A DNA stretch of 58,444 bases from Gammaproteobacteria bacterium (lineage in GTDB: Bacteria; Pseudomonadota; Gammaproteobacteria; Natronospirales; REEB76), in assembly GCA_035279405.1 (NCBI GenBank), contig DATEHU010000055.1:1-58444 (forward strand). The letters are read 5' to 3'. This document shows, one piece after another, positions 1-58,444 of this stretch. The number at the start of each line of letters is the position of its first letter. Within the stretch, counting starts at the first letter, position 1. Under the pieces are notes generated by a model. That model had not been told where the DNA came from. It saw nothing but the letters and a program-made list of their open reading frames with translations, and made no database searches. The position numbers were made by a program, and so were the translations under genes.

Positions 1-431
1 CCCGACCTGCTTCGCAGGCTCTTCCCTGCGGGCGCTGCGCGCTCGGCGCAATCCACGGGGGCCTGAAGAGCAAGAGGCACTGGATGTCGATGCGTTGATT
101 CTTGTACCCGTAGCGCGAGCCGAGCACTGGACTGAGCAAGGCTAAGCCCGAAGGGGCGCGAACAGGATGTTCGCGCTCCCGCCGTCAGGCCAGGGATGGC
201 CTGTCGGCGGGACTCCGCAGCGAAGGAAGCGCGCAGGGCAGTCGCGGTTTCCGGCGACCCGCGCTCCGGGGGAATGGCTTTGGGCACTTTCGCCGAAACG
301 AAAGTGCCACGCCCGCGGGTGCGGGAACCCGCTCTGAAAAACACATGCGGCCTTCGGCCGCACAATTCCGCTCTGGATTCCGGCTTCCGCCGGAATGACG
401 AATGACGGCGGCTGCGGAGCAGCCGCACAAT
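1..431. repeat. mosaic of nested palindromes (no gene)
   Basis: No credible gene lies left of pmbA. At least five perfect hairpins follow one another: 156-176 (9-bp stem, loop GGA), 178-211 (outer 7-bp stem enclosing an inner 7-bp stem), 283-308 (10-bp stem), 346-362 (7-bp stem, loop TTC) and 377-396 (7-bp stem). The second carries the AGGGATGG core seen in repeats of many gammaproteobacterial genomes. The last has the GGATTCCGG...CCGGAATGACG form of a widespread REP-like element. The short reading frames here only follow the repeat. The pmbA stop codon lies immediately to the right, so the array may also act on pmbA transcript ends. Confidence 0.7.
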
Positions 432-1784
432 CTATTCCCCCGCTATCGTCATCTCTCCAACAAGTATAGATCCCGTCCGGATGCTGCCGCGCAAATCCAC
501 GTCGTTACCAATCGCGACCATGTTCTTGTACATGTCGCGCAGGTTTCCGGCGACTGTGATTTCCTCGACCGGGTAGGCAACCTCGCCGTTCTCGACCCAG
601 AAGCCCGCGGCGCCGCGCGAATAATCGCCGGTGACATGATTCACGCCCTGCCCCATGAGGTCCGTGACCACGAGGCCCGTGCCCATGTGCTTCAGCAGGC
701 CGGTGTAGTCCAGTGCGCCGGATTTGACGATGAGGTTGCGCACACCGCCGGCGTGGCCGGTGCTTGTGAGTTTGAGTTTGCGCGCCGCATAGCTGTCCAA
801 CAGATAGGTAGTCGCCACCCCGTGATCCACAATCTCGGCATCGCGCGTCGCTACGCCTTCGTTGTCGAAGGCCGCGCTCGCCAGCGCTTTCTCCAGATGC
901 GGCCGCTCGGAAAGTTGCACAAAATCGGGAAACACCTGCTGTCCAGCGGCTTTCAACAGGAACGACGCTTCGCGGTACTGGGCACCTCCGCGCATGGCGC
1001 CGAGAAAGTGACCGATCAGACCGCGCGCCACTTCTGGCGTAAACAGCACCGCGGCCCGGCGCGTTCCGAGTTTGCGCGCGCCGAGCCGCGCCACAGTGCG
1101 CTCCGCGGCCTTCACGCCCACCGCTTCCACGCTTTCCAGTTCCTGCGGATCGCGTGCGGTGCTGTACCAGTAATCGCGCTGCATGCCGCCGCTCTCACCG
1201 CCGATCACAACGCAGGTGAGACTGTGAGTGGTACTGGCATAACCCGCGAGAAATCCATGGCTGTTGCCGTACACGCGCAAGCCCTGATGTGTGGTCACGG
1301 TGGCGCCTTCGGAATTCCGGATGCGGGCATCGAAACCGCGTGCGGCCGCTTCGCAGCGCGCGGCAATTTCGATGGCCTGCTCGGGCGCCAAGTCCCAGGG
1401 ATGGCATAAATCCAGATCGGGGAAATCCTTCGCCATGAGTGACGCATCCGCGAGACCGGCGCAGTCGTCCTCCGCGGTATAACGTGCGATGCTGCACGCG
1501 GCGCGCACGGTTTCTTTAAGCGCCGACGGAGACAGATCCGAACTGCTCGCCGAGCCTTTGCGCTGGCCGAAATATACCGTTACGCCGATGCCGCGGTCGC
1601 GCTGGTACTCCAGGGTTTCGACTTCAGCCAGGCGCACCGTGAGCGTCAGTCCCGAGTCGACGCTGACACCGGCTTCCGCCTGGCTCGCGCCCTGTACACG
1701 CGCCTCGCCGAGCACCTGCTCGACGCAGGCGTCGAGCTGGTCGCGGGAATAGCCCGTAGTATCATGTTTGGCGCGTGCGTGCAT
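432..1784 (-). CDS. pmbA: PmbA/TldE, metalloprotease subunit
   Basis: A 450-residue protein, the usual PmbA length. In the family PmbA (TldE) pairs with TldD to form a cytoplasmic protease that degrades unfolded peptides, matures microcin B17 and affects CcdA stability. PmbA is the subunit lacking the HExxH zinc site, and none is visible here. Family stretches include RDRGIGVTVYFGQRKGSAS, GFLAGYASTTHSLTC and the C-terminal GNDVDLRGSIRTGSILVGEMTI. The open frame extends about 95 codons further upstream into darP, but the ATG at 1784 begins MHARAKHDTTGYSRDQL, which fits the family N-terminus. The partner tldD lies about 6.5 kb away, separated by purEK, a toxin-antitoxin pair and a protease. It is transcribed divergently from darP across 40 bp. 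Confidence 0.95.
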   Translation of the reverse strand: MHARAKHDTTGYSRDQLDACVEQVLGEARVQGASQAEAGVSVDSGLTLTVRLAEVETLEYQRDRGIGVTVYFGQRKGSASSSDLSPSALKETVRAACSIARYTAEDDCAGLADASLMAKDFPDLDLCHPWDLAPEQAIEIAARCEAAARGFDARIRNSEGATVTTHQGLRVYGNSHGFLAGYASTTHSLTCVVIGGESGGMQRDYWYSTARDPQELESVEAVGVKAAERTVARLGARKLGTRRAAVLFTPEVARGLIGHFLGAMRGGAQYREASFLLKAAGQQVFPDFVQLSERPHLEKALASAAFDNEGVATRDAEIVDHGVATTYLLDSYAARKLKLTSTGHAGGVRNLIVKSGALDYTGLLKHMGTGLVVTDLMGQGVNHVTGDYSRGAAGFWVENGEVAYPVEEITVAGNLRDMYKNMVAIGNDVDLRGSIRTGSILVGEMTIAGE

Positions 1785-1824
1785 CCCGGTTTCACTTCCA
1801 GACAAGGCTGCGTATTGTAAGCCC

Positions 1825-2319
1825 ATGAACCGCGAAGACGACATTCCGGAAGCGCTCAGCCGCTCGCAGTTGAAGCGCGAAGTCGAAGCGTTGCAGAAAC
1901 TCGGCGAGCAACTGGCCGAATTGCCGGAACAGCAGCTGGCCTCACTGTCGTTGCCGGAGAAATTGCACGACGCCGTGGTGCAGTCGCGCCGCATCACCAG
2001 CCATGGCGCGCTCAAGCGCCAGCGCCAGTACATCGGCCGGTTGATGCGTGACGTGGACGCGGCGCCCATCCGCGCCCGGCTCGAGGAACTGCGCGGCGCC
2101 GACCGGGTATCGCGCGCGCGCTTTCAGGATACCGAACGCTGGCGCGACCGCCTGTTGCAGGAGGGTGATGCCGCACTCGAGGAATTTCTGGCGCGCCATC
2201 CGCAGGCCGACCGCCCGCATCTGCGGCGTCTGCTGCGCGAGGCCGCACGGGACACAGCCGACGGCCGATCGCCGCAGCATGCACGCGAATTGTTCCGCTA
2301 TATCCACGGCTTGCGCTGA
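1825..2319 (+). CDS. darP: DarP/YjgA, ribosome-associated protein (DUF615)
   Basis: A 164-residue, highly charged helical protein matching the YjgA/DarP family, which associates with the large ribosomal subunit and promotes late 50S assembly (family knowledge). Recognisable segments are SRSQLKREVEALQKLGEQL, SHGALKRQRQYIGRLMR and the C-terminal DRPHLRRLLREA. The reading frame is open upstream to 1768, but the ATG at 1825 (MNREDDIPEAL) gives the standard acidic N-terminus. It diverges from pmbA, the usual neighbour of yjgA in proteobacteria. purE starts 44 bp downstream on the same strand. Confidence 0.93.
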   Translation: MNREDDIPEALSRSQLKREVEALQKLGEQLAELPEQQLASLSLPEKLHDAVVQSRRITSHGALKRQRQYIGRLMRDVDAAPIRARLEELRGADRVSRARFQDTERWRDRLLQEGDAALEEFLARHPQADRPHLRRLLREAARDTADGRSPQHARELFRYIHGLR

Positions 2320-2363
2320 ACCCGGCGGTTTATCCGGCCTCTGCTCGCGGGTAGAATAGCCCG

Positions 2364-2852
2364 ATGAAGCCACTCGTCGGCGTCATCATGGGCTCGCGCT
2401 CCGACTGGGAGACGCTGGAGCACAGCGCCAAAACCCTGGACGCGCTCGCCATTCCCTACGAAACCCGGGTGGTATCGGCGCACCGCACCCCGGATCTGCT
2501 GTTCGAATACGCCGCCTCCGCCGCCGGGCGCGGACTGGAAGTGATTATTGCCGGCGCCGGCGGCGCCGCGCACCTGCCGGGCATGACCGCCGCCAAGACT
2601 TCGCTGCCGGTACTGGGTGTGCCGGTGAAATCCAAAGCGCTCAAGGGCGTGGACTCGCTGCTCTCGATCGTGCAGATGCCGGCCGGCGTGCCGGTGGGCA
2701 CGCTCGCCATCGGCGAAGCCGGCGCGGTCAACGCTGCGCTCTTGGCCGCGGCGATTCTCGGCAACAAGCACGCCGAAATCCGGGAACGCCTGGATGCGTA
2801 CCGCCGGAAGCAAACCGAAGCGGTGCTCGCCAAACCGGATCCAACAAAATAA
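2364..2852 (+). CDS. purE: PurE, N5-carboxyaminoimidazole ribonucleotide mutase
   Basis: A 162-residue class I PurE. It moves the carboxyl group of N5-CAIR to carbon 4 to give CAIR in purine synthesis, acting after PurK. Diagnostic motifs are GSRSDW (residues 10-15), SAHRTPD (38-44) and [12 protein letters not shown] (63-74), which form the nucleotide-binding site and carry the catalytic His. The ATG at 2364 gives the expected N-terminus [10 protein letters not shown]. purK follows on the same strand, but 259 bp of palindromic repeats separate the two, so simple operon readthrough is uncertain. Confidence 0.97.
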
Positions 2853-2920
2853 ATTCCACGCTCCGGCCTGCGCGCATGAGCGTCCATTGGAATCTCGCTA
2901 TGCACTTCAAACGGGCGATG

Positions 2921-3045
2921 GAATCCCTCCTTCCCCCCTTTGCCAAAGGGGGGAGCATGCTATCGATAGCGATTTTGGTCGCCGCTGCCGCCCTCTCTCC
3001 CCCCTTTGGCAAAGGGGGGAGCGCGCTTCGCGCGGGGGGATTTTT
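2921..3045. repeat. two family-B palindromes between purE and purK
   Basis: Two copies of a hairpin with a CCCCCCTTTG(C/G)CAAAGGGGGG core (about 2933-2952 and 2998-3017) lie between purE and purK. The second is followed by a GCGCGC hairpin and a closing GGGGGGATT arm. The whole is a nested dyad also found at about 17.47, 25.08, 51.90 and 54.07 kb. Strong hairpins here could attenuate readthrough into purK. The PurK reading frame is open through the array, but the encoded sequence is low-complexity repeat. Confidence 0.75.
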
Positions 3046-3111
3046 CAGCGGCCATACTTACTGCGGGGTGTCACTCGCCGTTGCATCGGCATCGAATCGC
3101 TTAAAGTGCGC

Positions 3112-4227
3112 ATGAATCCGCAGAACACCACGGCAACCGCCGTCAAAACCATCGGCATCGTGGGCGCCGGCCAACTCGGGCGCATGCTGGCGCTCGCAGG
3201 TTACCCGCTCGGATTGAAGTTCATCTTTCTCGACAAGACTCCGGACGCCCCCGGCGCGCAGGTAGGCGAAATTATTCTCGGCGAATTCAGCGACGCGCAG
3301 AAAATCGCAGCACTCGCCGCGCGTGTGGACCTGCTCACCTACGATGTGGAAAACGTGCCGGTGGCGGCGCTTGCCGGGCTGCCGAAGGACAAGCCGTTCC
3401 TGCCACCGGTGGCGGCGCTCTCCGCCGGCCAGGACCGGCTCTCGGAAAAACAACTGTTCGGCCAACTGAAAATCCCCACGCCGAAGTACCGCAGCGTGGA
3501 CAGCATGGCCGATCTCGAAGAGGCCATGCATGCCATCGGTTATCCCGCGGTACTCAAGACCCGGCGCCTCGGTTACGACGGCCGCGGCCAGCGTTTCATC
3601 CGCAGCCCGGCGGAACTCGGCAGCGCCTTCAACGCACTCGGCGGCGTGCCGTTGATCCTGGAGGAGTTCATCGAGTTCGAGCGCGAGGTGTCCCTTATCG
3701 GCGTGCGCAACCGCCACGGGGATTTGCGCTTTTACCCGTTGACCGAAAACCGCCACCGCGACGGCATTCTGCGCCTGTCGCTCGCGCCTTACCCGGACCG
3801 CAAGCTGCAAACGCGTGCGCAACTCTATCTCCGGCGCATCCTGCAGCACTTCGATTACGCCGGTGTACTTACCGTGGAGTTCTTCGTGAAAAACGGCCGG
3901 CTAATGGCCAACGAAACCGCGCCGCGCGTGCATAATTCCGGCCACTGGACCATCGAGGGCGCGGTGACCAGCCAGTTCGAAAACCACGTGCGTGCGATCG
4001 TCGGCCTGCCGCTGGGTGACACTTCCGCCAGCGGTTATTCAGCGATGGTGAATTTCATCGGCGCGCTGCCGCCGCTTAAGGAAGTGCTCAACATTCCCGG
4101 CGCGCATTATCACGACTACGGCAAGGAAGCCCGCCCCAACCGCAAGCTCGGTCACGCCACGCTGGTGTGTCAAAGCCGCAAGCAACTGCTGGCGCGCTTG
4201 AAAAATTTCCCCGGCCTTGATCAGTAA
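3112..4227 (+). CDS. purK: PurK, N5-carboxyaminoimidazole ribonucleotide synthase
   Basis: A 371-residue ATP-grasp enzyme that uses ATP and bicarbonate to turn AIR into N5-CAIR, the substrate of PurE. The N-terminal preATP-grasp motif GIVGAGQLGRMLA, the ATP-grasp stretch YPAVLKTRRLGYDGRGQ, the EEFIEFEREVSLI segment and NETAPRVHNSGHWT near the active site are all present. The frame runs 106 codons further upstream through repeats, but the ATG at 3112 gives the normal N-terminus. The last ~31 codons are odd: their DNA is repeated at 5794-5888, with 37 identical bases followed by a diverged remainder. This end may therefore be acquired rather than original. The encoded tail (LKNFPGLDQ) still fits the family, so the enzyme looks intact. 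Confidence 0.96.
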   Translation: MNPQNTTATAVKTIGIVGAGQLGRMLALAGYPLGLKFIFLDKTPDAPGAQVGEIILGEFSDAQKIAALAARVDLLTYDVENVPVAALAGLPKDKPFLPPVAALSAGQDRLSEKQLFGQLKIPTPKYRSVDSMADLEEAMHAIGYPAVLKTRRLGYDGRGQRFIRSPAELGSAFNALGGVPLILEEFIEFEREVSLIGVRNRHGDLRFYPLTENRHRDGILRLSLAPYPDRKLQTRAQLYLRRILQHFDYAGVLTVEFFVKNGRLMANETAPRVHNSGHWTIEGAVTSQFENHVRAIVGLPLGDTSASGYSAMVNFIGALPPLKEVLNIPGAHYHDYGKEARPNRKLGHATLVCQSRKQLLARLKNFPGLDQ

Positions 4228-4263
4228 CCCTGCCGTAACGTAATCACCGCCCTCCCTGTCTCA

Positions 4264-4291
4264 TTGATGAAGTTTATTATGCTAAGATTAT
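4264..4291 (+). promoter_or_regulatory. possible sigma-70 promoter of the AbiE-like pair
   Basis: The 80 bp between purK and the toxin gene is noticeably AT-rich. TTGATG at 4264-4269 could be a -35 box and GATTAT at 4286-4291 a -10 box, 16 bp apart and about 16 bp before the ATG at 4308. No clear inverted-repeat operator was seen. The match is moderate only. Confidence 0.3.
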
Positions 4292-4307
4292 TGGCATTAC
4301 AGACTTC

Positions 4308-5090
4308 ATGCGAAATCCTGCCGTGGACAATTTGCGTGAGCAGTTTCTGGAACGTCTGACCCGCGAGATCTTCCACAAACGGGGCAGCGGTTTTGTGCTG
4401 AAAGGCGGCGGGGCGCTGCGCGCATTGTTCGGCGAGCAGCGGCTCACCAAAGACATTGACTTGGATTTCATCAACCCAAATCGCAGCGCCGATTCCCTGC
4501 ATCACAGCATCGCACACGCCATCGAGGGAGCGGCACGCGGTCTGCCGTTCCGCAATCTCACAATTTCCGCACCTGGCAAGGCTGAAGCCAGCCCGCGCTG
4601 GAAAGTGAATTTCGAGGATGCCGACGGTCGCCGCCAACATGTTGAAATCGAGGTTTCGCGTGATTCCGCGCGGGCCGTGCCGGGTGCCGTTGTGCAGCAC
4701 CCGTTTACGCCGCGCGCGGCAAAAGGCATCGCACGATTCTGGGTGGATATTTACGATGAACCCGCGCTGATTGCCGGCAAGTTGGCCGCCCTGCTCGGCC
4801 GCAGCGTGCCACGCGACGTTTACGACCTTGATCTGCTCCATCACACTGACAAGCAGCCCTCAGCCGAACAGGTGACTTGGGCCGTGAAACGCGCCAAATT
4901 GGAAGGCACGAATCCTGTCACCGTGTTGCGCGCCCACCTTGAGGGCTTGACTTGGCCGCGCTTTATGTCGGAGTTACGCGACGCGCTTCCTCCTGAGGTG
5001 GCCACACGCCTCGACGAAACCGAATGGACCGCCTTGAAGCAGCGTGTGCGGGAATACGCAGAAAGGCAGTTACGCAGACTCCCGCCATGA
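4308..5090 (+). CDS. AbiEii-like nucleotidyltransferase toxin
   Basis: A 260-residue protein of the AbiEii/AbiGii (MenA-like) nucleotidyltransferase family, toxins of type IV toxin-antitoxin or abortive-infection systems. The polymerase-beta-like signature is clear: KGGGALRALFG (about residues 25-35) followed by RLTKDIDLDF with the paired acidic residues. Downstream are FWVDIYDEPALIAGKLAAL and SVPRDVYDLDLL, the basic/acidic motifs typical of the family. Family members transfer nucleotides to tRNA acceptor ends; the target here is unknown. It ends in an ATGA overlap with the AbiEi-like gene, so the two are translationally coupled. The toxin gene comes first, the reverse of classical abiEi-abiEii. 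The pair lies between two copies of the purK 3' end. Confidence 0.87.
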   Translation: MRNPAVDNLREQFLERLTREIFHKRGSGFVLKGGGALRALFGEQRLTKDIDLDFINPNRSADSLHHSIAHAIEGAARGLPFRNLTISAPGKAEASPRWKVNFEDADGRRQHVEIEVSRDSARAVPGAVVQHPFTPRAAKGIARFWVDIYDEPALIAGKLAALLGRSVPRDVYDLDLLHHTDKQPSAEQVTWAVKRAKLEGTNPVTVLRAHLEGLTWPRFMSELRDALPPEVATRLDETEWTALKQRVREYAERQLRRLPP

Positions 5091-5755
5091 AAGATTGGCG
5101 CGCCATTCTTGAGGAGCACCTGGCCGCCGCGGATGCGCCTGCGGTACTGAACCGCGCGTTGCTGGCGCGCTTCGCGCGCACCGCGAAGGGCTGCCCGGTC
5201 GCACCCAGCAGTCTCAGTTACTGGCTCAAAACCGGCAAAGCCCGCGGTAAATTGCAAGCCGTGCAGCGTGGCTTGTTCCTGAACCGCTGGCGTCGCCCCG
5301 CTGGCACACTGGCGGACGCGGCATTCTGGTTGCGCACCGATGCCGTGGTGTCACTCAACACCGTGCTGGGCGATGCCGGAGTACTCAACAATCCATCCCA
5401 TACCGTCACTGCCGTGGTGCCGCTGGATCGGGGAGCGCCGCCGCCGCGTCTCGGCCGGCAGCGCACCCGGGCTGGCAGCCTGCATTTCTTCGGCCTGCCG
5501 CGCCGCATTCTCGAAGCCGGTGCAGCCGCAGACCGGCTCAGCCGTGCGGAACAGTACGACCATCCGCGCGCCACGCCGGAAAAAGCCTTGTTCGACTGGC
5601 TATATCTCGCGGCCAGCCCGCGCAGTCATCGCACCTGGCCGCCGCATGCAGACATGGATATGGAATTATTGAACCTACAACGTCTACGCCGACTCGCCAA
5701 GGCCGCCGACATGAAACACGTACTGCAAACCTGGCTACAGGATTTGCCTGAGTAG
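5087..5755 (+). CDS. AbiEi-like antitoxin / winged-helix regulator
   Basis: A 222-residue protein starting at the ATG at 5087, which overlaps the toxin stop codon by four bases. The N-terminal half has the AbiEi-type layout: a winged-helix segment (SLSYWLKTGKARGKLQAVQR) followed by GLFLNRWRRP, DAVVSLNTVLGDAGVLNN and the PEKALFDWLYLA motif common in these antitoxins. AbiEi proteins repress their own operon and neutralise the partner nucleotidyltransferase without stable binding (known for the family). An in-frame start at 5024 lies inside the toxin gene and is less likely. The order toxin-then-antitoxin is unusual. The stop is followed within 15 bp by the duplicated purK tail. Confidence 0.78.
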   Translation: MKDWRAILEEHLAAADAPAVLNRALLARFARTAKGCPVAPSSLSYWLKTGKARGKLQAVQRGLFLNRWRRPAGTLADAAFWLRTDAVVSLNTVLGDAGVLNNPSHTVTAVVPLDRGAPPPRLGRQRTRAGSLHFFGLPRRILEAGAAADRLSRAEQYDHPRATPEKALFDWLYLAASPRSHRTWPPHADMDMELLNLQRLRRLAKAADMKHVLQTWLQDLPE

Positions 5756-5768
5756 CCTGCACTCCAAC

Positions 5769-5888
5769 ATGATGATTCAATACGGCCTCGCGTGCCCCAA
5801 CCGCAAGCTCGGTCACGCCACGCTGGTGTGCAAGTCACGCAAGGAAGTTCTCAAACGCCTGAAGAATTCTCCCGGCCTGGACACATAA
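5769..5888 (+). pseudogene. displaced second copy of the purK 3' end
   Basis: After two in-frame ATGs (5769, 5772) this 39-codon frame reads YGLACPNRKLGHATLVCKS then RKEVLKRLKNSPGLDT and stops. The intact PurK ends YGKEARPNRKLGHATLVCQS then RKQLLARLKNFPGLDQ. At DNA level 5794-5830 is identical to 4133-4169 (37 bp); beyond that the two diverge but remain homologous to the stop codon. It cannot make a functional PurK. It is read as the tail left behind, or brought in, when the toxin-antitoxin module was placed at the end of purK. Confidence 0.85.
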
Positions 5889-5922
5889 AAAAGCCCCTTG
5901 CCGGATGGCCGGCAAGGGGCTT
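5887..5922 (-). terminator. rho-independent terminator of the sedolisin gene
   Basis: A perfect 14-bp stem (5891-5904 with 5909-5922, loop ATGG) is followed on the minus strand by six T residues (5892 to 5887). It sits 18 bp beyond the stop of the sedolisin gene. In the plus direction it lies directly after the duplicated purK tail but has only a broken T-run, so it would terminate more weakly from that side. Confidence 0.85.
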
Positions 5923-5940
5923 GTTGAACTGAACTCGAAA

Positions 5941-7923
5941 TCAGTGCCCGCCGTGCTGGCGCGAGTTCAGGAACACGTAAGTCAGCGCCAGGTTGGTGGC
6001 ATTGAGCGTGCCGATGCCCGCACCGTTGTCATAGCCGGGGATGCCCTGGTAGAACCAGTTATCACCGGCGGTGATGTCATTGAACCCCGTGTACTTGCCG
6101 TAGCCGAACACCGATTGCAGCGTGTAGATCACCGGATTCAGCAAGCCGACGCGTCCACCGGAAGCCTGATTCACCAGCGCGGTGATGCCGTTCAATTGCG
6201 GCGCCACGAAGCTGGTGCCGCCGAAAAACGTCGCCGCACAACCGGGATTGGCGGGCTCCGGAAAGTCCGTGCAGTCCACCAGTACGTAGCCGGTCTGCGG
6301 ATCGGCATTCAGTGACAGGTCCGGCAGATTGCGGCCGACGAAGCCCGCCGGCAGCGTCAGCAGGGTCTGCGGCGGCGTGCCGGTCAAACCGAGTGCCGCA
6401 CAGGCTCCGGCGGTGTTGCAGGTCAGGCTCTGGCCGGGTTGGGTCTGGGTGATGCCGGACGTGAATTGCTGGTAATACGGCAGCGGCCAGAAGGAGCTGA
6501 CACCGCCGCCTCCGCCGCCAAACTCGATGCCACAACTGACTGGATCCAGGCCCAGTGCGATGCACAACGGATCGAGGTAATCCCAGCCCCACACTTGTTC
6601 GCTCGCGATATTGATATTGAGCGTGGAGCCATCCGGCAAACCATACTGTTGCAAGCCCTGCATGGTGGTGCCGCCTGCAGCCGTGATGTACGGGTCCGAG
6701 GCCGGATAGTCCACGCTCAGTTGCGGGTTGAAGTAAGGTACCGGCAAGCTGCGGTTTACGTCGTAGGCCCCGGAATCGCCCGCGGCGGTAAATACCGATT
6801 GGCCCTGGGCCGCGGCTTCCATCAGCGCCTGGTCTATGGCAAGCATCTGGCCGGTAAAGTCCACGCCGCCGTTGGCGGCGGCGAAATAGAACTCTTCCGG
6901 CAAGCCCCAACTGATGGACACGGTGTCCGCCGCATTTTCCGAAGCGGCGGTGTAGAAAAGATCAATGAAGCCGTCGTTGGTGTTGGGCGCGATGTACACC
7001 CGGACCTTGGCCTGCGGCGCCAAGCCACCGGACTGCTCCACGTCCAGTGACGTCTCGTCATCGCCGACGCCGGTCGCCACGGGTATGCCGCCGTCCACAG
7101 GAACCTTGGTGATGCGGTTCGCCTTTACCTTGAGACCAATATCCTGCCAATAGGCGTAAGCATCGGCTTCGCTGAAATTGGCCAAGGTCATGATGCCCAC
7201 GGTTTGGCCCTGGCCTTTGATGCCGGCCTGATACAGCGGATTGACCTGGTAGAAGTTCGCCACATCGCCGACCGTGTATTCGCCGGGTATACCCGTAGCC
7301 GTGCTGTTCTGCGGCCAGGTCATTGCCGGGTACTTGCCCGCCGGCTGGCCCGGAACGCCGACCGCCGGCAGCATCCGCAGGTTCATCGGACGAAACCGGC
7401 CGGACTGGCTGTCGAGTCCCGGCACGGCAAGCACCAGCTGGGCGAAGCTGCCGGGCATGCTGAACTTGGCAGCGGGCCGGTGAAACCGCCGGCCGTTCTT
7501 CGTGTAGTCACGCAACTCGGTGGAGAACGCGGCGTTCAACTGCGCTGCGGTACCCGTCACCGTGATGTCCAGATTGTCCGCGTAGATTTTATTTATGGTG
7601 ATGCCGAAGGATTCCAGATAGCGCACGAACTGGCGAATCTCCTGGTTCGAGGGCGCAAACCGCTGACGGAACTGGCCCACCGTCAGAAAACGGTGGTAAT
7701 TCCGGTCGCCGGGCGTGAGCGCCGCCTGCACGTAGTTCGCCAGTCCCTGAGGATCGGTGACATTCAGAATGATGGAGGTGGTGATGAGTTGCGAGGTGTC
7801 CGTGGGCCCGGCATCCAGAGGCCCCGCTGCGGGTGGCGCCGCGTTTGCCGAAAAGCAAACGCCCGCCGCCAGAGCCAACAAGACCGAACCGGCTGCCCGA
7901 ACCAATCTGTTCTTGGAAAACAT
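5941..7923 (-). CDS. sedolisin (S53) serine-carboxyl protease, secreted preproenzyme
   Basis: A 660-residue protein with a signal peptide (MFSKNRLVRAAGSVLLALAAG, cut near SANA), a pro-kumamolisin activation domain (about residues 35-180: DRNYHRFLTVGQFRQRF, TVTGTAAQLNAAFST) and an S53 catalytic domain. The serine-carboxyl residues fit ETSLD (Glu290, Asp294), AAGDSG (Asp383) and GGTSFVAP (Ser571). A C-terminal NDITAGDNW...DNGAGIGTLN stretch matches the calcium site. S53 enzymes are acid-active endopeptidases. The ATG at 7923 is preceded by AGGGG at good spacing; a longer frame to 7962 lacks this. The gene stands alone between the purK tail and tldD, with a terminator behind it, and interrupts a core-gene neighbourhood, so it may be acquired. 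Confidence 0.93.
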   Translation of the reverse strand: MFSKNRLVRAAGSVLLALAAGVCFSANAAPPAAGPLDAGPTDTSQLITTSIILNVTDPQGLANYVQAALTPGDRNYHRFLTVGQFRQRFAPSNQEIRQFVRYLESFGITINKIYADNLDITVTGTAAQLNAAFSTELRDYTKNGRRFHRPAAKFSMPGSFAQLVLAVPGLDSQSGRFRPMNLRMLPAVGVPGQPAGKYPAMTWPQNSTATGIPGEYTVGDVANFYQVNPLYQAGIKGQGQTVGIMTLANFSEADAYAYWQDIGLKVKANRITKVPVDGGIPVATGVGDDETSLDVEQSGGLAPQAKVRVYIAPNTNDGFIDLFYTAASENAADTVSISWGLPEEFYFAAANGGVDFTGQMLAIDQALMEAAAQGQSVFTAAGDSGAYDVNRSLPVPYFNPQLSVDYPASDPYITAAGGTTMQGLQQYGLPDGSTLNINIASEQVWGWDYLDPLCIALGLDPVSCGIEFGGGGGGVSSFWPLPYYQQFTSGITQTQPGQSLTCNTAGACAALGLTGTPPQTLLTLPAGFVGRNLPDLSLNADPQTGYVLVDCTDFPEPANPGCAATFFGGTSFVAPQLNGITALVNQASGGRVGLLNPVIYTLQSVFGYGKYTGFNDITAGDNWFYQGIPGYDNGAGIGTLNATNLALTYVFLNSRQHGGH

Positions 7924-8115
7924 GTGTTTACCCCTGGAAAGTGAAAGCCGCCTCAATTGCACGCGGCAACCCGCAGTGCAATCACGACATTATTGATTTT
8001 CTGTGCCCTCACTCCGTGAGGAAGAGAGGAACAGGCCGCGACGTCAATGCCCGGGTACGCACGCTCCACGCCGGCCAGGATCAGCTGTTGAACGCGCGTT
8101 CCGGGTGTGTTGTTA

Positions 8116-8143
8116 GGTTTAGCAGATAAACGGAATTTTTCAA
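8116..8143 (-). promoter_or_regulatory. possible promoter of the sedolisin gene
   Basis: Reading on the minus strand, TTGAAA (8143-8138) and TAAACC (8121-8116) are separated by 16 bp in an AT-rich patch. This would give a leader of roughly 190 nt before the ATG at 7923. The -10 match is imperfect. Confidence 0.3.
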
Positions 8144-8167
8144 TATGAGGGAACCTCTTATTTATAC

Positions 8168-8276
8168 CCCGTTCGCCCTGAGCGTAGCGGAGCGAAGTCG
8201 AAGGGTGAACGGCAGCCCCCCCGAATCTCAAGGCGCAATTCCGTCTGCACTTCGACAGGCTCAGCACGAACGGAAT
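8168..8276. repeat. inverted pair of TTCGAC...GAACGG repeats
   Basis: The 386-bp gap between tldD and the sedolisin gene contains two facing copies of the widespread repeat built on TTCGAC, GCTCAG and GAACGG: about 8168-8210 (in the form CCGTTCGCCCTGAGCGTAGC...) and 8250-8276 (CACTTCGACAGGCTCAGCAC...). They point toward each other and could fold into a long hairpin. No gene is supported in the rest of the gap (7924-8309). Confidence 0.7.
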
Positions 8277-8309
8277 TGATCAGAGTTTCCTGAGAACGTC
8301 GTTATATAT

Positions 8310-9749
8310 TCAGGAGGTTCCGCCTACGGTCAGCTCATCCACCCGGATCGTCGGCAGCCCCACTCCGACCGGCACGCTCTGGCCTTCCTTGCCGCAGGTG
8401 CCCACGCCCTCGTCGAGCTTCAGGTCATTGCCCACCATGGACACGCGCGTGAGCACGTCCGGACCGTTGCCGATCAAGGTCGCGCCGCGGACCGGCCGCG
8501 TGACTTTGCCGTTCTCGATCAAATAGGCCTCGCTCGCCGAGAACACGAACTTGCCGTTGGTGATGTCCACCTGACCGCCGCCGAAATTCGCAGCATATAA
8601 ACCTTTTTTCACCGAGCGCATGATTTCCTGCGGATCGTGCGGGCCGGCGCGCATGTAGGTATTGGTCATGCGCGGCATGGGCAGATGCGCGAAGGATTCC
8701 CGCCGACCGTTGCCGGTGGGCGTGACGCCCATGAGGCGCGCATTCAGCTTGTCCTGCATGTAGCCTTTGAGAATGCCGTTCTCGATGAGTACGGTGCACT
8801 GCGCAGGCGTGCCCTCATCGTCCACATTGAGCGAGCCGCGGCGATCGGCAAGCGTGCCGTCGTCCACCACGGTGCAGAGTTCGGAGGCGACTTTCTTGCC
8901 GATACGGCCGGAGAATGCCGAGGTGCCCTTGCGGTTGAAATCGCCTTCCAGGCCGTGACCGATGGCTTCGTGCAGCAGGATTCCCGGCCAGCCCGGTCCG
9001 AGCACCACGGTCATGCTGCCGGCCGGCGTCGGGCCGGCGTCCAGATTCACCAGCGCCTGACGCACCGCCTCACGCGCCAGCGATTGCGCGCGCTCCGATT
9101 CGAGAAAATACCGGTAGCCGAAACGTCCGCCGGCACCCGCGTAGCCCTGCTCGCGCCGGCCGTTGTGTTCCGCAATCACGCTCACGTTGAAGCGCACCAG
9201 CGGGCGCACGTCGGCCGCGAAGGTGCCATCGCTCGCGGCCACCAACATCACTTCGTGCACACCCGATAGGCTCACCATCACCTGCTTGATGCGCGGGTCG
9301 AGACGCCGCGCTGCGCGGTCCACGTCTTCCAGAAGCTTGACCTTGTCCTCGTCCTTGAGCGTCGGCAGCGGATCGAGCGGCGCATACAGCCGCTGCGGCG
9401 CCGCGGCGCGCCAAACCTGCAAGCCGTTCTGTCCTCCGGACTTGGCAATGGCGCGCGCCATGTCCGAGGCGCGCGTCAGCGCCGGCAGTACGATTTCGTC
9501 GGAATAGGCAAAGCCGGTCTTCTCGCCGGACACCGCGCGCACGCCCACACCCTGCTCGATGTTGTACGAACCTTCCTTGACGATGCCGTCTTCCAGCGAC
9601 CAGGACTCATGACGCGCCAACTGGAAATAAAGCTCGGCATCGTCCACGCGGTAGCGCAGCATGTGATCCAGCGTGCGCGCGATAGCCTGTTCGTCGAGCC
9701 CGCCGGGGGCGAGCAGGTTCTGCCGGGCGATTTGCAGCGGATTTTCCAT
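8310..9749 (-). CDS. tldD: TldD, metalloprotease catalytic subunit
   Basis: A 479-residue TldD. The zinc motif [11 protein letters not shown] places His260, Glu261 and His265 in the catalytic site. The N-terminal region ([39 protein letters not shown]) and the Gly/Cys segment [15 protein letters not shown] near the C-terminus are family hallmarks. With PmbA it forms a heterodimeric protease that threads unfolded peptides; PmbA is encoded at the left end of this window. The ATG at 9749 gives an N-terminus ([18 protein letters not shown]) that aligns with the E. coli protein; upstream in-frame starts (TTG 9779, ATG 9773) are possible but unneeded. It follows the nitrilase gene by 57 bp on the same strand. 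Confidence 0.96.
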
Positions 9750-9806
9750 GGATGACTTGTGTAAGCGTTGCATCTTCAATGTAATGAATTTTACGGGATC
9801 GGGATA

Positions 9807-10622
9807 CTACTCCAGCCGGCGGTGCTCAAGGACCGGGAAGCGCTGGCGCAGGCGCTGCTGTGCGACGCCGTCAATGGTCGCCATGACCACGCCGGGATCG
9901 CGTGCACGTTGCGCCAGCACCTCGCCCCAGGGATCCACGATCATGGAATGGCCCCAGGTCTCGCGCCCGTTTGCGTGCCGGCCGGTCTGCGTCGCCGCGA
10001 CCACGAATGCCAGGTTCTCGACAGCGCGCGCGCGAATGAGCAAATCCCAGTGCTTCGCGCCGGTGGTGCGGGTAAAGGCCGAGGGCACCGTGAACAGCGT
10101 GGCGCCTTGTGCGGCCAGCTCACGGTACAGTTCCGGAAAGCGCAGGTCGTAGCATACGCTCAGGCCGAGCTTGCCGAACGGCGTGTCCGCCACCACGGCG
10201 CGTGCGCCGGCCGAAATGCCGCGCGACTCGTGATAGGACTCGCCCGCCGCGTTCACGGTGACATCGAACAGGTGCATCTTGTCGTAGCACGCGACGCGTT
10301 CGCCGCCGGAATTGTACACCGGGCAGCGTGCATACACCTTGTCGTCACCGGCCAGCACCGGAATGCTGCCGCCGACGATCCACACGCGCAGATTGCGCGC
10401 CTTGTCGGCGAGGAAATCCTGGATGCGGCCGCTGCCGTCGAGTTCACCGGCCGTGAGCCGTTCGGCGTCCGTGCGCGCCATAAGCGCGAAATTCTCCGGC
10501 AACACAATCAATTCCGCACTCTGGGCCGCGGCCTTGGCCATGAGCTTGCCGGCTTCGCGCAGATTCACCGCGACGTCGGTGCCGGAATTCATCTGGATGG
10601 CGGCGACCTGGTGGAGCGTCAC
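9807..10622 (-). CDS. carbon-nitrogen hydrolase, probable deaminated-glutathione amidase (Nit1-like)
   Basis: A 271-residue nitrilase-superfamily amidase with the Glu-Lys-Cys triad at Glu43 (LPENF), Lys115 (YDKMHLFDV) and Cys157 (SVCYDLRFPE). The best family fit is the Nit1/YbeM group, which repairs deaminated glutathione, a side product of transaminases. The substrate is inferred from family resemblance only. The GTG start at 10622 overlaps the stop of the preceding secreted protein by four bases (GTGA), so the two are translationally coupled. It lies in a yhdP-nit-tldD order. Confidence 0.88.
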   Translation of the reverse strand: MTLHQVAAIQMNSGTDVAVNLREAGKLMAKAAAQSAELIVLPENFALMARTDAERLTAGELDGSGRIQDFLADKARNLRVWIVGGSIPVLAGDDKVYARCPVYNSGGERVACYDKMHLFDVTVNAAGESYHESRGISAGARAVVADTPFGKLGLSVCYDLRFPELYRELAAQGATLFTVPSAFTRTTGAKHWDLLIRARAVENLAFVVAATQTGRHANGRETWGHSMIVDPWGEVLAQRARDPGVVMATIDGVAQQRLRQRFPVLEHRRLE

Positions 10623-10954
10623 GGCGTGACTTCCAGCGTCACCGCGTTCTCGTCCTGGCCGCTTACCTGCTTCACGATGTCCGCTGAGGGAATGCCGAGG
10701 GACACCAGCCAGTCCTGAACCTCGCTGGCCCAGAGGCTGCCCATGTCGTCGCCGGAATGCAGGATCACGAGCTTGGCGCCGGGGTGCTTGATCCAGTCCT
10801 GCACCGCCGCGCGCACCGGCGCCATCTGCAGCATGACCTCACCGCTGCGCGGCTGCATCCACATTTCCGGCGTGATGGTGTAGCCGGTGGCGCGCGCATC
10901 CGCGGCTGCGGTGAGTGCCGCGGCAAATATCAACAGGCTGATGAATCGCTGCAT
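10619..10954 (-). CDS. small secreted protein of unknown function between yhdP and nit
   Basis: A 111-residue protein starting with a typical signal peptide (MQRFISLLIFAAALTAAADA, cut near ARA). The mature part, about 90 residues, has no motif I can name with confidence. The segment MAPVRAAVQDWIKHPGAKLV then ILHSGDDMGSLWASEVQDWL then VSLGIPSADI loosely follows the pattern of an OmpA-type peptidoglycan-binding fold (helix, strand with a Gly/Asp turn, helix, LGI). The conserved Asp/Arg pair of that fold is not obvious, so this is only a suggestion. The gene is coupled to the amidase by a GTGA overlap and follows yhdP after 12 bp, so it is probably periplasmic and cotranscribed with yhdP. Confidence 0.75.
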   Translation of the reverse strand: MQRFISLLIFAAALTAAADARATGYTITPEMWMQPRSGEVMLQMAPVRAAVQDWIKHPGAKLVILHSGDDMGSLWASEVQDWLVSLGIPSADIVKQVSGQDENAVTLEVTP

Positions 10955-10966
10955 GCGTCAGACGGC

Positions 10967-13900
10967 TCAGGGTTTGGCGGGGGCGGGTTTGGGCGGGGCG
11001 ACTGCCGTGAGCTTGGGATTATCCCACGTTCCTGAAAGGTGGTAGCGGGTTTCACCCACCGCCGAGAGCGGCTTCTTGAAAATTTCGGTGAGCAGGAACA
11101 CCACCGCGCCCACGCCCACGCCGCCGGCGAGCGCACCGATTACCGGCAGGGTGGAACCCACGCTCGGCACCACCACCACGGCCTCGTCGAAATCATGCGT
11201 GACCAGGCCGGTGCGCCCCACCATGTGGATCTTGGCCGCGGGTCCGGAGACCGTGAGATCGCTGGTGTAGGCGTCGCCGTTCTGGATGGTGAACGTGCCC
11301 TCGATGGAATCGTAGGCGAAGCCCTTGCCGAGCACGTCGCTGAAGTTGAGCAGCAGCCGGCGCGGCAGCGCATTGATGCTCAGCAGGCCGAAGACGCGGC
11401 CCGCTCCGGGTTTCAATTCGAGCAGGCTGCCGTTTTGCAGCTTGACGTGCAGTTTGCCGTTCAGCACCGGCAGGATCTCGACCAGCGGACCGCCCGGCCA
11501 GTTGAGTTCGGCCTGCATCTCGCCGCGGCTGCCGCTGATCCCGGGCGCAAAACCAAAAGCCTGCAGGGTCTGTTTGACGTCCTGACTCTGCAACTGCACG
11601 TCGAGCACGGTGTGCGTGCCGGCATCGGGCTGCACAGTCCACTGACCGCTGGCATGCAGCTCCAGGCCGGGACTGGCCACCGTCAGGGACTTGAGGTTCA
11701 CGCCCTCCGCCTGCGGCTCCAGTTCAACATGCAGATTGTCGAGCGCGATGTCGTTGTAACGGAACTGCTTGATGTCGATCTGTAGCGGGGGTATCGCGTG
11801 CGGATCCAGCTTGGCTGGCGGATGCGCAGCGTTGCCGACCTGCGGCTTGCGCAGCAGCGTGACGCGCTGCATGTCGGCGGCAATCGGGTGCTGCGCGTCC
11901 GGCTGGAAAGGCCAGTTGATCGTGCCGGCGATCGGCTGGCTGGACAGCGCCAGCGTCCAGTGATCGGCCGCGCGTGCGAGGCCGAGATGCAGGTTCTGGA
12001 TACGCTGATCGAAGCCCGCAAATTGCCCGATGGTCAGATCGGCACCCCGCAACCAGAGCGGCAACACCGGGGCCACCGGAGCCGCAGTCGTCCCGGTCGG
12101 CAAAAATCCTTTCCAGTCAGTCAATGAAAATTCCGGCAACTCGCCGTCGAGCATCAATCCGGGAGCGGCAGGCAACGCGGGCGTACCGCCGCCGAACACG
12201 AGGTTCCCGCGGTCGAAACGCCAGGCGCCGTCAACGTCGTGCAATCGGTACACGCCGTGCATCACCGTGCCGTAAGCCATCCGCAGGTTCAGTTTGTTGC
12301 CGTCGAAATTCAGCACGGTCTGCAGAGGCACGGCGTCGTCCGCGGTCTTCGCGAACGGCGGCGGCAGATCCAGGGCCAAACCCCGCAGATCCGATTGCAA
12401 CGTGAGCGACAGACCGGCGCTGCTTTCAGCCGGCTTGTTGGGCAATGCTCCGCTCAGCTGCCACGCTGTCACGCCGCTCAGCGCGGGTTTGAATGCGGCC
12501 GGCAACATCGCCGCCAACGGCCCTGCCTGAGCGCCGCCGTTGACGGTGAAGCGTGTTGTGTCCGGACGTGTGCCGGGACTGAGCCTGATGCTCAGCGGCG
12601 CGCCGAGAAACGCGGCTTGCAGTTTCTCGGCGCTCACACCGTCCTGCGTGATCTTGACCGTGCCGTGCAGTCCACGCACCGGCCAGTGTGGCAGCGAGAC
12701 CAGCGTGAGACCGACATCCTGCAACTGCACATTGGCAGCGAGCCGGTAATTCTCGACGTGCTCGACCGGCAGCTGCAAATTCAAATCAATGTCGGCGCCG
12801 CCGGTTGCGCTCAGTCCATCGAGCACGTGGCCAAAACGCGTCTTGAGCGGGCCGTTGCGCAGGAACGTGAGTGCCGCGGAGGCATCACCGCGCGCGTCAC
12901 CCTGGATGTGCAGCATGCCGTTGCGCAAATCCACAAAATCCGCGGTGGCGCCGCCGATCTGGTCGCCGAGCAGCGTCCCCTGCCGCAGCGTCACGTACAT
13001 TCCCTGATTCTTGAACTCCACGTCGGCATCCAAGTCCTTAATCGGCGGCCAGCCATCCGCAAAATCCAGTTGCCCGTGGAGCAGGTGAAAGCGGATGTCA
13101 AACAAGCCCAGCCCGTGGTCGTAGGGGAAATCGGCGAGTTTGCCACGCAAAATCAGGCTGGCGCTCGGCGCCTGACCGCCGACGATGGCACTGTCCAGCC
13201 ACGCGACCACTTCTTTCGGCATAATGCCGACCGGAAAGTAAGTTGATTTGCTGCGCGCATCGGCGTTCTGCACACTGGCCTGCAGATCAATCACCGGCGA
13301 GCTGCCATCCGCGGGCAGCAACAGCGTGCCCGTGGCGCTGGCCTGCTGCACGTCCTGATTGGCCGCCGCCAGATCCTTCAGGGTGAACAACCAGCCCTGG
13401 GCGTCGTGGTGGAATTGCACATCGGCTTTGAGCGTGGTTGCGGTCAGCGGACCGCGGAACAGGTGTGCGAAATTCACCGTGGCATTCGTGCCGGCAAGCG
13501 TCAGCGTGCCGCCATCCTGATTGGCGTCGAGCGCGCCGCTCAGGCCGCTGAAACCCGGGATGTCGCCATCGGCGCGCAGGCCCAGATTGTCAAACTGCCC
13601 GCTTAACGCCCATGGGCCGAAAGACCCCGCTGCGCGTTGCGCGGCGAATTGCACGTCTTTCAGATCACCGCTGGGCGCGAGTTTCTGCAGACGCGCGGTA
13701 GCGGCGCTGAAATCCGCAGGCAACCAAGTGCTCAGGAACACAATATCCTGCAAGCGCAGGAAGCTGGCATCGCCGGACCAGCTTGTGGAATCCGGCGCCG
13801 CACGCGCATAACGCAGATCGAACTGGCTGACGGGCAAGATATTCGCGCCGCGACGCAACTGCAAATCGCGGCCGGCGAGCGTCCAGCCCGCAGCGCTGCG

Positions 13901-14824
13901 CGTCCAGTTCAGCGTGCCGGCAAGCAAATCCAGACTCGACGACGCGTCTGCCGGCACAATCTTGCGCGCGCTGATGCGCGCTTCGGCGTGATCCACGCGC
14001 GTGCCTACACCCGTCAGAGCGGCGCGCACGTCCACGTTGCCGCCGCGAAAGCGTGCTTGCGCTGCTGGCCAGTATTCCAGCCATTGCGCGAGGTCGAGGG
14101 AATCTCCCTCAGCCTGCGCCTGCCATTGCCAGGCCGCAGGATCGAGGCCCCCGCCCTGCACCTGCGTGCTGAATGACAGGCTACGGCCGAACTCGACCGG
14201 CAACTGCACGCGCCCGGACAGGCGGTGATCGTCGCGGCTGTTGTCGAGGTTGAGCTGCAGATTGCGGAACACCAGCGGTGCGGCCGGGCTGCGCATGTCT
14301 ATCAGGGTCACCTGGCCGCCGCGCACGCGCAGAGCGGCGTTCTGTGCGAAGGCCTCGGCCGCGGTCGCGCGCCAGTCGGTTTCCCGGGCGCCCGGATTGA
14401 GACTGCCTTCGAGACCGCGCACCGCGTAACGGCCGTCGGTTTCACGCTCCAGCACCAGTTGCGGCTGTATGAGAACGATGCGGCTGGGGCGCGAGAACTG
14501 GCCGTGCAGCACGGCGCGCAAGCTGAGCCCGAGGCGCAGCTCGCGCGCTTCGATGACCACGTAGTGGCCATCGCGCGACAGGATCGCCACGTGTCCCAAC
14601 GTCAATTCCGGACCGACGAGTCCGAGACGCGCACCCATGGAGGCGATTTCCACCGGCCGGCCCAACACGCGGCTCGCCCAAGTCTGCGTTTCTGCACGGT
14701 ACGTCGGCACCAGCGGCGCAAGCGCGCGAAACAATCCGGCGGCGGCAGCCAGCACCAGCACCAGTGCCGCCACCACGCCGAGCGCGGATTTCCAGGTAAT
14801 GTGATGCCAGCGCTTCATTTTCAT
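10967..14824 (-). CDS. yhdP: YhdP, AsmA-like phospholipid-transport protein
   Basis: A 1285-residue protein, close to the family's usual ~1270. One N-terminal membrane helix (about residues 10-32, LGVVAALVLVLAAAAGLF) is followed by a very long beta-rich periplasmic body with repeated AsmA-like segments. A C-terminal AsmA domain has LKPGAGRVFGLLSINALPRR, the family signature, then FSDVLGKGFAYDSIEGTF. YhdP, TamB and YdbH together carry phospholipids between inner and outer membrane in enterobacteria (family knowledge). The reading frame continues upstream to 15208 through repeats, but the ATG at 14824 (MKMKRWHHITW) gives a sound N-terminus. It sits between rng and nit/tldD, the usual order in this lineage. 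Confidence 0.95.
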   Translation of the reverse strand: MKMKRWHHITWKSALGVVAALVLVLAAAAGLFRALAPLVPTYRAETQTWASRVLGRPVEIASMGARLGLVGPELTLGHVAILSRDGHYVVIEARELRLGLSLRAVLHGQFSRPSRIVLIQPQLVLERETDGRYAVRGLEGSLNPGARETDWRATAAEAFAQNAALRVRGGQVTLIDMRSPAAPLVFRNLQLNLDNSRDDHRLSGRVQLPVEFGRSLSFSTQVQGGGLDPAAWQWQAQAEGDSLDLAQWLEYWPAAQARFRGGNVDVRAALTGVGTRVDHAEARISARKIVPADASSSLDLLAGTLNWTRSAAGWTLAGRDLQLRRGANILPVSQFDLRYARAAPDSTSWSGDASFLRLQDIVFLSTWLPADFSAATARLQKLAPSGDLKDVQFAAQRAAGSFGPWALSGQFDNLGLRADGDIPGFSGLSGALDANQDGGTLTLAGTNATVNFAHLFRGPLTATTLKADVQFHHDAQGWLFTLKDLAAANQDVQQASATGTLLLPADGSSPVIDLQASVQNADARSKSTYFPVGIMPKEVVAWLDSAIVGGQAPSASLILRGKLADFPYDHGLGLFDIRFHLLHGQLDFADGWPPIKDLDADVEFKNQGMYVTLRQGTLLGDQIGGATADFVDLRNGMLHIQGDARGDASAALTFLRNGPLKTRFGHVLDGLSATGGADIDLNLQLPVEHVENYRLAANVQLQDVGLTLVSLPHWPVRGLHGTVKITQDGVSAEKLQAAFLGAPLSIRLSPGTRPDTTRFTVNGGAQAGPLAAMLPAAFKPALSGVTAWQLSGALPNKPAESSAGLSLTLQSDLRGLALDLPPPFAKTADDAVPLQTVLNFDGNKLNLRMAYGTVMHGVYRLHDVDGAWRFDRGNLVFGGGTPALPAAPGLMLDGELPEFSLTDWKGFLPTGTTAAPVAPVLPLWLRGADLTIGQFAGFDQRIQNLHLGLARAADHWTLALSSQPIAGTINWPFQPDAQHPIAADMQRVTLLRKPQVGNAAHPPAKLDPHAIPPLQIDIKQFRYNDIALDNLHVELEPQAEGVNLKSLTVASPGLELHASGQWTVQPDAGTHTVLDVQLQSQDVKQTLQAFGFAPGISGSRGEMQAELNWPGGPLVEILPVLNGKLHVKLQNGSLLELKPGAGRVFGLLSINALPRRLLLNFSDVLGKGFAYDSIEGTFTIQNGDAYTSDLTVSGPAAKIHMVGRTGLVTHDFDEAVVVVPSVGSTLPVIGALAGGVGVGAVVFLLTEIFKKPLSAVGETRYHLSGTWDNPKLTAVAPPKPAPAKP

Positions 14825-14989
14825 CGGCCGGCACCTGACACCACCGCTTTCACGCTGAACTCGCACGGCCTCTCGATGAGCGTGTCTGCTCCCTCCTTGG
14901 CAACAAGGATGGCGCCAGAGGGTGAGACTCTGACTTTCATTGGAATGTCGGCGGCATTGCAATCCGGTCGAGCGCCGTGTCACGGTGTA

Positions 14990-15150
14990 GGTTCCCCCCT
15001 CCTTTGAAAAAGGAGGGCGAGCTGCGAAGCAGCGAGCGGGTTGCCAGGGACGGCAACCCTGGGCTTTCAGGCGAAGCCGGAATGCGCAGCCTGAAAGGGG
15101 GAGGATTTTCAAAATCCCCCTCAATCCCCCTTTCCCAAAGGCGGATACCC
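14990..15150. repeat. family-C composite element (yhdP-rng gap)
   Basis: The 393-bp gap between yhdP and rng holds an element of ordered blocks. A CTCCTTTGAAAAAGGAG hairpin is followed by a GAGCTGC...GCAGC hairpin, CGAGCGGG, a GTTGCCAGGGACGGCAAC hairpin, CCTGGGCTTTC, GCGCAGCC and a closing GGGGGAGGATTTT arm. A further CCCCCTTTCCCAAAGG follows. The same block order occurs at 25.17-25.51 kb and, reversed, at 52.61-52.83 kb. The remaining 14825-14989 shows no gene. Confidence 0.7.
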
Positions 15151-15217
15151 GAAACTTGAACGCCAGCAAGATCTGCAGAACAGGACCGTGCCGGAGCGCC
15201 TCGCTCAAAGTGAATCT

Positions 15218-16684
15218 TCACAACGGTACCACGTCGAATTGTTCCTGGCTGTAAAGCGTTTCCGCCTGCAGGCGGATGGGCTTGCCGATCTGCGCCTCGA
15301 GTTCCGCGAGACCGGTGGATTCCTCGTCGAGCAGCCGGCCCACGACTTCCTGCGCGGCGAGCACCCGCAGTTCGCGCACTTCGAACTGGCGCGTGACGCG
15401 CAGGATTTCGCGGAAGATGTCGTAACACACGGTTTCCGGCGTGCGCAGTGCGCCGCGCCCCTGACACACCGGGCAGGGCATGCACAGCACATGCTGGAGG
15501 CTTTCGCGCGTGCGCTTGCGCGTCATCTGCACTAGCCCGAGCGCCGACACTTCGCTCACCTGGTTCTTGGCGCGATCCCTGGCAAGCGCTTGGTGCAGCG
15601 CCTGCAGTACCTGCTGGCGGTGGTCGGAATCGGTCATGTCGATGAAATCAATGATGATGATGCCGCCAAGGTTGCGCAGCCGCAATTGCCGGGCAATCGC
15701 CTGCGCGGCTTCGAGGTTGGTCTTGAGGATGGTGTCCTCGAGATTGCGGTGACCGACATAGGCGCCGGTGTTCACGTCCACGGTGGTCATGGCTTCAGTC
15801 TGGTCAATGACGAGATGACCGCCGGATTTGAGTGTGACCTTGCGTTCCAGGGCCTTGCGGATTTCATCTTCGATGCCGTACAGATCGAAGATCGGACGCG
15901 CACCGTCGTACAGTTGAATGCGCGGCGCCATCTCCGGTACGAACATGGTGGCAAATTCGCGCATGCGTGCGTACGCATCTGCCGAATCCACGCGCACCTG
16001 CTCGACCACGCTGCCGAACAAGTCCCGCAGGATGCGCACGGACAGCGGCAGATCGGCGTGTACCAGCTGGCCCGCCGGCGTATCGGCGGCACGCGCTGCC
16101 ACGGTCTGCCACAATTTCTCCAGATACAGCATGTCGGCGCGCAGCGCTTCCGCGGGTGCGCCCTCGGCCGCGGTGCGCACGATGTAGCCGCCGCGCTTGC
16201 TCTCGGCAAAGGTCTGCACCAGATCACGCAGGCGGTTGCGCTCCGTATCCTCCTCGATGCGGTTTGACAGCCCGATACCGGTGCCTTCGGGCATGAACAC
16301 CAGGTAGCGCGAAGGAATACTGATGCGCGTGGTAAGCCTTGCGCCCTTGGTGCCGAGCGGATCCTTGAGCACCTGCACCAGCAGCTCCTGGCCTTCGTGC
16401 AGCAGCGCACGCACGTCGGGCGGCGCGGCCGGCTCGCTGTTGTGATCCTCGTAGGCGGATTTGAGGACATCGGCGGCGTGCAGGAATGCGGTGCGTTCCA
16501 GGCCGGCGTCAATGAAGGCCGCCTGCATTCCGGGCAGCACACGCGACACCTTGCCCTTATATATGTTGCCGACCAGCCCGCGCCGCTGCAGGCGCTCGAT
16601 GTACAGCTCCTGCACCACGCCATTGTCCAGCAGCGCGACGCGCGTTTCGCGTGGCGTGACGTTGATCAGAATCTCTTCGCTCAT
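15218..16684 (-). CDS. rng: RNase G
   Basis: A 488-residue RNase E/G-family endoribonuclease that matures the 16S rRNA 5' end and degrades some mRNAs. It has the N-terminal S1 domain (GLVGNIYKGKVSRVLPGMQA then AFIDAGLERTAFLH), the 5' sensor region and the DNase-I-like catalytic part with VDVNTGAYVG and GGIIIIDFIDM carrying the metal-binding acidic residues. The zinc-link CPVCQGRG is also present. It lacks the long C-terminal scaffold of RNase E, so RNase G is the better call. The ATG at 16684 (MSEEILINVTP) fits; ten upstream codons are open but not needed. maf lies 30 bp upstream on the same strand, a common proteobacterial pairing. Confidence 0.96.
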   Translation of the reverse strand: MSEEILINVTPRETRVALLDNGVVQELYIERLQRRGLVGNIYKGKVSRVLPGMQAAFIDAGLERTAFLHAADVLKSAYEDHNSEPAAPPDVRALLHEGQELLVQVLKDPLGTKGARLTTRISIPSRYLVFMPEGTGIGLSNRIEEDTERNRLRDLVQTFAESKRGGYIVRTAAEGAPAEALRADMLYLEKLWQTVAARAADTPAGQLVHADLPLSVRILRDLFGSVVEQVRVDSADAYARMREFATMFVPEMAPRIQLYDGARPIFDLYGIEDEIRKALERKVTLKSGGHLVIDQTEAMTTVDVNTGAYVGHRNLEDTILKTNLEAAQAIARQLRLRNLGGIIIIDFIDMTDSDHRQQVLQALHQALARDRAKNQVSEVSALGLVQMTRKRTRESLQHVLCMPCPVCQGRGALRTPETVCYDIFREILRVTRQFEVRELRVLAAQEVVGRLLDEESTGLAELEAQIGKPIRLQAETLYSQEQFDVVPL

Positions 16685-16714
16685 TACCTGCGCACGGCCC
16701 GAGCCGTGCTCCAA

Positions 16715-17299
16715 TTACAGAATTCGCAGACCCGCTGCGCGCAACAGCTGCGCGGTCTCATACAGCGGCAGTCCCATGACAGAGGAATAACTGCCTTCGA
16801 GGCGTTCGACAAACACCGCGCCGCGTCCCTGGATGGCATAGCCGCCGGCCTTGCCTTTGGGCTCGCCCGTTTCCCAGTAAGCGGCTGCCTCGGCCGCGCT
16901 GATGGCGCGGAAAGTGACCTGGCTGACGCTCAGGGCGGTGTGCAACGCATCCGCGCCCCATACCGCCACCGCCGATAATACCCGATGACTGCGGCCGGAC
17001 AGGCGCGCGAGCATCTCCAAAGCCTCATTTCGATCGCGGGGCTTGCCGAAAATCGCCTGATCGAGGGCCACGGCGGTATCCGCGCCCAGGATCGGAGGTG
17101 ACGACCCAGGACCCAGCCGTCTGCGCGCCGCCTCGACCTTGGCGCGTGCCAAGCGTGTGACGCAGGCTTCGACCGCTTCGCCGACTTGGGGTGTTTCATC
17201 CACGCTGACATCGAGCACCTCGAATCGCAGCCCCAACTGGCGCAGCAACTCCGCACGCCGCGGGGATTGGGAAGCAAGATATATAGATACAGGGATCAA
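16715..17299 (-). CDS. maf: Maf-family nucleotide pyrophosphatase (YhdE-type)
   Basis: A 194-residue Maf protein. Motifs LASQSPRRAELL, GADTAVALD and the SYSSVMGLPLYET C-terminal signature are present. Maf enzymes hydrolyse dTTP/UTP or modified nucleoside triphosphates and influence division. I chose the TTG at 17299: it is preceded at six bases by GAGGAG and gives the standard N-terminus (M)IPVSIYLASQ. A GTG at 17320 in the same frame is possible. The Shine-Dalgarno lies inside a triple tandem GTGAGGA repeat (about 17304-17325), whose copy number could affect translation. Downstream is rng; upstream are repeats, then rlmH. Confidence 0.9.
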   Translation of the reverse strand: MIPVSIYLASQSPRRAELLRQLGLRFEVLDVSVDETPQVGEAVEACVTRLARAKVEAARRRLGPGSSPPILGADTAVALDQAIFGKPRDRNEALEMLARLSGRSHRVLSAVAVWGADALHTALSVSQVTFRAISAAEAAAYWETGEPKGKAGGYAIQGRGAVFVERLEGSYSSVMGLPLYETAQLLRAAGLRIL

Positions 17300-17333
17300 G
17301 GTCTTCTCCTCACTCCTCACTCCTCACGCAGCA

Positions 17334-17524
17334 CGAATCGCGGTCGGTACGACCGCTCCCACAATTGAAATGAAATCTTTGTTCATGACCGCTGCTGTGG
17401 GAGCGGCGGTCTCCGCCGCGATGATCCCAGCGATGATCCCGAATCGCGGCCGGTACGGCCGCTCCCACATTAAATCCCCCCCTTTGCAAAGGGGGGGAGC
17501 GCGCTTGGCGCGCGGGGGGATTTG
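17334..17524. repeat. cluster of three family-A repeats and one family-B palindrome
   Basis: Family-A units (GTGGGAGCGG...CCGCGAT) lie at about 17336-17363 (reverse), 17397-17422 (forward) and 17441-17468 (reverse). A complete family-B nested dyad follows at 17472-17523: outer AATCCCCCC/GGGGGGATT arms around a CCTTTGCAAAGG hairpin and a GCGCGCTTGGCGCGC hairpin. The whole maf-rlmH gap consists of these repeats and holds no gene. Confidence 0.8.
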
Positions 17525-17609
17525 TCAGCCGAGTTCATTTTGTCAGCGCTCCAGGAAGACCGGCGCAACTCCGCGCGCCGCGCACAGCACGCAGCACGCA
17601 GCACGTTCT

Positions 17610-18080
17610 TCATGCCCGATGGTAAGGATGGCTTTTCAGAATCGTCCAGGCGCGGTACAGTTGCTCGGCCACCAGCACGCGCACCAGTCCGTGCGGCAGC
17701 GTCAACGGCGACAGCGACCACTTCAGCTCCGCGCGCGCCAGGCACTCCGGCGAAAGACCGTCCGGTCCGCCGATCATCAGCGCCAGATCGCGCCCATCCT
17801 GCAGCCAGCGGCCGAGTTGGCGCGCGAACGCTTCACTGGTGAAACTGCGGCCGGCCACATCCAGCGCCACGATGCCGGCGTCGCGCGGCAATGCGGCCAG
17901 CATTTTGCGGCCCTCGTCACCGATGGCGCGCGCCACGTCATGGCCTTTGCGGGCCGTGCTCAGTGGAATCTCATGCAGGCGCAGCGCGCACTCCGGCGGC
18001 ATGCGCTTGGCAAATTCCCCGTACCCGGCATTGATCCACGCCGGCTGACGCGTGCCCGCGGCCAGCAGATGGATGCGCAT
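17610..18080 (-). CDS. rlmH: RlmH, 23S rRNA pseudouridine-1915 N3-methyltransferase
   Basis: A 156-residue SPOUT-class methyltransferase, the length of E. coli RlmH (155). It methylates pseudouridine 1915 in helix 69 of 23S rRNA on the assembled 70S ribosome. The knotted SAM-binding region is visible as IVALDVAGRSFTSEAFARQL, LMIGGPDGLSPE and the C-terminal LTLPHGLVRVLVAEQLYRAW. The ATG at 18080 (MRIHLLAAG) is correct for the family; upstream frame belongs to rsfS. It follows rsfS after only 2 bp, as in most gammaproteobacteria. Confidence 0.97.
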   Translation of the reverse strand: MRIHLLAAGTRQPAWINAGYGEFAKRMPPECALRLHEIPLSTARKGHDVARAIGDEGRKMLAALPRDAGIVALDVAGRSFTSEAFARQLGRWLQDGRDLALMIGGPDGLSPECLARAELKWSLSPLTLPHGLVRVLVAEQLYRAWTILKSHPYHRA

Positions 18081-18082
18081 GT

Positions 18083-18457
18083 TCAGCCGCGCTCGCGGGA
18101 CGCGGTGCGCGCCGGCGGAGTTTGTTCCGCTTCGGGCCCGATGCTCCAGAGCTTTTCCAGATTGTAGAAATCCCGCACCTGCGGGCGCATCACGTGCACC
18201 ACCACGTCGCGCAGGTCCACCAGCACCCACTCGCCTTCCGCTTCGCCCTCGACGCCCATGGGTTTGACGCCCGCGCGGCGTGCTTCGTCCTGCACGTTGC
18301 GCGCCAGCGATTTCACGTGCCGGTCCGAAGTGCCGCTCGCGATCACCATGAAGTCCGTGAGCGCGGTCAGGCCGCGCACATCCAGCGCGCGGATGTCCAC
18401 GCCTTTCATGTCCTGCAACGCGGTGGTGACGAGATTACGTAATGCGTCGGGCTGCAT
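18083..18457 (-). CDS. rsfS: RsfS, ribosomal silencing factor
   Basis: A 124-residue RsfS/YbeB protein that binds L14 on the 50S subunit and blocks subunit joining under starvation. The core LDVRGLTALTDFMVIASGTS then DRHVKSLARNV, and EWVLVDLRDVVVHVM, match the family closely. The ATG at 18457 overlaps the nadD stop by four bases (ATGA), which settles the start. It forms a tight nadD-rsfS-rlmH unit. Confidence 0.96.
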   Translation of the reverse strand: MQPDALRNLVTTALQDMKGVDIRALDVRGLTALTDFMVIASGTSDRHVKSLARNVQDEARRAGVKPMGVEGEAEGEWVLVDLRDVVVHVMRPQVRDFYNLEKLWSIGPEAEQTPPARTASRERG

Positions 18458-19104
18458 CAGTGCACCACGGCTTGGGTATAACAATGGGAATTAAGGATCA
18501 AATCGCGTACCGGCTCCGGCACCAAATACAGCGGGTCGCCGCCGGCGCTAATCGCCGCGCGGATGCGGGTCGAGGAAATCTCGAGTTGCGTCACCGGCTG
18601 CAGCAGCACCCGCCCCGCGGCCTCGGTCCACAACCCGGCGGCGGAATCCACGCGCCGCTCGCACAGCAGTTCAGTCAGCGCGCTGCCGCCCGGAAGTTCC
18701 CATCCGGGCCGGTGTGCGACGATTATGTGTGCATATTTGAACAGGCTGCGCCACTCGTGCCACTCGGTGAAACCCAGGAACGCATCCATGCCGACGATCA
18801 GCGCCAGCTGTGCCTGCGGAAACTCCTGCCGCAGTTCGGTGAGTGTGTCCACCGTGTAGGACGGTCCGGGGCGGCGTAATTCGCGCTCGTCCACAATGAA
18901 ATGCGCGGCATCATGCACCGCGGCCTGCAGCATCTGCAGCCGCAGGGCCGCCGGCGCCACCGGAGGATCGCGGAGCGGCGACTTGCCCGCCGGCACCAAA
19001 CGGATTTCATCCAGCGCCAGCGTTTGCAGGATCTCGAACGCCGGCCGCAGATGCCCGAAATGCACCGGGTCGAAGCTGCCGCCGAAGATTCCGATTTTGC
19101 GCAT
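18457..19104 (-). CDS. nadD: NadD, nicotinate-mononucleotide adenylyltransferase
   Basis: A 215-residue NadD that adenylates nicotinate mononucleotide in NAD synthesis. The nucleotidyltransferase GIFGGSFDPVHFGHL (GxFxPxHxGH) is at residues 5-19, and the ISSTRIRAAI signature that binds ATP phosphates lies near the C-terminus. The ATG at 19104 gives the usual start MRKIGIFGGSFDP; the frame upstream overlaps holA and is not needed. It lies 16 bp after holA and overlaps rsfS. Confidence 0.97.
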   Translation of the reverse strand: MRKIGIFGGSFDPVHFGHLRPAFEILQTLALDEIRLVPAGKSPLRDPPVAPAALRLQMLQAAVHDAAHFIVDERELRRPGPSYTVDTLTELRQEFPQAQLALIVGMDAFLGFTEWHEWRSLFKYAHIIVAHRPGWELPGGSALTELLCERRVDSAAGLWTEAAGRVLLQPVTQLEISSTRIRAAISAGGDPLYLVPEPVRDLILNSHCYTQAVVH

Positions 19105-19120
19105 ACGTGCGGGGCTGATC

Positions 19121-20131
19121 CTAGGCCCGGGCCGGTAGCCGCAAGCCCGCCAGACCTTCCGACAGGGCCAGCAGCTCGTCCCACACGCGCCCCGGCGCCT
19201 GACCTTTGACGACACGGTCGACGCGCGCCGCACGTTGCAGCAAGTGTTGCCAATCGCTTGCCCGCCCGCGCTTGATTGCGCGCTCGATCAGCGGGCGGCG
19301 CTGCGGCCATCCGGCTGACAGGACCTGTGCAGCCGGTGTACCGGCTTCGATTTGCCAGGCTTTGGTCGCCAAATCGCGCAGCGTGTAATTCAGCGCTCCC
19401 AGGATCACCGGTGGTTCGGTGCCTTCCTGACGCAGCCCATCGAGTATGTGCGCGACACGCGCGCCGTCTCCGGCAAGCGCCGCATCCACGAGCTTGAAGG
19501 CGTCGTAACGCGCGCTGTCCGCGACCGCGGCTTCGGCCGCTGCGATGTCCACCGCACCCTCGCCCTGCAGCAGCCGGAGTTTTTCGATTTCCTGCACGGC
19601 GGCGAGCAGATTGCCTTCCACGCGCGCGGCAATAAACGCCGCGGCTTCGGGCGTCGCCTGCAAACCGCACGCGCGCATGCGGCGCTCGATCCAGGCCGGC
19701 AAGGCCCGCGCCTCCACCGGCCACACCTGCAGCAGCACGCCGGCGCGCTCCAGCGCCGCGCCCCAGCGGCCGCCGCCGCGTTCCAGCCTGGCGCTGATCA
19801 CGATCAACACGGTATCGGGCGCGGGCGCTTCGGCATAAGCACTAAGCGCCTCGGCGCCGTCATCGCCGGGTTTGCCGGTCGGCAGACGCAATTCCAGGAT
19901 GCGTTTGGAGGCGAACAGCGACAAACTCGCGGCGGCACGCGCGAGCTGGTTCCAGTCGAAGCCGCGCTCGGCGAAAAACACCTCGCGATCTGTGTATCCG
20001 CGCGCACGCGCCGCGGCGCGCACACTGTCCGCCGCTTCCTCACGCTGCAGGGGCTCATCGCCCGCGATCAGGTACACCGGCGCGAGCGTGGTGCGCAGGT
20101 GCGAATCCAGTCTGTCCGGACTGAGTTTCAA
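19121..20131 (-). CDS. holA: HolA, DNA polymerase III delta subunit
   Basis: A 336-residue clamp-loader delta subunit, which opens the beta sliding clamp. The N-terminal LAPVYLIAGDEPLQREEAAD, LSLFASKRILELRLP and central VEGNLLAAVQEIEKLRLL fit the family. The start codon is TTG at 20131, inside a TTGA overlap with the lptE stop, and gives MKLSPDRLDSHLRTTLAPVY, aligned with other HolA proteins. The leuS-lptE-holA-nadD order is conserved in gammaproteobacteria. Confidence 0.95.
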   Translation of the reverse strand: MKLSPDRLDSHLRTTLAPVYLIAGDEPLQREEAADSVRAAARARGYTDREVFFAERGFDWNQLARAAASLSLFASKRILELRLPTGKPGDDGAEALSAYAEAPAPDTVLIVISARLERGGGRWGAALERAGVLLQVWPVEARALPAWIERRMRACGLQATPEAAAFIAARVEGNLLAAVQEIEKLRLLQGEGAVDIAAAEAAVADSARYDAFKLVDAALAGDGARVAHILDGLRQEGTEPPVILGALNYTLRDLATKAWQIEAGTPAAQVLSAGWPQRRPLIERAIKRGRASDWQHLLQRAARVDRVVKGQAPGRVWDELLALSEGLAGLRLPARA

Positions 20132-20642
20132 TGGCTGCCTGCGGAACGGCCCAGGGCCTGCAGACGGAACATGATCAATTGCGCCATGTTGTCCTCCATG
20201 GATTTGTAGAGCACGTTCGCCTGCTCGGTATCTCCCAGCGTATTGGCGATGTCGTAGGCATAGTTGCGCGTCAGGGTCAGGGTCTGGGGCTCAATCAGGG
20301 TTTTGCCGTGAGCATCCGTCAAGGAAAACTGCACCTGATAGGCCACTTGATACTCCAGCGGCTGGCCAACGTTGCTCACCGACAGTACGCGTTGAAACTG
20401 CCGGGCGCTGAGGATATTGAGCGTGGCCGTGGCGGTGGTGGCATCGTCGGTTACCTGGGTGGCGGGAGTGATCAGGCTGCGGCGCAACTGGCGCACCAGT
20501 TCGATGGTGCCGCTGGCATCACTTATATAGGTACGTTGCATGGCGGTGGGCAGATGCGCGGGCTGGCGCAAGTGAAATCCACAGCCGGCCAGTAATACCA
20601 CCGCGAACGCCAACACGCAGGCTGGATGAGGCACGTATCGCA

Positions 20643-20643
<1 letters not shown>
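20128..20643 (-). CDS. lptE: LptE, LPS-assembly lipoprotein
   Basis: A 171-residue outer-membrane lipoprotein that plugs the LptD barrel and helps insert LPS in the outer leaflet. The signal peptide ends in the lipobox LLAGC, followed by GFHLRQPAHLP, the standard LptE start of the mature protein. The ATG at 20643 forms a TGATG junction with the leuS stop; the preceding GTG (20646) is an alternative. It overlaps holA by four bases. In this window it shares a transcription unit with an O-antigen-ligase-like gene. Confidence 0.95.
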
Positions 20644-25030
<4,387 letters not shown>

Positions 25031-25072
25031 CAGATTCTCCCTGAGAGCACCTGACAAAATGCACTTTCACGG

Positions 25073-25136
25073 AAAATCCCCCACGCGCGAAGCGCGCTTA
25101 CCCCCTTTACAAAAGGGGGTAAAGGGATTTTGAGTC
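25073..25136. repeat. family-B nested palindrome
   Basis: Nested dyad with outer AATCCCC/GGGATTTT arms, a GCGCGAAGCGCGC hairpin and a CCCCCTTTACAAAAGGGGG hairpin. It lies directly behind the 5' end of the O-antigen-ligase-like gene, in the same layout as the copies near 17.47 and 51.90 kb but with the two inner hairpins in the opposite order. Confidence 0.75.
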
Positions 25137-25246
25137 GTAAGTTTCCAACTACTGCCCCTATGCAGATTGCTTCCCCCTTGTGTAAAAGAGGTGAGGAGCG
25201 CAGCTCCGAGCGGGAGACCAGGAAGGCCTCCCTGGACTTTCCGGAC

Positions 25247-25432
25247 GAAGCAGGGTGAGCGGCAATGTTGCGAACGCCCATACAGGATGTATGGGCTGGA
25301 CTTTTGGCGAAGCAGGGTAAGCGGCAACGCCGCGAACGCCCATGCAGGACGCATGGGCTGGGCTTTTGGCGGAGCAGGGTGAGCGGCAAGGCCGCGAACG
25401 CCCATACAGGATGTATGGGCCGGACTTTTGGC
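25247..25432. repeat. three tandem 62-bp units
   Basis: Units begin at 25247, 25309 and 25371, an exact 62-bp period; a truncated fourth starts at 25433. Each has GAAGCAGGGT(G/A)AGCGGCAA, GCGAACGCCCAT, a hairpin with CCCATACA/TGTATGGG arms (CCCATGCA/GCATGGG in unit 2) and a GGACTTTTGGCG tail. The arm changes in unit 2 are compensatory and keep the hairpin, which suggests the fold is maintained. Confidence 0.85.
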
Positions 25433-25443
25433 GAAGCAGGACT

Positions 25444-25482
25444 GCGCAGCCAACAAGCGCAGCCAACAAGCGCAGCCAATAA
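25444..25482. repeat. three tandem 13-bp units
   Basis: GCGCAGCCAACAA occurs twice in tandem and a third time as GCGCAGCCAATAA, immediately after the 62-bp array. The related element near 52.64 kb has only one copy (reverse strand), so copy number differs between loci. Confidence 0.85.
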
Positions 25483-25520
25483 GCGAAGTGCGAAAGAGGG
25501 GGATTTTGAGTGCCTGGTAG

Positions 25521-27092
25521 TCACCGTTGTCGTCTCTTCAGGCGCTGTAGGCTCCCCACCAGAACCAACACCATGCTGATTACCACGATCACGACATTCC
25601 CAAGGCGCACATAGGGCGTACTGCCGGCATACGGTGGTGCGCGTACCGTCAACACGCCGACCTGATCTTCCGGCAGGCGGTCAACCACGCCGCCGTGCGG
25701 GTTCACCACGGCCGTGATGCCCGTATTGGTAGTCCGGAGCAGGTAGCGCCCCGCCTCCAGTGCCCGCATGCGCGAAATCTCGAAATGCTGCGGCAGCGCA
25801 ATCGAATCGCCGAACCAGGCGTCGTTGGTGACGTTCACGAGAAACGCGGCCTCCGGCAAATCCCGCATGATCTCGCTGCCAAAGGCATCTTCGTAACAGA
25901 TGGACGTCGCCACCGGATAACCCGCGACTTTCAGCAACGGTTGACGCGCGGCGCCCGCCGTGAACGACGCATACGGCAGATTGTGCGCTTCCAGCCACGC
26001 GGTCACCCACGCCGGCGCCGGAAAATACTCCGCCATGGGCACAAGGTGGCGCTTGTCGTACACCCCGTCATGCCCCCCAAGGCTGATCACGCTGTTATAG
26101 GCGTCGCCGTTCGACAGATTCTCGGTCAGGATGCCGAGCAGCATGTCCGTGCCGTGAGCGCGCGCCTCCTTCTCAATCGGGTCCAGGTAATCCTTCTGGA
26201 CCTGATCGGCATACGCCGGGATCGCCGCCTCGGGCCAGATAATCACGCGGCTCGACCAGTGCGCGTCCGTGAGATGCAGATAACGCTCCAGCGTCACGGA
26301 AAATTCCTGCGGATCCCATTTGAGGCTCTGCGGAATGTCGCCTTGTATAAGGCTGAATTGGATCGGTGCGCCCGCGGGTCGGGTCCACGAGACCGTCGCC
26401 AAAACTCCGCCGGCAACCCAGACCGCGGCGAGCACGGCGATGGTCACAATCCGGACGCGCCACCCGGCCGACAGCAACACGCTCAGCAACAGGCCGGCGG
26501 ATACCGCTACCGCGAGACTCACACCGTACACGCCCAGCAACGGTGCGTAGCCTTTCAAGGCGCTGCCGATCTGGCTGTAGCCGAGACTCAGCCACGGGAA
26601 ACCGCTCAGCACCCAGCCGCGCAGCCATTCCAGCAATACCCATAGACCGGGCAGCAGCAGGACCCAGCGCCAGGCACTCGCGCGCGGCAGCAGCCAGACA
26701 GCCAGCGCACAGGCAATCGCACTGTACAGCGCCATGGCGACCACCACCGCGACGATCACGAGCATCGTCGCCCATACCGGCGCGCCGCTCACGCTGTGGA
26801 TACTGATATAGAGCCAGTAAAGTCCGAAACCGAATTCGGCAATGCCGAACAGCAATCCGCGCCAGAAAGCGCGGCGCACACTGACGCCGTTCAGCAGCCA
26901 GAACAGCGCCGCAAGCGTAAGCACGGCCAGCGGATAAACGTTGAACGGCGCAAACGCAAACACCGTGAGCGCGCCGAGAATGAGCGCCAGCAAATCGCCA
27001 ATCTTCCCCTGACGAATGCGGCTTTCCCAAGCACGCAGGATTGCGACTCGCCCTCTCTTTCCAAAGATGGGAACAATGTCTCTTGGGCTCAT
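25521..27092 (-). CDS. lnt: apolipoprotein N-acyltransferase
   Basis: A 523-residue inner-membrane enzyme that adds the third acyl chain to lipoproteins. An N-terminal block of about seven membrane helices (FAFAPFNVYPLAVLTLAALF, WLRGWVLSGFPWLSLGYSQI) is followed by a periplasmic nitrilase domain. Its triad fits Glu in IIWPEAAIPAY, Lys in YDKRHLVPMAEYFP and Cys in SICYEDAFG. A last membrane helix lies at the C-terminus. The ATG at 27092 is taken as start; a GTG at 27110 is also in frame, just inside the neighbouring repeat. In the conserved order it follows corC, but a repeat cluster lies between the two. Confidence 0.96.
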   Translation of the reverse strand: MSPRDIVPIFGKRGRVAILRAWESRIRQGKIGDLLALILGALTVFAFAPFNVYPLAVLTLAALFWLLNGVSVRRAFWRGLLFGIAEFGFGLYWLYISIHSVSGAPVWATMLVIVAVVVAMALYSAIACALAVWLLPRASAWRWVLLLPGLWVLLEWLRGWVLSGFPWLSLGYSQIGSALKGYAPLLGVYGVSLAVAVSAGLLLSVLLSAGWRVRIVTIAVLAAVWVAGGVLATVSWTRPAGAPIQFSLIQGDIPQSLKWDPQEFSVTLERYLHLTDAHWSSRVIIWPEAAIPAYADQVQKDYLDPIEKEARAHGTDMLLGILTENLSNGDAYNSVISLGGHDGVYDKRHLVPMAEYFPAPAWVTAWLEAHNLPYASFTAGAARQPLLKVAGYPVATSICYEDAFGSEIMRDLPEAAFLVNVTNDAWFGDSIALPQHFEISRMRALEAGRYLLRTTNTGITAVVNPHGGVVDRLPEDQVGVLTVRAPPYAGSTPYVRLGNVVIVVISMVLVLVGSLQRLKRRQR

Positions 27093-27110
27093 CGCTTTAT
27101 GTTTTTCCAC

Positions 27111-27318
27111 AATGTGGGAGCGGCCGTACCGGCCGCGATTCTCCTGCCAGAGCTTTAATCGCGGTGAATATCACCGCTCCCACACTTTCGGTCCCAATCC
27201 AATTGCGCTCTTGTGGGAGCGGTCGTACCGGCCGCGATATTCTTGCTTGAGTTTTAATCGCGGCGAATATCGCCGCTCCCACAATATCACCGCTCCCACA
27301 ATATCACCGCTCCCACAC
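27111..27318. repeat. family-A repeat cluster (two inverted pairs plus fragments)
   Basis: Two head-to-head pairs of the GTGGGAGCGG...CCGCGAT unit: 27113-27138 with 27158-27184, and 27213-27238 with 27257-27283. The first unit of each pair encloses CGTACCGG and the second GAATATC. Two partial copies (TATCACCGCTCCCACA) follow to about 27317. This bipartite layout is that of a BIME. No gene is present between lnt and corC. Confidence 0.85.
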
Positions 27319-27336
27319 TCTTCTTCACCGCGGCAC

Positions 27337-28218
27337 TCATGCCGCGGGTTCTGGAACGGCGGGTGCACCGCCGTCTTTGCGCAGGACTTCCAGCAGATGC
27401 AGGCGCCGGCTGTCCGCGCGCAGCACCTTGAAGCGCAGGTTGCCGATCAGGGTTTTCTCGCCGCGTTTGGGCAGGTGGCCGAAGGCATGCGTGACCAGGC
27501 CGCCGACCGTGGCGTAGTCCGCGTCGCTGAACGAAGTCCCGAAGTATTCGTTGAAATCCCCGATGGGGGTCAGGGCCTTGACCGTGTAGCGCTTGTCGGT
27601 GTGCTTGAGGATGCGCGCCTCGTCATCCACGTCGTATTCGTCGTCAATGTCGCCGACGATCTGCTCCAGTACGTCCTCGATGGTCACCAGCCCCGCGGCG
27701 TTGCCGTATTCGTCGGCGACGATGGCCATGTGGTTGCGGCTGACCCGGAAGTTCTTGAGCAGCACGTTGAGCCGCATGCTCTCCGGAACCACGGGTGCCG
27801 GCCGCAGATATTCGCGCAGATTGAATTGGCCTTCCGGACTCTCCAGAAAGTGCTCCAGCAGGTCCTTGGCGAGCACGATGCCGACCACCTGGTCACGGCT
27901 CTCGCCCACCACCGGAAAGCGCGAGTGGCCGGAGTCCACCACGGTCCCGAGCGCAACGCGCAGCTCGGCGTCCTTTTCCAGCACCACCATCTGCGCGCGC
28001 GGAATCATGATGTCGCGTGCCTGCATGTCAGCCACCTGCAGGACGCCTTCCAGCATCGCCAGGGCTTCCGCGTCGAACAGGTTGCGCTCGCGTGCATCCT
28101 GCAGCAGCTCGAGCAGTTCCTCGCGGTCGCGGGGCTCGCCGGCCAGCGCCTGGCGCAGGCGCTCGAACCAGGGGCGCAAGCGATTGCTTCGATCGGAATC
28201 CGTGGCTTCGTTAGGCAT
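27337..28218 (-). CDS. corC: CorC/YbeX-type CBS-domain protein
   Basis: A 293-residue cytoplasmic CorC: two CBS domains (ARDIMIPRAQMVVLEKD and NHMAIVADEYGNAAGLVTIE) and a C-terminal CorC_HlyC domain (DADYATVGGLVTHAFGHLP). It lacks the DUF21 membrane domain of the longer CorB/MpfA relatives. The family is linked to Mg/Co efflux and, in the ybe operon, to ribosome and envelope homeostasis. The ATG at 28218 (MPNEATDSDRSNRL) is chosen; the twenty codons upstream in frame do not resemble the family. ybeY lies 71 bp upstream on the same strand. Confidence 0.95.
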   Translation of the reverse strand: MPNEATDSDRSNRLRPWFERLRQALAGEPRDREELLELLQDARERNLFDAEALAMLEGVLQVADMQARDIMIPRAQMVVLEKDAELRVALGTVVDSGHSRFPVVGESRDQVVGIVLAKDLLEHFLESPEGQFNLREYLRPAPVVPESMRLNVLLKNFRVSRNHMAIVADEYGNAAGLVTIEDVLEQIVGDIDDEYDVDDEARILKHTDKRYTVKALTPIGDFNEYFGTSFSDADYATVGGLVTHAFGHLPKRGEKTLIGNLRFKVLRADSRRLHLLEVLRKDGGAPAVPEPAA

Positions 28219-28289
28219 ATTTCGTGGGTACGCAGGTGGAAAGGTCGCTATTTTACCGGCTGCGGTCGGACTGCCCAAACCGCGGCAAT

Positions 28290-28748
28290 TCAGGCCGCGT
28301 AAGGGTCCGAAAAGTCGAGTTTCCCGAGAATGGCCGTTTCCAGGGATTCCATCTTCGCCGCCTTGCGCTTGCCCACGTGATCATAACCGAGAAGATGCAG
28401 CGTGCCGTGCACCGTGAGATGCGCCCAGTGTGCTTTCGATGTCTTGTGCTGCGCTTTGGCCTCCCGCTGCACCACCGGCGCGCAAAGCACGAGATCTCCG
28501 AGCAGCGGGGAGCGCAGGCCGCTCGGAAGCTCCGCCGGGAAGGACAGCACATTGGTGGCGTAATCCCGCCGCCGCCAGCGGTGATTGAGCCGCCGGCCCT
28601 CGGCCTCATTCACCAGCCGGATCGTCAGCTCCGTGGCGCGCCGGTGGCCGGCGCCCGCAAGCGCTGCTGTCACCCAGCGGCGAAACATTGCGTCGCTCGG
28701 CAGACCGCGTAGACGCGTGGCGCGCTGGATTGTGACATCTACTCTCAT
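28290..28748 (-). CDS. ybeY: YbeY, endoribonuclease / rRNA maturation factor
   Basis: A 152-residue YbeY with the zinc motif [11 protein letters not shown] (three His) preceded by [11 protein letters not shown] and [13 protein letters not shown]. YbeY is needed for 16S rRNA 3' processing and 70S quality control. The ATG at 28748 (MRVDVTIQ) is the correct start. The frame continues upstream through a repeat cluster and encodes only repeat translation. The conserved phoH-ybeY-corC-lnt order holds, but each gap is widened by repeats. Confidence 0.96.
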
Positions 28749-28763
28749 CGCTATCTTTCCACA

Positions 28764-29236
28764 CTGTGGGAGCGGTCTTGTGGGAGCGACGGTACCCGTC
28801 GCGATTCTCCTTCCAGAGTTTTGATCGCGGCGAATATCACCGCTCCCACAAAACCGGCACTCTAACAAATCCGAGACCAGCCTCTTGTGGGAGCGATTCT
28901 CTGTGGGAGCGGCCGTACCGGCCGCGATTCCCCTGCCGGTCCCAATCCAACTGCACTCTTGTGGGAGCGGTCGTCCCGACCGCGATTCCCCTGCCAGAAT
29001 TTTGATCGCGGCGAATATCGCCGCTCCCACAAAACCGGCACTCTAACAAACCCGAGACCAGCCTCTTGTGGGAGCGATTCTCTGTGGGAGCGGTCGTACC
29101 GACCGCGATACTCTTTTCCTAGGTATCAATCGCGGCGAATATCGCCGCTCCCACAATATCACCACTCCAAAAAAATCACCGCTCCCACAAACACAACAGA
29201 TTCCACAAACTTACCGCTTCAACAAAATCGCCGCTC
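28764..29236. repeat. large family-A repeat cluster with a 115-bp direct duplication
   Basis: About 470 bp between ybeY and phoH consist almost entirely of GTGGGAGCGG...CCGCGAT units in both orientations, ending in degenerate copies (CACCACTCC, CACCGCTCCCAC, CGCCGCTCAC). A 115-bp stretch at 28813-28927 is repeated at 28994-29108 (181-bp offset, about five mismatches). It includes a unique linker (AAAACCGGCACTCTAACAAA), so the block duplicated as a whole. No gene is supported. Confidence 0.85.
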
Positions 29237-29246
29237 ACACGGATTC

Positions 29247-30236
29247 TTATCGATCCGGATCTTCCGCCGACCCGCGCTGCTCATAGGCAGTCACGATGCG
29301 CTGCACCAGCGGATGGCGCACCACGTCGGCCGCCGTAAAGAAGGTGAAACTCACATCCTGCATGTCGCGCAGCAAATCCACCGCGTCGCGCAAACCGGAA
29401 CGCTGGTGGCGCGGAATGTCCACCTGCGTGATGTCGCCGGTCACCACGGTTTTGGAACCGAAGCCGATGCGCGTCAAAAACATCTTCATCTGGTCAATGG
29501 TGGTGTTCTGCGCCTCATCCAGAATGATGAAGGCATCATTCAGGCTGCGCCCGCGCATGAAGGCAAGCGGCGCCACCTCGATGACGCCATGTTCCTGCAA
29601 ACGGCTGACGCGCTCGAAGCCGAGCATCTCGTAGAGCGCGTCATAGATCGGCCGCAGATAGGGATCCACCTTTTCCGCCATGCTGCCGGGCAGAAACCCC
29701 AGCCGCTCTCCGGCCTCGACCGCCGGGCGCACCAGCACCAGCCGGCGCGCGCGATCATTGTTGAGCGCGGCCACCGCGCTCGCCACCGCCAGATAGGTTT
29801 TGCCGGTGCCGGCCGGGCCGATGCCGAAGGTGAGATCGTGGCGCGCGATGTTCTGCAGATAGCGCCGCTGGTTCGGACCGCGGCCGTGCACCCGGCCTTC
29901 CTTGGTGGGAATCACGATCTCGTCGGCCACCTGCGCGCCGCCCGCGTCGTCCAGCAGGTCATTGATTCCGGATTGCTGCAGCATCAAGTGCACGGTCTCG
30001 CGGCGGATACGCTCATGCGCAGTCGCGGCATACAGTTCCTTCAGGATGGCAACGGCGACGCGCGCCGGTTCGGCATCGCCGATCACCCGGAACTGATTGC
30101 CACGGTTGTTGATCTCGACGCCGAGACGCTGCTCGATCTGCCGCAGATGCTCGTCGAACTGGCCGCAGAGGTTGGCGAGCCGCGCGTTGTCGGCGGGCTC
30201 CAGCGAAACATCAACGGAAAGTGGCTGCGTGCTCAC
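29247..30236 (-). CDS. ybeZ: PhoH-like ATPase (YbeZ)
   Basis: A 329-residue PhoH-family P-loop ATPase. The Walker A GPAGTGKT (about residues 140-147), Walker B AFIILDEAQN and the GSKTVVTGDITQVDIP segment are clear. An N-terminal KH-like part precedes the ATPase. YbeZ works with YbeY in rRNA processing. I favour the GTG at 30236 because it gives VSTQPLSVDVSLEPADNARL, which matches the family start, and it lies 4 bp after the upstream PIN-gene stop. A TTG at 30272 is in frame but overlaps that gene. In most relatives miaB is directly upstream; here two small toxin-antitoxin remnants have been inserted between them. Confidence 0.94.
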   Translation of the reverse strand: MSTQPLSVDVSLEPADNARLANLCGQFDEHLRQIEQRLGVEINNRGNQFRVIGDAEPARVAVAILKELYAATAHERIRRETVHLMLQQSGINDLLDDAGGAQVADEIVIPTKEGRVHGRGPNQRRYLQNIARHDLTFGIGPAGTGKTYLAVASAVAALNNDRARRLVLVRPAVEAGERLGFLPGSMAEKVDPYLRPIYDALYEMLGFERVSRLQEHGVIEVAPLAFMRGRSLNDAFIILDEAQNTTIDQMKMFLTRIGFGSKTVVTGDITQVDIPRHQRSGLRDAVDLLRDMQDVSFTFFTAADVVRHPLVQRIVTAYEQRGSAEDPDR

Positions 30237-30240
30237 AGCA

Positions 30241-30680
30241 TCAAGGCCCGCGGGACTGTCCACTTGCCTCAAGATGGGCCTGTAATTCGACGACGCTACA
30301 AATGGAGAACTGCAATTTCCCGGTCAGCGCCAGCAGATCCCGATCACCTGTTACAAGCATATCCGCTTTTGCAACCGCAGCGAGTTCAATGAACTTTTGA
30401 TCATGCGGATCTCGGCATTTGGAAAGATTGGGAAGTCTGGCCGGCATTTTCACCAATTCTGCAAACGGCAGGTAGTCCCTCAGCAATTCTTCCCGATCAG
30501 ATTCGGATAATGCAAATTTCGGATAAGACAGAACACGATACAGTTCCTGCATCGTAACCTTATTCACCAGGGGAACCGCTGCCTGGCCGTGCCACGCCTG
30601 CCGTAGCCATACTACCCGCACCGCTGGAAAGAGCAATGCGGAATGACGACGTTCGTATCAAAAACGACCCGCGGGTTCAC
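30241..30680 (-). pseudogene. PIN-domain (VapC-like) toxin, frameshifted
   Basis: The gene begins with GTG at 30680, overlapping the antitoxin stop by four bases, and reads MNPRVVFDTNVVIP, the exact start of a PIN ribonuclease with its first catalytic Asp. It then runs into a stop. The rest continues in another frame as ALLFPAVRVVWLRQAW through CRDPHDQKFIELAAVAKADM then LVTGDRDLLAL, which holds the remaining acidic residues, to the stop at 30241. A single missing base near 30637-30640 (CCGCA where CCGGCA would restore the frame) explains the break. Unless this is a sequencing error, the toxin is inactive; a start inside the second frame would lack the first Asp. Confidence 0.85.
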
Positions 30681-30898
30681 TGCTTACGGGCCCAGGCAAC
30701 GGCCTTTTCAATATCCGCGGACGTAATGCCGAGTGCCTGCAATTTCTCCCGCACCGCTTCCGCGCGGCTGGTTTTCACGGGCGCCAGCACGATACGCCCG
30801 TTCTCCTCGCGCACGTCAAAGTATTCCACTGCGGGGAAACGGCTGATGACCGCCTTCGGCAGGGTAATCTGGTTCTTGGAGGTTTTCTTGGCAAGCAT
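30677..30898 (-). CDS. AbrB/SpoVT-type antitoxin
   Basis: A 73-residue protein with a swapped-hairpin AbrB fold: KTSKNQITLPKAVISRF followed by YFDVREENGRIVLAPV. Such proteins bind DNA as dimers, repress their own promoter and neutralise a PIN-domain ribonuclease. A strong Shine-Dalgarno (AAGGAGC, seven bases before the ATG at 30898) is present. The stop overlaps the start of the broken PIN toxin by four bases, which confirms the pairing. The antitoxin looks intact while the toxin is frameshifted. Confidence 0.88.
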   Translation of the reverse strand: MLAKKTSKNQITLPKAVISRFPAVEYFDVREENGRIVLAPVKTSRAEAVREKLQALGITSADIEKAVAWARKQ

Positions 30899-30924
30899 AC
30901 AGCGCTCCTTGATGTAAGGAAACC

Positions 30925-31073
30925 TTACAAAAAGGATTTAAATCGTGCAAGCAGTTCCGAATCCCTGACGCTCACGCCCTGATTTCGCAGCCGTGAAAAA
31001 AGGCAAATACGGTTACGCCAAACACTGCTGCCGCCGTGTGTAGCGCGCTGTCGCCGGAGTCGGTACCGAACAT
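30925..31073 (-). pseudogene. remnant of a PIN-type toxin C-terminus
   Basis: Directly behind the Phd-type antitoxin, an ATG overlaps its stop codon (TGATG). This frame gives only MFGTDSGDSALHTAAAVFGV then TVFAFF and a few more residues before a stop (33 codons in all). A second frame then offers SRLRNQGVSVRDSELLARF up to 30925. Together they resemble the end of a PIN toxin (DALHxAxA...F(D)RRLRxxG), with the N-terminal two thirds missing and a frameshift. The assignment rests on short patterns and is tentative. Confidence 0.4.
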
Positions 31074-31312
31074 CAGAAACGTTCACTGTCTCTGAGCTTG
31101 CGTACACTATCAGCAGCACCGCGCGCCGATTTGGACAACGACGCACGCAAGGCGCTGCGATCCGGGAATCCTGGCCAACTAGATTTGCGCACAGCAGTCA
31201 GGCGCGCCACCGCCCTGCCTCGCCGGACAATGACAACTTCCTGCCCCAAGGCAACCGAATCAAGGAGATGGGACAAACGTTCCCGCGCCTCGCGCACACT
31301 AACTTTTTCCAT
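31073..31312 (-). CDS. Phd/YefM-family antitoxin
   Basis: A 79-residue protein, MEKVSVREARERLSHLLDSV then ALGQEVVIVRRGRAVARLTA, the typical Phd/YefM N-terminal DNA-binding half, followed by a charged C-terminal tail. Such antitoxins repress their operon and cover a toxin. The ATG at 31312 is chosen: the frame is open to a TTG at 31360, but those codons run through the operator-like repeat. The only downstream candidate for a toxin is a short broken remnant, so this antitoxin appears orphaned. Confidence 0.85.
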   Translation of the reverse strand: MEKVSVREARERLSHLLDSVALGQEVVIVRRGRAVARLTAVRKSSWPGFPDRSALRASLSKSARGAADSVRKLRDSERF

Positions 31313-31327
31313 GTGACCGCCATAAGT

Positions 31328-31350
31328 TGTGTACACAATGATGTGTACAT
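31328..31350 (-). promoter_or_regulatory. operator-like TGTGTACA tandem boxes
   Basis: TGTGTACA occurs at 31328-31335 and again at 31342-31349, 14 bp apart; the first is part of a perfect 10-bp palindrome (TGTGTACACA, 31328-31337). The pair sits 16 bp upstream of the Phd-type ATG, the expected place for antitoxin autorepression. The binding is inferred. Confidence 0.55.
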
Positions 31351-31401
31351 AAAAGAACAATGGAACACAAGCACCAGACTATCGTCGCGATTCCTTAAAT
31401 C

Positions 31402-31490
31402 ATCGCGGTCGGGACGACCGCTCCCACAGACCGTCGCTCCTACAAAACCAAGGTACTGGCTGCGTGGGAGCGGCGATATTCGCCGCGATC
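31402..31490. repeat. family-A repeat pair
   Basis: One reverse unit (31402-31428, ATCGCGGTCG...CGCTCCCACA), a partial copy after it, and one forward unit (31463-31490, CGTGGGAGCGG...CCGCGATC) lie between miaB and the Phd-type gene. No gene is supported in 31313-31538 apart from the operator region. Confidence 0.75.
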
Positions 31491-31538
31491 ATATTCGTGT
31501 AACAGTTACTGCAGTGACAATCGCCTCTATCCACTCAG

Positions 31539-32921
31539 TCAAGCACAAGATAGAGGATGCATTTGCTGCTTCCGTTGAGGCAGAAGGGATTCTGTCGGTT
31601 TCGCCAATGTTCCCCGCAGGGAATTCTGTTTCACGTCGCTGATCAGCACGTCGGCGAAGCGTCCGATAAGGGACGCATCGCCCGCGAAGTTAACCCAGCG
31701 ATTGCATTCGGTGCGTCCGGCGAGCTCACTCGCGTCGCGCGTCGCGTGTTTCTCCACCAGCACCCGCTGCACCGTTCCCTTGAGCCGTTGCATGTATAGC
31801 TGCCCGAAATCATGAATGCGGGCCTGCAAGCGCTCCAGCCGCCGCACCTTCTCCTCGTGCGCCACGCCATCCGGGAATTTCGCGGCCGGCGTCCCCGGCC
31901 GGGCGCTGTAGATGAACGCGAAGGCCTGATCGAATTGGACCTCCTCGATCAGCGTCATGGTTGCCGCGAAATCCCTGTCGGTTTCGCCCGGGAACCCGAC
32001 GATGAAATCCGAGGACAGACTGATGTCCGGGCGCACTTCGCGCAGCTTGCGGATCTTGTCCTTGTATTCCAACACGGTGTAATTGCGCTTCATCATCGCG
32101 AGAATCCGGTCCGAGCCGCTCTGCACCGGGAGGTGCAGGTAATTGGCGAGTTTCGGCTGCTCCGCATAGGCACGGATCAGACGGGCACCGAATTCCAGCG
32201 GATGAGATGTGGTGAAGCGGATGCGTTCGATGCCGTCCACTGCCGCCATGTACTCGATGAGCAGAGCCAGATCGGCGACGGACCCGTCGAGCATCGGCCC
32301 GCGATAAGCGTTGACATTCTGGCCGAGCAGCGTGACCTCTTTCACGCCCTGCTCCGCCAGCTCGGCGATCTCGGCAATCACATCGTCGAACGGCCGGCTG
32401 ACTTCCTCACCGCGCGTGTAAGGCACCACGCAGAAACTGCAGTACTTGCTGCAGCCTTCCATGATGGACACGAACGCCGTCGCGCCCTCGGCGCGCGGCG
32501 GCGGCAGATTGTCGAACTTCTCAATTTCCGGGAAGGAAATATCCACCACCGGCCGGTGCATGCGGCGGGTCTCGTCCAGCATCTGCGGCAGGCGGTGCAG
32601 CGTCTGCGGCCCGAACACCAGGTCCACAAACGGCGCGCGCTTGACGATACCCTCGCCTTCCTGGCTCGCCACGCAGCCCCCGACGCCAATCACCAGCTCC
32701 GGGCGCTGCTGCTTGAGTTCGCGCCACCAGCCAAGCTGGGAGAACACCTTCTCCTGGGCCTTTTCCCTCACCGAGCAGGTGTTCAGGAGAATCACGTCGG
32801 CGTCCTCGGCGCGGTCGGTCAACTCATAGCCGCGCGCGGCACGCAGCACGTCAGCCATCTTGCCCGAATCGTACTCGTTCATCTGGCAGCCGAAAGTTTT
32901 GATGAACAGCTTCGGAAGCAT
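31539..32921 (-). CDS. miaB: MiaB, tRNA-2-methylthio-N6-isopentenyladenosine synthase
   Basis: A 460-residue methylthiotransferase that adds the 2-methylthio group to i6A37 of tRNAs. The UPF0004 domain has three cluster-binding Cys (Cys12 in [10 protein letters not shown], then LLNTCSVRE and GVGGCVAS). The radical-SAM motif is CSKYCSFC, and a TRAM domain follows near the C-terminus ([20 protein letters not shown]). The ATG at 32921 gives [13 protein letters not shown], the standard start. The last ~20 residues ([20 protein letters not shown]) look appended and run into repeat-rich DNA. Confidence 0.97.
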
Positions 32922-32997
32922 AACGGTTTTCAGCCTGAACCGAATCCGGTGATCATGATCCGCATGGGAAGTGCAAGGCCGGCGAAACCCGGCCTGC

Positions 32998-33003
32998 ATT
33001 ATA
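32998..33003 (-). promoter_or_regulatory. -10 element upstream of miaB
   Basis: A consensus TATAAT on the minus strand (33003-32998) lies about 77 bp before the miaB start, followed by a GCCGGG/CCGGC hairpin in the leader. The -35 region at proper spacing is poor (GAGAAG), so activity is uncertain. Confidence 0.4.
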
Positions 33004-33101
33004 GAGCCGGCTTGAGTTACCTTCTCTCAGCAGGCGACACTCCTGACTGGAAATTTGTCGTCCGCCACCTCGCCGCACTCTTGCTGGCTGCGATCCGGCA
33101 C

Positions 33102-34994
33102 CTATTTGACCAGCCTGATTGCCGCGCGTACGCGGCGCCGTTTGCGCTCTTCCTGCGACGCATTCGGATTGAATTCCGGCACGATGGCTTTGAGATCGCG
33201 CAGCGCCCGGTCCGCGTCGAGCGCGCCAATCGCGCCACTCAGACTCTCCATGCCACGCTCAAGCTGTCCCGGTTCGATCGGGCGACACTCGGCCAGCAGG
33301 AGCTTGGGATGCACAGTGGGTCTGAGCTTTTCTTGCGAGTAAAACAGCTCTTCATGCAGCTTTTCTCCGGGGCGCAAACCGGTGTAGGCAATCTCGATAT
33401 CGCGCCCCACTTGAAGACCCGACAGCTGAATCATTTTCTGTGCCAGGTCCGCAATGCGCACGGGCTCTCCCATGTCCAGTACGAAGATCTCGCCACCCGT
33501 GCCAACCGCAGACGCCTGCAGAATCAGCGTGGCGGCCTCGGGAATGGTCATGAAGTAACGCGTGATCTCCGGGTGTGTAACCGTCACTGGCCCGCCGGCG
33601 GCAATCTGGCGTTCAAACAACGGGATCACGGAACCGGTCGAGGCGAGTACGTTACCAAATCGTGTGGTAATGAAATGCGTGCTTCCGGATCCATTCAGTC
33701 CTTGGCAATACAGTTCCGCCACGCGTTTCGTCGTCCCCATTACATTGGTGGGATTCACCGTCTTGTCCGTGGATATCAGCACAAACGTTTCGACACCATG
33801 TTGAATTGCCGCATCCGCCACCACCCGGGTTCCAATTACGTTGTTGCGTATTCCCTCGATGATGTTGTCTTCCACCATGGGCACATGTTTGTAGGCGGCG
33901 GCGTGAAAAATTACCTGCGGCTTCATCTGCTCGAATAAATTATTGACGGCACGCTCATCACGCACATCGCCAAGAAGACTGCTGAAGATGACAGCGGGAC
34001 ATTTCTCGCTCAATTCCCGATCAATGCGATATAGGTTGTATTCGCAGTTATCCAGTATTGTCAGCAACCCTGGCTCGTGCTGACCGATCCGGCGGCAAAG
34101 TTCGGAACCGATGGATCCGCCCCCACCGGTAACCAGCACGCGCTTGCCGCGCAGGAAATCGTGCACCGCGTGCCGATCGAAGACTACCGGCTCACGTCCC
34201 AGAAGGTCCTCGACGGTAACCGCGCGCAGGCGGGAAACTTCGACGCGGCCATCGGCCAGTTCGGCAAGCGACGGCAAAGTGCGGCACTGGACACCGAGCT
34301 CTGCACAGGCCCTGACCACCTGGTCCATGATCTTGTGCGGCGCAGATGGCATGGTGATTAACACCGATTTGACGGCGAGGTCCTGAACCAGTGTTGGAAT
34401 GTCGGCCAGTGTGCCGAGTACACGTATACCACGGACCTCATGACCACGCATTTCAGCATCGTCGTCAACAAAGGCCACGGGGTAGAAATCCCCGTTACGC
34501 ACCATGTCGCGTACCAGCATCTCCCCGGCGCGCCCGGCGCCGACCAGCAAGGCGCGGGTCTTGTCTTGTGAATCCAAATTGAGACCGCGATCCTTGTACG
34601 CGCGATACCCGACCCGCATGGCGCTCACGAAGCCGAGCAGCAAGACCGGATACAGTATCAGCACTGAACGCGGAACATTCCATAACCTTTGCAGCATGAA
34701 ACACACGATGATCGTGGCGACCGCGCCCACCAGAACGGCCTTACCCAGACGGAACAAATCGGGAATGGATGCGAACCGCCAGATGCCGCGGTAGCAGCCA
34801 AAGGCCCAGAAGGTAAAACCGTGCAGAACCGTGGCAACCACCATGAATTCCACGGCTCCATCGAACCAACGCGTCGGAATCAGGTCCAGATTCAGGCGCA
34901 ACCAGTAGGCCACCAGAATAGCGATCGGAACCCAGGACACGTCGTGGATAAAGACAGTCAGACGCCCACGCATTCCTTTCGTGTTGATCTTCAT
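33102..34994 (-). CDS. WbpM/CapD-like UDP-sugar 4,6-dehydratase
   Basis: A 630-residue membrane-anchored nucleotide-sugar dehydratase. Four N-terminal membrane helices (about residues 10-125) lead into a Rossmann domain (LLVGAGRAGEMLVRDM) and a SDR dehydratase domain (VLVTGGGGSIGSELCRRI). The active-site stretch STDKTVNPTNVMGTTKR is typical of WbpM/FlaA1, where Met replaces the usual Tyr. These enzymes convert UDP-GlcNAc to 4-keto-6-deoxy sugars for O-antigen. The ATG at 34994 (MKINTKGMRGRL) is chosen over an upstream ATG that overlaps promoter sequence. A decayed second copy of its first ~80 codons lies just upstream (35104-35490). Confidence 0.93.
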   Translation of the reverse strand: MKINTKGMRGRLTVFIHDVSWVPIAILVAYWLRLNLDLIPTRWFDGAVEFMVVATVLHGFTFWAFGCYRGIWRFASIPDLFRLGKAVLVGAVATIIVCFMLQRLWNVPRSVLILYPVLLLGFVSAMRVGYRAYKDRGLNLDSQDKTRALLVGAGRAGEMLVRDMVRNGDFYPVAFVDDDAEMRGHEVRGIRVLGTLADIPTLVQDLAVKSVLITMPSAPHKIMDQVVRACAELGVQCRTLPSLAELADGRVEVSRLRAVTVEDLLGREPVVFDRHAVHDFLRGKRVLVTGGGGSIGSELCRRIGQHEPGLLTILDNCEYNLYRIDRELSEKCPAVIFSSLLGDVRDERAVNNLFEQMKPQVIFHAAAYKHVPMVEDNIIEGIRNNVIGTRVVADAAIQHGVETFVLISTDKTVNPTNVMGTTKRVAELYCQGLNGSGSTHFITTRFGNVLASTGSVIPLFERQIAAGGPVTVTHPEITRYFMTIPEAATLILQASAVGTGGEIFVLDMGEPVRIADLAQKMIQLSGLQVGRDIEIAYTGLRPGEKLHEELFYSQEKLRPTVHPKLLLAECRPIEPGQLERGMESLSGAIGALDADRALRDLKAIVPEFNPNASQEERKRRRVRAAIRLVK

Positions 34995-35049
34995 TCCTTC
35001 GTTCCCCAAATCATTTGAATTTTCATGATCCCCTAAAAGCGGGGGACGC

Positions 35050-35077
35050 ATTATACGCCTTTTTGACATTTTGTCAG
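35050..35077 (-). promoter_or_regulatory. sigma-70 promoter for the wbpM-like gene
   Basis: On the minus strand CTGACA (35077-35072) and a perfect TATAAT (35055-35050) are 16 bp apart, about 55 bp before the ATG at 34994. This is the clearest promoter in the window. It gives the wbpM-like gene its own start, downstream of the O-antigen operon and of the gene remnant. Confidence 0.65.
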
Positions 35078-35103
35078 AAGCTACGGCGTAGCCCGCTCAA
35101 AGA

Positions 35104-35490
35104 CTACGCGGCCTCGCGAAGACCTTCGCGTTGGCAAAGAATTTGTATGGCTATCGTAGTAGTTAAGCGCTCTAGGCCTGGTAATCCTCGATGGACGGAT
35201 TCAAATCGCCGCCATGTACATCTCGCCGTTGGAACAAACCGGGAATAGAAGCGGATCCCCAGCTTACGCTGGCACCAATCGACAAACCAGAACTTTAATC
35301 GGTGTCGAACTGAGGCAACTGTCACGCGATCCACAATCGCGTGTAACCAATCCTGTGGAATCACGTCCAGATTCAGGCGGGACCAGTAGGCGCACAGAAT
35401 ACATTGGGATACACTTGCAACGTCATGTGCAAAGAATAGCGGCGGTCTCGACAATCTCTTATTCACTTCCCTATGCGCCCTATCTCCCAT
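35104..35490 (-). pseudogene. decayed 5' fragment of a second wbpM-like gene
   Basis: This 128-codon frame reads NKRLSRPPLFFAHDV then CAYWSRLNLDVIPQDWLHAI. The intact neighbour has TKGMRGRLTVFIHDV then VAYWLRLNLDLIPTRWFDGA. Similarity runs from about codon 10 to codon 80; a frameshift then moves the match to another frame (SASIPGLFQRRD against FASIPDLFRLGK). Beyond roughly 35210 nothing resembles the gene. It is therefore the truncated, frameshifted 5' end of a diverged wbpM homologue, too different to be a recent local duplication. The intact gene lies immediately downstream. No product is expected. Confidence 0.85.
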
Positions 35491-35581
35491 AGTGGCAAGG
35501 TCAAAACGCTCTGCCCCTTACATCCGGAAAAGATGCTTGGCCTTCTATTTTTTGAGGCTTTGAGATTCAACTCAGCTAATT

Positions 35582-36199
35582 TCATTGCGTATCAAGCGTC
35601 GTACCTGCGTACACGGCTTTCAAAGTTCGCCAAATAATTCCCACATCGGCCACCAGCCCCGATCTTGCAGCATAGTCTAGATTCAATTGGATTTTCTCCG
35701 GCATGATGCGCTCCACATAGATCCGTTCGGGGTCTTCGCAGCCCGCCAGCAGGTCGGCCTCGTCGCGGAAAGCAATAGAGGCTGGATCGGTGACGCCAGG
35801 CATTAGCTCTAATACCTTGCGCTGTTCATGGGAATATAGGGCCACGAAGCTGGGCACTTCCGGTCGTGGTCCAACCAAACTCATTTCCCCTTTGATGACA
35901 TTGACCAGCTGTGGTAGTTCGTCAATCTTGAATTTCCTGAGCCAACGGCCAACACGAGTAATTCTCGGATCGCGCCCTACAGTCAGCACGTGCCCGAGGC
36001 GCTCCGCATCACGTACCATGGTCCTAAATTTCAAAATGTGAAAATGCCGCCCGCGAAACCCAACGCGTTCTTGACGGAAAAGCGCTGGCGCTCCATCGGA
36101 AAACAGAATTAGCAAGATAATGATCATAAATATTGGTGTGAGTATTACAACACCAACAGAACTAATTACCAGGTCAAAAGCGCGTTTCCCGCGACGCAT
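35582..36199 (-). CDS. initiating sugar-phosphate (phosphoglycosyl) transferase
   Basis: A 205-residue monotopic phosphoglycosyl transferase of the PglC/WcaJ C-terminal type. A single N-terminal membrane helix (KRAFDLVISSVGVVILTPIF) is followed by FRQERVGFRGRHFHILKFRT, KIDELPQLVNVIKGEMSLVG and the PRPE motif. It would transfer a sugar-1-phosphate to undecaprenyl phosphate to start the O-unit. The ATG at 36199 lies 4 bp after the stop of the aminotransferase and gives the length of small PGTs; longer in-frame starts lie inside that gene. It is the last intact gene of the O-antigen block. Confidence 0.92.
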   Translation of the reverse strand: MRRGKRAFDLVISSVGVVILTPIFMIIILLILFSDGAPALFRQERVGFRGRHFHILKFRTMVRDAERLGHVLTVGRDPRITRVGRWLRKFKIDELPQLVNVIKGEMSLVGPRPEVPSFVALYSHEQRKVLELMPGVTDPASIAFRDEADLLAGCEDPERIYVERIMPEKIQLNLDYAARSGLVADVGIIWRTLKAVYAGTTLDTQ

Positions 36200-36203
36200 T
36201 CTT

Positions 36204-37361
36204 TTAACGCCGGTGGCTCCGCACAACATCGCACACCGCTTCGATGACATCCGCTACGTCATCGTCCGTTAATTTTGGATGGAGCGGTAAACTTAACAAC
36301 CGCTGGTAATTTGAGTAAGCCACCGGAAAATCTTCTGGCTGGTACCCATATTTATCTCGATAGTATGGATGCAGATGCAGCGGAATAAAATGCACTGAGG
36401 AACCAATGTTCCGTTGCCTGAGTTCTTCGATAAACTGATCGCGTCCAATAGTTAAGCTCTCCTGGTTGAGCCTCAAAACATAAAGGTGCCAAGCGTGTTC
36501 AACATAGTTGCGTTCTGTAGGAACCTGTAATGCCGGGATATCAGAGAAGGCCTCGTTATAAAGTTTAACTATTTGGCACCGGCGCGCTTGGAAGTCCCTT
36601 AGTTTGCCTAGCTGTACCAGCCCCATCGCCGCCTGGATGTCCGTCATGTTGTATTTAAAGCCCGGCATGGTTATTTCGTAATACCAACTGCCTCCCTTAC
36701 CGTACCGCTGCCACGCATCTCTGCTCATGCCATGCAGGCTCAACACACGGGCCTTCTCCACAAACTCGGGTGTACCAGTGAGCATCCCCCCCTCGGCCGT
36801 AGTCAAATTTTTCGTGGCATAAAAGCTGAACGCAGTCGGGTTACCACTCGAACCCACAAACTGGCCATGGTATCTGGCGGGTAACGCGTGCGCTGCATCT
36901 TCAATGACTGTCAATTGATACTCATTGGCGACAGCCATTACTCTATTCAGCTCTACCGGATGTCCGGCGTAATGCACAATCAGAATCGCCTTCGTTCTTG
37001 AGGTGACAGCTCGGCGAATCTGATCGGGATCAATATTTAAGGTATCTGGCTCCACGTCTACCAGAACGGGCTTGGCACCCACGTGCTCAATTACGTTGAT
37101 TGAAGCGGCAAAGGTCATGGGTGTCGTGATGACTTCGTCTCCGCTACCGATACCCGTGGCCGCCAACGCAAGATGCAATGCACCCGTACAAGAATTCAGC
37201 GGAAGCGCGGCGGGCGCATGCACAAACTCCATGAATTCTTTCGCGAAGCGCTGAGTCTTCGGCCCAGTGGTAATCCATTGGGACTTCAAGGTATCCACGA
37301 CTTCATCTATCTCTTCCTGCCCTATGGAAGGAGGAGAGAATAAAAGAAAATGATCACGCAT
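36204..37361 (-). CDS. DegT/DnrJ/EryC1-family sugar aminotransferase
   Basis: A 385-residue PLP-dependent aminotransferase of nucleotide sugars. The PLP lysine is in FSFYATKNLTTAEGG and the cofactor-binding VIEDAAHALPARY precedes it. The N-terminal EEIDEVVDTLKSQWITTGPK resembles ArnB/PseC/PglE-type C4 aminotransferases. Next to a 4,6-dehydratase and an initiating transferase, it probably makes a 4-amino-4,6-dideoxy sugar; this is inferred. The ATG at 37361 has AGGTGA nine bases before it; a GTG at 37373 is also possible. It differs from the WbpE homologue at 45253, so the locus has two separate amino-sugar steps. Confidence 0.9.
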   Translation of the reverse strand: MRDHFLLFSPPSIGQEEIDEVVDTLKSQWITTGPKTQRFAKEFMEFVHAPAALPLNSCTGALHLALAATGIGSGDEVITTPMTFAASINVIEHVGAKPVLVDVEPDTLNIDPDQIRRAVTSRTKAILIVHYAGHPVELNRVMAVANEYQLTVIEDAAHALPARYHGQFVGSSGNPTAFSFYATKNLTTAEGGMLTGTPEFVEKARVLSLHGMSRDAWQRYGKGGSWYYEITMPGFKYNMTDIQAAMGLVQLGKLRDFQARRCQIVKLYNEAFSDIPALQVPTERNYVEHAWHLYVLRLNQESLTIGRDQFIEELRQRNIGSSVHFIPLHLHPYYRDKYGYQPEDFPVAYSNYQRLLSLPLHPKLTDDDVADVIEAVCDVVRSHRR

Positions 37362-37679
37362 CTTAATTTTCACCTATTCACACAAGGGCGTCCGTGCACC
37401 ACTCAAGGTCGCGACCGCTTTATCGCGAAATGCATCCCCAAGCATAAAGCCCATACATGGAATGCGATACGCCGGTACCTACTGCATCGCATCCTCGCTG
37501 TTAGTGCGTCCGATTAAATCCAGCTTAGCGGCAGAGCCGCGCAGTCACGAGAGCCACAACCACCCGGTGCCGACGCGTCGCTCGTCACGGCCGATACGGA
37601 ATCGGTGCCCCGGTGACCCGCACCTGCAAGTCCTATTGCTGCCGTCACCCTCGCCATGCATCCAAACATCGCCACGCTG
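37362..37679. other. 318-bp gap without a recognisable gene
   Basis: The only sizeable gap inside the O-antigen operon. I see no credible coding frame, RNA gene or repeat of families A-C. It may hold a local promoter for the aminotransferase or the residue of a lost gene. Confidence 0.5.
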
Positions 37680-38399
37680 TCAGCCACCGTCCTCCAAGGG
37701 CTTCCCTATCCAGCACAACACGTGCGTTCGCCAGAATGGGAAAACGTTGAACACACTATATAAGATCGGATGAAGCCTGCACACGATACGGCTGATTGGA
37801 GGCGCCAGTGTCACTCGCCGTGTATCAATTGACGCTTCCGGAAACAAAGCCCTTACCCGACGGAGCGGGACGCCGCGCACGTCGGGATTACTGGGATTGT
37901 CGAAGGTGAAGTCGTACCACAGCACCCCCCCCCCAGGCCGTACCCACTCCCACATGCGCCGCGCAAGATTGGCCTGAAAAGCGTTATCAAGAATTGATGT
38001 GAATACCGTAGATTGATACACAATGTCGAAACTATTCGCCGGCAAATCGAGCTCTAACGCATTCCCTTCGTGCAACACCACGGCATCCGGAAGACGCCTA
38101 CGCCCGAAGGCTGCGCGTTCCGGTAGCAGCTCGTTGGCTACTAAATTGCGTGGATCGAACCCCAGTCTCAGAAGCTCCAGCAGGTTGCCCCCGCTGCCAC
38201 ACCCTATCTCCAGCAGCCGCAGGTCCTTCAGCTCCGCCGTACTGTGACGGGTCAATAGTTCGATCAAGGCACGCTGCCGCTCCTGCACACCTTGCCAGAC
38301 GGCCGGATTCAGCATGCTATAACGTGCATCGTTGCCCAATGCACGGCGCCGCCCATAATGCGCGGCAATGCGCTCGGTCTCTGACGAATTTTCAGGCAC
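37680..38399 (-). CDS. class I SAM-dependent methyltransferase
   Basis: A 239-residue methyltransferase with SAM motif I LLEIGCGSGGNLLELLRLGF, the acidic loop NELLPERAAFGRRRLPDAVV and motif IV SFDIVYQSTVFTSI. Its place in the operon suggests methylation of an O-antigen sugar or chain terminus, but no substrate can be read from sequence. The GTG at 38399 has GAGG nine bases before it and overlaps the glycosyltransferase stop by eight bases. The longer open frame to 38528 lies inside that gene. Confidence 0.83.
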   Translation of the reverse strand: MPENSSETERIAAHYGRRRALGNDARYSMLNPAVWQGVQERQRALIELLTRHSTAELKDLRLLEIGCGSGGNLLELLRLGFDPRNLVANELLPERAAFGRRRLPDAVVLHEGNALELDLPANSFDIVYQSTVFTSILDNAFQANLARRMWEWVRPGGGVLWYDFTFDNPSNPDVRGVPLRRVRALFPEASIDTRRVTLAPPISRIVCRLHPILYSVFNVFPFWRTHVLCWIGKPLEDGG

Positions 38400-39621
38400 C
38401 GGATATTGCCTCGATAAACCGCTTGGCCAACACCGGATAAAGGTGATTTTCCAGAACGAATGCGCGTCCGCGTTCGCCCAACGATGCACGCTGCTTTGGC
38501 GACAGACGTGCAAGATCAAGAACGGCATGTCGGATCGCAGCGGGGTCTTCTGGCGGTACAGTGCGGCCGCAACCTGCTTCGGTCACGGGATCGTTGCCCG
38601 CCTCGATCGCCATCACGATCGGCTTTTTCGCCATCATGTAATCCATTAATTTGTTGGGGGCAATCCCGAACCGGAACAGCCTTTGTTGCTGCAATCCGAT
38701 GAATGCGATATCAATCTTGTCCAAGAAGGTCGGAATCGCAGATTTTGGAATCGCTGTCAGCATCGTGATGTTCCGAATGTTTTCATCCCGAACCCTCTGC
38801 ATCAGCCGCTCGCGCTCCGGTCCCGTACCCACCATCACGACCTCAGCTTTGGATTGCATCGATTTAGCCGCATCGAGCAACGTGTCCAAGGCATTGGCCA
38901 ATCCGTGACTTCCAGCGTAACCGACAATGGGCAGCCCACTGCCGCGGACACGGTTCAACTCCGCGGCAACTTTGTCCGGCAAAGGATCAAAATTGCGCCA
39001 CTCGCTCTCGTCAACCCCATTCGGCACGTAATGCCACTTTGAAGAATTCAATCCCTTTGAGACCATGTATTCAAGGGTGTTGGGTAACATAGATACCACG
39101 ATATCGGCACGCCTGTAGGCATAATTCTCAGCCCACTGTACCCACAATATAAACGGATGCCACTTTGGAATACCGCCCAGTTCAATCGGCGTCAGTGGCC
39201 AAAGGTCGTGTACTTCATATACAAGCTTCGCGCCAGCCAATCGCGCAATGCGCCTCGCTGGCCAGATATCCATGGGGTAGGTACTTGAGGCGATTACTAC
39301 GTCCGGTTTCATGGCTTGCGCGATATACCGCGCATCGCGCCATATTGCGTAAAGGAATGCCAACATGTTTTTAACACGCCCAGGTCCGTTACCTCGGTAT
39401 TCGGGCGTGCGATACCACCGGTACGCTATGCTGTCGATAACCTCATCCCGTATCGCTTGCCCATCGAGTCCCGGCTGGTGACTCCGTAAATGTGAGTAAG
39501 ATGCCGCCAGTATCGCAACCCGATGCCCTGTACGCGCCCATTCGCGAGCCAGGTAATAGGAGCGGAACTCCATGCCATGACGCAGGGATCCCGCGTAGTG
39601 ATTTATAAGAACAATATTCAT
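38392..39621 (-). CDS. GT4-family glycosyltransferase (WbuB-like)
   Basis: A 409-residue GT-B enzyme. The N-terminal half has MNIVLINHYAGSLRHGMEFR and the WbuB-type YEVHDLWPLTPIELGGI. The C-terminal half has PIVGYAGSHGLANALDTLLD and VMVGTGPERERLMQRV. The donor sugar is not predictable; WbuB of E. coli transfers L-FucNAc. It overlaps the wbpI-like gene by four bases (ATGA) and the methyltransferase by eight, so it lies in a tight operon. Confidence 0.88.
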   Translation of the reverse strand: MNIVLINHYAGSLRHGMEFRSYYLAREWARTGHRVAILAASYSHLRSHQPGLDGQAIRDEVIDSIAYRWYRTPEYRGNGPGRVKNMLAFLYAIWRDARYIAQAMKPDVVIASSTYPMDIWPARRIARLAGAKLVYEVHDLWPLTPIELGGIPKWHPFILWVQWAENYAYRRADIVVSMLPNTLEYMVSKGLNSSKWHYVPNGVDESEWRNFDPLPDKVAAELNRVRGSGLPIVGYAGSHGLANALDTLLDAAKSMQSKAEVVMVGTGPERERLMQRVRDENIRNITMLTAIPKSAIPTFLDKIDIAFIGLQQQRLFRFGIAPNKLMDYMMAKKPIVMAIEAGNDPVTEAGCGRTVPPEDPAAIRHAVLDLARLSPKQRASLGERGRAFVLENHLYPVLAKRFIEAISGA

Positions 39622-40715
39622 TTGGCCAAGCCGTCGGCCAAACAGCGTACGATCCGCTGCGCAGCGTCCCCCCGCCCGTAAGGCTCTACATTTGCGCCTT
39701 GCCTACCCACAGCCGCCTCGATAGCAAATTGAATTGCTTCCGGGCTGACTGGAGGTGCAAGGGCGTTCCAACCGGCTGACACCAATTCGACCCACTCGGT
39801 TTCATCGCGCAGAGTGACACATGGCACGCGATGGAAAAACGCTTCCTTCTGTACTCCACCAGAATCGGTGGCAATAACGGCCGCCGAGCGTTCCAACTGC
39901 ACTATCTCCAGGTAGCCGAGCGGCTCGGTCAGGAGCACTGCGCGTTCCACCGCCGGCAACATGCCGGTCTGGCTCAGCACGCCCCGCGTGCGCGGGTGGA
40001 GGGGCCATACCACTGGTAAATGCCGGCTTGTTTCGATAAAGGCGTCCACAATTACCCGCAGGCGCTCTGGGTCATCGGTGTTTTCTGCACGATGGATAGT
40101 GGCCAGCACATAATGCTTGTCCTGCAGCCCCAACCGCATCACTGCATTGGTCTTCATCCGACTGGCGCGCTCGCCATGTTGCAGGGCCACGTCATACATC
40201 ACGTCGCCCACTTGATGAACCCGCGACGGATTGATACCTTCCCGCTGCAGATGAGTAACAGCTCCGTCGGTGGGCGCGAAAAGCCATTTCGATACTTGAT
40301 CTGTCAGGATACGATTAATTTCCTCTGGCATGCTCATATTGAACGAGCGCAAACCAGCCTCGACATGAGCGACGGGAATGTGCAGTTTTGCAGCTGCCAA
40401 GGCTCCGGCGAGTGTGGAATTGGTATCCCCGTACACGAGGACTATGTCGGGGCTCTCAGACAGCAGCACCTTTTCTACTTCAATAAGCATGCGTCCGGTC
40501 ATCTCGCCGTGATTGCCGCCGCTAATGCCCAGATGATACTTGGGATCCGACATTTCCAAATCGGTGAAAAACACCTCAGACATATTTGGATCAAAATGCT
40601 GTCCAGTATGCACCAGTACCTCGTTCATGCGACCGTCTTTTATCATGACGGCAGACACAACACTCGCTTTGACAAACTGTGGGCGCGCTCCCAATACTGT
40701 AACGATTTTCGTCAT
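39618..40715 (-). CDS. wbpI: WbpI-type UDP-N-acetylglucosamine(-uronate) 2-epimerase
   Basis: A 365-residue non-hydrolysing 2-epimerase. VLGARPQFVKASVVSAVMI, HTGQHFDPNMSEVFF, GGNHGEMTGRMLIEVE and FNMSMPEEINRILTDQVS follow WbpI more closely than WecB. WbpI converts UDP-GlcNAc3NAcA to UDP-ManNAc3NAcA. The presence of WbpB, WbpE and WbpD homologues in the same operon supports this over plain UDP-ManNAc synthesis. The ATG at 40715 overlaps the stop of the upstream glycosyltransferase (ATGA). Confidence 0.88.
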   Translation of the reverse strand: MTKIVTVLGARPQFVKASVVSAVMIKDGRMNEVLVHTGQHFDPNMSEVFFTDLEMSDPKYHLGISGGNHGEMTGRMLIEVEKVLLSESPDIVLVYGDTNSTLAGALAAAKLHIPVAHVEAGLRSFNMSMPEEINRILTDQVSKWLFAPTDGAVTHLQREGINPSRVHQVGDVMYDVALQHGERASRMKTNAVMRLGLQDKHYVLATIHRAENTDDPERLRVIVDAFIETSRHLPVVWPLHPRTRGVLSQTGMLPAVERAVLLTEPLGYLEIVQLERSAAVIATDSGGVQKEAFFHRVPCVTLRDETEWVELVSAGWNALAPPVSPEAIQFAIEAAVGRQGANVEPYGRGDAAQRIVRCLADGLAK

Positions 40716-41809
40716 ACCCGATGACTTGAGCACTGGGCACGCATAGCGATTGTCTGCTTATAAGTTTCGATCATAATGTCGAGTGATTTGCGCCAAGTGT
40801 AAAGTTTCAGGGCACGTTCACGACCGGCATCGCCCATTTGTCGTCGGAGTTCCGCGGAACTTATCAGCCGATCCAAACTCTGCGCGGCCGCATCTGGATC
40901 GTCGCGAGGTACAACAAAGCCGGTCGTGCCGTCTTCAACCACTTCCGCTAAGCCCTCGACATCGGAAACCACTACAGGCAAGGCACACATCGCGGCCTCA
41001 ACGGCTGCAACGCCGAAACTCTCACTGTCAAGACGACTGAGCGCTACAAAAATATCCAATCGAGCAAGCATAGACGGCACCCGATCGTAGCTTACCTCAC
41101 CGTGAAAGACGACGGCCGAACCCAAGCCCAAGTCGCGTGACAACGACTCCAACTCTTGACGCGCTGGTCCGTCACCTGTTATTTCGAGCCTGAGCGCAGG
41201 CACACCAGCCCTTGGCCGCAAACGGGCGAATGCTTGGATCAAGGTATCAACGCCATACTTGGGAGTCAGCGTTTTCACGGTACCAACCGTCAGGCAGTGC
41301 TGTCCGGCTACCTGTGGAATTTCCTGAAACTGCTCCTCGTCCACACCGAAAGGAGTCACTGCGACGCGAGCTGCAGGATAGATTCTGCGCACCATGCGTG
41401 CCATGCAGTGGCTGGTCGAGGCTATCTGCGTTGCACACCTGAGGTTGGCACGCACGATGCGCCTGTGTACCGGTGATTTGCGAGGAAAGTCGTACACGTC
41501 AGCGCCCCATACCGACAGCAACAACGGCGAAAACCCACTCAAGCGAGCCAACAAACCATAGCCCGTCGCATAGTGCACATTCATCAGGTCAGGGGCGACG
41601 TCACTCAGCAAACCTCGTAACGCTCGCGCAGCAACTATATATCCGGCCGACGACCAGAACGGTAGCGCGTGCAAAATCACCGAGGGAGAGAACGCTTGTG
41701 TCGCGTGATGCAGTGAAACTACATGCACGTCCAAACCCCGCCCGGCCAAGCCATTCGCCCAACGCATTGTGTGAACGGAGCTTGCAGGCGCCAACAGCAC
41801 AACCTTCAT
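40712..41809 (-). CDS. GT4-family glycosyltransferase
   Basis: A 365-residue GT-B glycosyltransferase. It has VVLLAPASSVHTMRWANGLA at the N-terminus, then LSVWGADVYDFPRKSP, TVGTVKTLTPKYGVDTLIQA and the nucleotide-sugar site SRLDSESFGVAAVEAAMCAL (E-x7-E pattern). It presumably adds one sugar of the O-unit at the cytoplasmic face. ATGA overlaps at both ends (wzy-like upstream, wbpI downstream) show translational coupling. Acceptor and donor are unknown. Confidence 0.88.
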   Translation of the reverse strand: MKVVLLAPASSVHTMRWANGLAGRGLDVHVVSLHHATQAFSPSVILHALPFWSSAGYIVAARALRGLLSDVAPDLMNVHYATGYGLLARLSGFSPLLLSVWGADVYDFPRKSPVHRRIVRANLRCATQIASTSHCMARMVRRIYPAARVAVTPFGVDEEQFQEIPQVAGQHCLTVGTVKTLTPKYGVDTLIQAFARLRPRAGVPALRLEITGDGPARQELESLSRDLGLGSAVVFHGEVSYDRVPSMLARLDIFVALSRLDSESFGVAAVEAAMCALPVVVSDVEGLAEVVEDGTTGFVVPRDDPDAAAQSLDRLISSAELRRQMGDAGRERALKLYTWRKSLDIMIETYKQTIAMRAQCSSHRV

Positions 41810-43218
41810 TTTGAAGCTTCGATCCGCCCACTAGTGCTACGCGCATTTGCATTCGCGACTTGTGTAGCATAACTGCTACCCCTTAATTTGACTCTTGATT
41901 TGTGCGCTCGCATTCGCAGAACATTTATGATCCGCCCCGCTATTACCACAAAAACCGCTAAATAAATAAAGTAACCAAACCCAATAACCGAATTGCCTCG
42001 GGCCACAAACAAGAACCCAGCAATGGTAGGCCCCAACACGAGCAAAGCACGTGTATCGCTCATGTGTGTCAGGCATCGGTCAATGAATACACACAATGCA
42101 CCCACAATCACCACGCTTATAATCAACGACGGCCATTGGCCGGATACGAACATTTCGCCAAATAATGTCGGATGTATCGATCCATAATCGCCGCTAAGAT
42201 AGGATTTTCTAAGTAAGTCGGCACCCGCCGCATGTGCAAACAAACCGTGTGAGTAGGCGGCGGCCCAGAGCTGATAGGTAACATCCATTGGCTTGGATAG
42301 CAAATGCACAGAATACGGAATGAAAAACAGTGCGAGGCGATGTATTGATGTCATAAAACCGAACGTATCGGACGGGGCCAATTCAATCGAGAACATGAAA
42401 TATTTCACGATTGCCGCCTCCCCTCCAGAAATATGTCTGACTACAGGATTGGATATGAATAAACTAAAAATATCCCCATTCGAGAGTGCCGCCAACAACT
42501 CATCCAACCCAAATCCCCGAATAAAGCGCAGCGCCACCTGGGCGCAAAAACCTAAGAGAACAATAATTATCAGAATGCGCAGCTGTTTTAGCCGCGACCG
42601 CTGCCGCATAAAAACTATCCACACCCAAAATCCAAGCGCACCCAGCATTGCAGCGCGCGAACCTAACAATACAAAACTGACGATATTAATCACAAATAAG
42701 CTAAGCGCCAGGAATTTCTTGCCCCTGATTACTGCTGAAGCAATGCCTGGAGTTCCAAGCAATAGAAAGAATGCTGCGACAGAGGTCTCAAATCCGTTCG
42801 TGGTTCGGGCAACGTTCCAGGCAGCGCCGAGATTGCTACGAGTGTGCAAGAGTAGAACCAATGCTATACAGCTAGCAATCGTGGCCCATTTCGTGTGATC
42901 GCTTGCCGAGCGCCACATACGCAGAACCCATAGATTAGCGCTACCCGCCTCCCGGTACGGAAACGTTTGCTCAAATGCGACGATCGAAAGCACCAAGACC
43001 ACGCTCCCCACGGCAAAGACCAAAGCCGCAGTTCCAATGACATCTGTTGAAAAGGTCTCCGAAAGAGTCCCGATCTGCTCAAACGCAAAAAAACCGTAAA
43101 TAGCGAGTCCGCCGAACAGAACGCCGTACACTTTTCCTCGGCATATTGAGTGCCATGCGCAAAAGAGTAAGAAGATAGTGGTGATGCCAAATGAAATAAA
43201 TATTATTGCGTTATCCAT
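41806..43218 (-). CDS. Wzy-like O-antigen polymerase
   Basis: A 470-residue integral membrane protein with around a dozen hydrophobic helices and a large periplasmic loop (roughly residues 225-330), the layout of Wzy polymerases. Primary sequence is, as usual for Wzy, nearly unique; LLGSRAAMLGALGFWVWI recalls the OxaA/OafB-type polymerase motif with Arg. The call rests on topology and position between a glycosyltransferase and the flippase/acyltransferase. Its DNA is among the least GC-rich in the window. It is coupled to the next glycosyltransferase by ATGA. Confidence 0.78.
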   Translation of the reverse strand: MDNAIIFISFGITTIFLLFCAWHSICRGKVYGVLFGGLAIYGFFAFEQIGTLSETFSTDVIGTAALVFAVGSVVLVLSIVAFEQTFPYREAGSANLWVLRMWRSASDHTKWATIASCIALVLLLHTRSNLGAAWNVARTTNGFETSVAAFFLLLGTPGIASAVIRGKKFLALSLFVINIVSFVLLGSRAAMLGALGFWVWIVFMRQRSRLKQLRILIIIVLLGFCAQVALRFIRGFGLDELLAALSNGDIFSLFISNPVVRHISGGEAAIVKYFMFSIELAPSDTFGFMTSIHRLALFFIPYSVHLLSKPMDVTYQLWAAAYSHGLFAHAAGADLLRKSYLSGDYGSIHPTLFGEMFVSGQWPSLIISVVIVGALCVFIDRCLTHMSDTRALLVLGPTIAGFLFVARGNSVIGFGYFIYLAVFVVIAGRIINVLRMRAHKSRVKLRGSSYATQVANANARSTSGRIEASK

Positions 43219-43268
43219 GTCCCCTCGCTAATCGCACCAACAAATGCAGCTGGACACTCCCAAAACGT

Positions 43269-43808
43269 TCACTGCTCTATTGGTTCCCGCTTTCTAATGA
43301 ACCTTGCGGGCACGCCACCCCATATCTCATTCTCGGGGACATCCTTAGCGACGACTGCACCAGCGGCAATTACGGCACCATCGCCGATCCTTACGCCTCT
43401 CAATATGACTACGTTGACACCGATCCACACGTCATCGCCGATTACCGGGGGCGGGACGTTGTCCGTCGTGGTGCTCGGCATGCTCCCCGACGCCTGAGCA
43501 CGGAATGGTGATGTGGTCCAAGAATCCAAGCGGTGCTCAGTCGGTCCGATGATGACGTTATAGGCGATGGAACACCAGTCGCCGATTTTGCCCGAAAAGA
43601 TGCTCCCAGAATTGACGTAGGTTCCCCGGCCAATAACCACACCAGAAGCCACTTCAACCCTGCCGAGGTAGGCCGTCTTCCTAAGCACCGCCCGCGGACT
43701 GACTCGCGCGCCGGCCAGTCGCACTCCGAGTAGCGAAGCACGTACCCATCCTGCAAAGTACCAGCACTTTCGCGCGACAATTCGACATATATTCAAAGCG
43801 AGTGTCAT
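43269..43808 (-). CDS. hexapeptide-repeat acyltransferase (WbbJ-like)
   Basis: A 179-residue left-handed beta-helix acetyltransferase. Repeats such as [20 protein letters not shown] then [11 protein letters not shown], and [20 protein letters not shown], lead to a C-terminal WGGVPARFI. It probably acetylates a hydroxyl of an O-antigen sugar; WbpD at 46412 is the separate N-acetyltransferase. The ATG at 43808 lies 11 bp after the flippase stop. A longer open frame to 44036 lies inside the flippase gene and is rejected. Confidence 0.85.
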
Positions 43809-43819
43809 TGCTTCAGTAC

Positions 43820-45253
43820 TTACCCGGTTGCTTTCATTGGTCCGACTTGTCGAAGTAAGGTTATCCACAGGTTCCGAATAATTGAGCGGTCGACAAACAT
43901 TGCAATTCCTAGCAGAACCCACCATCCCGCAATGGCGACGCGTGGCGATCGTGGACCGAATACCGCATACGCAAGAGCGAACAACAGACAGAAGATTGCG
44001 TAACTGTGCACTTTGACGCGCCGGAGCCTGTGCCACGTCATAGCAGAGAATTCAGTACGCAGCGCAAAAAACAACCAGAACGCACATGCGGTAGCGCACA
44101 TGGCTCCGAGGGCACCGAATCTCGGCACCAACACGAAGCAAAGTGCGATGTTGAAAATCACGGCCGCTCCCGATGCTGCAAGCGATAAAACCGTCCGTCG
44201 GCTGACGGCAATGCCAATTCCGGTGACCTCGGAAAGGGTGTAGAACATTGGCGAGATCATACAACCCACGACCAGGAATGACACGCGCCCGTAAGCCGAT
44301 GGGAGCACATAGTCCAAGATCCACGAGGATCCTCCGACCAGACACAAGATGATCACCATCACGACAATTACCTGGGACGTAACGCTATCCACGCGTTTCG
44401 CCGCATCTCGATCGTCCGCCACCCATCTGTAGACCAGCGGCGCCCAAACCGTGTTGAAGATGCTGGCCAGAATGGTCACGCCGGCCGCAATGCTGGCGGC
44501 GACCGAGTAGATCGCGAGTTCCTCGTAGGTAGACATGGCGCGCAGAAACACCCGATCGAGTGTCGCAACGCCCCACGTGGCGATGCCTGCAAACGCTAGG
44601 GGCAAGCCAAAACTCAGCAGTCGTTGAAATTGCGAGCGATCAAGTTTCGCATGAATCGACTGCCACCAGTCTTGGTGGGTGCTCCAACCAAATGTAACTA
44701 GCGCGAGCGCGAGCGCGGTAACTTGGGCAAGCATCAGCATCATGAACGTTCGGGATGTGGTAAATAGAGCGTAGCCCAAGACGATCAATAAAAGGACCAG
44801 TTTGCTGAGTATTTGGCTCATTGAGTAAGTGAATCCGCGATCCTGCATCCGGAGGATTACGGAAAAAAATCGGGACAAGTACGCGATAACCAGGCAGGCC
44901 GCCGCAATGCCGCTCAAGACAGCCGAGTCAATGCCAAACAACAATTTAGAAAGAAGTGGGGGGTCGGACAAAGCGAGGAACATCAGTACACCAAGCAACA
45001 TAGCAAGGCCAGGTACTGTCGCGTTTAGGAGCAGCGTTCCATGGTCGTGCGACTCGTGATATTCGCGCGCGTAGGCTTGGTCGAGACCCAAACAGCAGGA
45101 TACGATTGACAATCCGATCGCCACCTGAAGCATAGAAAGCTTGCCGATCATTTCCGGAGGAAATATCCAGGCCATAACCGGCAGACTTATAAACGAAAGC
45201 AGTCCGACGCCGACAGGTCCTAACGCAAATCCGATGACAGCGCGGCGATCCAT
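43820..45253 (-). CDS. Wzx-type O-antigen flippase
   Basis: A 477-residue polytopic protein with about 12-14 membrane helices and the polysaccharide-biosynthesis (MATE/MOP) family pattern: [20 protein letters not shown] at the N-terminus, [20 protein letters not shown] then [20 protein letters not shown] in the middle, and [20 protein letters not shown] near the C-terminus. It would flip the lipid-linked O-unit across the inner membrane for Wzy. The ATG at 45253 overlaps the wbpE stop (TGATG). Confidence 0.9.
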
Positions 45254-46347
45254 CACCGACTCGCCCATTGGGCTAAGACCTCCGCAACTCGTTGGATTTT
45301 CTCGGTATCCAAATACGGGTGCATAGGCAAGCTCATTACACGTTCGGCCACGGCGTCTCCCACCGGCAGGGTCACTGCGCTATCGGCCACCGCAGGCTGG
45401 CGGTTGAGTGGAATAGGGTAATGTACGGCAGTGGGGATACCGGTAGCTTTCAACTTTTCTTGTACCGCGGCGCGCCGGTCAACCTGAATGGTGTACTGCG
45501 CCCATGCACTCACATTGTATGCTTCAATGAAGGGTGTGGTGGTAATGCCCGCTTCGCTGAATAGCTTTGTATAGGCCTGCGCCACTTTCTGACGCAACGC
45601 AATTTCATCACCCAGGATTTCAAGCTTGGCCAGCAAAATGGCAGCCTGTAGTGTATCCAGCCGGCTGTTTACGCCAATTCGAACGTGGTGATAACGGCGA
45701 TCTTGGCCATGCCGGGCAATCTGACGCATGACCTTGGCCAACTCGTCTTCACCAGTAAAAATCGCCCCGCCGTCGCCATAGCAGCCTAATGGCTTACTGG
45801 GGAAAAAGCTCGTGCAAGCAATTGTGGTCAGGTTACAGCTCTTGCGACCCTTGTAGCTCGCGCCGAAGCTCTGCGCGGCATCTTCGATAACTGGAATACG
45901 GTGCTTCTTCGCAATGGCGTTAATGGCATCGTAGTCGGCACACTGACCGTAGAGCGACACGGGTATGATCGCTTTGGTCCTTGGTGTGATGGCCGCCTCC
46001 AGCAGTGCCGGATTCAAGTTGTAGGTGCGTGGGTCTATATCCACGTAAATCGGCCTGGCCCCCAAAAGCGCTACTGTCTCGGCGGTGGCGATGTAGGTAA
46101 ACCCCGGGGTAATAACCTCATCGCCAGGACCAACACCCAGCGCCATTTGAGCGATCTGAAGTGCGTCGGTGCCGTTGGCCACTGTGATGCAGTGCTTGGC
46201 GCCCACGTAGGTCGCCAGTCGTTCCTCCAGTTCACCAACTTCCGGACCGAGAATGTACTGGCCATGGGCCAGCACGCGCCGGATGCCGGCGTCAATTTTG
46301 TCCTTGATACGGGCCTGTTGGGCATGAAGGTCAACGAAGTTAATCAT
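45253..46347 (-). CDS. wbpE: WbpE-type UDP-2-acetamido-2-deoxy-3-oxo-glucuronate aminotransferase
   Basis: A 364-residue PLP aminotransferase that installs the 3-amino group on UDP-GlcNAcA. It starts MINFVDLHAQQARIKDKID, typical of WbpE, and has GTDALQIAQMALGVGPGDEV, VIEDAAQSFGASYKGRK and SFFPSKPLGCYGDGGA with the PLP Lys. In P. aeruginosa WbpB and WbpE act together, cycling NAD through alpha-ketoglutarate. The neighbours wbpD and wbpB here match that pathway. The ATG at 46347 is preceded by GGAAA. Confidence 0.93.
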   Translation of the reverse strand: MINFVDLHAQQARIKDKIDAGIRRVLAHGQYILGPEVGELEERLATYVGAKHCITVANGTDALQIAQMALGVGPGDEVITPGFTYIATAETVALLGARPIYVDIDPRTYNLNPALLEAAITPRTKAIIPVSLYGQCADYDAINAIAKKHRIPVIEDAAQSFGASYKGRKSCNLTTIACTSFFPSKPLGCYGDGGAIFTGEDELAKVMRQIARHGQDRRYHHVRIGVNSRLDTLQAAILLAKLEILGDEIALRQKVAQAYTKLFSEAGITTTPFIEAYNVSAWAQYTIQVDRRAAVQEKLKATGIPTAVHYPIPLNRQPAVADSAVTLPVGDAVAERVMSLPMHPYLDTEKIQRVAEVLAQWASR

Positions 46348-46411
46348 GTTTTCCAGGAAGAATTTCCATTTATGCAAAAATGCCGTCAAAATTTATACAC
46401 CGGGCAAACAA

Positions 46412-46999
46412 TTACGCCGCAGCTCCAGTCTTGCGGACCACGCCGTTTATTAGTCTGTAGCACGCCTGTGTGTGGGAGCAGACCGCTTCGCCGTCACCTT
46501 TGACCGGTAAATCAAGCCGTTCACCAAACTCGCTCATCCAGCCGATCTGGCGTGCTGGCACGCCCACCATCAACGCATAAGAGGGTACGTCCTTGTTGAC
46601 AACAGCACCGGCGCCGACGAAGGCGAATTCGCCAACGGTAATGCCGCACAGGATGGTGCAATTGGCGCCCAGAGTGGCGCCTTTTTTTACCAGTGTGTCG
46701 CGGTATTCGTCCTTGCGCTCAATCAGCGCTCGCGGATTGTAAACATTGGTAAACACCATGCTGGGGCCGCAAAACACGCCTTCTTCCAGCGTCACGTTGT
46801 CATATACCGAGACGTTATTCTGGATCTTGCAGCGGTCGCCGATGATCACTCTGTTGCCGACGAACACATTCTGCCCCAACGACACGCCCTTGCCGATGCG
46901 TGCGCCCCCACATACATGCACAAAGTGCCACACGCGTGAGCCCTCGCCAACCTGGGCGCCTTCATCAACGATTGCGCTCGGATGCTTGAAGTACCCCAT
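46412..46999 (-). CDS. wbpD: WbpD-type UDP-GlcNAc3NA N-acetyltransferase
   Basis: A 195-residue hexapeptide acetyltransferase that acetylates the 3-amino group of the UDP-uronate made by WbpB/WbpE. It starts [20 protein letters not shown], almost the WbpD consensus, and continues [20 protein letters not shown] and [20 protein letters not shown]. The ATG at 46999 is preferred over a TTG (47011) that overlaps the wbpB stop. Confidence 0.94.
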
Positions 47000-47007
47000 G
47001 TTCAGGC

Positions 47008-48295
<1,288 letters not shown>

Positions 48296-48448
48296 TCACG
48301 CAACGAATCCGGCATCCCGCAAGAGCCTGAGCACTTCATTGGCTTCTTCGTCCATGCTTCCCTGGGCAGTATGCAGCGTAAGTTCCGGCGATACCGGCGC
48401 CTCATAATGATCGCTGATGCCGGTGAACTCCTTGAGCACTCCGGCGCG
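48296..48448 (-). pseudogene. displaced 3' tail of a second sat-cysC
   Basis: These 51 codons read RAGVLKEFTGISDHYEAPVS then PELTLHTAQGSMDEEANEVL and end GFVA-stop. The intact gene ends with RAGVLKEFTGISDPYETPVS then PELALDAGHGSVDGEAEAIL and GFVA. DNA identity is very high over about 73 bp (48376-48448 against 48715-48787, about four mismatches) and lower toward the stop. It starts abruptly at 48448, where sequence switches to the neighbouring repeat. It is therefore the broken-off end of a related but different sat-cysC, directly bordering the O-antigen block. Confidence 0.9.
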
Positions 48449-48452
48449 CGTT

Positions 48453-48600
48453 AAATCCCCCCTCACCCCCCTTGAAAAAGGGGGGTTGGGGGGATTTGAT
48501 AGTTTGGAATCGCGGCATCGCGATGCCTTTGACTAAGAATCGCGGCGAGTATCGCCGCTCCCACCAGACACAGGCTGCCGCAATGATTCGGTGGGAACGT
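48453..48600. repeat. family-B arm plus family-A unit (composite A-B block, reverse)
   Basis: AAATCCCCCC...GGGGGGATTT dyad (48453-48499) with a CCCCCTTGAAAAAGGGGG core, then linker GATAGTTTGGAATCGCGGC, a family-A unit (48538-48564) and the linker containing GCAATGATTCGGTGGGAACG. The same succession of palindromes and non-palindromic linkers appears at 51.73-51.96 and 54.14-54.35 kb on the other strand. Confidence 0.8.
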
Positions 48601-48634
48601 TTCATTTCGGCTGTCCAGTCAACTCCCCGTCAGC

Positions 48635-50368
48635 TCACGCGACAAAGCCGGCCGACTTGATCAGCGATAGTATCGCTTCGGCTTCCCCATCCACGCTTCC
48701 ATGGCCCGCGTCCAGCGCAAGTTCCGGCGATACCGGCGTCTCATAAGGATCACTGATGCCGGTGAACTCCTTGAGCACTCCGGCGCGGGCCTTGGCGTAC
48801 AAACCCTTGCGGTCGCGTTGTTCGCAGACTTCGAGCGGCGTGGACACGTATACTTCAAAAAATCCGCCCACCGGCTCGATCATCTCTCGCACTTTGCGGC
48901 GCGTGGCGGCATAGGGCGCGATGGGCGCGCAGATGGCGATGCCGCCGTTCTTGGTGATTTCGCTCGCCACGTAGCCGATGCGCTGGATGTTCAGATCGCG
49001 GTGTTCTTTCGAGAACCCGAGTTCGCTCGATAGGTGCTTTCTCACCAAGTCGCCGTCCAGCATCGTGACATGACGCCCGCCGATCTCGAGCAGTTTCACC
49101 ATGAGCGCGTTGGCGATGGTGGATTTTCCCGAGCCGGACAGCCCGGTAAAAAACACCGTGAACCCCTGCTTGCTCCGCGGCGGATGGGTCTTGCGCAGTT
49201 CCGCCACGACCTCGGGATAGGTGAACCAGTCGGGAATATCCCTGCCTTCCTGCAAAAGCTGGCGCTGCTGGGTTCCGGAGATGGTCATGACGGTTTCACC
49301 GGGCTTGACTTCGTCTTCCGGTGCATAGCCAGAGCGCTCTTTCACGTACACCATCATGCGGAACGGCACCATTTCGATGTCCATCTCGTCCTGATATTTC
49401 TTGAACAGCGTTTGCGCGTCGTAAGGGCCATAGAACGGCTTGCCCTTGCTGTCCTTACCGGGACCGGCGTGGTCGCGCCCCACGATGAAATGCGTGGCGC
49501 CGTGGTTCTTGCGCACCAGCGCGTGCCACAGCGCCTCGCGCGGCCCGCCCATGCGCATGGCGAGCGGCAGGAGGCTCAGCAAAGCCGAGTTGGGCGGATA
49601 ACGCTTGATGAGGTGCTCGTAGCAGCGCACGCGGGTGTAGTGGTCAATGTCGCCCGGCTTGGTCATGCCGACGGTCGGATTGATCAACAGCTTCGCGCCC
49701 ACCCGCTCTGCCGCGCGGTGCGTGAGTTCCAGGTGCGCGCGGTGCATGGGATTGCGCGTCTGGAAAGCGACGATGCGCTTCCAGCCCATTTCCGCGAACA
49801 CTTGGCGCAACTCGGCCGGTGTGCGGCGCAGGTGTTTGAAATCGTAATGCGTCGGCGGCTCGATGCCTTGCAGATGCCCACCTATATATACGGGATTGGT
49901 GTGATGTTTGAGATAGAACACCGAGGGATGCCGCTCGTCTTCGGTGCCGAACACCCCAAGAGTTTCGCGCTGCAGGTCCGGTTCCCAGCAATCCTCCACA
50001 TCGAGCACTGCGATCAGGACACCCTCCGGATCGCGCAGCGCAACGGAACCGCCGGTCGTGAGCTTGCGCGCGAACTCGTGCGTGACATCCAGGGTAATCG
50101 GCATGGGCCAGAGCGTGCCGTCCGCGAGCCGCATCCCGTCCACCACGCGATCGTAATCGGCGCGTGTCAGAAAACCGGTGAGCGGCGCAAAGCCGCCGTT
50201 CAACAGCAGCTCGAGATCGCAAAGCTGGCGCGGGGTGAGATCCCAGGAAGGAAAGGCCTGCGCGGCCGCTTTGAGTGCGTCCTGCCGGTCGGCGGGCACG
50301 AACAAATCCTTCGGTGAACCCTTATCAATTGCGGTCGCGGGCGCAGCCGTCGCCGGACTGGAGGCCAT
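48635..50368 (-). CDS. bifunctional ATP sulfurylase / APS kinase
   Basis: A 577-residue fusion. Residues ~1-395 are ATP sulfurylase (FQTRNPMHRAHLELTHRAAE and VGRDHAGPGKDSKGKPFYGP hold the nucleotide-binding motifs). Residues ~405-577 are APS kinase ([17 protein letters not shown] Walker A, SELGFSKEHRDLNIQRIGYV). It makes adenylyl sulfate and then PAPS, the donor for sulfate reduction or sulfotransferases. The ATG at 50368 follows AGGGAAG at five bases. It stands between wzz and the O-antigen block, with no reductase or permease genes nearby. A second, diverged 3' tail lies 186 bp downstream. Confidence 0.95.
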   Translation of the reverse strand: MASSPATAAPATAIDKGSPKDLFVPADRQDALKAAAQAFPSWDLTPRQLCDLELLLNGGFAPLTGFLTRADYDRVVDGMRLADGTLWPMPITLDVTHEFARKLTTGGSVALRDPEGVLIAVLDVEDCWEPDLQRETLGVFGTEDERHPSVFYLKHHTNPVYIGGHLQGIEPPTHYDFKHLRRTPAELRQVFAEMGWKRIVAFQTRNPMHRAHLELTHRAAERVGAKLLINPTVGMTKPGDIDHYTRVRCYEHLIKRYPPNSALLSLLPLAMRMGGPREALWHALVRKNHGATHFIVGRDHAGPGKDSKGKPFYGPYDAQTLFKKYQDEMDIEMVPFRMMVYVKERSGYAPEDEVKPGETVMTISGTQQRQLLQEGRDIPDWFTYPEVVAELRKTHPPRSKQGFTVFFTGLSGSGKSTIANALMVKLLEIGGRHVTMLDGDLVRKHLSSELGFSKEHRDLNIQRIGYVASEITKNGGIAICAPIAPYAATRRKVREMIEPVGGFFEVYVSTPLEVCEQRDRKGLYAKARAGVLKEFTGISDPYETPVSPELALDAGHGSVDGEAEAILSLIKSAGFVA

Positions 50369-50370
50369 AT

Positions 50371-51648
50371 CTACTTCCCTGCGGCCCGGGTGAAACGCAG
50401 GCGCTCACGCACCTGCTCGACGTAATTCGCAGCCAGCGCGGCAAAGATGGCAAGAATGGTGCCGATCACGATGCCGAGCCCCACCATCGCGCCGCGGCCG
50501 AGACCCACGGGTTTGACCGAACGCACAGGATCGCCCAGCACTTTGTTGTCCTGAATGTTGTCGAGCTGGGCCTGGATATTGGTGATATTGTTCTTCTGAC
50601 TCTGGATATCCTGGCCGTGACTGAACAGCAGCTTCTGCAAGGCGGTCTGGTTCTGCACGATCACCTGGTCCTGCAAGGCCTGCGCACGGGTATTGTCGGT
50701 GATGTCTTTTTGCACGCCGGCGAGCTGCTGGGGCAGCGTCACGTTCAACTGCTGCTCGGTCTGATTCAGCAGATTCACGCTCTGCTGCACTTCGGTGCTG
50801 AGCACCAGATTGGACATGGCCTCGGTGGGACTGGTCGCGTTTTGAGCCGAGGCAATCGAGGCTTTGCGCGCCGCATCAATATGCGCCTGCAATTGCGCGG
50901 CCTGCTTGGTCAACAAATCCGCGGAGGCCTCGAGCTTGCTCTTGCGTACCGCCAGCACCTGAGCGTTCGCCTTCAGGCTCGCCAGAGTGTTCCTGGCGTC
51001 GGCGATGGCCTTTTCCGCCGCCAGCTTCTGCACCGCGAAGACCGCGGGATTCTGCAAGGCCTGCAAATTCAGGTTGGAGCCGTTCAGTTCCGCCTGCAGG
51101 TTTGCGCGTTCCGCGGCGCCGGCGCCGGAATTGTCGCGGACGAAATTCTGGCTGGCCAGCTTCTCGATGGCGGCGCAGGCCTGCCCCAGTTTTCCGGCAC
51201 TGCGGCAAGTCAACAGCACGGTGCTGCTGTTGCCGGTGTCCGTCCCCGCGTTCACCGTGAACTTGGGGATATTCGCCGATGCCTGCGGTTCCTGCAGATA
51301 TTGCAGTGAGGCCTCCGGAATATAGACATTCTGCAGGGCATTGACCGCGGACTGAGAAGACACGAGCGGCACGGCGGTGCCGTTTGACGTGATCAGGTAA
51401 CCCAGACGGATGCCGGCCGTATATTCATAACTCGGGCTCTTGAACACGGCCGCAAGGATGGCCAGCACCACTATCACCACAAACACCGTGAGCATCAGGC
51501 GCCAGCGCCGCCAGAGCAGCACGCCCAGATCCACGAGATCAATCTCGCCGCCGGGCGGATAATCCCCCGCCCAAGACTGCGGGCTAACCGGGGAAGAAGC
51601 AGGATTCTGGATGGCAGTTTTATCGGATTGTTTCGGATCTGTAGTCAT
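50371..51648 (-). CDS. Wzz-family O-antigen chain-length determinant
   Basis: A 424-residue polysaccharide co-polymerase. Two membrane helices (about residues 48-70, LTVFVVIVVLAILAAVF, and 383-407, GAMVGLGIVIGTILAIFAAL) flank a long periplasmic domain rich in Gln/Asn/Ala that should form the helical hairpin of Wzz proteins. SVKPVGLGRG before the second helix is the Pro/Gly-rich signature. It sets modal O-antigen length with Wzy. The ATG at 51648 (MTTDPKQSDKTA) is chosen over a TTG-type start at 51666. sat-cysC follows after 2 bp, so the two are likely cotranscribed. Confidence 0.87.
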   Translation of the reverse strand: MTTDPKQSDKTAIQNPASSPVSPQSWAGDYPPGGEIDLVDLGVLLWRRWRLMLTVFVVIVVLAILAAVFKSPSYEYTAGIRLGYLITSNGTAVPLVSSQSAVNALQNVYIPEASLQYLQEPQASANIPKFTVNAGTDTGNSSTVLLTCRSAGKLGQACAAIEKLASQNFVRDNSGAGAAERANLQAELNGSNLNLQALQNPAVFAVQKLAAEKAIADARNTLASLKANAQVLAVRKSKLEASADLLTKQAAQLQAHIDAARKASIASAQNATSPTEAMSNLVLSTEVQQSVNLLNQTEQQLNVTLPQQLAGVQKDITDNTRAQALQDQVIVQNQTALQKLLFSHGQDIQSQKNNITNIQAQLDNIQDNKVLGDPVRSVKPVGLGRGAMVGLGIVIGTILAIFAALAANYVEQVRERLRFTRAAGK

Positions 51649-51729
51649 CTGCAAAGATACCTTCAAAGTGAATTTTCAATCCTTGACCGAGTCCGCCGCG
51701 GCGCCGCTTGTGGGAGTGGCAATGACCGC

Positions 51730-51958
51730 CAGCATCCGTCAGGTGGGAGCGGCGATATTCGCCGCGATTCCAAAACCATCGCGATGGAGACCATCGCTCC
51801 CACCGAATCATTGCCACCACAGCGACCCTGTGGGAGCGGCGATACTCGCCGCGATTCTTAGTCAAAGGCATCGCGACGCCGCGATCCCAAATCATCAAAT
51901 CCCCCCTCGCCCCCCTTTGCAAAGGGGGGAGCGCGCTTGGCGCGCGGGGGGATTTGTC
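51730..51958. repeat. composite A-B block (forward)
   Basis: The wzz-ssb gap (51649-51984) holds linker AGCATCCGTC, a family-A unit (51743-51768), a partial reverse unit, linker GAATCATTGCCACCAC, a second family-A unit (51830-51855), linker AGTCAAAGGCATCGCGACGC, then a complete family-B nested dyad (51899-51954). It matches 54.17-54.35 kb in order and in the non-palindromic linkers, and 48.45-48.60 kb in reverse. Confidence 0.85.
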
Positions 51959-51984
51959 ACAGCTGTTCATTCTGTCAGGCGTTC

Positions 51985-52443
51985 TCAGAACGGAATATCG
52001 TCGTCGCTGAAATCATTGGCGGCTTTGGCTGGCTTGCCGGCCGGCGCGGCCGCCGGCTCCGGTTCACCATGAGTGTCGCCGGTTATGCGCTCCGCGCCGC
52101 CGGCACCGGCGCGTGAGCCCAGCATCTGCATGTTGTCGGCGATGATTTCCGTTGAATAGTGCGTCTGGCCTTCCTTTTCGTAGGTACGGGTGCGCAACTT
52201 GCCTTCGATGTACACCTGGGAGCCCTTTTTCAGGTACTCGCCGGCGACTTCCGCCAGCCGCCCATAAAAGGTAATGCGGTGCCACTCGGTGCGGTCCTTC
52301 TGCTCGCCCGTCTGCTTGTCCTTCCAGGACTCGCTGGTGGCCATGCGGATGTTGGTGACCGCGCCGCCCGAAGGCATGTAGCGGGTTTCGGGGTCCGCAC
52401 CCAGATTACCGATCAAAATGACTTTGTTTACGCCGCGTGCCAT
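51985..52443 (-). CDS. ssb: single-stranded DNA-binding protein
   Basis: A 152-residue SSB. The OB fold ([40 protein letters not shown]) is followed by a short Gly/Ala/Pro linker and the acidic C-terminal tip DDDIPF that recruits replication and repair enzymes. The ATG at 52443 has GAGGG eight bases before it. In Pseudomonas the order is ssb, MFS transporter, uvrA; here the MFS gene is kept upstream. I found no LexA-type CTGT-N8-ACAG box directly upstream. Confidence 0.97.
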
Positions 52444-52609
52444 GGCTTGTCCCTCGCCGGTCGGTAGTATGACCGTGCATCTGTTTTGCGCCGGGGGTGG
52501 CTATTTTACGGGAAAACCCCGGGTTGAACAGGTGATGCAGGTGAAAGCCACTGCCAAAAGATGGCATGGGGAGTCGCAGAAGTTGCCAACTATAAATGCC
52601 GGACATTGC

Positions 52610-52833
52610 AAATCCCCCCTTTCGGACTTCGCTTGTTGGCTGCGCAGTCGTGCTCCGCCAAAAGTCCGGCCCATGCGTCCTGCATGGGCGTTCGCGGCGT
52701 TGCCGCTTACCCTGCTTCATCCGAAAGTCCAGGGCAGCCGTCGTGGCTGCCCGCTCGGCGCTTGGCGCCTCGCCCCCCTTTTTCAAAGGGGGGAAACGCG
52801 ATTCACGCCTCATCCCCCTTTTCCAAAGGGGGA
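52610..52833. repeat. family-C composite element, single-unit form (reverse)
   Basis: Fills the ssb-MFS gap. On the minus strand the block order is CCCCCTTTGGAAAAGGGGG, CCCCCCTTTGAAAAAGGGGG, a GAGGCGCCAAGCGCC stretch, CGAGCGGG, a GGCAGCC...GGCTGCC hairpin, CCTGGACTTTC, one 62-bp-type unit (CCCATGCA/GCATGGG hairpin), one GCGCAGCCAACAA unit and a GGGGGGATTTGCAA arm. It is the single-copy counterpart of 25165-25510. Its right edge (52803-52833) is used as the last codons of the MFS gene. Confidence 0.8.
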
Positions 52834-54020
52834 GAGCGTCTGGCTGCGGGCGGCCGCATGAACCAGGCCGCCAGCCACCAGAGCGCCGCGAGCGCGGCAC
52901 AGAATCCGAACACGCCGTTCAGGCCCCACGTGCCTTCGACCCAGCCGCCGAGCACGCCGCCGACGAATATCCCGAAAAACTGCGAGGAAGAATACACGCC
53001 CATAGCCGTGCCCTTGGCATCGTCCGGCGCGCGGCGCGAGATGAGCGACGGCAGTACCGATTCGAGCACGTTGAAGCCGGTGAAGAACACCAGCAAGGCC
53101 AGGACCACCAGCGGCAGGCTCGCGCGCCCGAACAGCAACAGCAGCTGGCCGGCGGCCAGCAGTGCGACCGAGACGAGGAATACGGCTTTCATGCGCCCGC
53201 GCTCCGCCAAAATAATCAGCGGCACAAGAAATGCCACCGAGACGACAAGCACCGGCAGATACACGTACCACTGATCGGGCAGCGCGATGCCGGCCTGGCG
53301 GAGCACGAAGGGCACGCTCAGGAAACTCGCGGTCAGTATCGCGTGCTGGATGAAGATGCCGAAATCCAGGCGTTGCAGTTCGCGGTCCGCGAGTACGCGC
53401 TTGAAGAGCGCCGGCACCGCTTCCGTCTCGGCATGCAGTTTGGGGGCGGCCGGACGCGGCACCAGCGCGTAGAGCACCAGGATGCCGAGCGCCGCGAGCA
53501 CCGCGGTCAGCCAGAAGATGCCGCGCACCCCGATCCATCCGTTCAGCACTGGGCCCACGACCACCGCCAGGCCGAAGGACGCACCGATGGTCATGCCGAT
53601 GATCGCCATGGCTTTGGTACGATGTTCCGCACGCGTGAGATCCGCGGCGAGCGCCAGCACCGCCGAGCCTACCGCGCCCGCGCCCTGCAACAAGCGGCCA
53701 AGCACGATGCCGTAGATCGAGGGCGAAAGCGCCGCAATCACGCTGCCGATCACGAACAGCACCAGGCCCGCGGCAATCACGCGCTTGCGGCCAATGCGGT
53801 CGGAAAGAAAACCGAAGGGAATCTGTAGCAACGCCTGGGTAAGGCCGTAGATGCCGAGCGCGAGGCCGATGGTGACGGCCGTGGCATCCGGCAGGGTCCG
53901 GGCCCAGGGCGCAAACACCGGGTAGATCATGAACAGCCCGAGCATGCGCAGCGAGAAAATGCCGGCCAGCGACAAGGCGGCGCGGCGTTCGGTGCCGGTC
54001 ATGGAAGCGGTTTTTGTCAT
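52803..54020 (-). CDS. MFS transporter (drug/multisubstrate efflux type)
   Basis: A 405-residue major-facilitator protein with 12 predicted helices. Motif A is FGFLSDRIGRKRVIAAG between helices 2 and 3, and LGRLLQGAGAVGSAVLALAA with the conserved Arg/Gln lies in helix 4. It resembles the YajR-like antiporters found beside ssb/uvrA in gammaproteobacteria; the substrate is unknown. The ATG at 54020 is taken, with a second ATG at 54002 possible; neither has a good Shine-Dalgarno. The last ten residues (SPPLEKGDEA) and the stop codon are encoded by the arm of a family-C repeat, so the original C-terminus has been replaced. Confidence 0.88.
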   Translation of the reverse strand: MTKTASMTGTERRAALSLAGIFSLRMLGLFMIYPVFAPWARTLPDATAVTIGLALGIYGLTQALLQIPFGFLSDRIGRKRVIAAGLVLFVIGSVIAALSPSIYGIVLGRLLQGAGAVGSAVLALAADLTRAEHRTKAMAIIGMTIGASFGLAVVVGPVLNGWIGVRGIFWLTAVLAALGILVLYALVPRPAAPKLHAETEAVPALFKRVLADRELQRLDFGIFIQHAILTASFLSVPFVLRQAGIALPDQWYVYLPVLVVSVAFLVPLIILAERGRMKAVFLVSVALLAAGQLLLLFGRASLPLVVLALLVFFTGFNVLESVLPSLISRRAPDDAKGTAMGVYSSSQFFGIFVGGVLGGWVEGTWGLNGVFGFCAALAALWWLAAWFMRPPAARRSPPLEKGDEA

Positions 54021-54065
54021 GGAGCGTCTAAGCAAATGTACGCCGATTGCCAGCCGTGTTCGTAA

Positions 54066-54388
54066 AATCCCCCCTCGCCCCCCTTTGCAAAGGGGGGATG
54101 GGAATCAAAGACATCGCGACGGAGACCGTCGCTCCCACAAAATCCAATACTACCGCTCCCACCCAATCATTACGGCAGCATCCGTCTGGTGGGAGCGGCG
54201 ATATTCGCCGCGATTCTTAGCCAAAGGCATCGCGACGGGGAACGTCGCTCCCACTGAATCATTGCCACCACGACCCCGTCGGGAGCGGCGATACTCGCCG
54301 CGATTCCAAACCATCAACCCCCCCCTCACCCCCCTTTGCAAAGGGGGGGAGTCAAAGGCATCGCGGTGGGGACCACCGCTCCCACAAA
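54066..54388. repeat. composite A-B repeat cluster
   Basis: The 414-bp MFS-rfbB gap begins with a family-B core (CCCCCCTTTGCAAAGGGGGG, about 54078-54097) and a partial family-A unit. Then come linker GGCAGCATCCGTC, a family-A unit (54190-54214), linker GAATCATTGCCACCAC, a second family-A unit (54279-54304) and another family-B core (about 54330-54350). A last partial family-A unit ends near 54386. Shared linkers show common ancestry with the blocks at 48.5 and 51.8 kb. No gene is present. Confidence 0.85.
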
Positions 54389-54434
54389 CATTTTCATTCA
54401 AAGTTTTACCACTCCGCGTACGTGCCCCGCGCAG

Positions 54435-55505
54435 TCAGGCGCGTTGCAACAGCGGTTGCCACCATTGACGGTTGGCGAGATACCAGTGCACGGTGGCTTC
54501 GAGTGCTGCTGCAGGCCGGCCGGCAGGCTGAAAGCCGCATTCACGGGAAATCTTGCCGGCGTCAATCGCATAGCGGCGGTCATGTCCGGGACGGTCCGTA
54601 ACGTAAGTGATCAGCTCGCACGTGCTGGCTTCGTGTGCCGCCGGGCAATCCGGAAAAGTCCCCGCCAGCTTGGGTGAGGATTGGAATGCGCGATCCAGCA
54701 GCCCGCAAATCTCCTCGACCAGCTCGATATTGCGGCGTTCGTTGTTGCCACCGATGTTGTAGGTTTCGCCCACGCGGCCCCGTTCCAGCACCCGCTCGAT
54801 GCCGCGCACGTGATCGGTGACGTACAGCCAGTCGCGCACGTTGCCGCCGTCGCCGTACACCGGCAGCGGCTTGGCGTGCAGCGCATTCACGATCATCAGC
54901 GGGATGAGTTTTTCCGGAAACTGGTACGGTCCGAAGTTATTGGAACAGTTGCTGATCGTGACCGGCAGACCGTAGGTATGGTGGTAAGCACGCACCAGAT
55001 GGTCCGAGGCCGCCTTGCTGGCGGAATACGGGGAGTTCGGCGCGTACGGCGTGCTCTCCGTGAACGGCGGATCGCCCGATCCGAGACTGCCGTACACCTC
55101 GTCGGTGGAAACATGGTGAAAGCGGTGCGCCCTGGCCGCGCTCTTGGTATCCAGCCAGGCGCGCCGTGCAGCTTTCAACAGTACGTGCGTGCCGACCACG
55201 TTGGTCTCAACGAAGGCATCCGGGCCGGTGATGGAACGGTCCACGTGCGACTCGGCGGCGAAATGCACTACGGTATCTATCCGCTCTTCGCCCATGAGGG
55301 CGTTGACGAGAGCCTCATCGCAGATGTTGCCGTGCACGAAGTGGAATTGCGGGTGATCGCGCACGGCATCGAGGCTCGCCGGATTGCCGGCATAGGTGAG
55401 CGCGTCGAGCACCACAATACGATCCTGCGGATGTTGCGCGATCCAGTAGTGCACGAAATTCGCACCGATGAAACCGGCGCCGCCGGTGACCAGCAGCCTA
55501 CGCAT
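54435..55505 (-). CDS. rfbB: dTDP-glucose 4,6-dehydratase
   Basis: A 356-residue extended SDR that makes dTDP-4-keto-6-deoxyglucose, step two of dTDP-L-rhamnose synthesis. NAD-binding GGAGFIGANFVHYW is at residues 8-21, the STDEVYGSLG motif with catalytic Thr/Asp/Glu follows, and YSASKAASDHLVRAYHHTYG holds the Tyr/Lys pair. The ATG at 55505 overlaps the rfbD stop by eight bases. It is the last gene of the rfbA-C-D-B operon. Confidence 0.97.
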   Translation of the reverse strand: MRRLLVTGGAGFIGANFVHYWIAQHPQDRIVVLDALTYAGNPASLDAVRDHPQFHFVHGNICDEALVNALMGEERIDTVVHFAAESHVDRSITGPDAFVETNVVGTHVLLKAARRAWLDTKSAARAHRFHHVSTDEVYGSLGSGDPPFTESTPYAPNSPYSASKAASDHLVRAYHHTYGLPVTISNCSNNFGPYQFPEKLIPLMIVNALHAKPLPVYGDGGNVRDWLYVTDHVRGIERVLERGRVGETYNIGGNNERRNIELVEEICGLLDRAFQSSPKLAGTFPDCPAAHEASTCELITYVTDRPGHDRRYAIDAGKISRECGFQPAGRPAAALEATVHWYLANRQWWQPLLQRA

Positions 55506-56364
55506 GGCGAAGATCCCCGAGCATGCGTCGCAGATTCACCCGCCAGTGGACGGGCTGCAGATTGGTGGCCGAAATCAGGGAGCGTTTATCGAGCACGCTG
55601 TACGCGGGGCGCCGGGCGGGCAACGGGTATTCGGAAGTCGCGAGCGGCCGGATCGGGATGGCGCGAGCAAGCAATCCGGCTGCGAGCGCTTCTTCCTGGA
55701 TGGCCACGGCAAAGTCGTACCAGCTTGCCACTCCAGCGTCGCTCCAGTGATGCGTGCCGGCTATCTTCGGATCCCCGGCAATTATCCAGATGACTTCCGC
55801 CAGACTTCCCGCCCAGGTCGGCGTGCCGACCTGATCGGCAATCACGCCGAGGCTGTCTTTCTCGCGCATCAGGCACAGCATGGTGTTGACGAAGTTTTGA
55901 CCCTTGTCCGCGTAGAGCCACCCGGTACGCGCGATGACCGCCGCGTCCCCCAACACCGCTCGCAGGCGCTTTTCACCTTCGGCTTTACTGGCACCATACA
56001 CGCCCAGCGGCCGCATTTCGTCTTGCGGCAGATATGGCGAAGACTTGTGCCCGTCAAATACAAAATCGGTCGAGACATGGATCAGGCGTGCACCGCCTGC
56101 ACGTGCCGTGCGCGCCAGATTTTCCACGCCGGTTGCATTTACCGCGAACGCCCGCTCACGCTCCGACTCGGCCCGGTCCACGGCCGTGTAGGCGGCTGTA
56201 TTCACGATGAGCGCAGGCTTGAATGCCTGCACGGCCTTTTGCAGCGCGGCCGGCGCGCAGATATCCAGCTCGCGGCCTGCCGCCTTGATCTCGGCGGCGG
56301 CCGGCGCGGTCTTGAGCAAGGCGCTACCCAGCTGACCGTTGGCGCCGGTAATCAGCACTCTCAC
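55498..56364 (-). CDS. rfbD: dTDP-4-dehydrorhamnose reductase
   Basis: A 288-residue SDR that reduces dTDP-4-keto-L-rhamnose to dTDP-L-rhamnose. It has VLITGANGQLGSALL at the N-terminus, STDFVFDGHKSSPYLP, and YGASKAEGEKRL with the catalytic Tyr/Lys. The GTG start at 56364 lies in a GTGA overlap with the rfbC stop, which settles the start; the frame is open to 56625 inside rfbC. Confidence 0.95.
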   Translation of the reverse strand: MRVLITGANGQLGSALLKTAPAAAEIKAAGRELDICAPAALQKAVQAFKPALIVNTAAYTAVDRAESERERAFAVNATGVENLARTARAGGARLIHVSTDFVFDGHKSSPYLPQDEMRPLGVYGASKAEGEKRLRAVLGDAAVIARTGWLYADKGQNFVNTMLCLMREKDSLGVIADQVGTPTWAGSLAEVIWIIAGDPKIAGTHHWSDAGVASWYDFAVAIQEEALAAGLLARAIPIRPLATSEYPLPARRPAYSVLDKRSLISATNLQPVHWRVNLRRMLGDLRHA

Positions 56365-56909
56365 GGATAAGTCTCCGCCGTGCGCAGCGGCTTGCCCGCC
56401 TGATCCTTGTCCGACAGGATCGGCGCCTGTCCGGGTGCGAGCGGCCAGGCAATCTTGACGCCCGGATCGTTCCACAGGAGCGTGCGTTCGTGCTGCGGCG
56501 CGTAATAATCCGTGCACTTGTACACAAACTCCGCCGTATCGCTCAGTACCATGAAGCCGTGAGCAAATCCCGGCGGTACCCAGAGCTGCTGCTTGTTCCC
56601 GGCCGACAAAATCATGCCTACCCATTTGCCGAAGCTTGGCGAGCTGCGGCGCAGATCCACGGCGATGTCGAACACCTCGCCCGCTACGACGCGCACCAGT
56701 TTTCCCTGGGGATGCTGAATCTGGTAATGCAAGCCGCGCAGGGTATTTTTAACTGACAAACTATGGTTGTCCTGGACAAACTTTACATCCAGCCCTGCAG
56801 CAGTAAATTTTTTTGCTTCCCAGGTTTCCATGAAAAATCCGCGCGCATCGCCGAATACGCGCGGTTTGACCAGAATCACATCCGGAATAGCCGTCGGCAG
56901 GAATTCCAT
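56361..56909 (-). CDS. rfbC: dTDP-4-dehydrorhamnose 3,5-epimerase
   Basis: A 182-residue RmlC cupin. The signature RGLHYQIQHPQGKLVRVVAG then EVFDIAVDLRRSSPSFGKW contains the catalytic His, and WVPPGFAHGFMVLSDTAEFV then YKCTDYYAP holds the rest of the active site. It epimerises C3 and C5 of the 4-keto sugar. The ATG at 56909 shares one base with the rfbA stop (TGATG). Confidence 0.96.
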   Translation of the reverse strand: MEFLPTAIPDVILVKPRVFGDARGFFMETWEAKKFTAAGLDVKFVQDNHSLSVKNTLRGLHYQIQHPQGKLVRVVAGEVFDIAVDLRRSSPSFGKWVGMILSAGNKQQLWVPPGFAHGFMVLSDTAEFVYKCTDYYAPQHERTLLWNDPGVKIAWPLAPGQAPILSDKDQAGKPLRTAETYP

Positions 56910-57790
56910 CAGCGGTCGCCCGCTTTGACCAGGCGTAGGAGATATTCGCCATAAGCGGTCTGCTTCAGTGGCGCGGCGAGCTTCAGCACCTGCTCGTGGT
57001 CAATGAATCCCTGGCTGAAGGCGATCTCCTCGGGACAGGCGACTTGCAGGCCCTGACGGTTTTCGATGGTGGCGATGAAATTCGCGGCATCGAGCAACGA
57101 CTCATGGGTGCCGGTGTCGAGCCAGGCAATCCCTCGCCCCATCAACTCCACGCGCAAACTGCTTTGCCGGCGATAGCGTTCGTTGACGTCGGTGATTTCA
57201 AGCTCGCCGCGCGCCGAGGGCTTCAGGGATTTGGCGATGCCCACCACGCTGTGGTCGTAAAAATACAGGCCGGTCACCGCGTAGCTGGATTTGGGCTGCT
57301 GCGGTTTTTCCTCGATACCAAGCACTTTGCCGGCCGCGTCGAATTGCACCACGCCGTAGCGCTCGGGATGATTGACGTAGTAGGCAAAAACCGTGGCGCC
57401 GCGGTCCTGCCGGGCGGCGGCCGTCAACTGCTGCGCCAGGCCGGTGCCGTAGAAAATGTTGTCGCCGAGAACGAGCGCCACCGGTCCCGCGCCGATGAAA
57501 CGCTCGCCGATGATGAACGCCTGCGCCAGGCCTTCGGGTTTCGGCTGCGGCGCATAGCTGAACGCGAGGCCCCATTGGCTACCGTCGCCCAGCAGTTCCT
57601 GATAGCGCGGCAGATCGTGGGGCGTCGAGATCACCAGAATCTCGCGGATACCCGCCAGCATCAGGGTGGTGAGCGGGTAGTAAATCATGGGCTTGTCGTA
57701 CACTTGCAGCAATTGCTTGCTGACCGCGCGCGTCACCGGGTAGAGACGCGTGCCGCTGCCGCCGGCGAGAATGATGCCTTTGTAGTTCAT
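56909..57790 (-). CDS. rfbA: glucose-1-phosphate thymidylyltransferase
   Basis: A 293-residue RmlA that couples glucose-1-phosphate to dTTP, the first step of dTDP-L-rhamnose synthesis. [20 protein letters not shown] is at residues 7-26, then [32 protein letters not shown] and [17 protein letters not shown]. The ATG at 57790 is standard. It heads the rfbA-C-D-B operon. Its promoter should lie in the ~250 bp shared with divergent uvrA. Confidence 0.97.
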
Positions 57791-57900
57791 AGAGGCTTCG
57801 CCTGCCCGACCAAGGGCACAGCCTACCGTGTTTTCCTACCGCACACTATCGCTGTGGATAGTATCCGGTCCACTGGTGGCCGCCGTCACGCAGGCCGCGG

Positions 57901-57928
57901 AATCGCGGTCGAGACGGCCGCTCCCACA
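57901..57928. repeat. single family-A repeat unit
   Basis: One reverse unit (AATCGCGGTC...CGCTCCCACA) in the 249-bp region between rfbA and uvrA. A further hairpin (57984-57991 with 57997-58004, 8-bp CGCCGGGC stem) lies closer to uvrA. Confidence 0.8.
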
Positions 57929-58039
57929 ATTGCCCCCGCCTCTCTTTCCCCGCGCTCATGACTTTTGGCTCTTGCGCATTTTGCGCCGGGCTTGATGCCC
58001 GGCGTATAGTAAGCGGTTCGCGGTTTTTTCAGGGCTCGA

Positions 58040-58444
58040 ATGGACAGCATCCGCATCCGTGGGGCGCGCACCCACAATCTCGCCAACATTGACGTGGACC
58101 TGCCGCGCGACCGGCTGATCGTGATCACCGGGCTCTCGGGCTCGGGCAAGTCGTCGCTCGCCTTCGACACGATTTACGCCGAAGGGCAGCGGCGCTACGT
58201 CGAGTCGCTGTCGGCCTATGCGCGCCAGTTCCTTGAGCAGATGGAGAAGCCGGACCTCGACTCGATCGAGGGACTGTCGCCGGCGATCTCGATCGAGCAG
58301 AAGACCACCTCGAAGAACCCGCGCTCGACCGTCGGAACCGTCACCGAGATCTACGACTACCTCCGGGTGCTGTTCGCGCGGGTCGGCGTCCCGCACTGCC
58401 CGAAGTGCGGGCGCATCATCTCGGCCCAGACCGTGCAGCAGATG
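58040..58444 (+). CDS. uvrA: UvrA excinuclease subunit, 5' part (cut by window end)
   Basis: The first 135 codons of UvrA, the damage-recognition ATPase of nucleotide excision repair. The ATG at 58040 gives [20 protein letters not shown], followed by the first Walker A ([20 protein letters not shown]), [16 protein letters not shown], the [20 protein letters not shown] stretch and the first zinc-binding CPKCG pair. The frame is open to the last base of the window. TATAGT at 58005-58010, just after an 8-bp hairpin, could be its -10 box. It diverges from the rfb operon. Confidence 0.96.

Follow-up and report, generated by a model that had tools for sequence, protein, structure and literature searches.

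The modular repeat found around 25 kb in the window, the 58,444-nucleotide stretch of DNA that was analysed here, is best explained as a composite of two layers: a MITE chassis of the IS5 family, and hairpin modules that enter loops and are nested in one another. We assign this reading a probability of about 0.72. The observations behind it concern the structure of the module, the TIRs and TSDs of the chassis, empty sites in related species, an autonomous IS, and the position and orientation of the modules. The window corresponds to contig C55 of a 2.46-Mb draft genome of 59 contigs, which we refer to as the own genome (G000). The initial annotation had proposed a non-coding, composite element whose evolution proceeds through exchange and amplification of hairpin modules. 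This outline stands, and the element is now tied to a mobile IS5-type MITE chassis by TSDs, empty sites and an autonomous relative.

The repeat had originally been placed between positions 25165 and 25510. The sequences taken as its ends, CCCCCTTT and GGGGGATTTT, delimit only an inner core, and the left TIR and the orthologous empty sites place the true insertion at approximately 25045-25547. The element and its chassis contain the following features:

25045-25547 (503 bp), plus strand: whole composite element, an IS5-type MITE chassis with nested hairpin modules, the left end being the TIR of the MITE family
25042-25044, no strand: TGA as the putative target trinucleotide on the left, with TAG on the right (25548-25550); the duplication is not intact
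25045-25061, plus strand: left TIR, GAGCACCTGACAAAATG, read by eye and in agreement with the empty-site boundary
25073-25131, plus strand: first C-run/hairpin/G-run foldback of the chassis, AAAATCCCCC...GGGATTTT, as read in the sequence; the basic module-free MITEs L040 and L046 have the same layout
25173-25508, plus strand: second C-run ... G-run ... GGGGGATTTT core, which brackets the modules; the same bracket, with modules in the spacer, is present at many loci
25531-25547, minus strand: decayed right TIR, agreeing at ~10 of 17 positions with the consensus right end CATTTTGTTAGACGCTC when compared by eye

The element begins with the inverted repeat GAGCRYCTRACAAAATG, and its left TIR has more than two mismatches to the family core, GCGTCTAACAAAATG. 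The site is empty in four related species (G003, G005, G006 and G007), in which the O-antigen-ligase gene and lnt lie 507-513 bp closer together. Alignment of the orthologous sites showed that the piece missing from these genomes falls at the left TIR. At the other end, the 3' end of lnt coincides in part with the decayed right TIR, which stops just short of the empty-site boundary, and the lnt stop codon (25521-25523) is located inside the element. The MITE end (25521-25547 of the window) thereby supplies the last codons and the stop codon of lnt, encoding apolipoprotein N-acyltransferase; in relatives without the MITE, lnt ends differently. In the named organisms with the closest lnt (~48% identity; for the most part gammaproteobacterial MAGs), no convincing module was detected at that locus.

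When up to two mismatches were allowed, the TIR core was found at 24 places in the genome, as compared with two for a reversed control pattern, and the outer sequence GAGCGTCTAACAAAATG, in inverted orientation, is common to many of the loci that bear modules. The same ends also bound module-free elements of ~130 bp (L039, L040, L041, L045 and L046). Among the TIR-bounded elements of the genus, 22 of 31 are flanked by an exact 3-bp TSD, versus 32% expected with swapped flanks; this TSD is nearly always TTA or TAA, and TTG in one case. A complete IS of 891 bp having the same TIRs is present in G001 (two copies) and in G008. It encodes DUF4096 and DDE_Tnp_1 parts, with an A7 stretch where the two frames join, and NCBIfam NF033580 assigns it to the IS5 family. 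IS5-type transposition of the chassis is thus well supported, and the 25-kb repeat is a non-autonomous IS5-family element, a kind of element that is already known: the TIRs are shared with an autonomous element, the family has a short TSD and empty sites exist. Three points count against this layer at 25 kb itself, namely the decayed right TIR, the TSD that is not intact, and the absence of any present copy of the 891-bp autonomous IS from the own genome. Elsewhere in that genome, a locus with the same IS5-type TIRs and a TTA duplication (L043, G000:C26:196434-196592) has a core consisting of the GTGGGAGCGACCGTCGC repeat, and hence the chassis also carries unrelated foldbacks.

The core of the MITE is a C-run/G-run/G-run foldback, a sequence pattern that would make it of the intrastrand-triplex kind. 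The published consensus for such triplexes is CCCTCNCCC-N3-6-GGGNGAGGG-N3-GGGNGAGGG (PMC4666352). The sequence CCCCCCTTTGCAAAGGGGGG-ATAA-GGGGGGATTT, or a close variant of it, is found in MITEs that lack modules, and the C-strand, the G-strand and the second G-strand, separated by short loops, are all present in L040, L046 and L309. The MITE core CCCTCTCCCTTGGTGGGAGAGGGTTGGGGTGAGGG of G007 fits the published consensus, and L309 of that genome, which is grouped with the MITEs L312 and L315, has the exact pattern CCCTCNCCC-N-GGGNGAGGG-N3-GGGNGAGGG. At 25 kb the G-rich core is partly decayed. The study that described these motifs (TM_ECO / PIT) reported them to be abundant and found no association with mobile elements (PMC4666352), whereas here the motif lies between IS5 TIRs and, at other loci, its second spacer holds modules.

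After reading 36 related places, we found that every block is part of one unit of ~80 nt, in which the order is H1, H2, the linker TGGAC and H3. H1 has a GAA-type triloop between its arms, the arms of H2 enclose CA(N)GGAYG, and H3 reads CTTTCnGGC GAAGCAGGATTGCGAAG CCnGAAAG. Twenty-one units, belonging to three subtypes (A, B and C), could be aligned over their whole length. In the structure so defined, 92.1% of the cells are paired, versus 69.4 +/- 1.2% after shuffling and 28-45% when the structure is slid. Double changes affect 18 of the 27 pairs, and 129 double-change cells were observed where 39.9 +/- 4.9 are expected, which bears out the claim that the hairpin arms change in a compensated way. 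The MFE fold of the whole 503 bp is a different structure that is partly cross-paired; the nested fold therefore rests on comparison between copies and not on the MFE. The 62-bp and 13-bp sequences had been regarded as two separate blocks, but both belong to one module of ~78 nt, the former as its 5' part and the latter as its 3' closing arm.

A covariance model (R1) gave 71 module matches in the own genome at E<=0.01. Genome-wide, the module is therefore not confined to the three loci described at first. A wider search covering 56 genomes revealed that the module is present in all members of the genus and, with 31 copies, in the sole other genus of the family; beyond the family there are a few in the order, and modules are rare elsewhere in the class. 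For the window, no Rfam family reached the gathering threshold. The modules detected in the window are arranged as follows:

148-211, plus strand: weak, degenerate module (26.6 bits, E 2e-4)
15018-15097, plus strand: single module A in the CTCCTTTGAAAAAGGAGGG...GGGGGAGGATTTT core of the 15-kb locus (91 bits, E 5e-19)
25192-25496, plus strand: outer module A, with H1, H2, TGGAC and the 5' arm of H3 at 25192-25254 and the 3' arm of H3 at 25483-25496
25256-25317, plus strand: 5' part of C module 1, corresponding to the first 62-bp unit, with loop ACAGGATGT (41.6 bits, truncated loop)
25318-25379, plus strand: 5' part of C module 2, corresponding to the second 62-bp unit, of another subtype (GCAGGACGC and GGCGGAGC)
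25380-25457, plus strand: complete C module 3, corresponding to the third 62-bp unit with its own 3' arm (79.4 bits, full length)
25444-25482, plus strand: the three 13-bp units, which are H3 3' arms starting at 25444, 25457 and 25470
52632-52709, minus strand: C module occupying the H3 loop of the element at 52.6 kb (74.3 bits)
52706-52772, minus strand: 5' part of the outer module A of the 52.6-kb element (47.3 bits)

At 25 kb, the H3 loop of the outer module A holds the C modules, and the covariance-model match to A covers 25192-25250 (41.9 bits), the loop being skipped. The 62-bp units of this locus are 87-93% identical and follow each other at a spacing of 62, and the 13-bp units at a spacing of 13. 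The unit counts given earlier were recovered, with three of each unit at 25 kb and one of each on the minus strand at 52.6 kb. At 15 kb the shared outer blocks were indeed present, but instead of a replaced inner part this locus contains a simple, unexpanded module. The 52.6-kb composite (52560-52840 of the window) is also present in G004, at the same site and with the same flank (L273, G004:C123); because the two genomes share it at one site, this copy would predate the split of the two species.

Judged from the sequences, there is a strong pattern of modules entering loops behind GG. GGG directly precedes 135 of the 147 complete modules in the own genome and its relatives. The second spacer of the C-run/G-run/G-run core houses 40 modules. 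Another 18 are found in an H3 loop (CTTTCGGACGAAGCAGGG-module-CGAAGTCCGAAAG), the outer stem being re-formed by most of their flanks, and a further 34 occupy an H2-like loop, with flank stems in 34 of 72 cases versus 14.9 with swapped flanks (maximum 22); these location classes are approximate, some clear H2 cases having been binned elsewhere by the rule used, and the nested copies do not count as independent events, composites being spread as units. All modules in triplex spacers and H3 loops have one orientation. In each host, 2-4 nt of the empty loop (AT, ATT or ATAA) are absent, and these missing nucleotides count against the best explanation because simple transposition would not explain them.

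Modules also occur in other surroundings. Several (L133, L097, L239, L272 and L282) lie within GTGGGAGCGGCGATGACCGCCATGGG-module-GCGGAAATGCAGATTTTGC or variants thereof, a host that is another kind of repeat found in several genomes of the genus. Many stand-alone modules adjoin tRNA genes: L142 (G000:C59:66243), L128 (C11:8358), L131 (C17:59813) and L135 (C34:85280), and also L130, L134, L140, L141 and L124. A piece of the tRNA gene appears to be duplicated beyond the module, being the 3' end in L142 and L128 and the 5' part in L131 and L135, an arrangement reminiscent of integration at the tRNA ends or of amplification together with them.

According to the two-layer reading, an IS5-type transposase, presumably acting in trans, would recognise the inverted end repeat GAGCRYCTAACAAAATG of the MITE and insert it at TNA with a 3-bp duplication, and the autonomous parent would be the 891-bp IS that still resides in two sister species. 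In the second layer, the three-hairpin module would have entered the spacer of the C-run/G-run/G-run core. Its copies would insert into the loops of hairpins, the GGA loops of modules already present among them, invariably on one strand and directly after (N)GGG, and would replace 2-4 nucleotides of the loop. Since the loop motif is carried by two of the module's own hairpins, a module could embed in itself, giving module-in-module nests. No enzyme for module insertion was found, which counts against this explanation. Nesting is the simplest reading of the element at 25 kb, which can be written as A(C(C(C))), the 5' parts being the three 62-bp units and the 3' arms the three 13-bp units that come after them. 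Insertion of a C module into the H3 loop of another C module would raise both unit counts together.

Another possibility, to which we give appreciably less weight, is that the 62-bp and 13-bp units at 25 kb changed in number by tandem duplication or slippage of the ordinary kind and without nested insertion. Both units are arranged head-to-tail, as tandem duplication would have it. Of 17 loci, 14 have 62-bp and 13-bp units in a ratio of 1:1, and the others are the 25-kb locus (3:3), L262 (1:2) and L248 (1:3); the equal counts at 15 of the 17 loci argue against slippage, whereas the 13-mers of L262 and L248 vary alone, so that the short arm can multiply by itself. Equal counts were also considered as a proof of nesting, but this fails at L248 and L262, and at 25 kb they are consistent with nesting without proving it. 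Two further points disfavour tandem duplication. At 25 kb, the middle 62-bp unit shares its subtype with the 52.6-kb locus whereas both neighbours belong to the other subtype, which is unlike a simple tandem duplication, and at 18 loci the first C in A is clearly located within the H3 loop. We infer that modules are gained by insertion and not through recombination between copies. Recombination could also move modules between hosts, since the G-runs and module arms give homology, and either recombination or slippage may have contributed to the triple array at 25 kb.

The modules might in addition have a function as RNA, a proposal that is compatible with a mobile-element origin and that we consider doubtful. 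Two hairpin loops of each module match the CsrA/RsmA site (CANGGAYG, CAGGAUUG), and transcribed arrays would titrate CsrA as CsrB and RsmZ do. The CsrA SELEX consensus is RUACARGGAUGU in a hexaloop, CsrB repeats read CAGGA(U/A/C)G, and CsrA bridges sites 10-63 nt apart (PMC7652899); the GGAs of a module are ~31 nt apart. Multiple A(N)GGA hairpin loops, a trait of Csr/Rsm sponges, are present in the modules, with GGA in the H2 loop of 132 and in the H3 apical region of 141 of the 146 unique modules, although these counts are biased because the covariance model was trained on these loops. Moreover, csrA is present in G000 and most relatives, and RsmZ did not score above the cut-off in the genus (13 genomes). 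Weak Rfam matches, including RsmW, were obtained on L123 and L139, but these scores are below gathering (29 bits versus 52 for RsmW), and no Csr/Rsm sRNA family matched at the curated Rfam cut-off. The orientation of flanking genes, considered as a possible indication of transcription, is without clear bias (38 of 62 in sense with the upstream gene, p 0.10), two of the three loci in the window are antisense to their neighbours, and the 8-bp stems exceed those of most SELEX hairpins. A pair of modules is located ~1.5 kb from csrA in G000, G002 and G004, apparently at one shared site (G000:C17:230790-232673), and another module lies ~0.2 kb from csrA in G007 (G007:C58:45292-45748); with tens of modules per genome, this proximity may be due to chance. 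The still bolder combination, which we hold to be slightly less probable again, is that a self-embedding mobile hairpin carrying its own insertion site (the GGA loops) would build recursive, expandable CsrA-type arrays in triplex-core MITEs, and would thus constitute a CsrA sponge that is spread by transposons and tunable by copy number.

As to the enzyme, the initial annotation had pointed to a RAYT-type transposase, which would make the modules REP-like units moved as single-stranded DNA by a RAYT/Y1 tyrosine transposase. The modules are hairpin units with an intergenic location, a fixed orientation and loops as targets, and the own genome has four Y1_Tnp genes. Against this, G011 (100% complete) has 31 modules and G004 (80% complete) has 42, both without Y1_Tnp, some genomes have Y1 genes yet no modules, and a scan of 33 Y1 loci detected no module within ~1.5 kb of them. 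The Y1 genes of the own genome are bordered by different inverted repeats, e.g., AAANGGGGTCAGAGCGAAT, and the module consensus has no GTAG/CGTC tag by a hairpin, TGGAC being the sequence that adjoins H2. The link did not survive this check, and RAYT enzymes are unlikely as module movers. The RAYT-like genes of L032-L034 in G000 are flanked by the inverted repeats AAANGGGGTCAGAGCGAAT and GAAAAGGGGTCAGTACCC, and the Y1_Tnp copy in L031 (G000) has an internal TGA.

That the blocks are independent and share their order by chance, the outcome that would have overturned the initial annotation, can be dismissed: no supporting point was found, and it is contradicted by the covariation, the fixed GGG flank and the same order in copies from the own genome (71) and from relatives (more than 75), an order that is fixed because each block belongs to one three-hairpin module.

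Several known systems resemble parts of the element. BrickBuilt, an IS5-family MITE of Porphyromonas gingivalis (PMC4596501), is also intergenic, shares its TIRs with an IS5-family IS, has internal repeats that vary in number, and at one locus is a MITE inserted in a MITE. BrickBuilt holds a 23-nt tandem minisatellite, whereas the elements described here have a triplex-type core with covarying, loop-nested three-hairpin modules, and their TSD is of 3 bp (TTA/TAA). The BOX elements of Streptococcus (PMC3049150) are boxA-boxB(n)-boxC composites, and the combination of constant end modules and variable inner modules is found here too. However, boxB forms a head-to-tail array, while in the elements studied here the next module separates the 5' part of an inner module from its 3' arm, and a single fold is common to all modules. 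REP/BIME and REPIN sequences with RAYT (PMC3733652, PMC2817692, PMC3116915) are likewise intergenic hairpin units, present in tens of copies and combined into larger structures; in contrast, the present module has three hairpins in ~80 nt, lacks a GTAG/CGTC tag and is not associated with RAYT. IS1397, ISKpn1, IS621 and ISPpu9 use palindromes (REP) as specific insertion targets (PMC1525189), but the insert in our case is a non-coding hairpin module of ~80 nt that is its own target. Finally, the CsrB, RsmZ and RsmW sRNAs contain repeated hairpins with A(N)GGA loops, whereas the modules are scattered over the genome, score below the Rfam cut-offs and are known here from DNA sequence.

MITEs with inner repeats, modular BOX elements and insertion into palindromes are therefore already known. 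The loop-in-loop build, within triplex-type DNA and with loops resembling CsrA sites, appears to be new, and loop-in-loop embedding of one covarying module family in triplex-core IS5 MITEs was not found in the open-access literature that was searched. A composite repeat in which modules lie in each other's hairpin loops in a fixed orientation makes loop-targeted insertion directly testable, and the IS5-type TIRs with their TSDs offer a concrete route by which intrastrand-triplex motifs spread. Should CsrA bind the GGA loops, a global regulator would be tuned by a mobile repeat.
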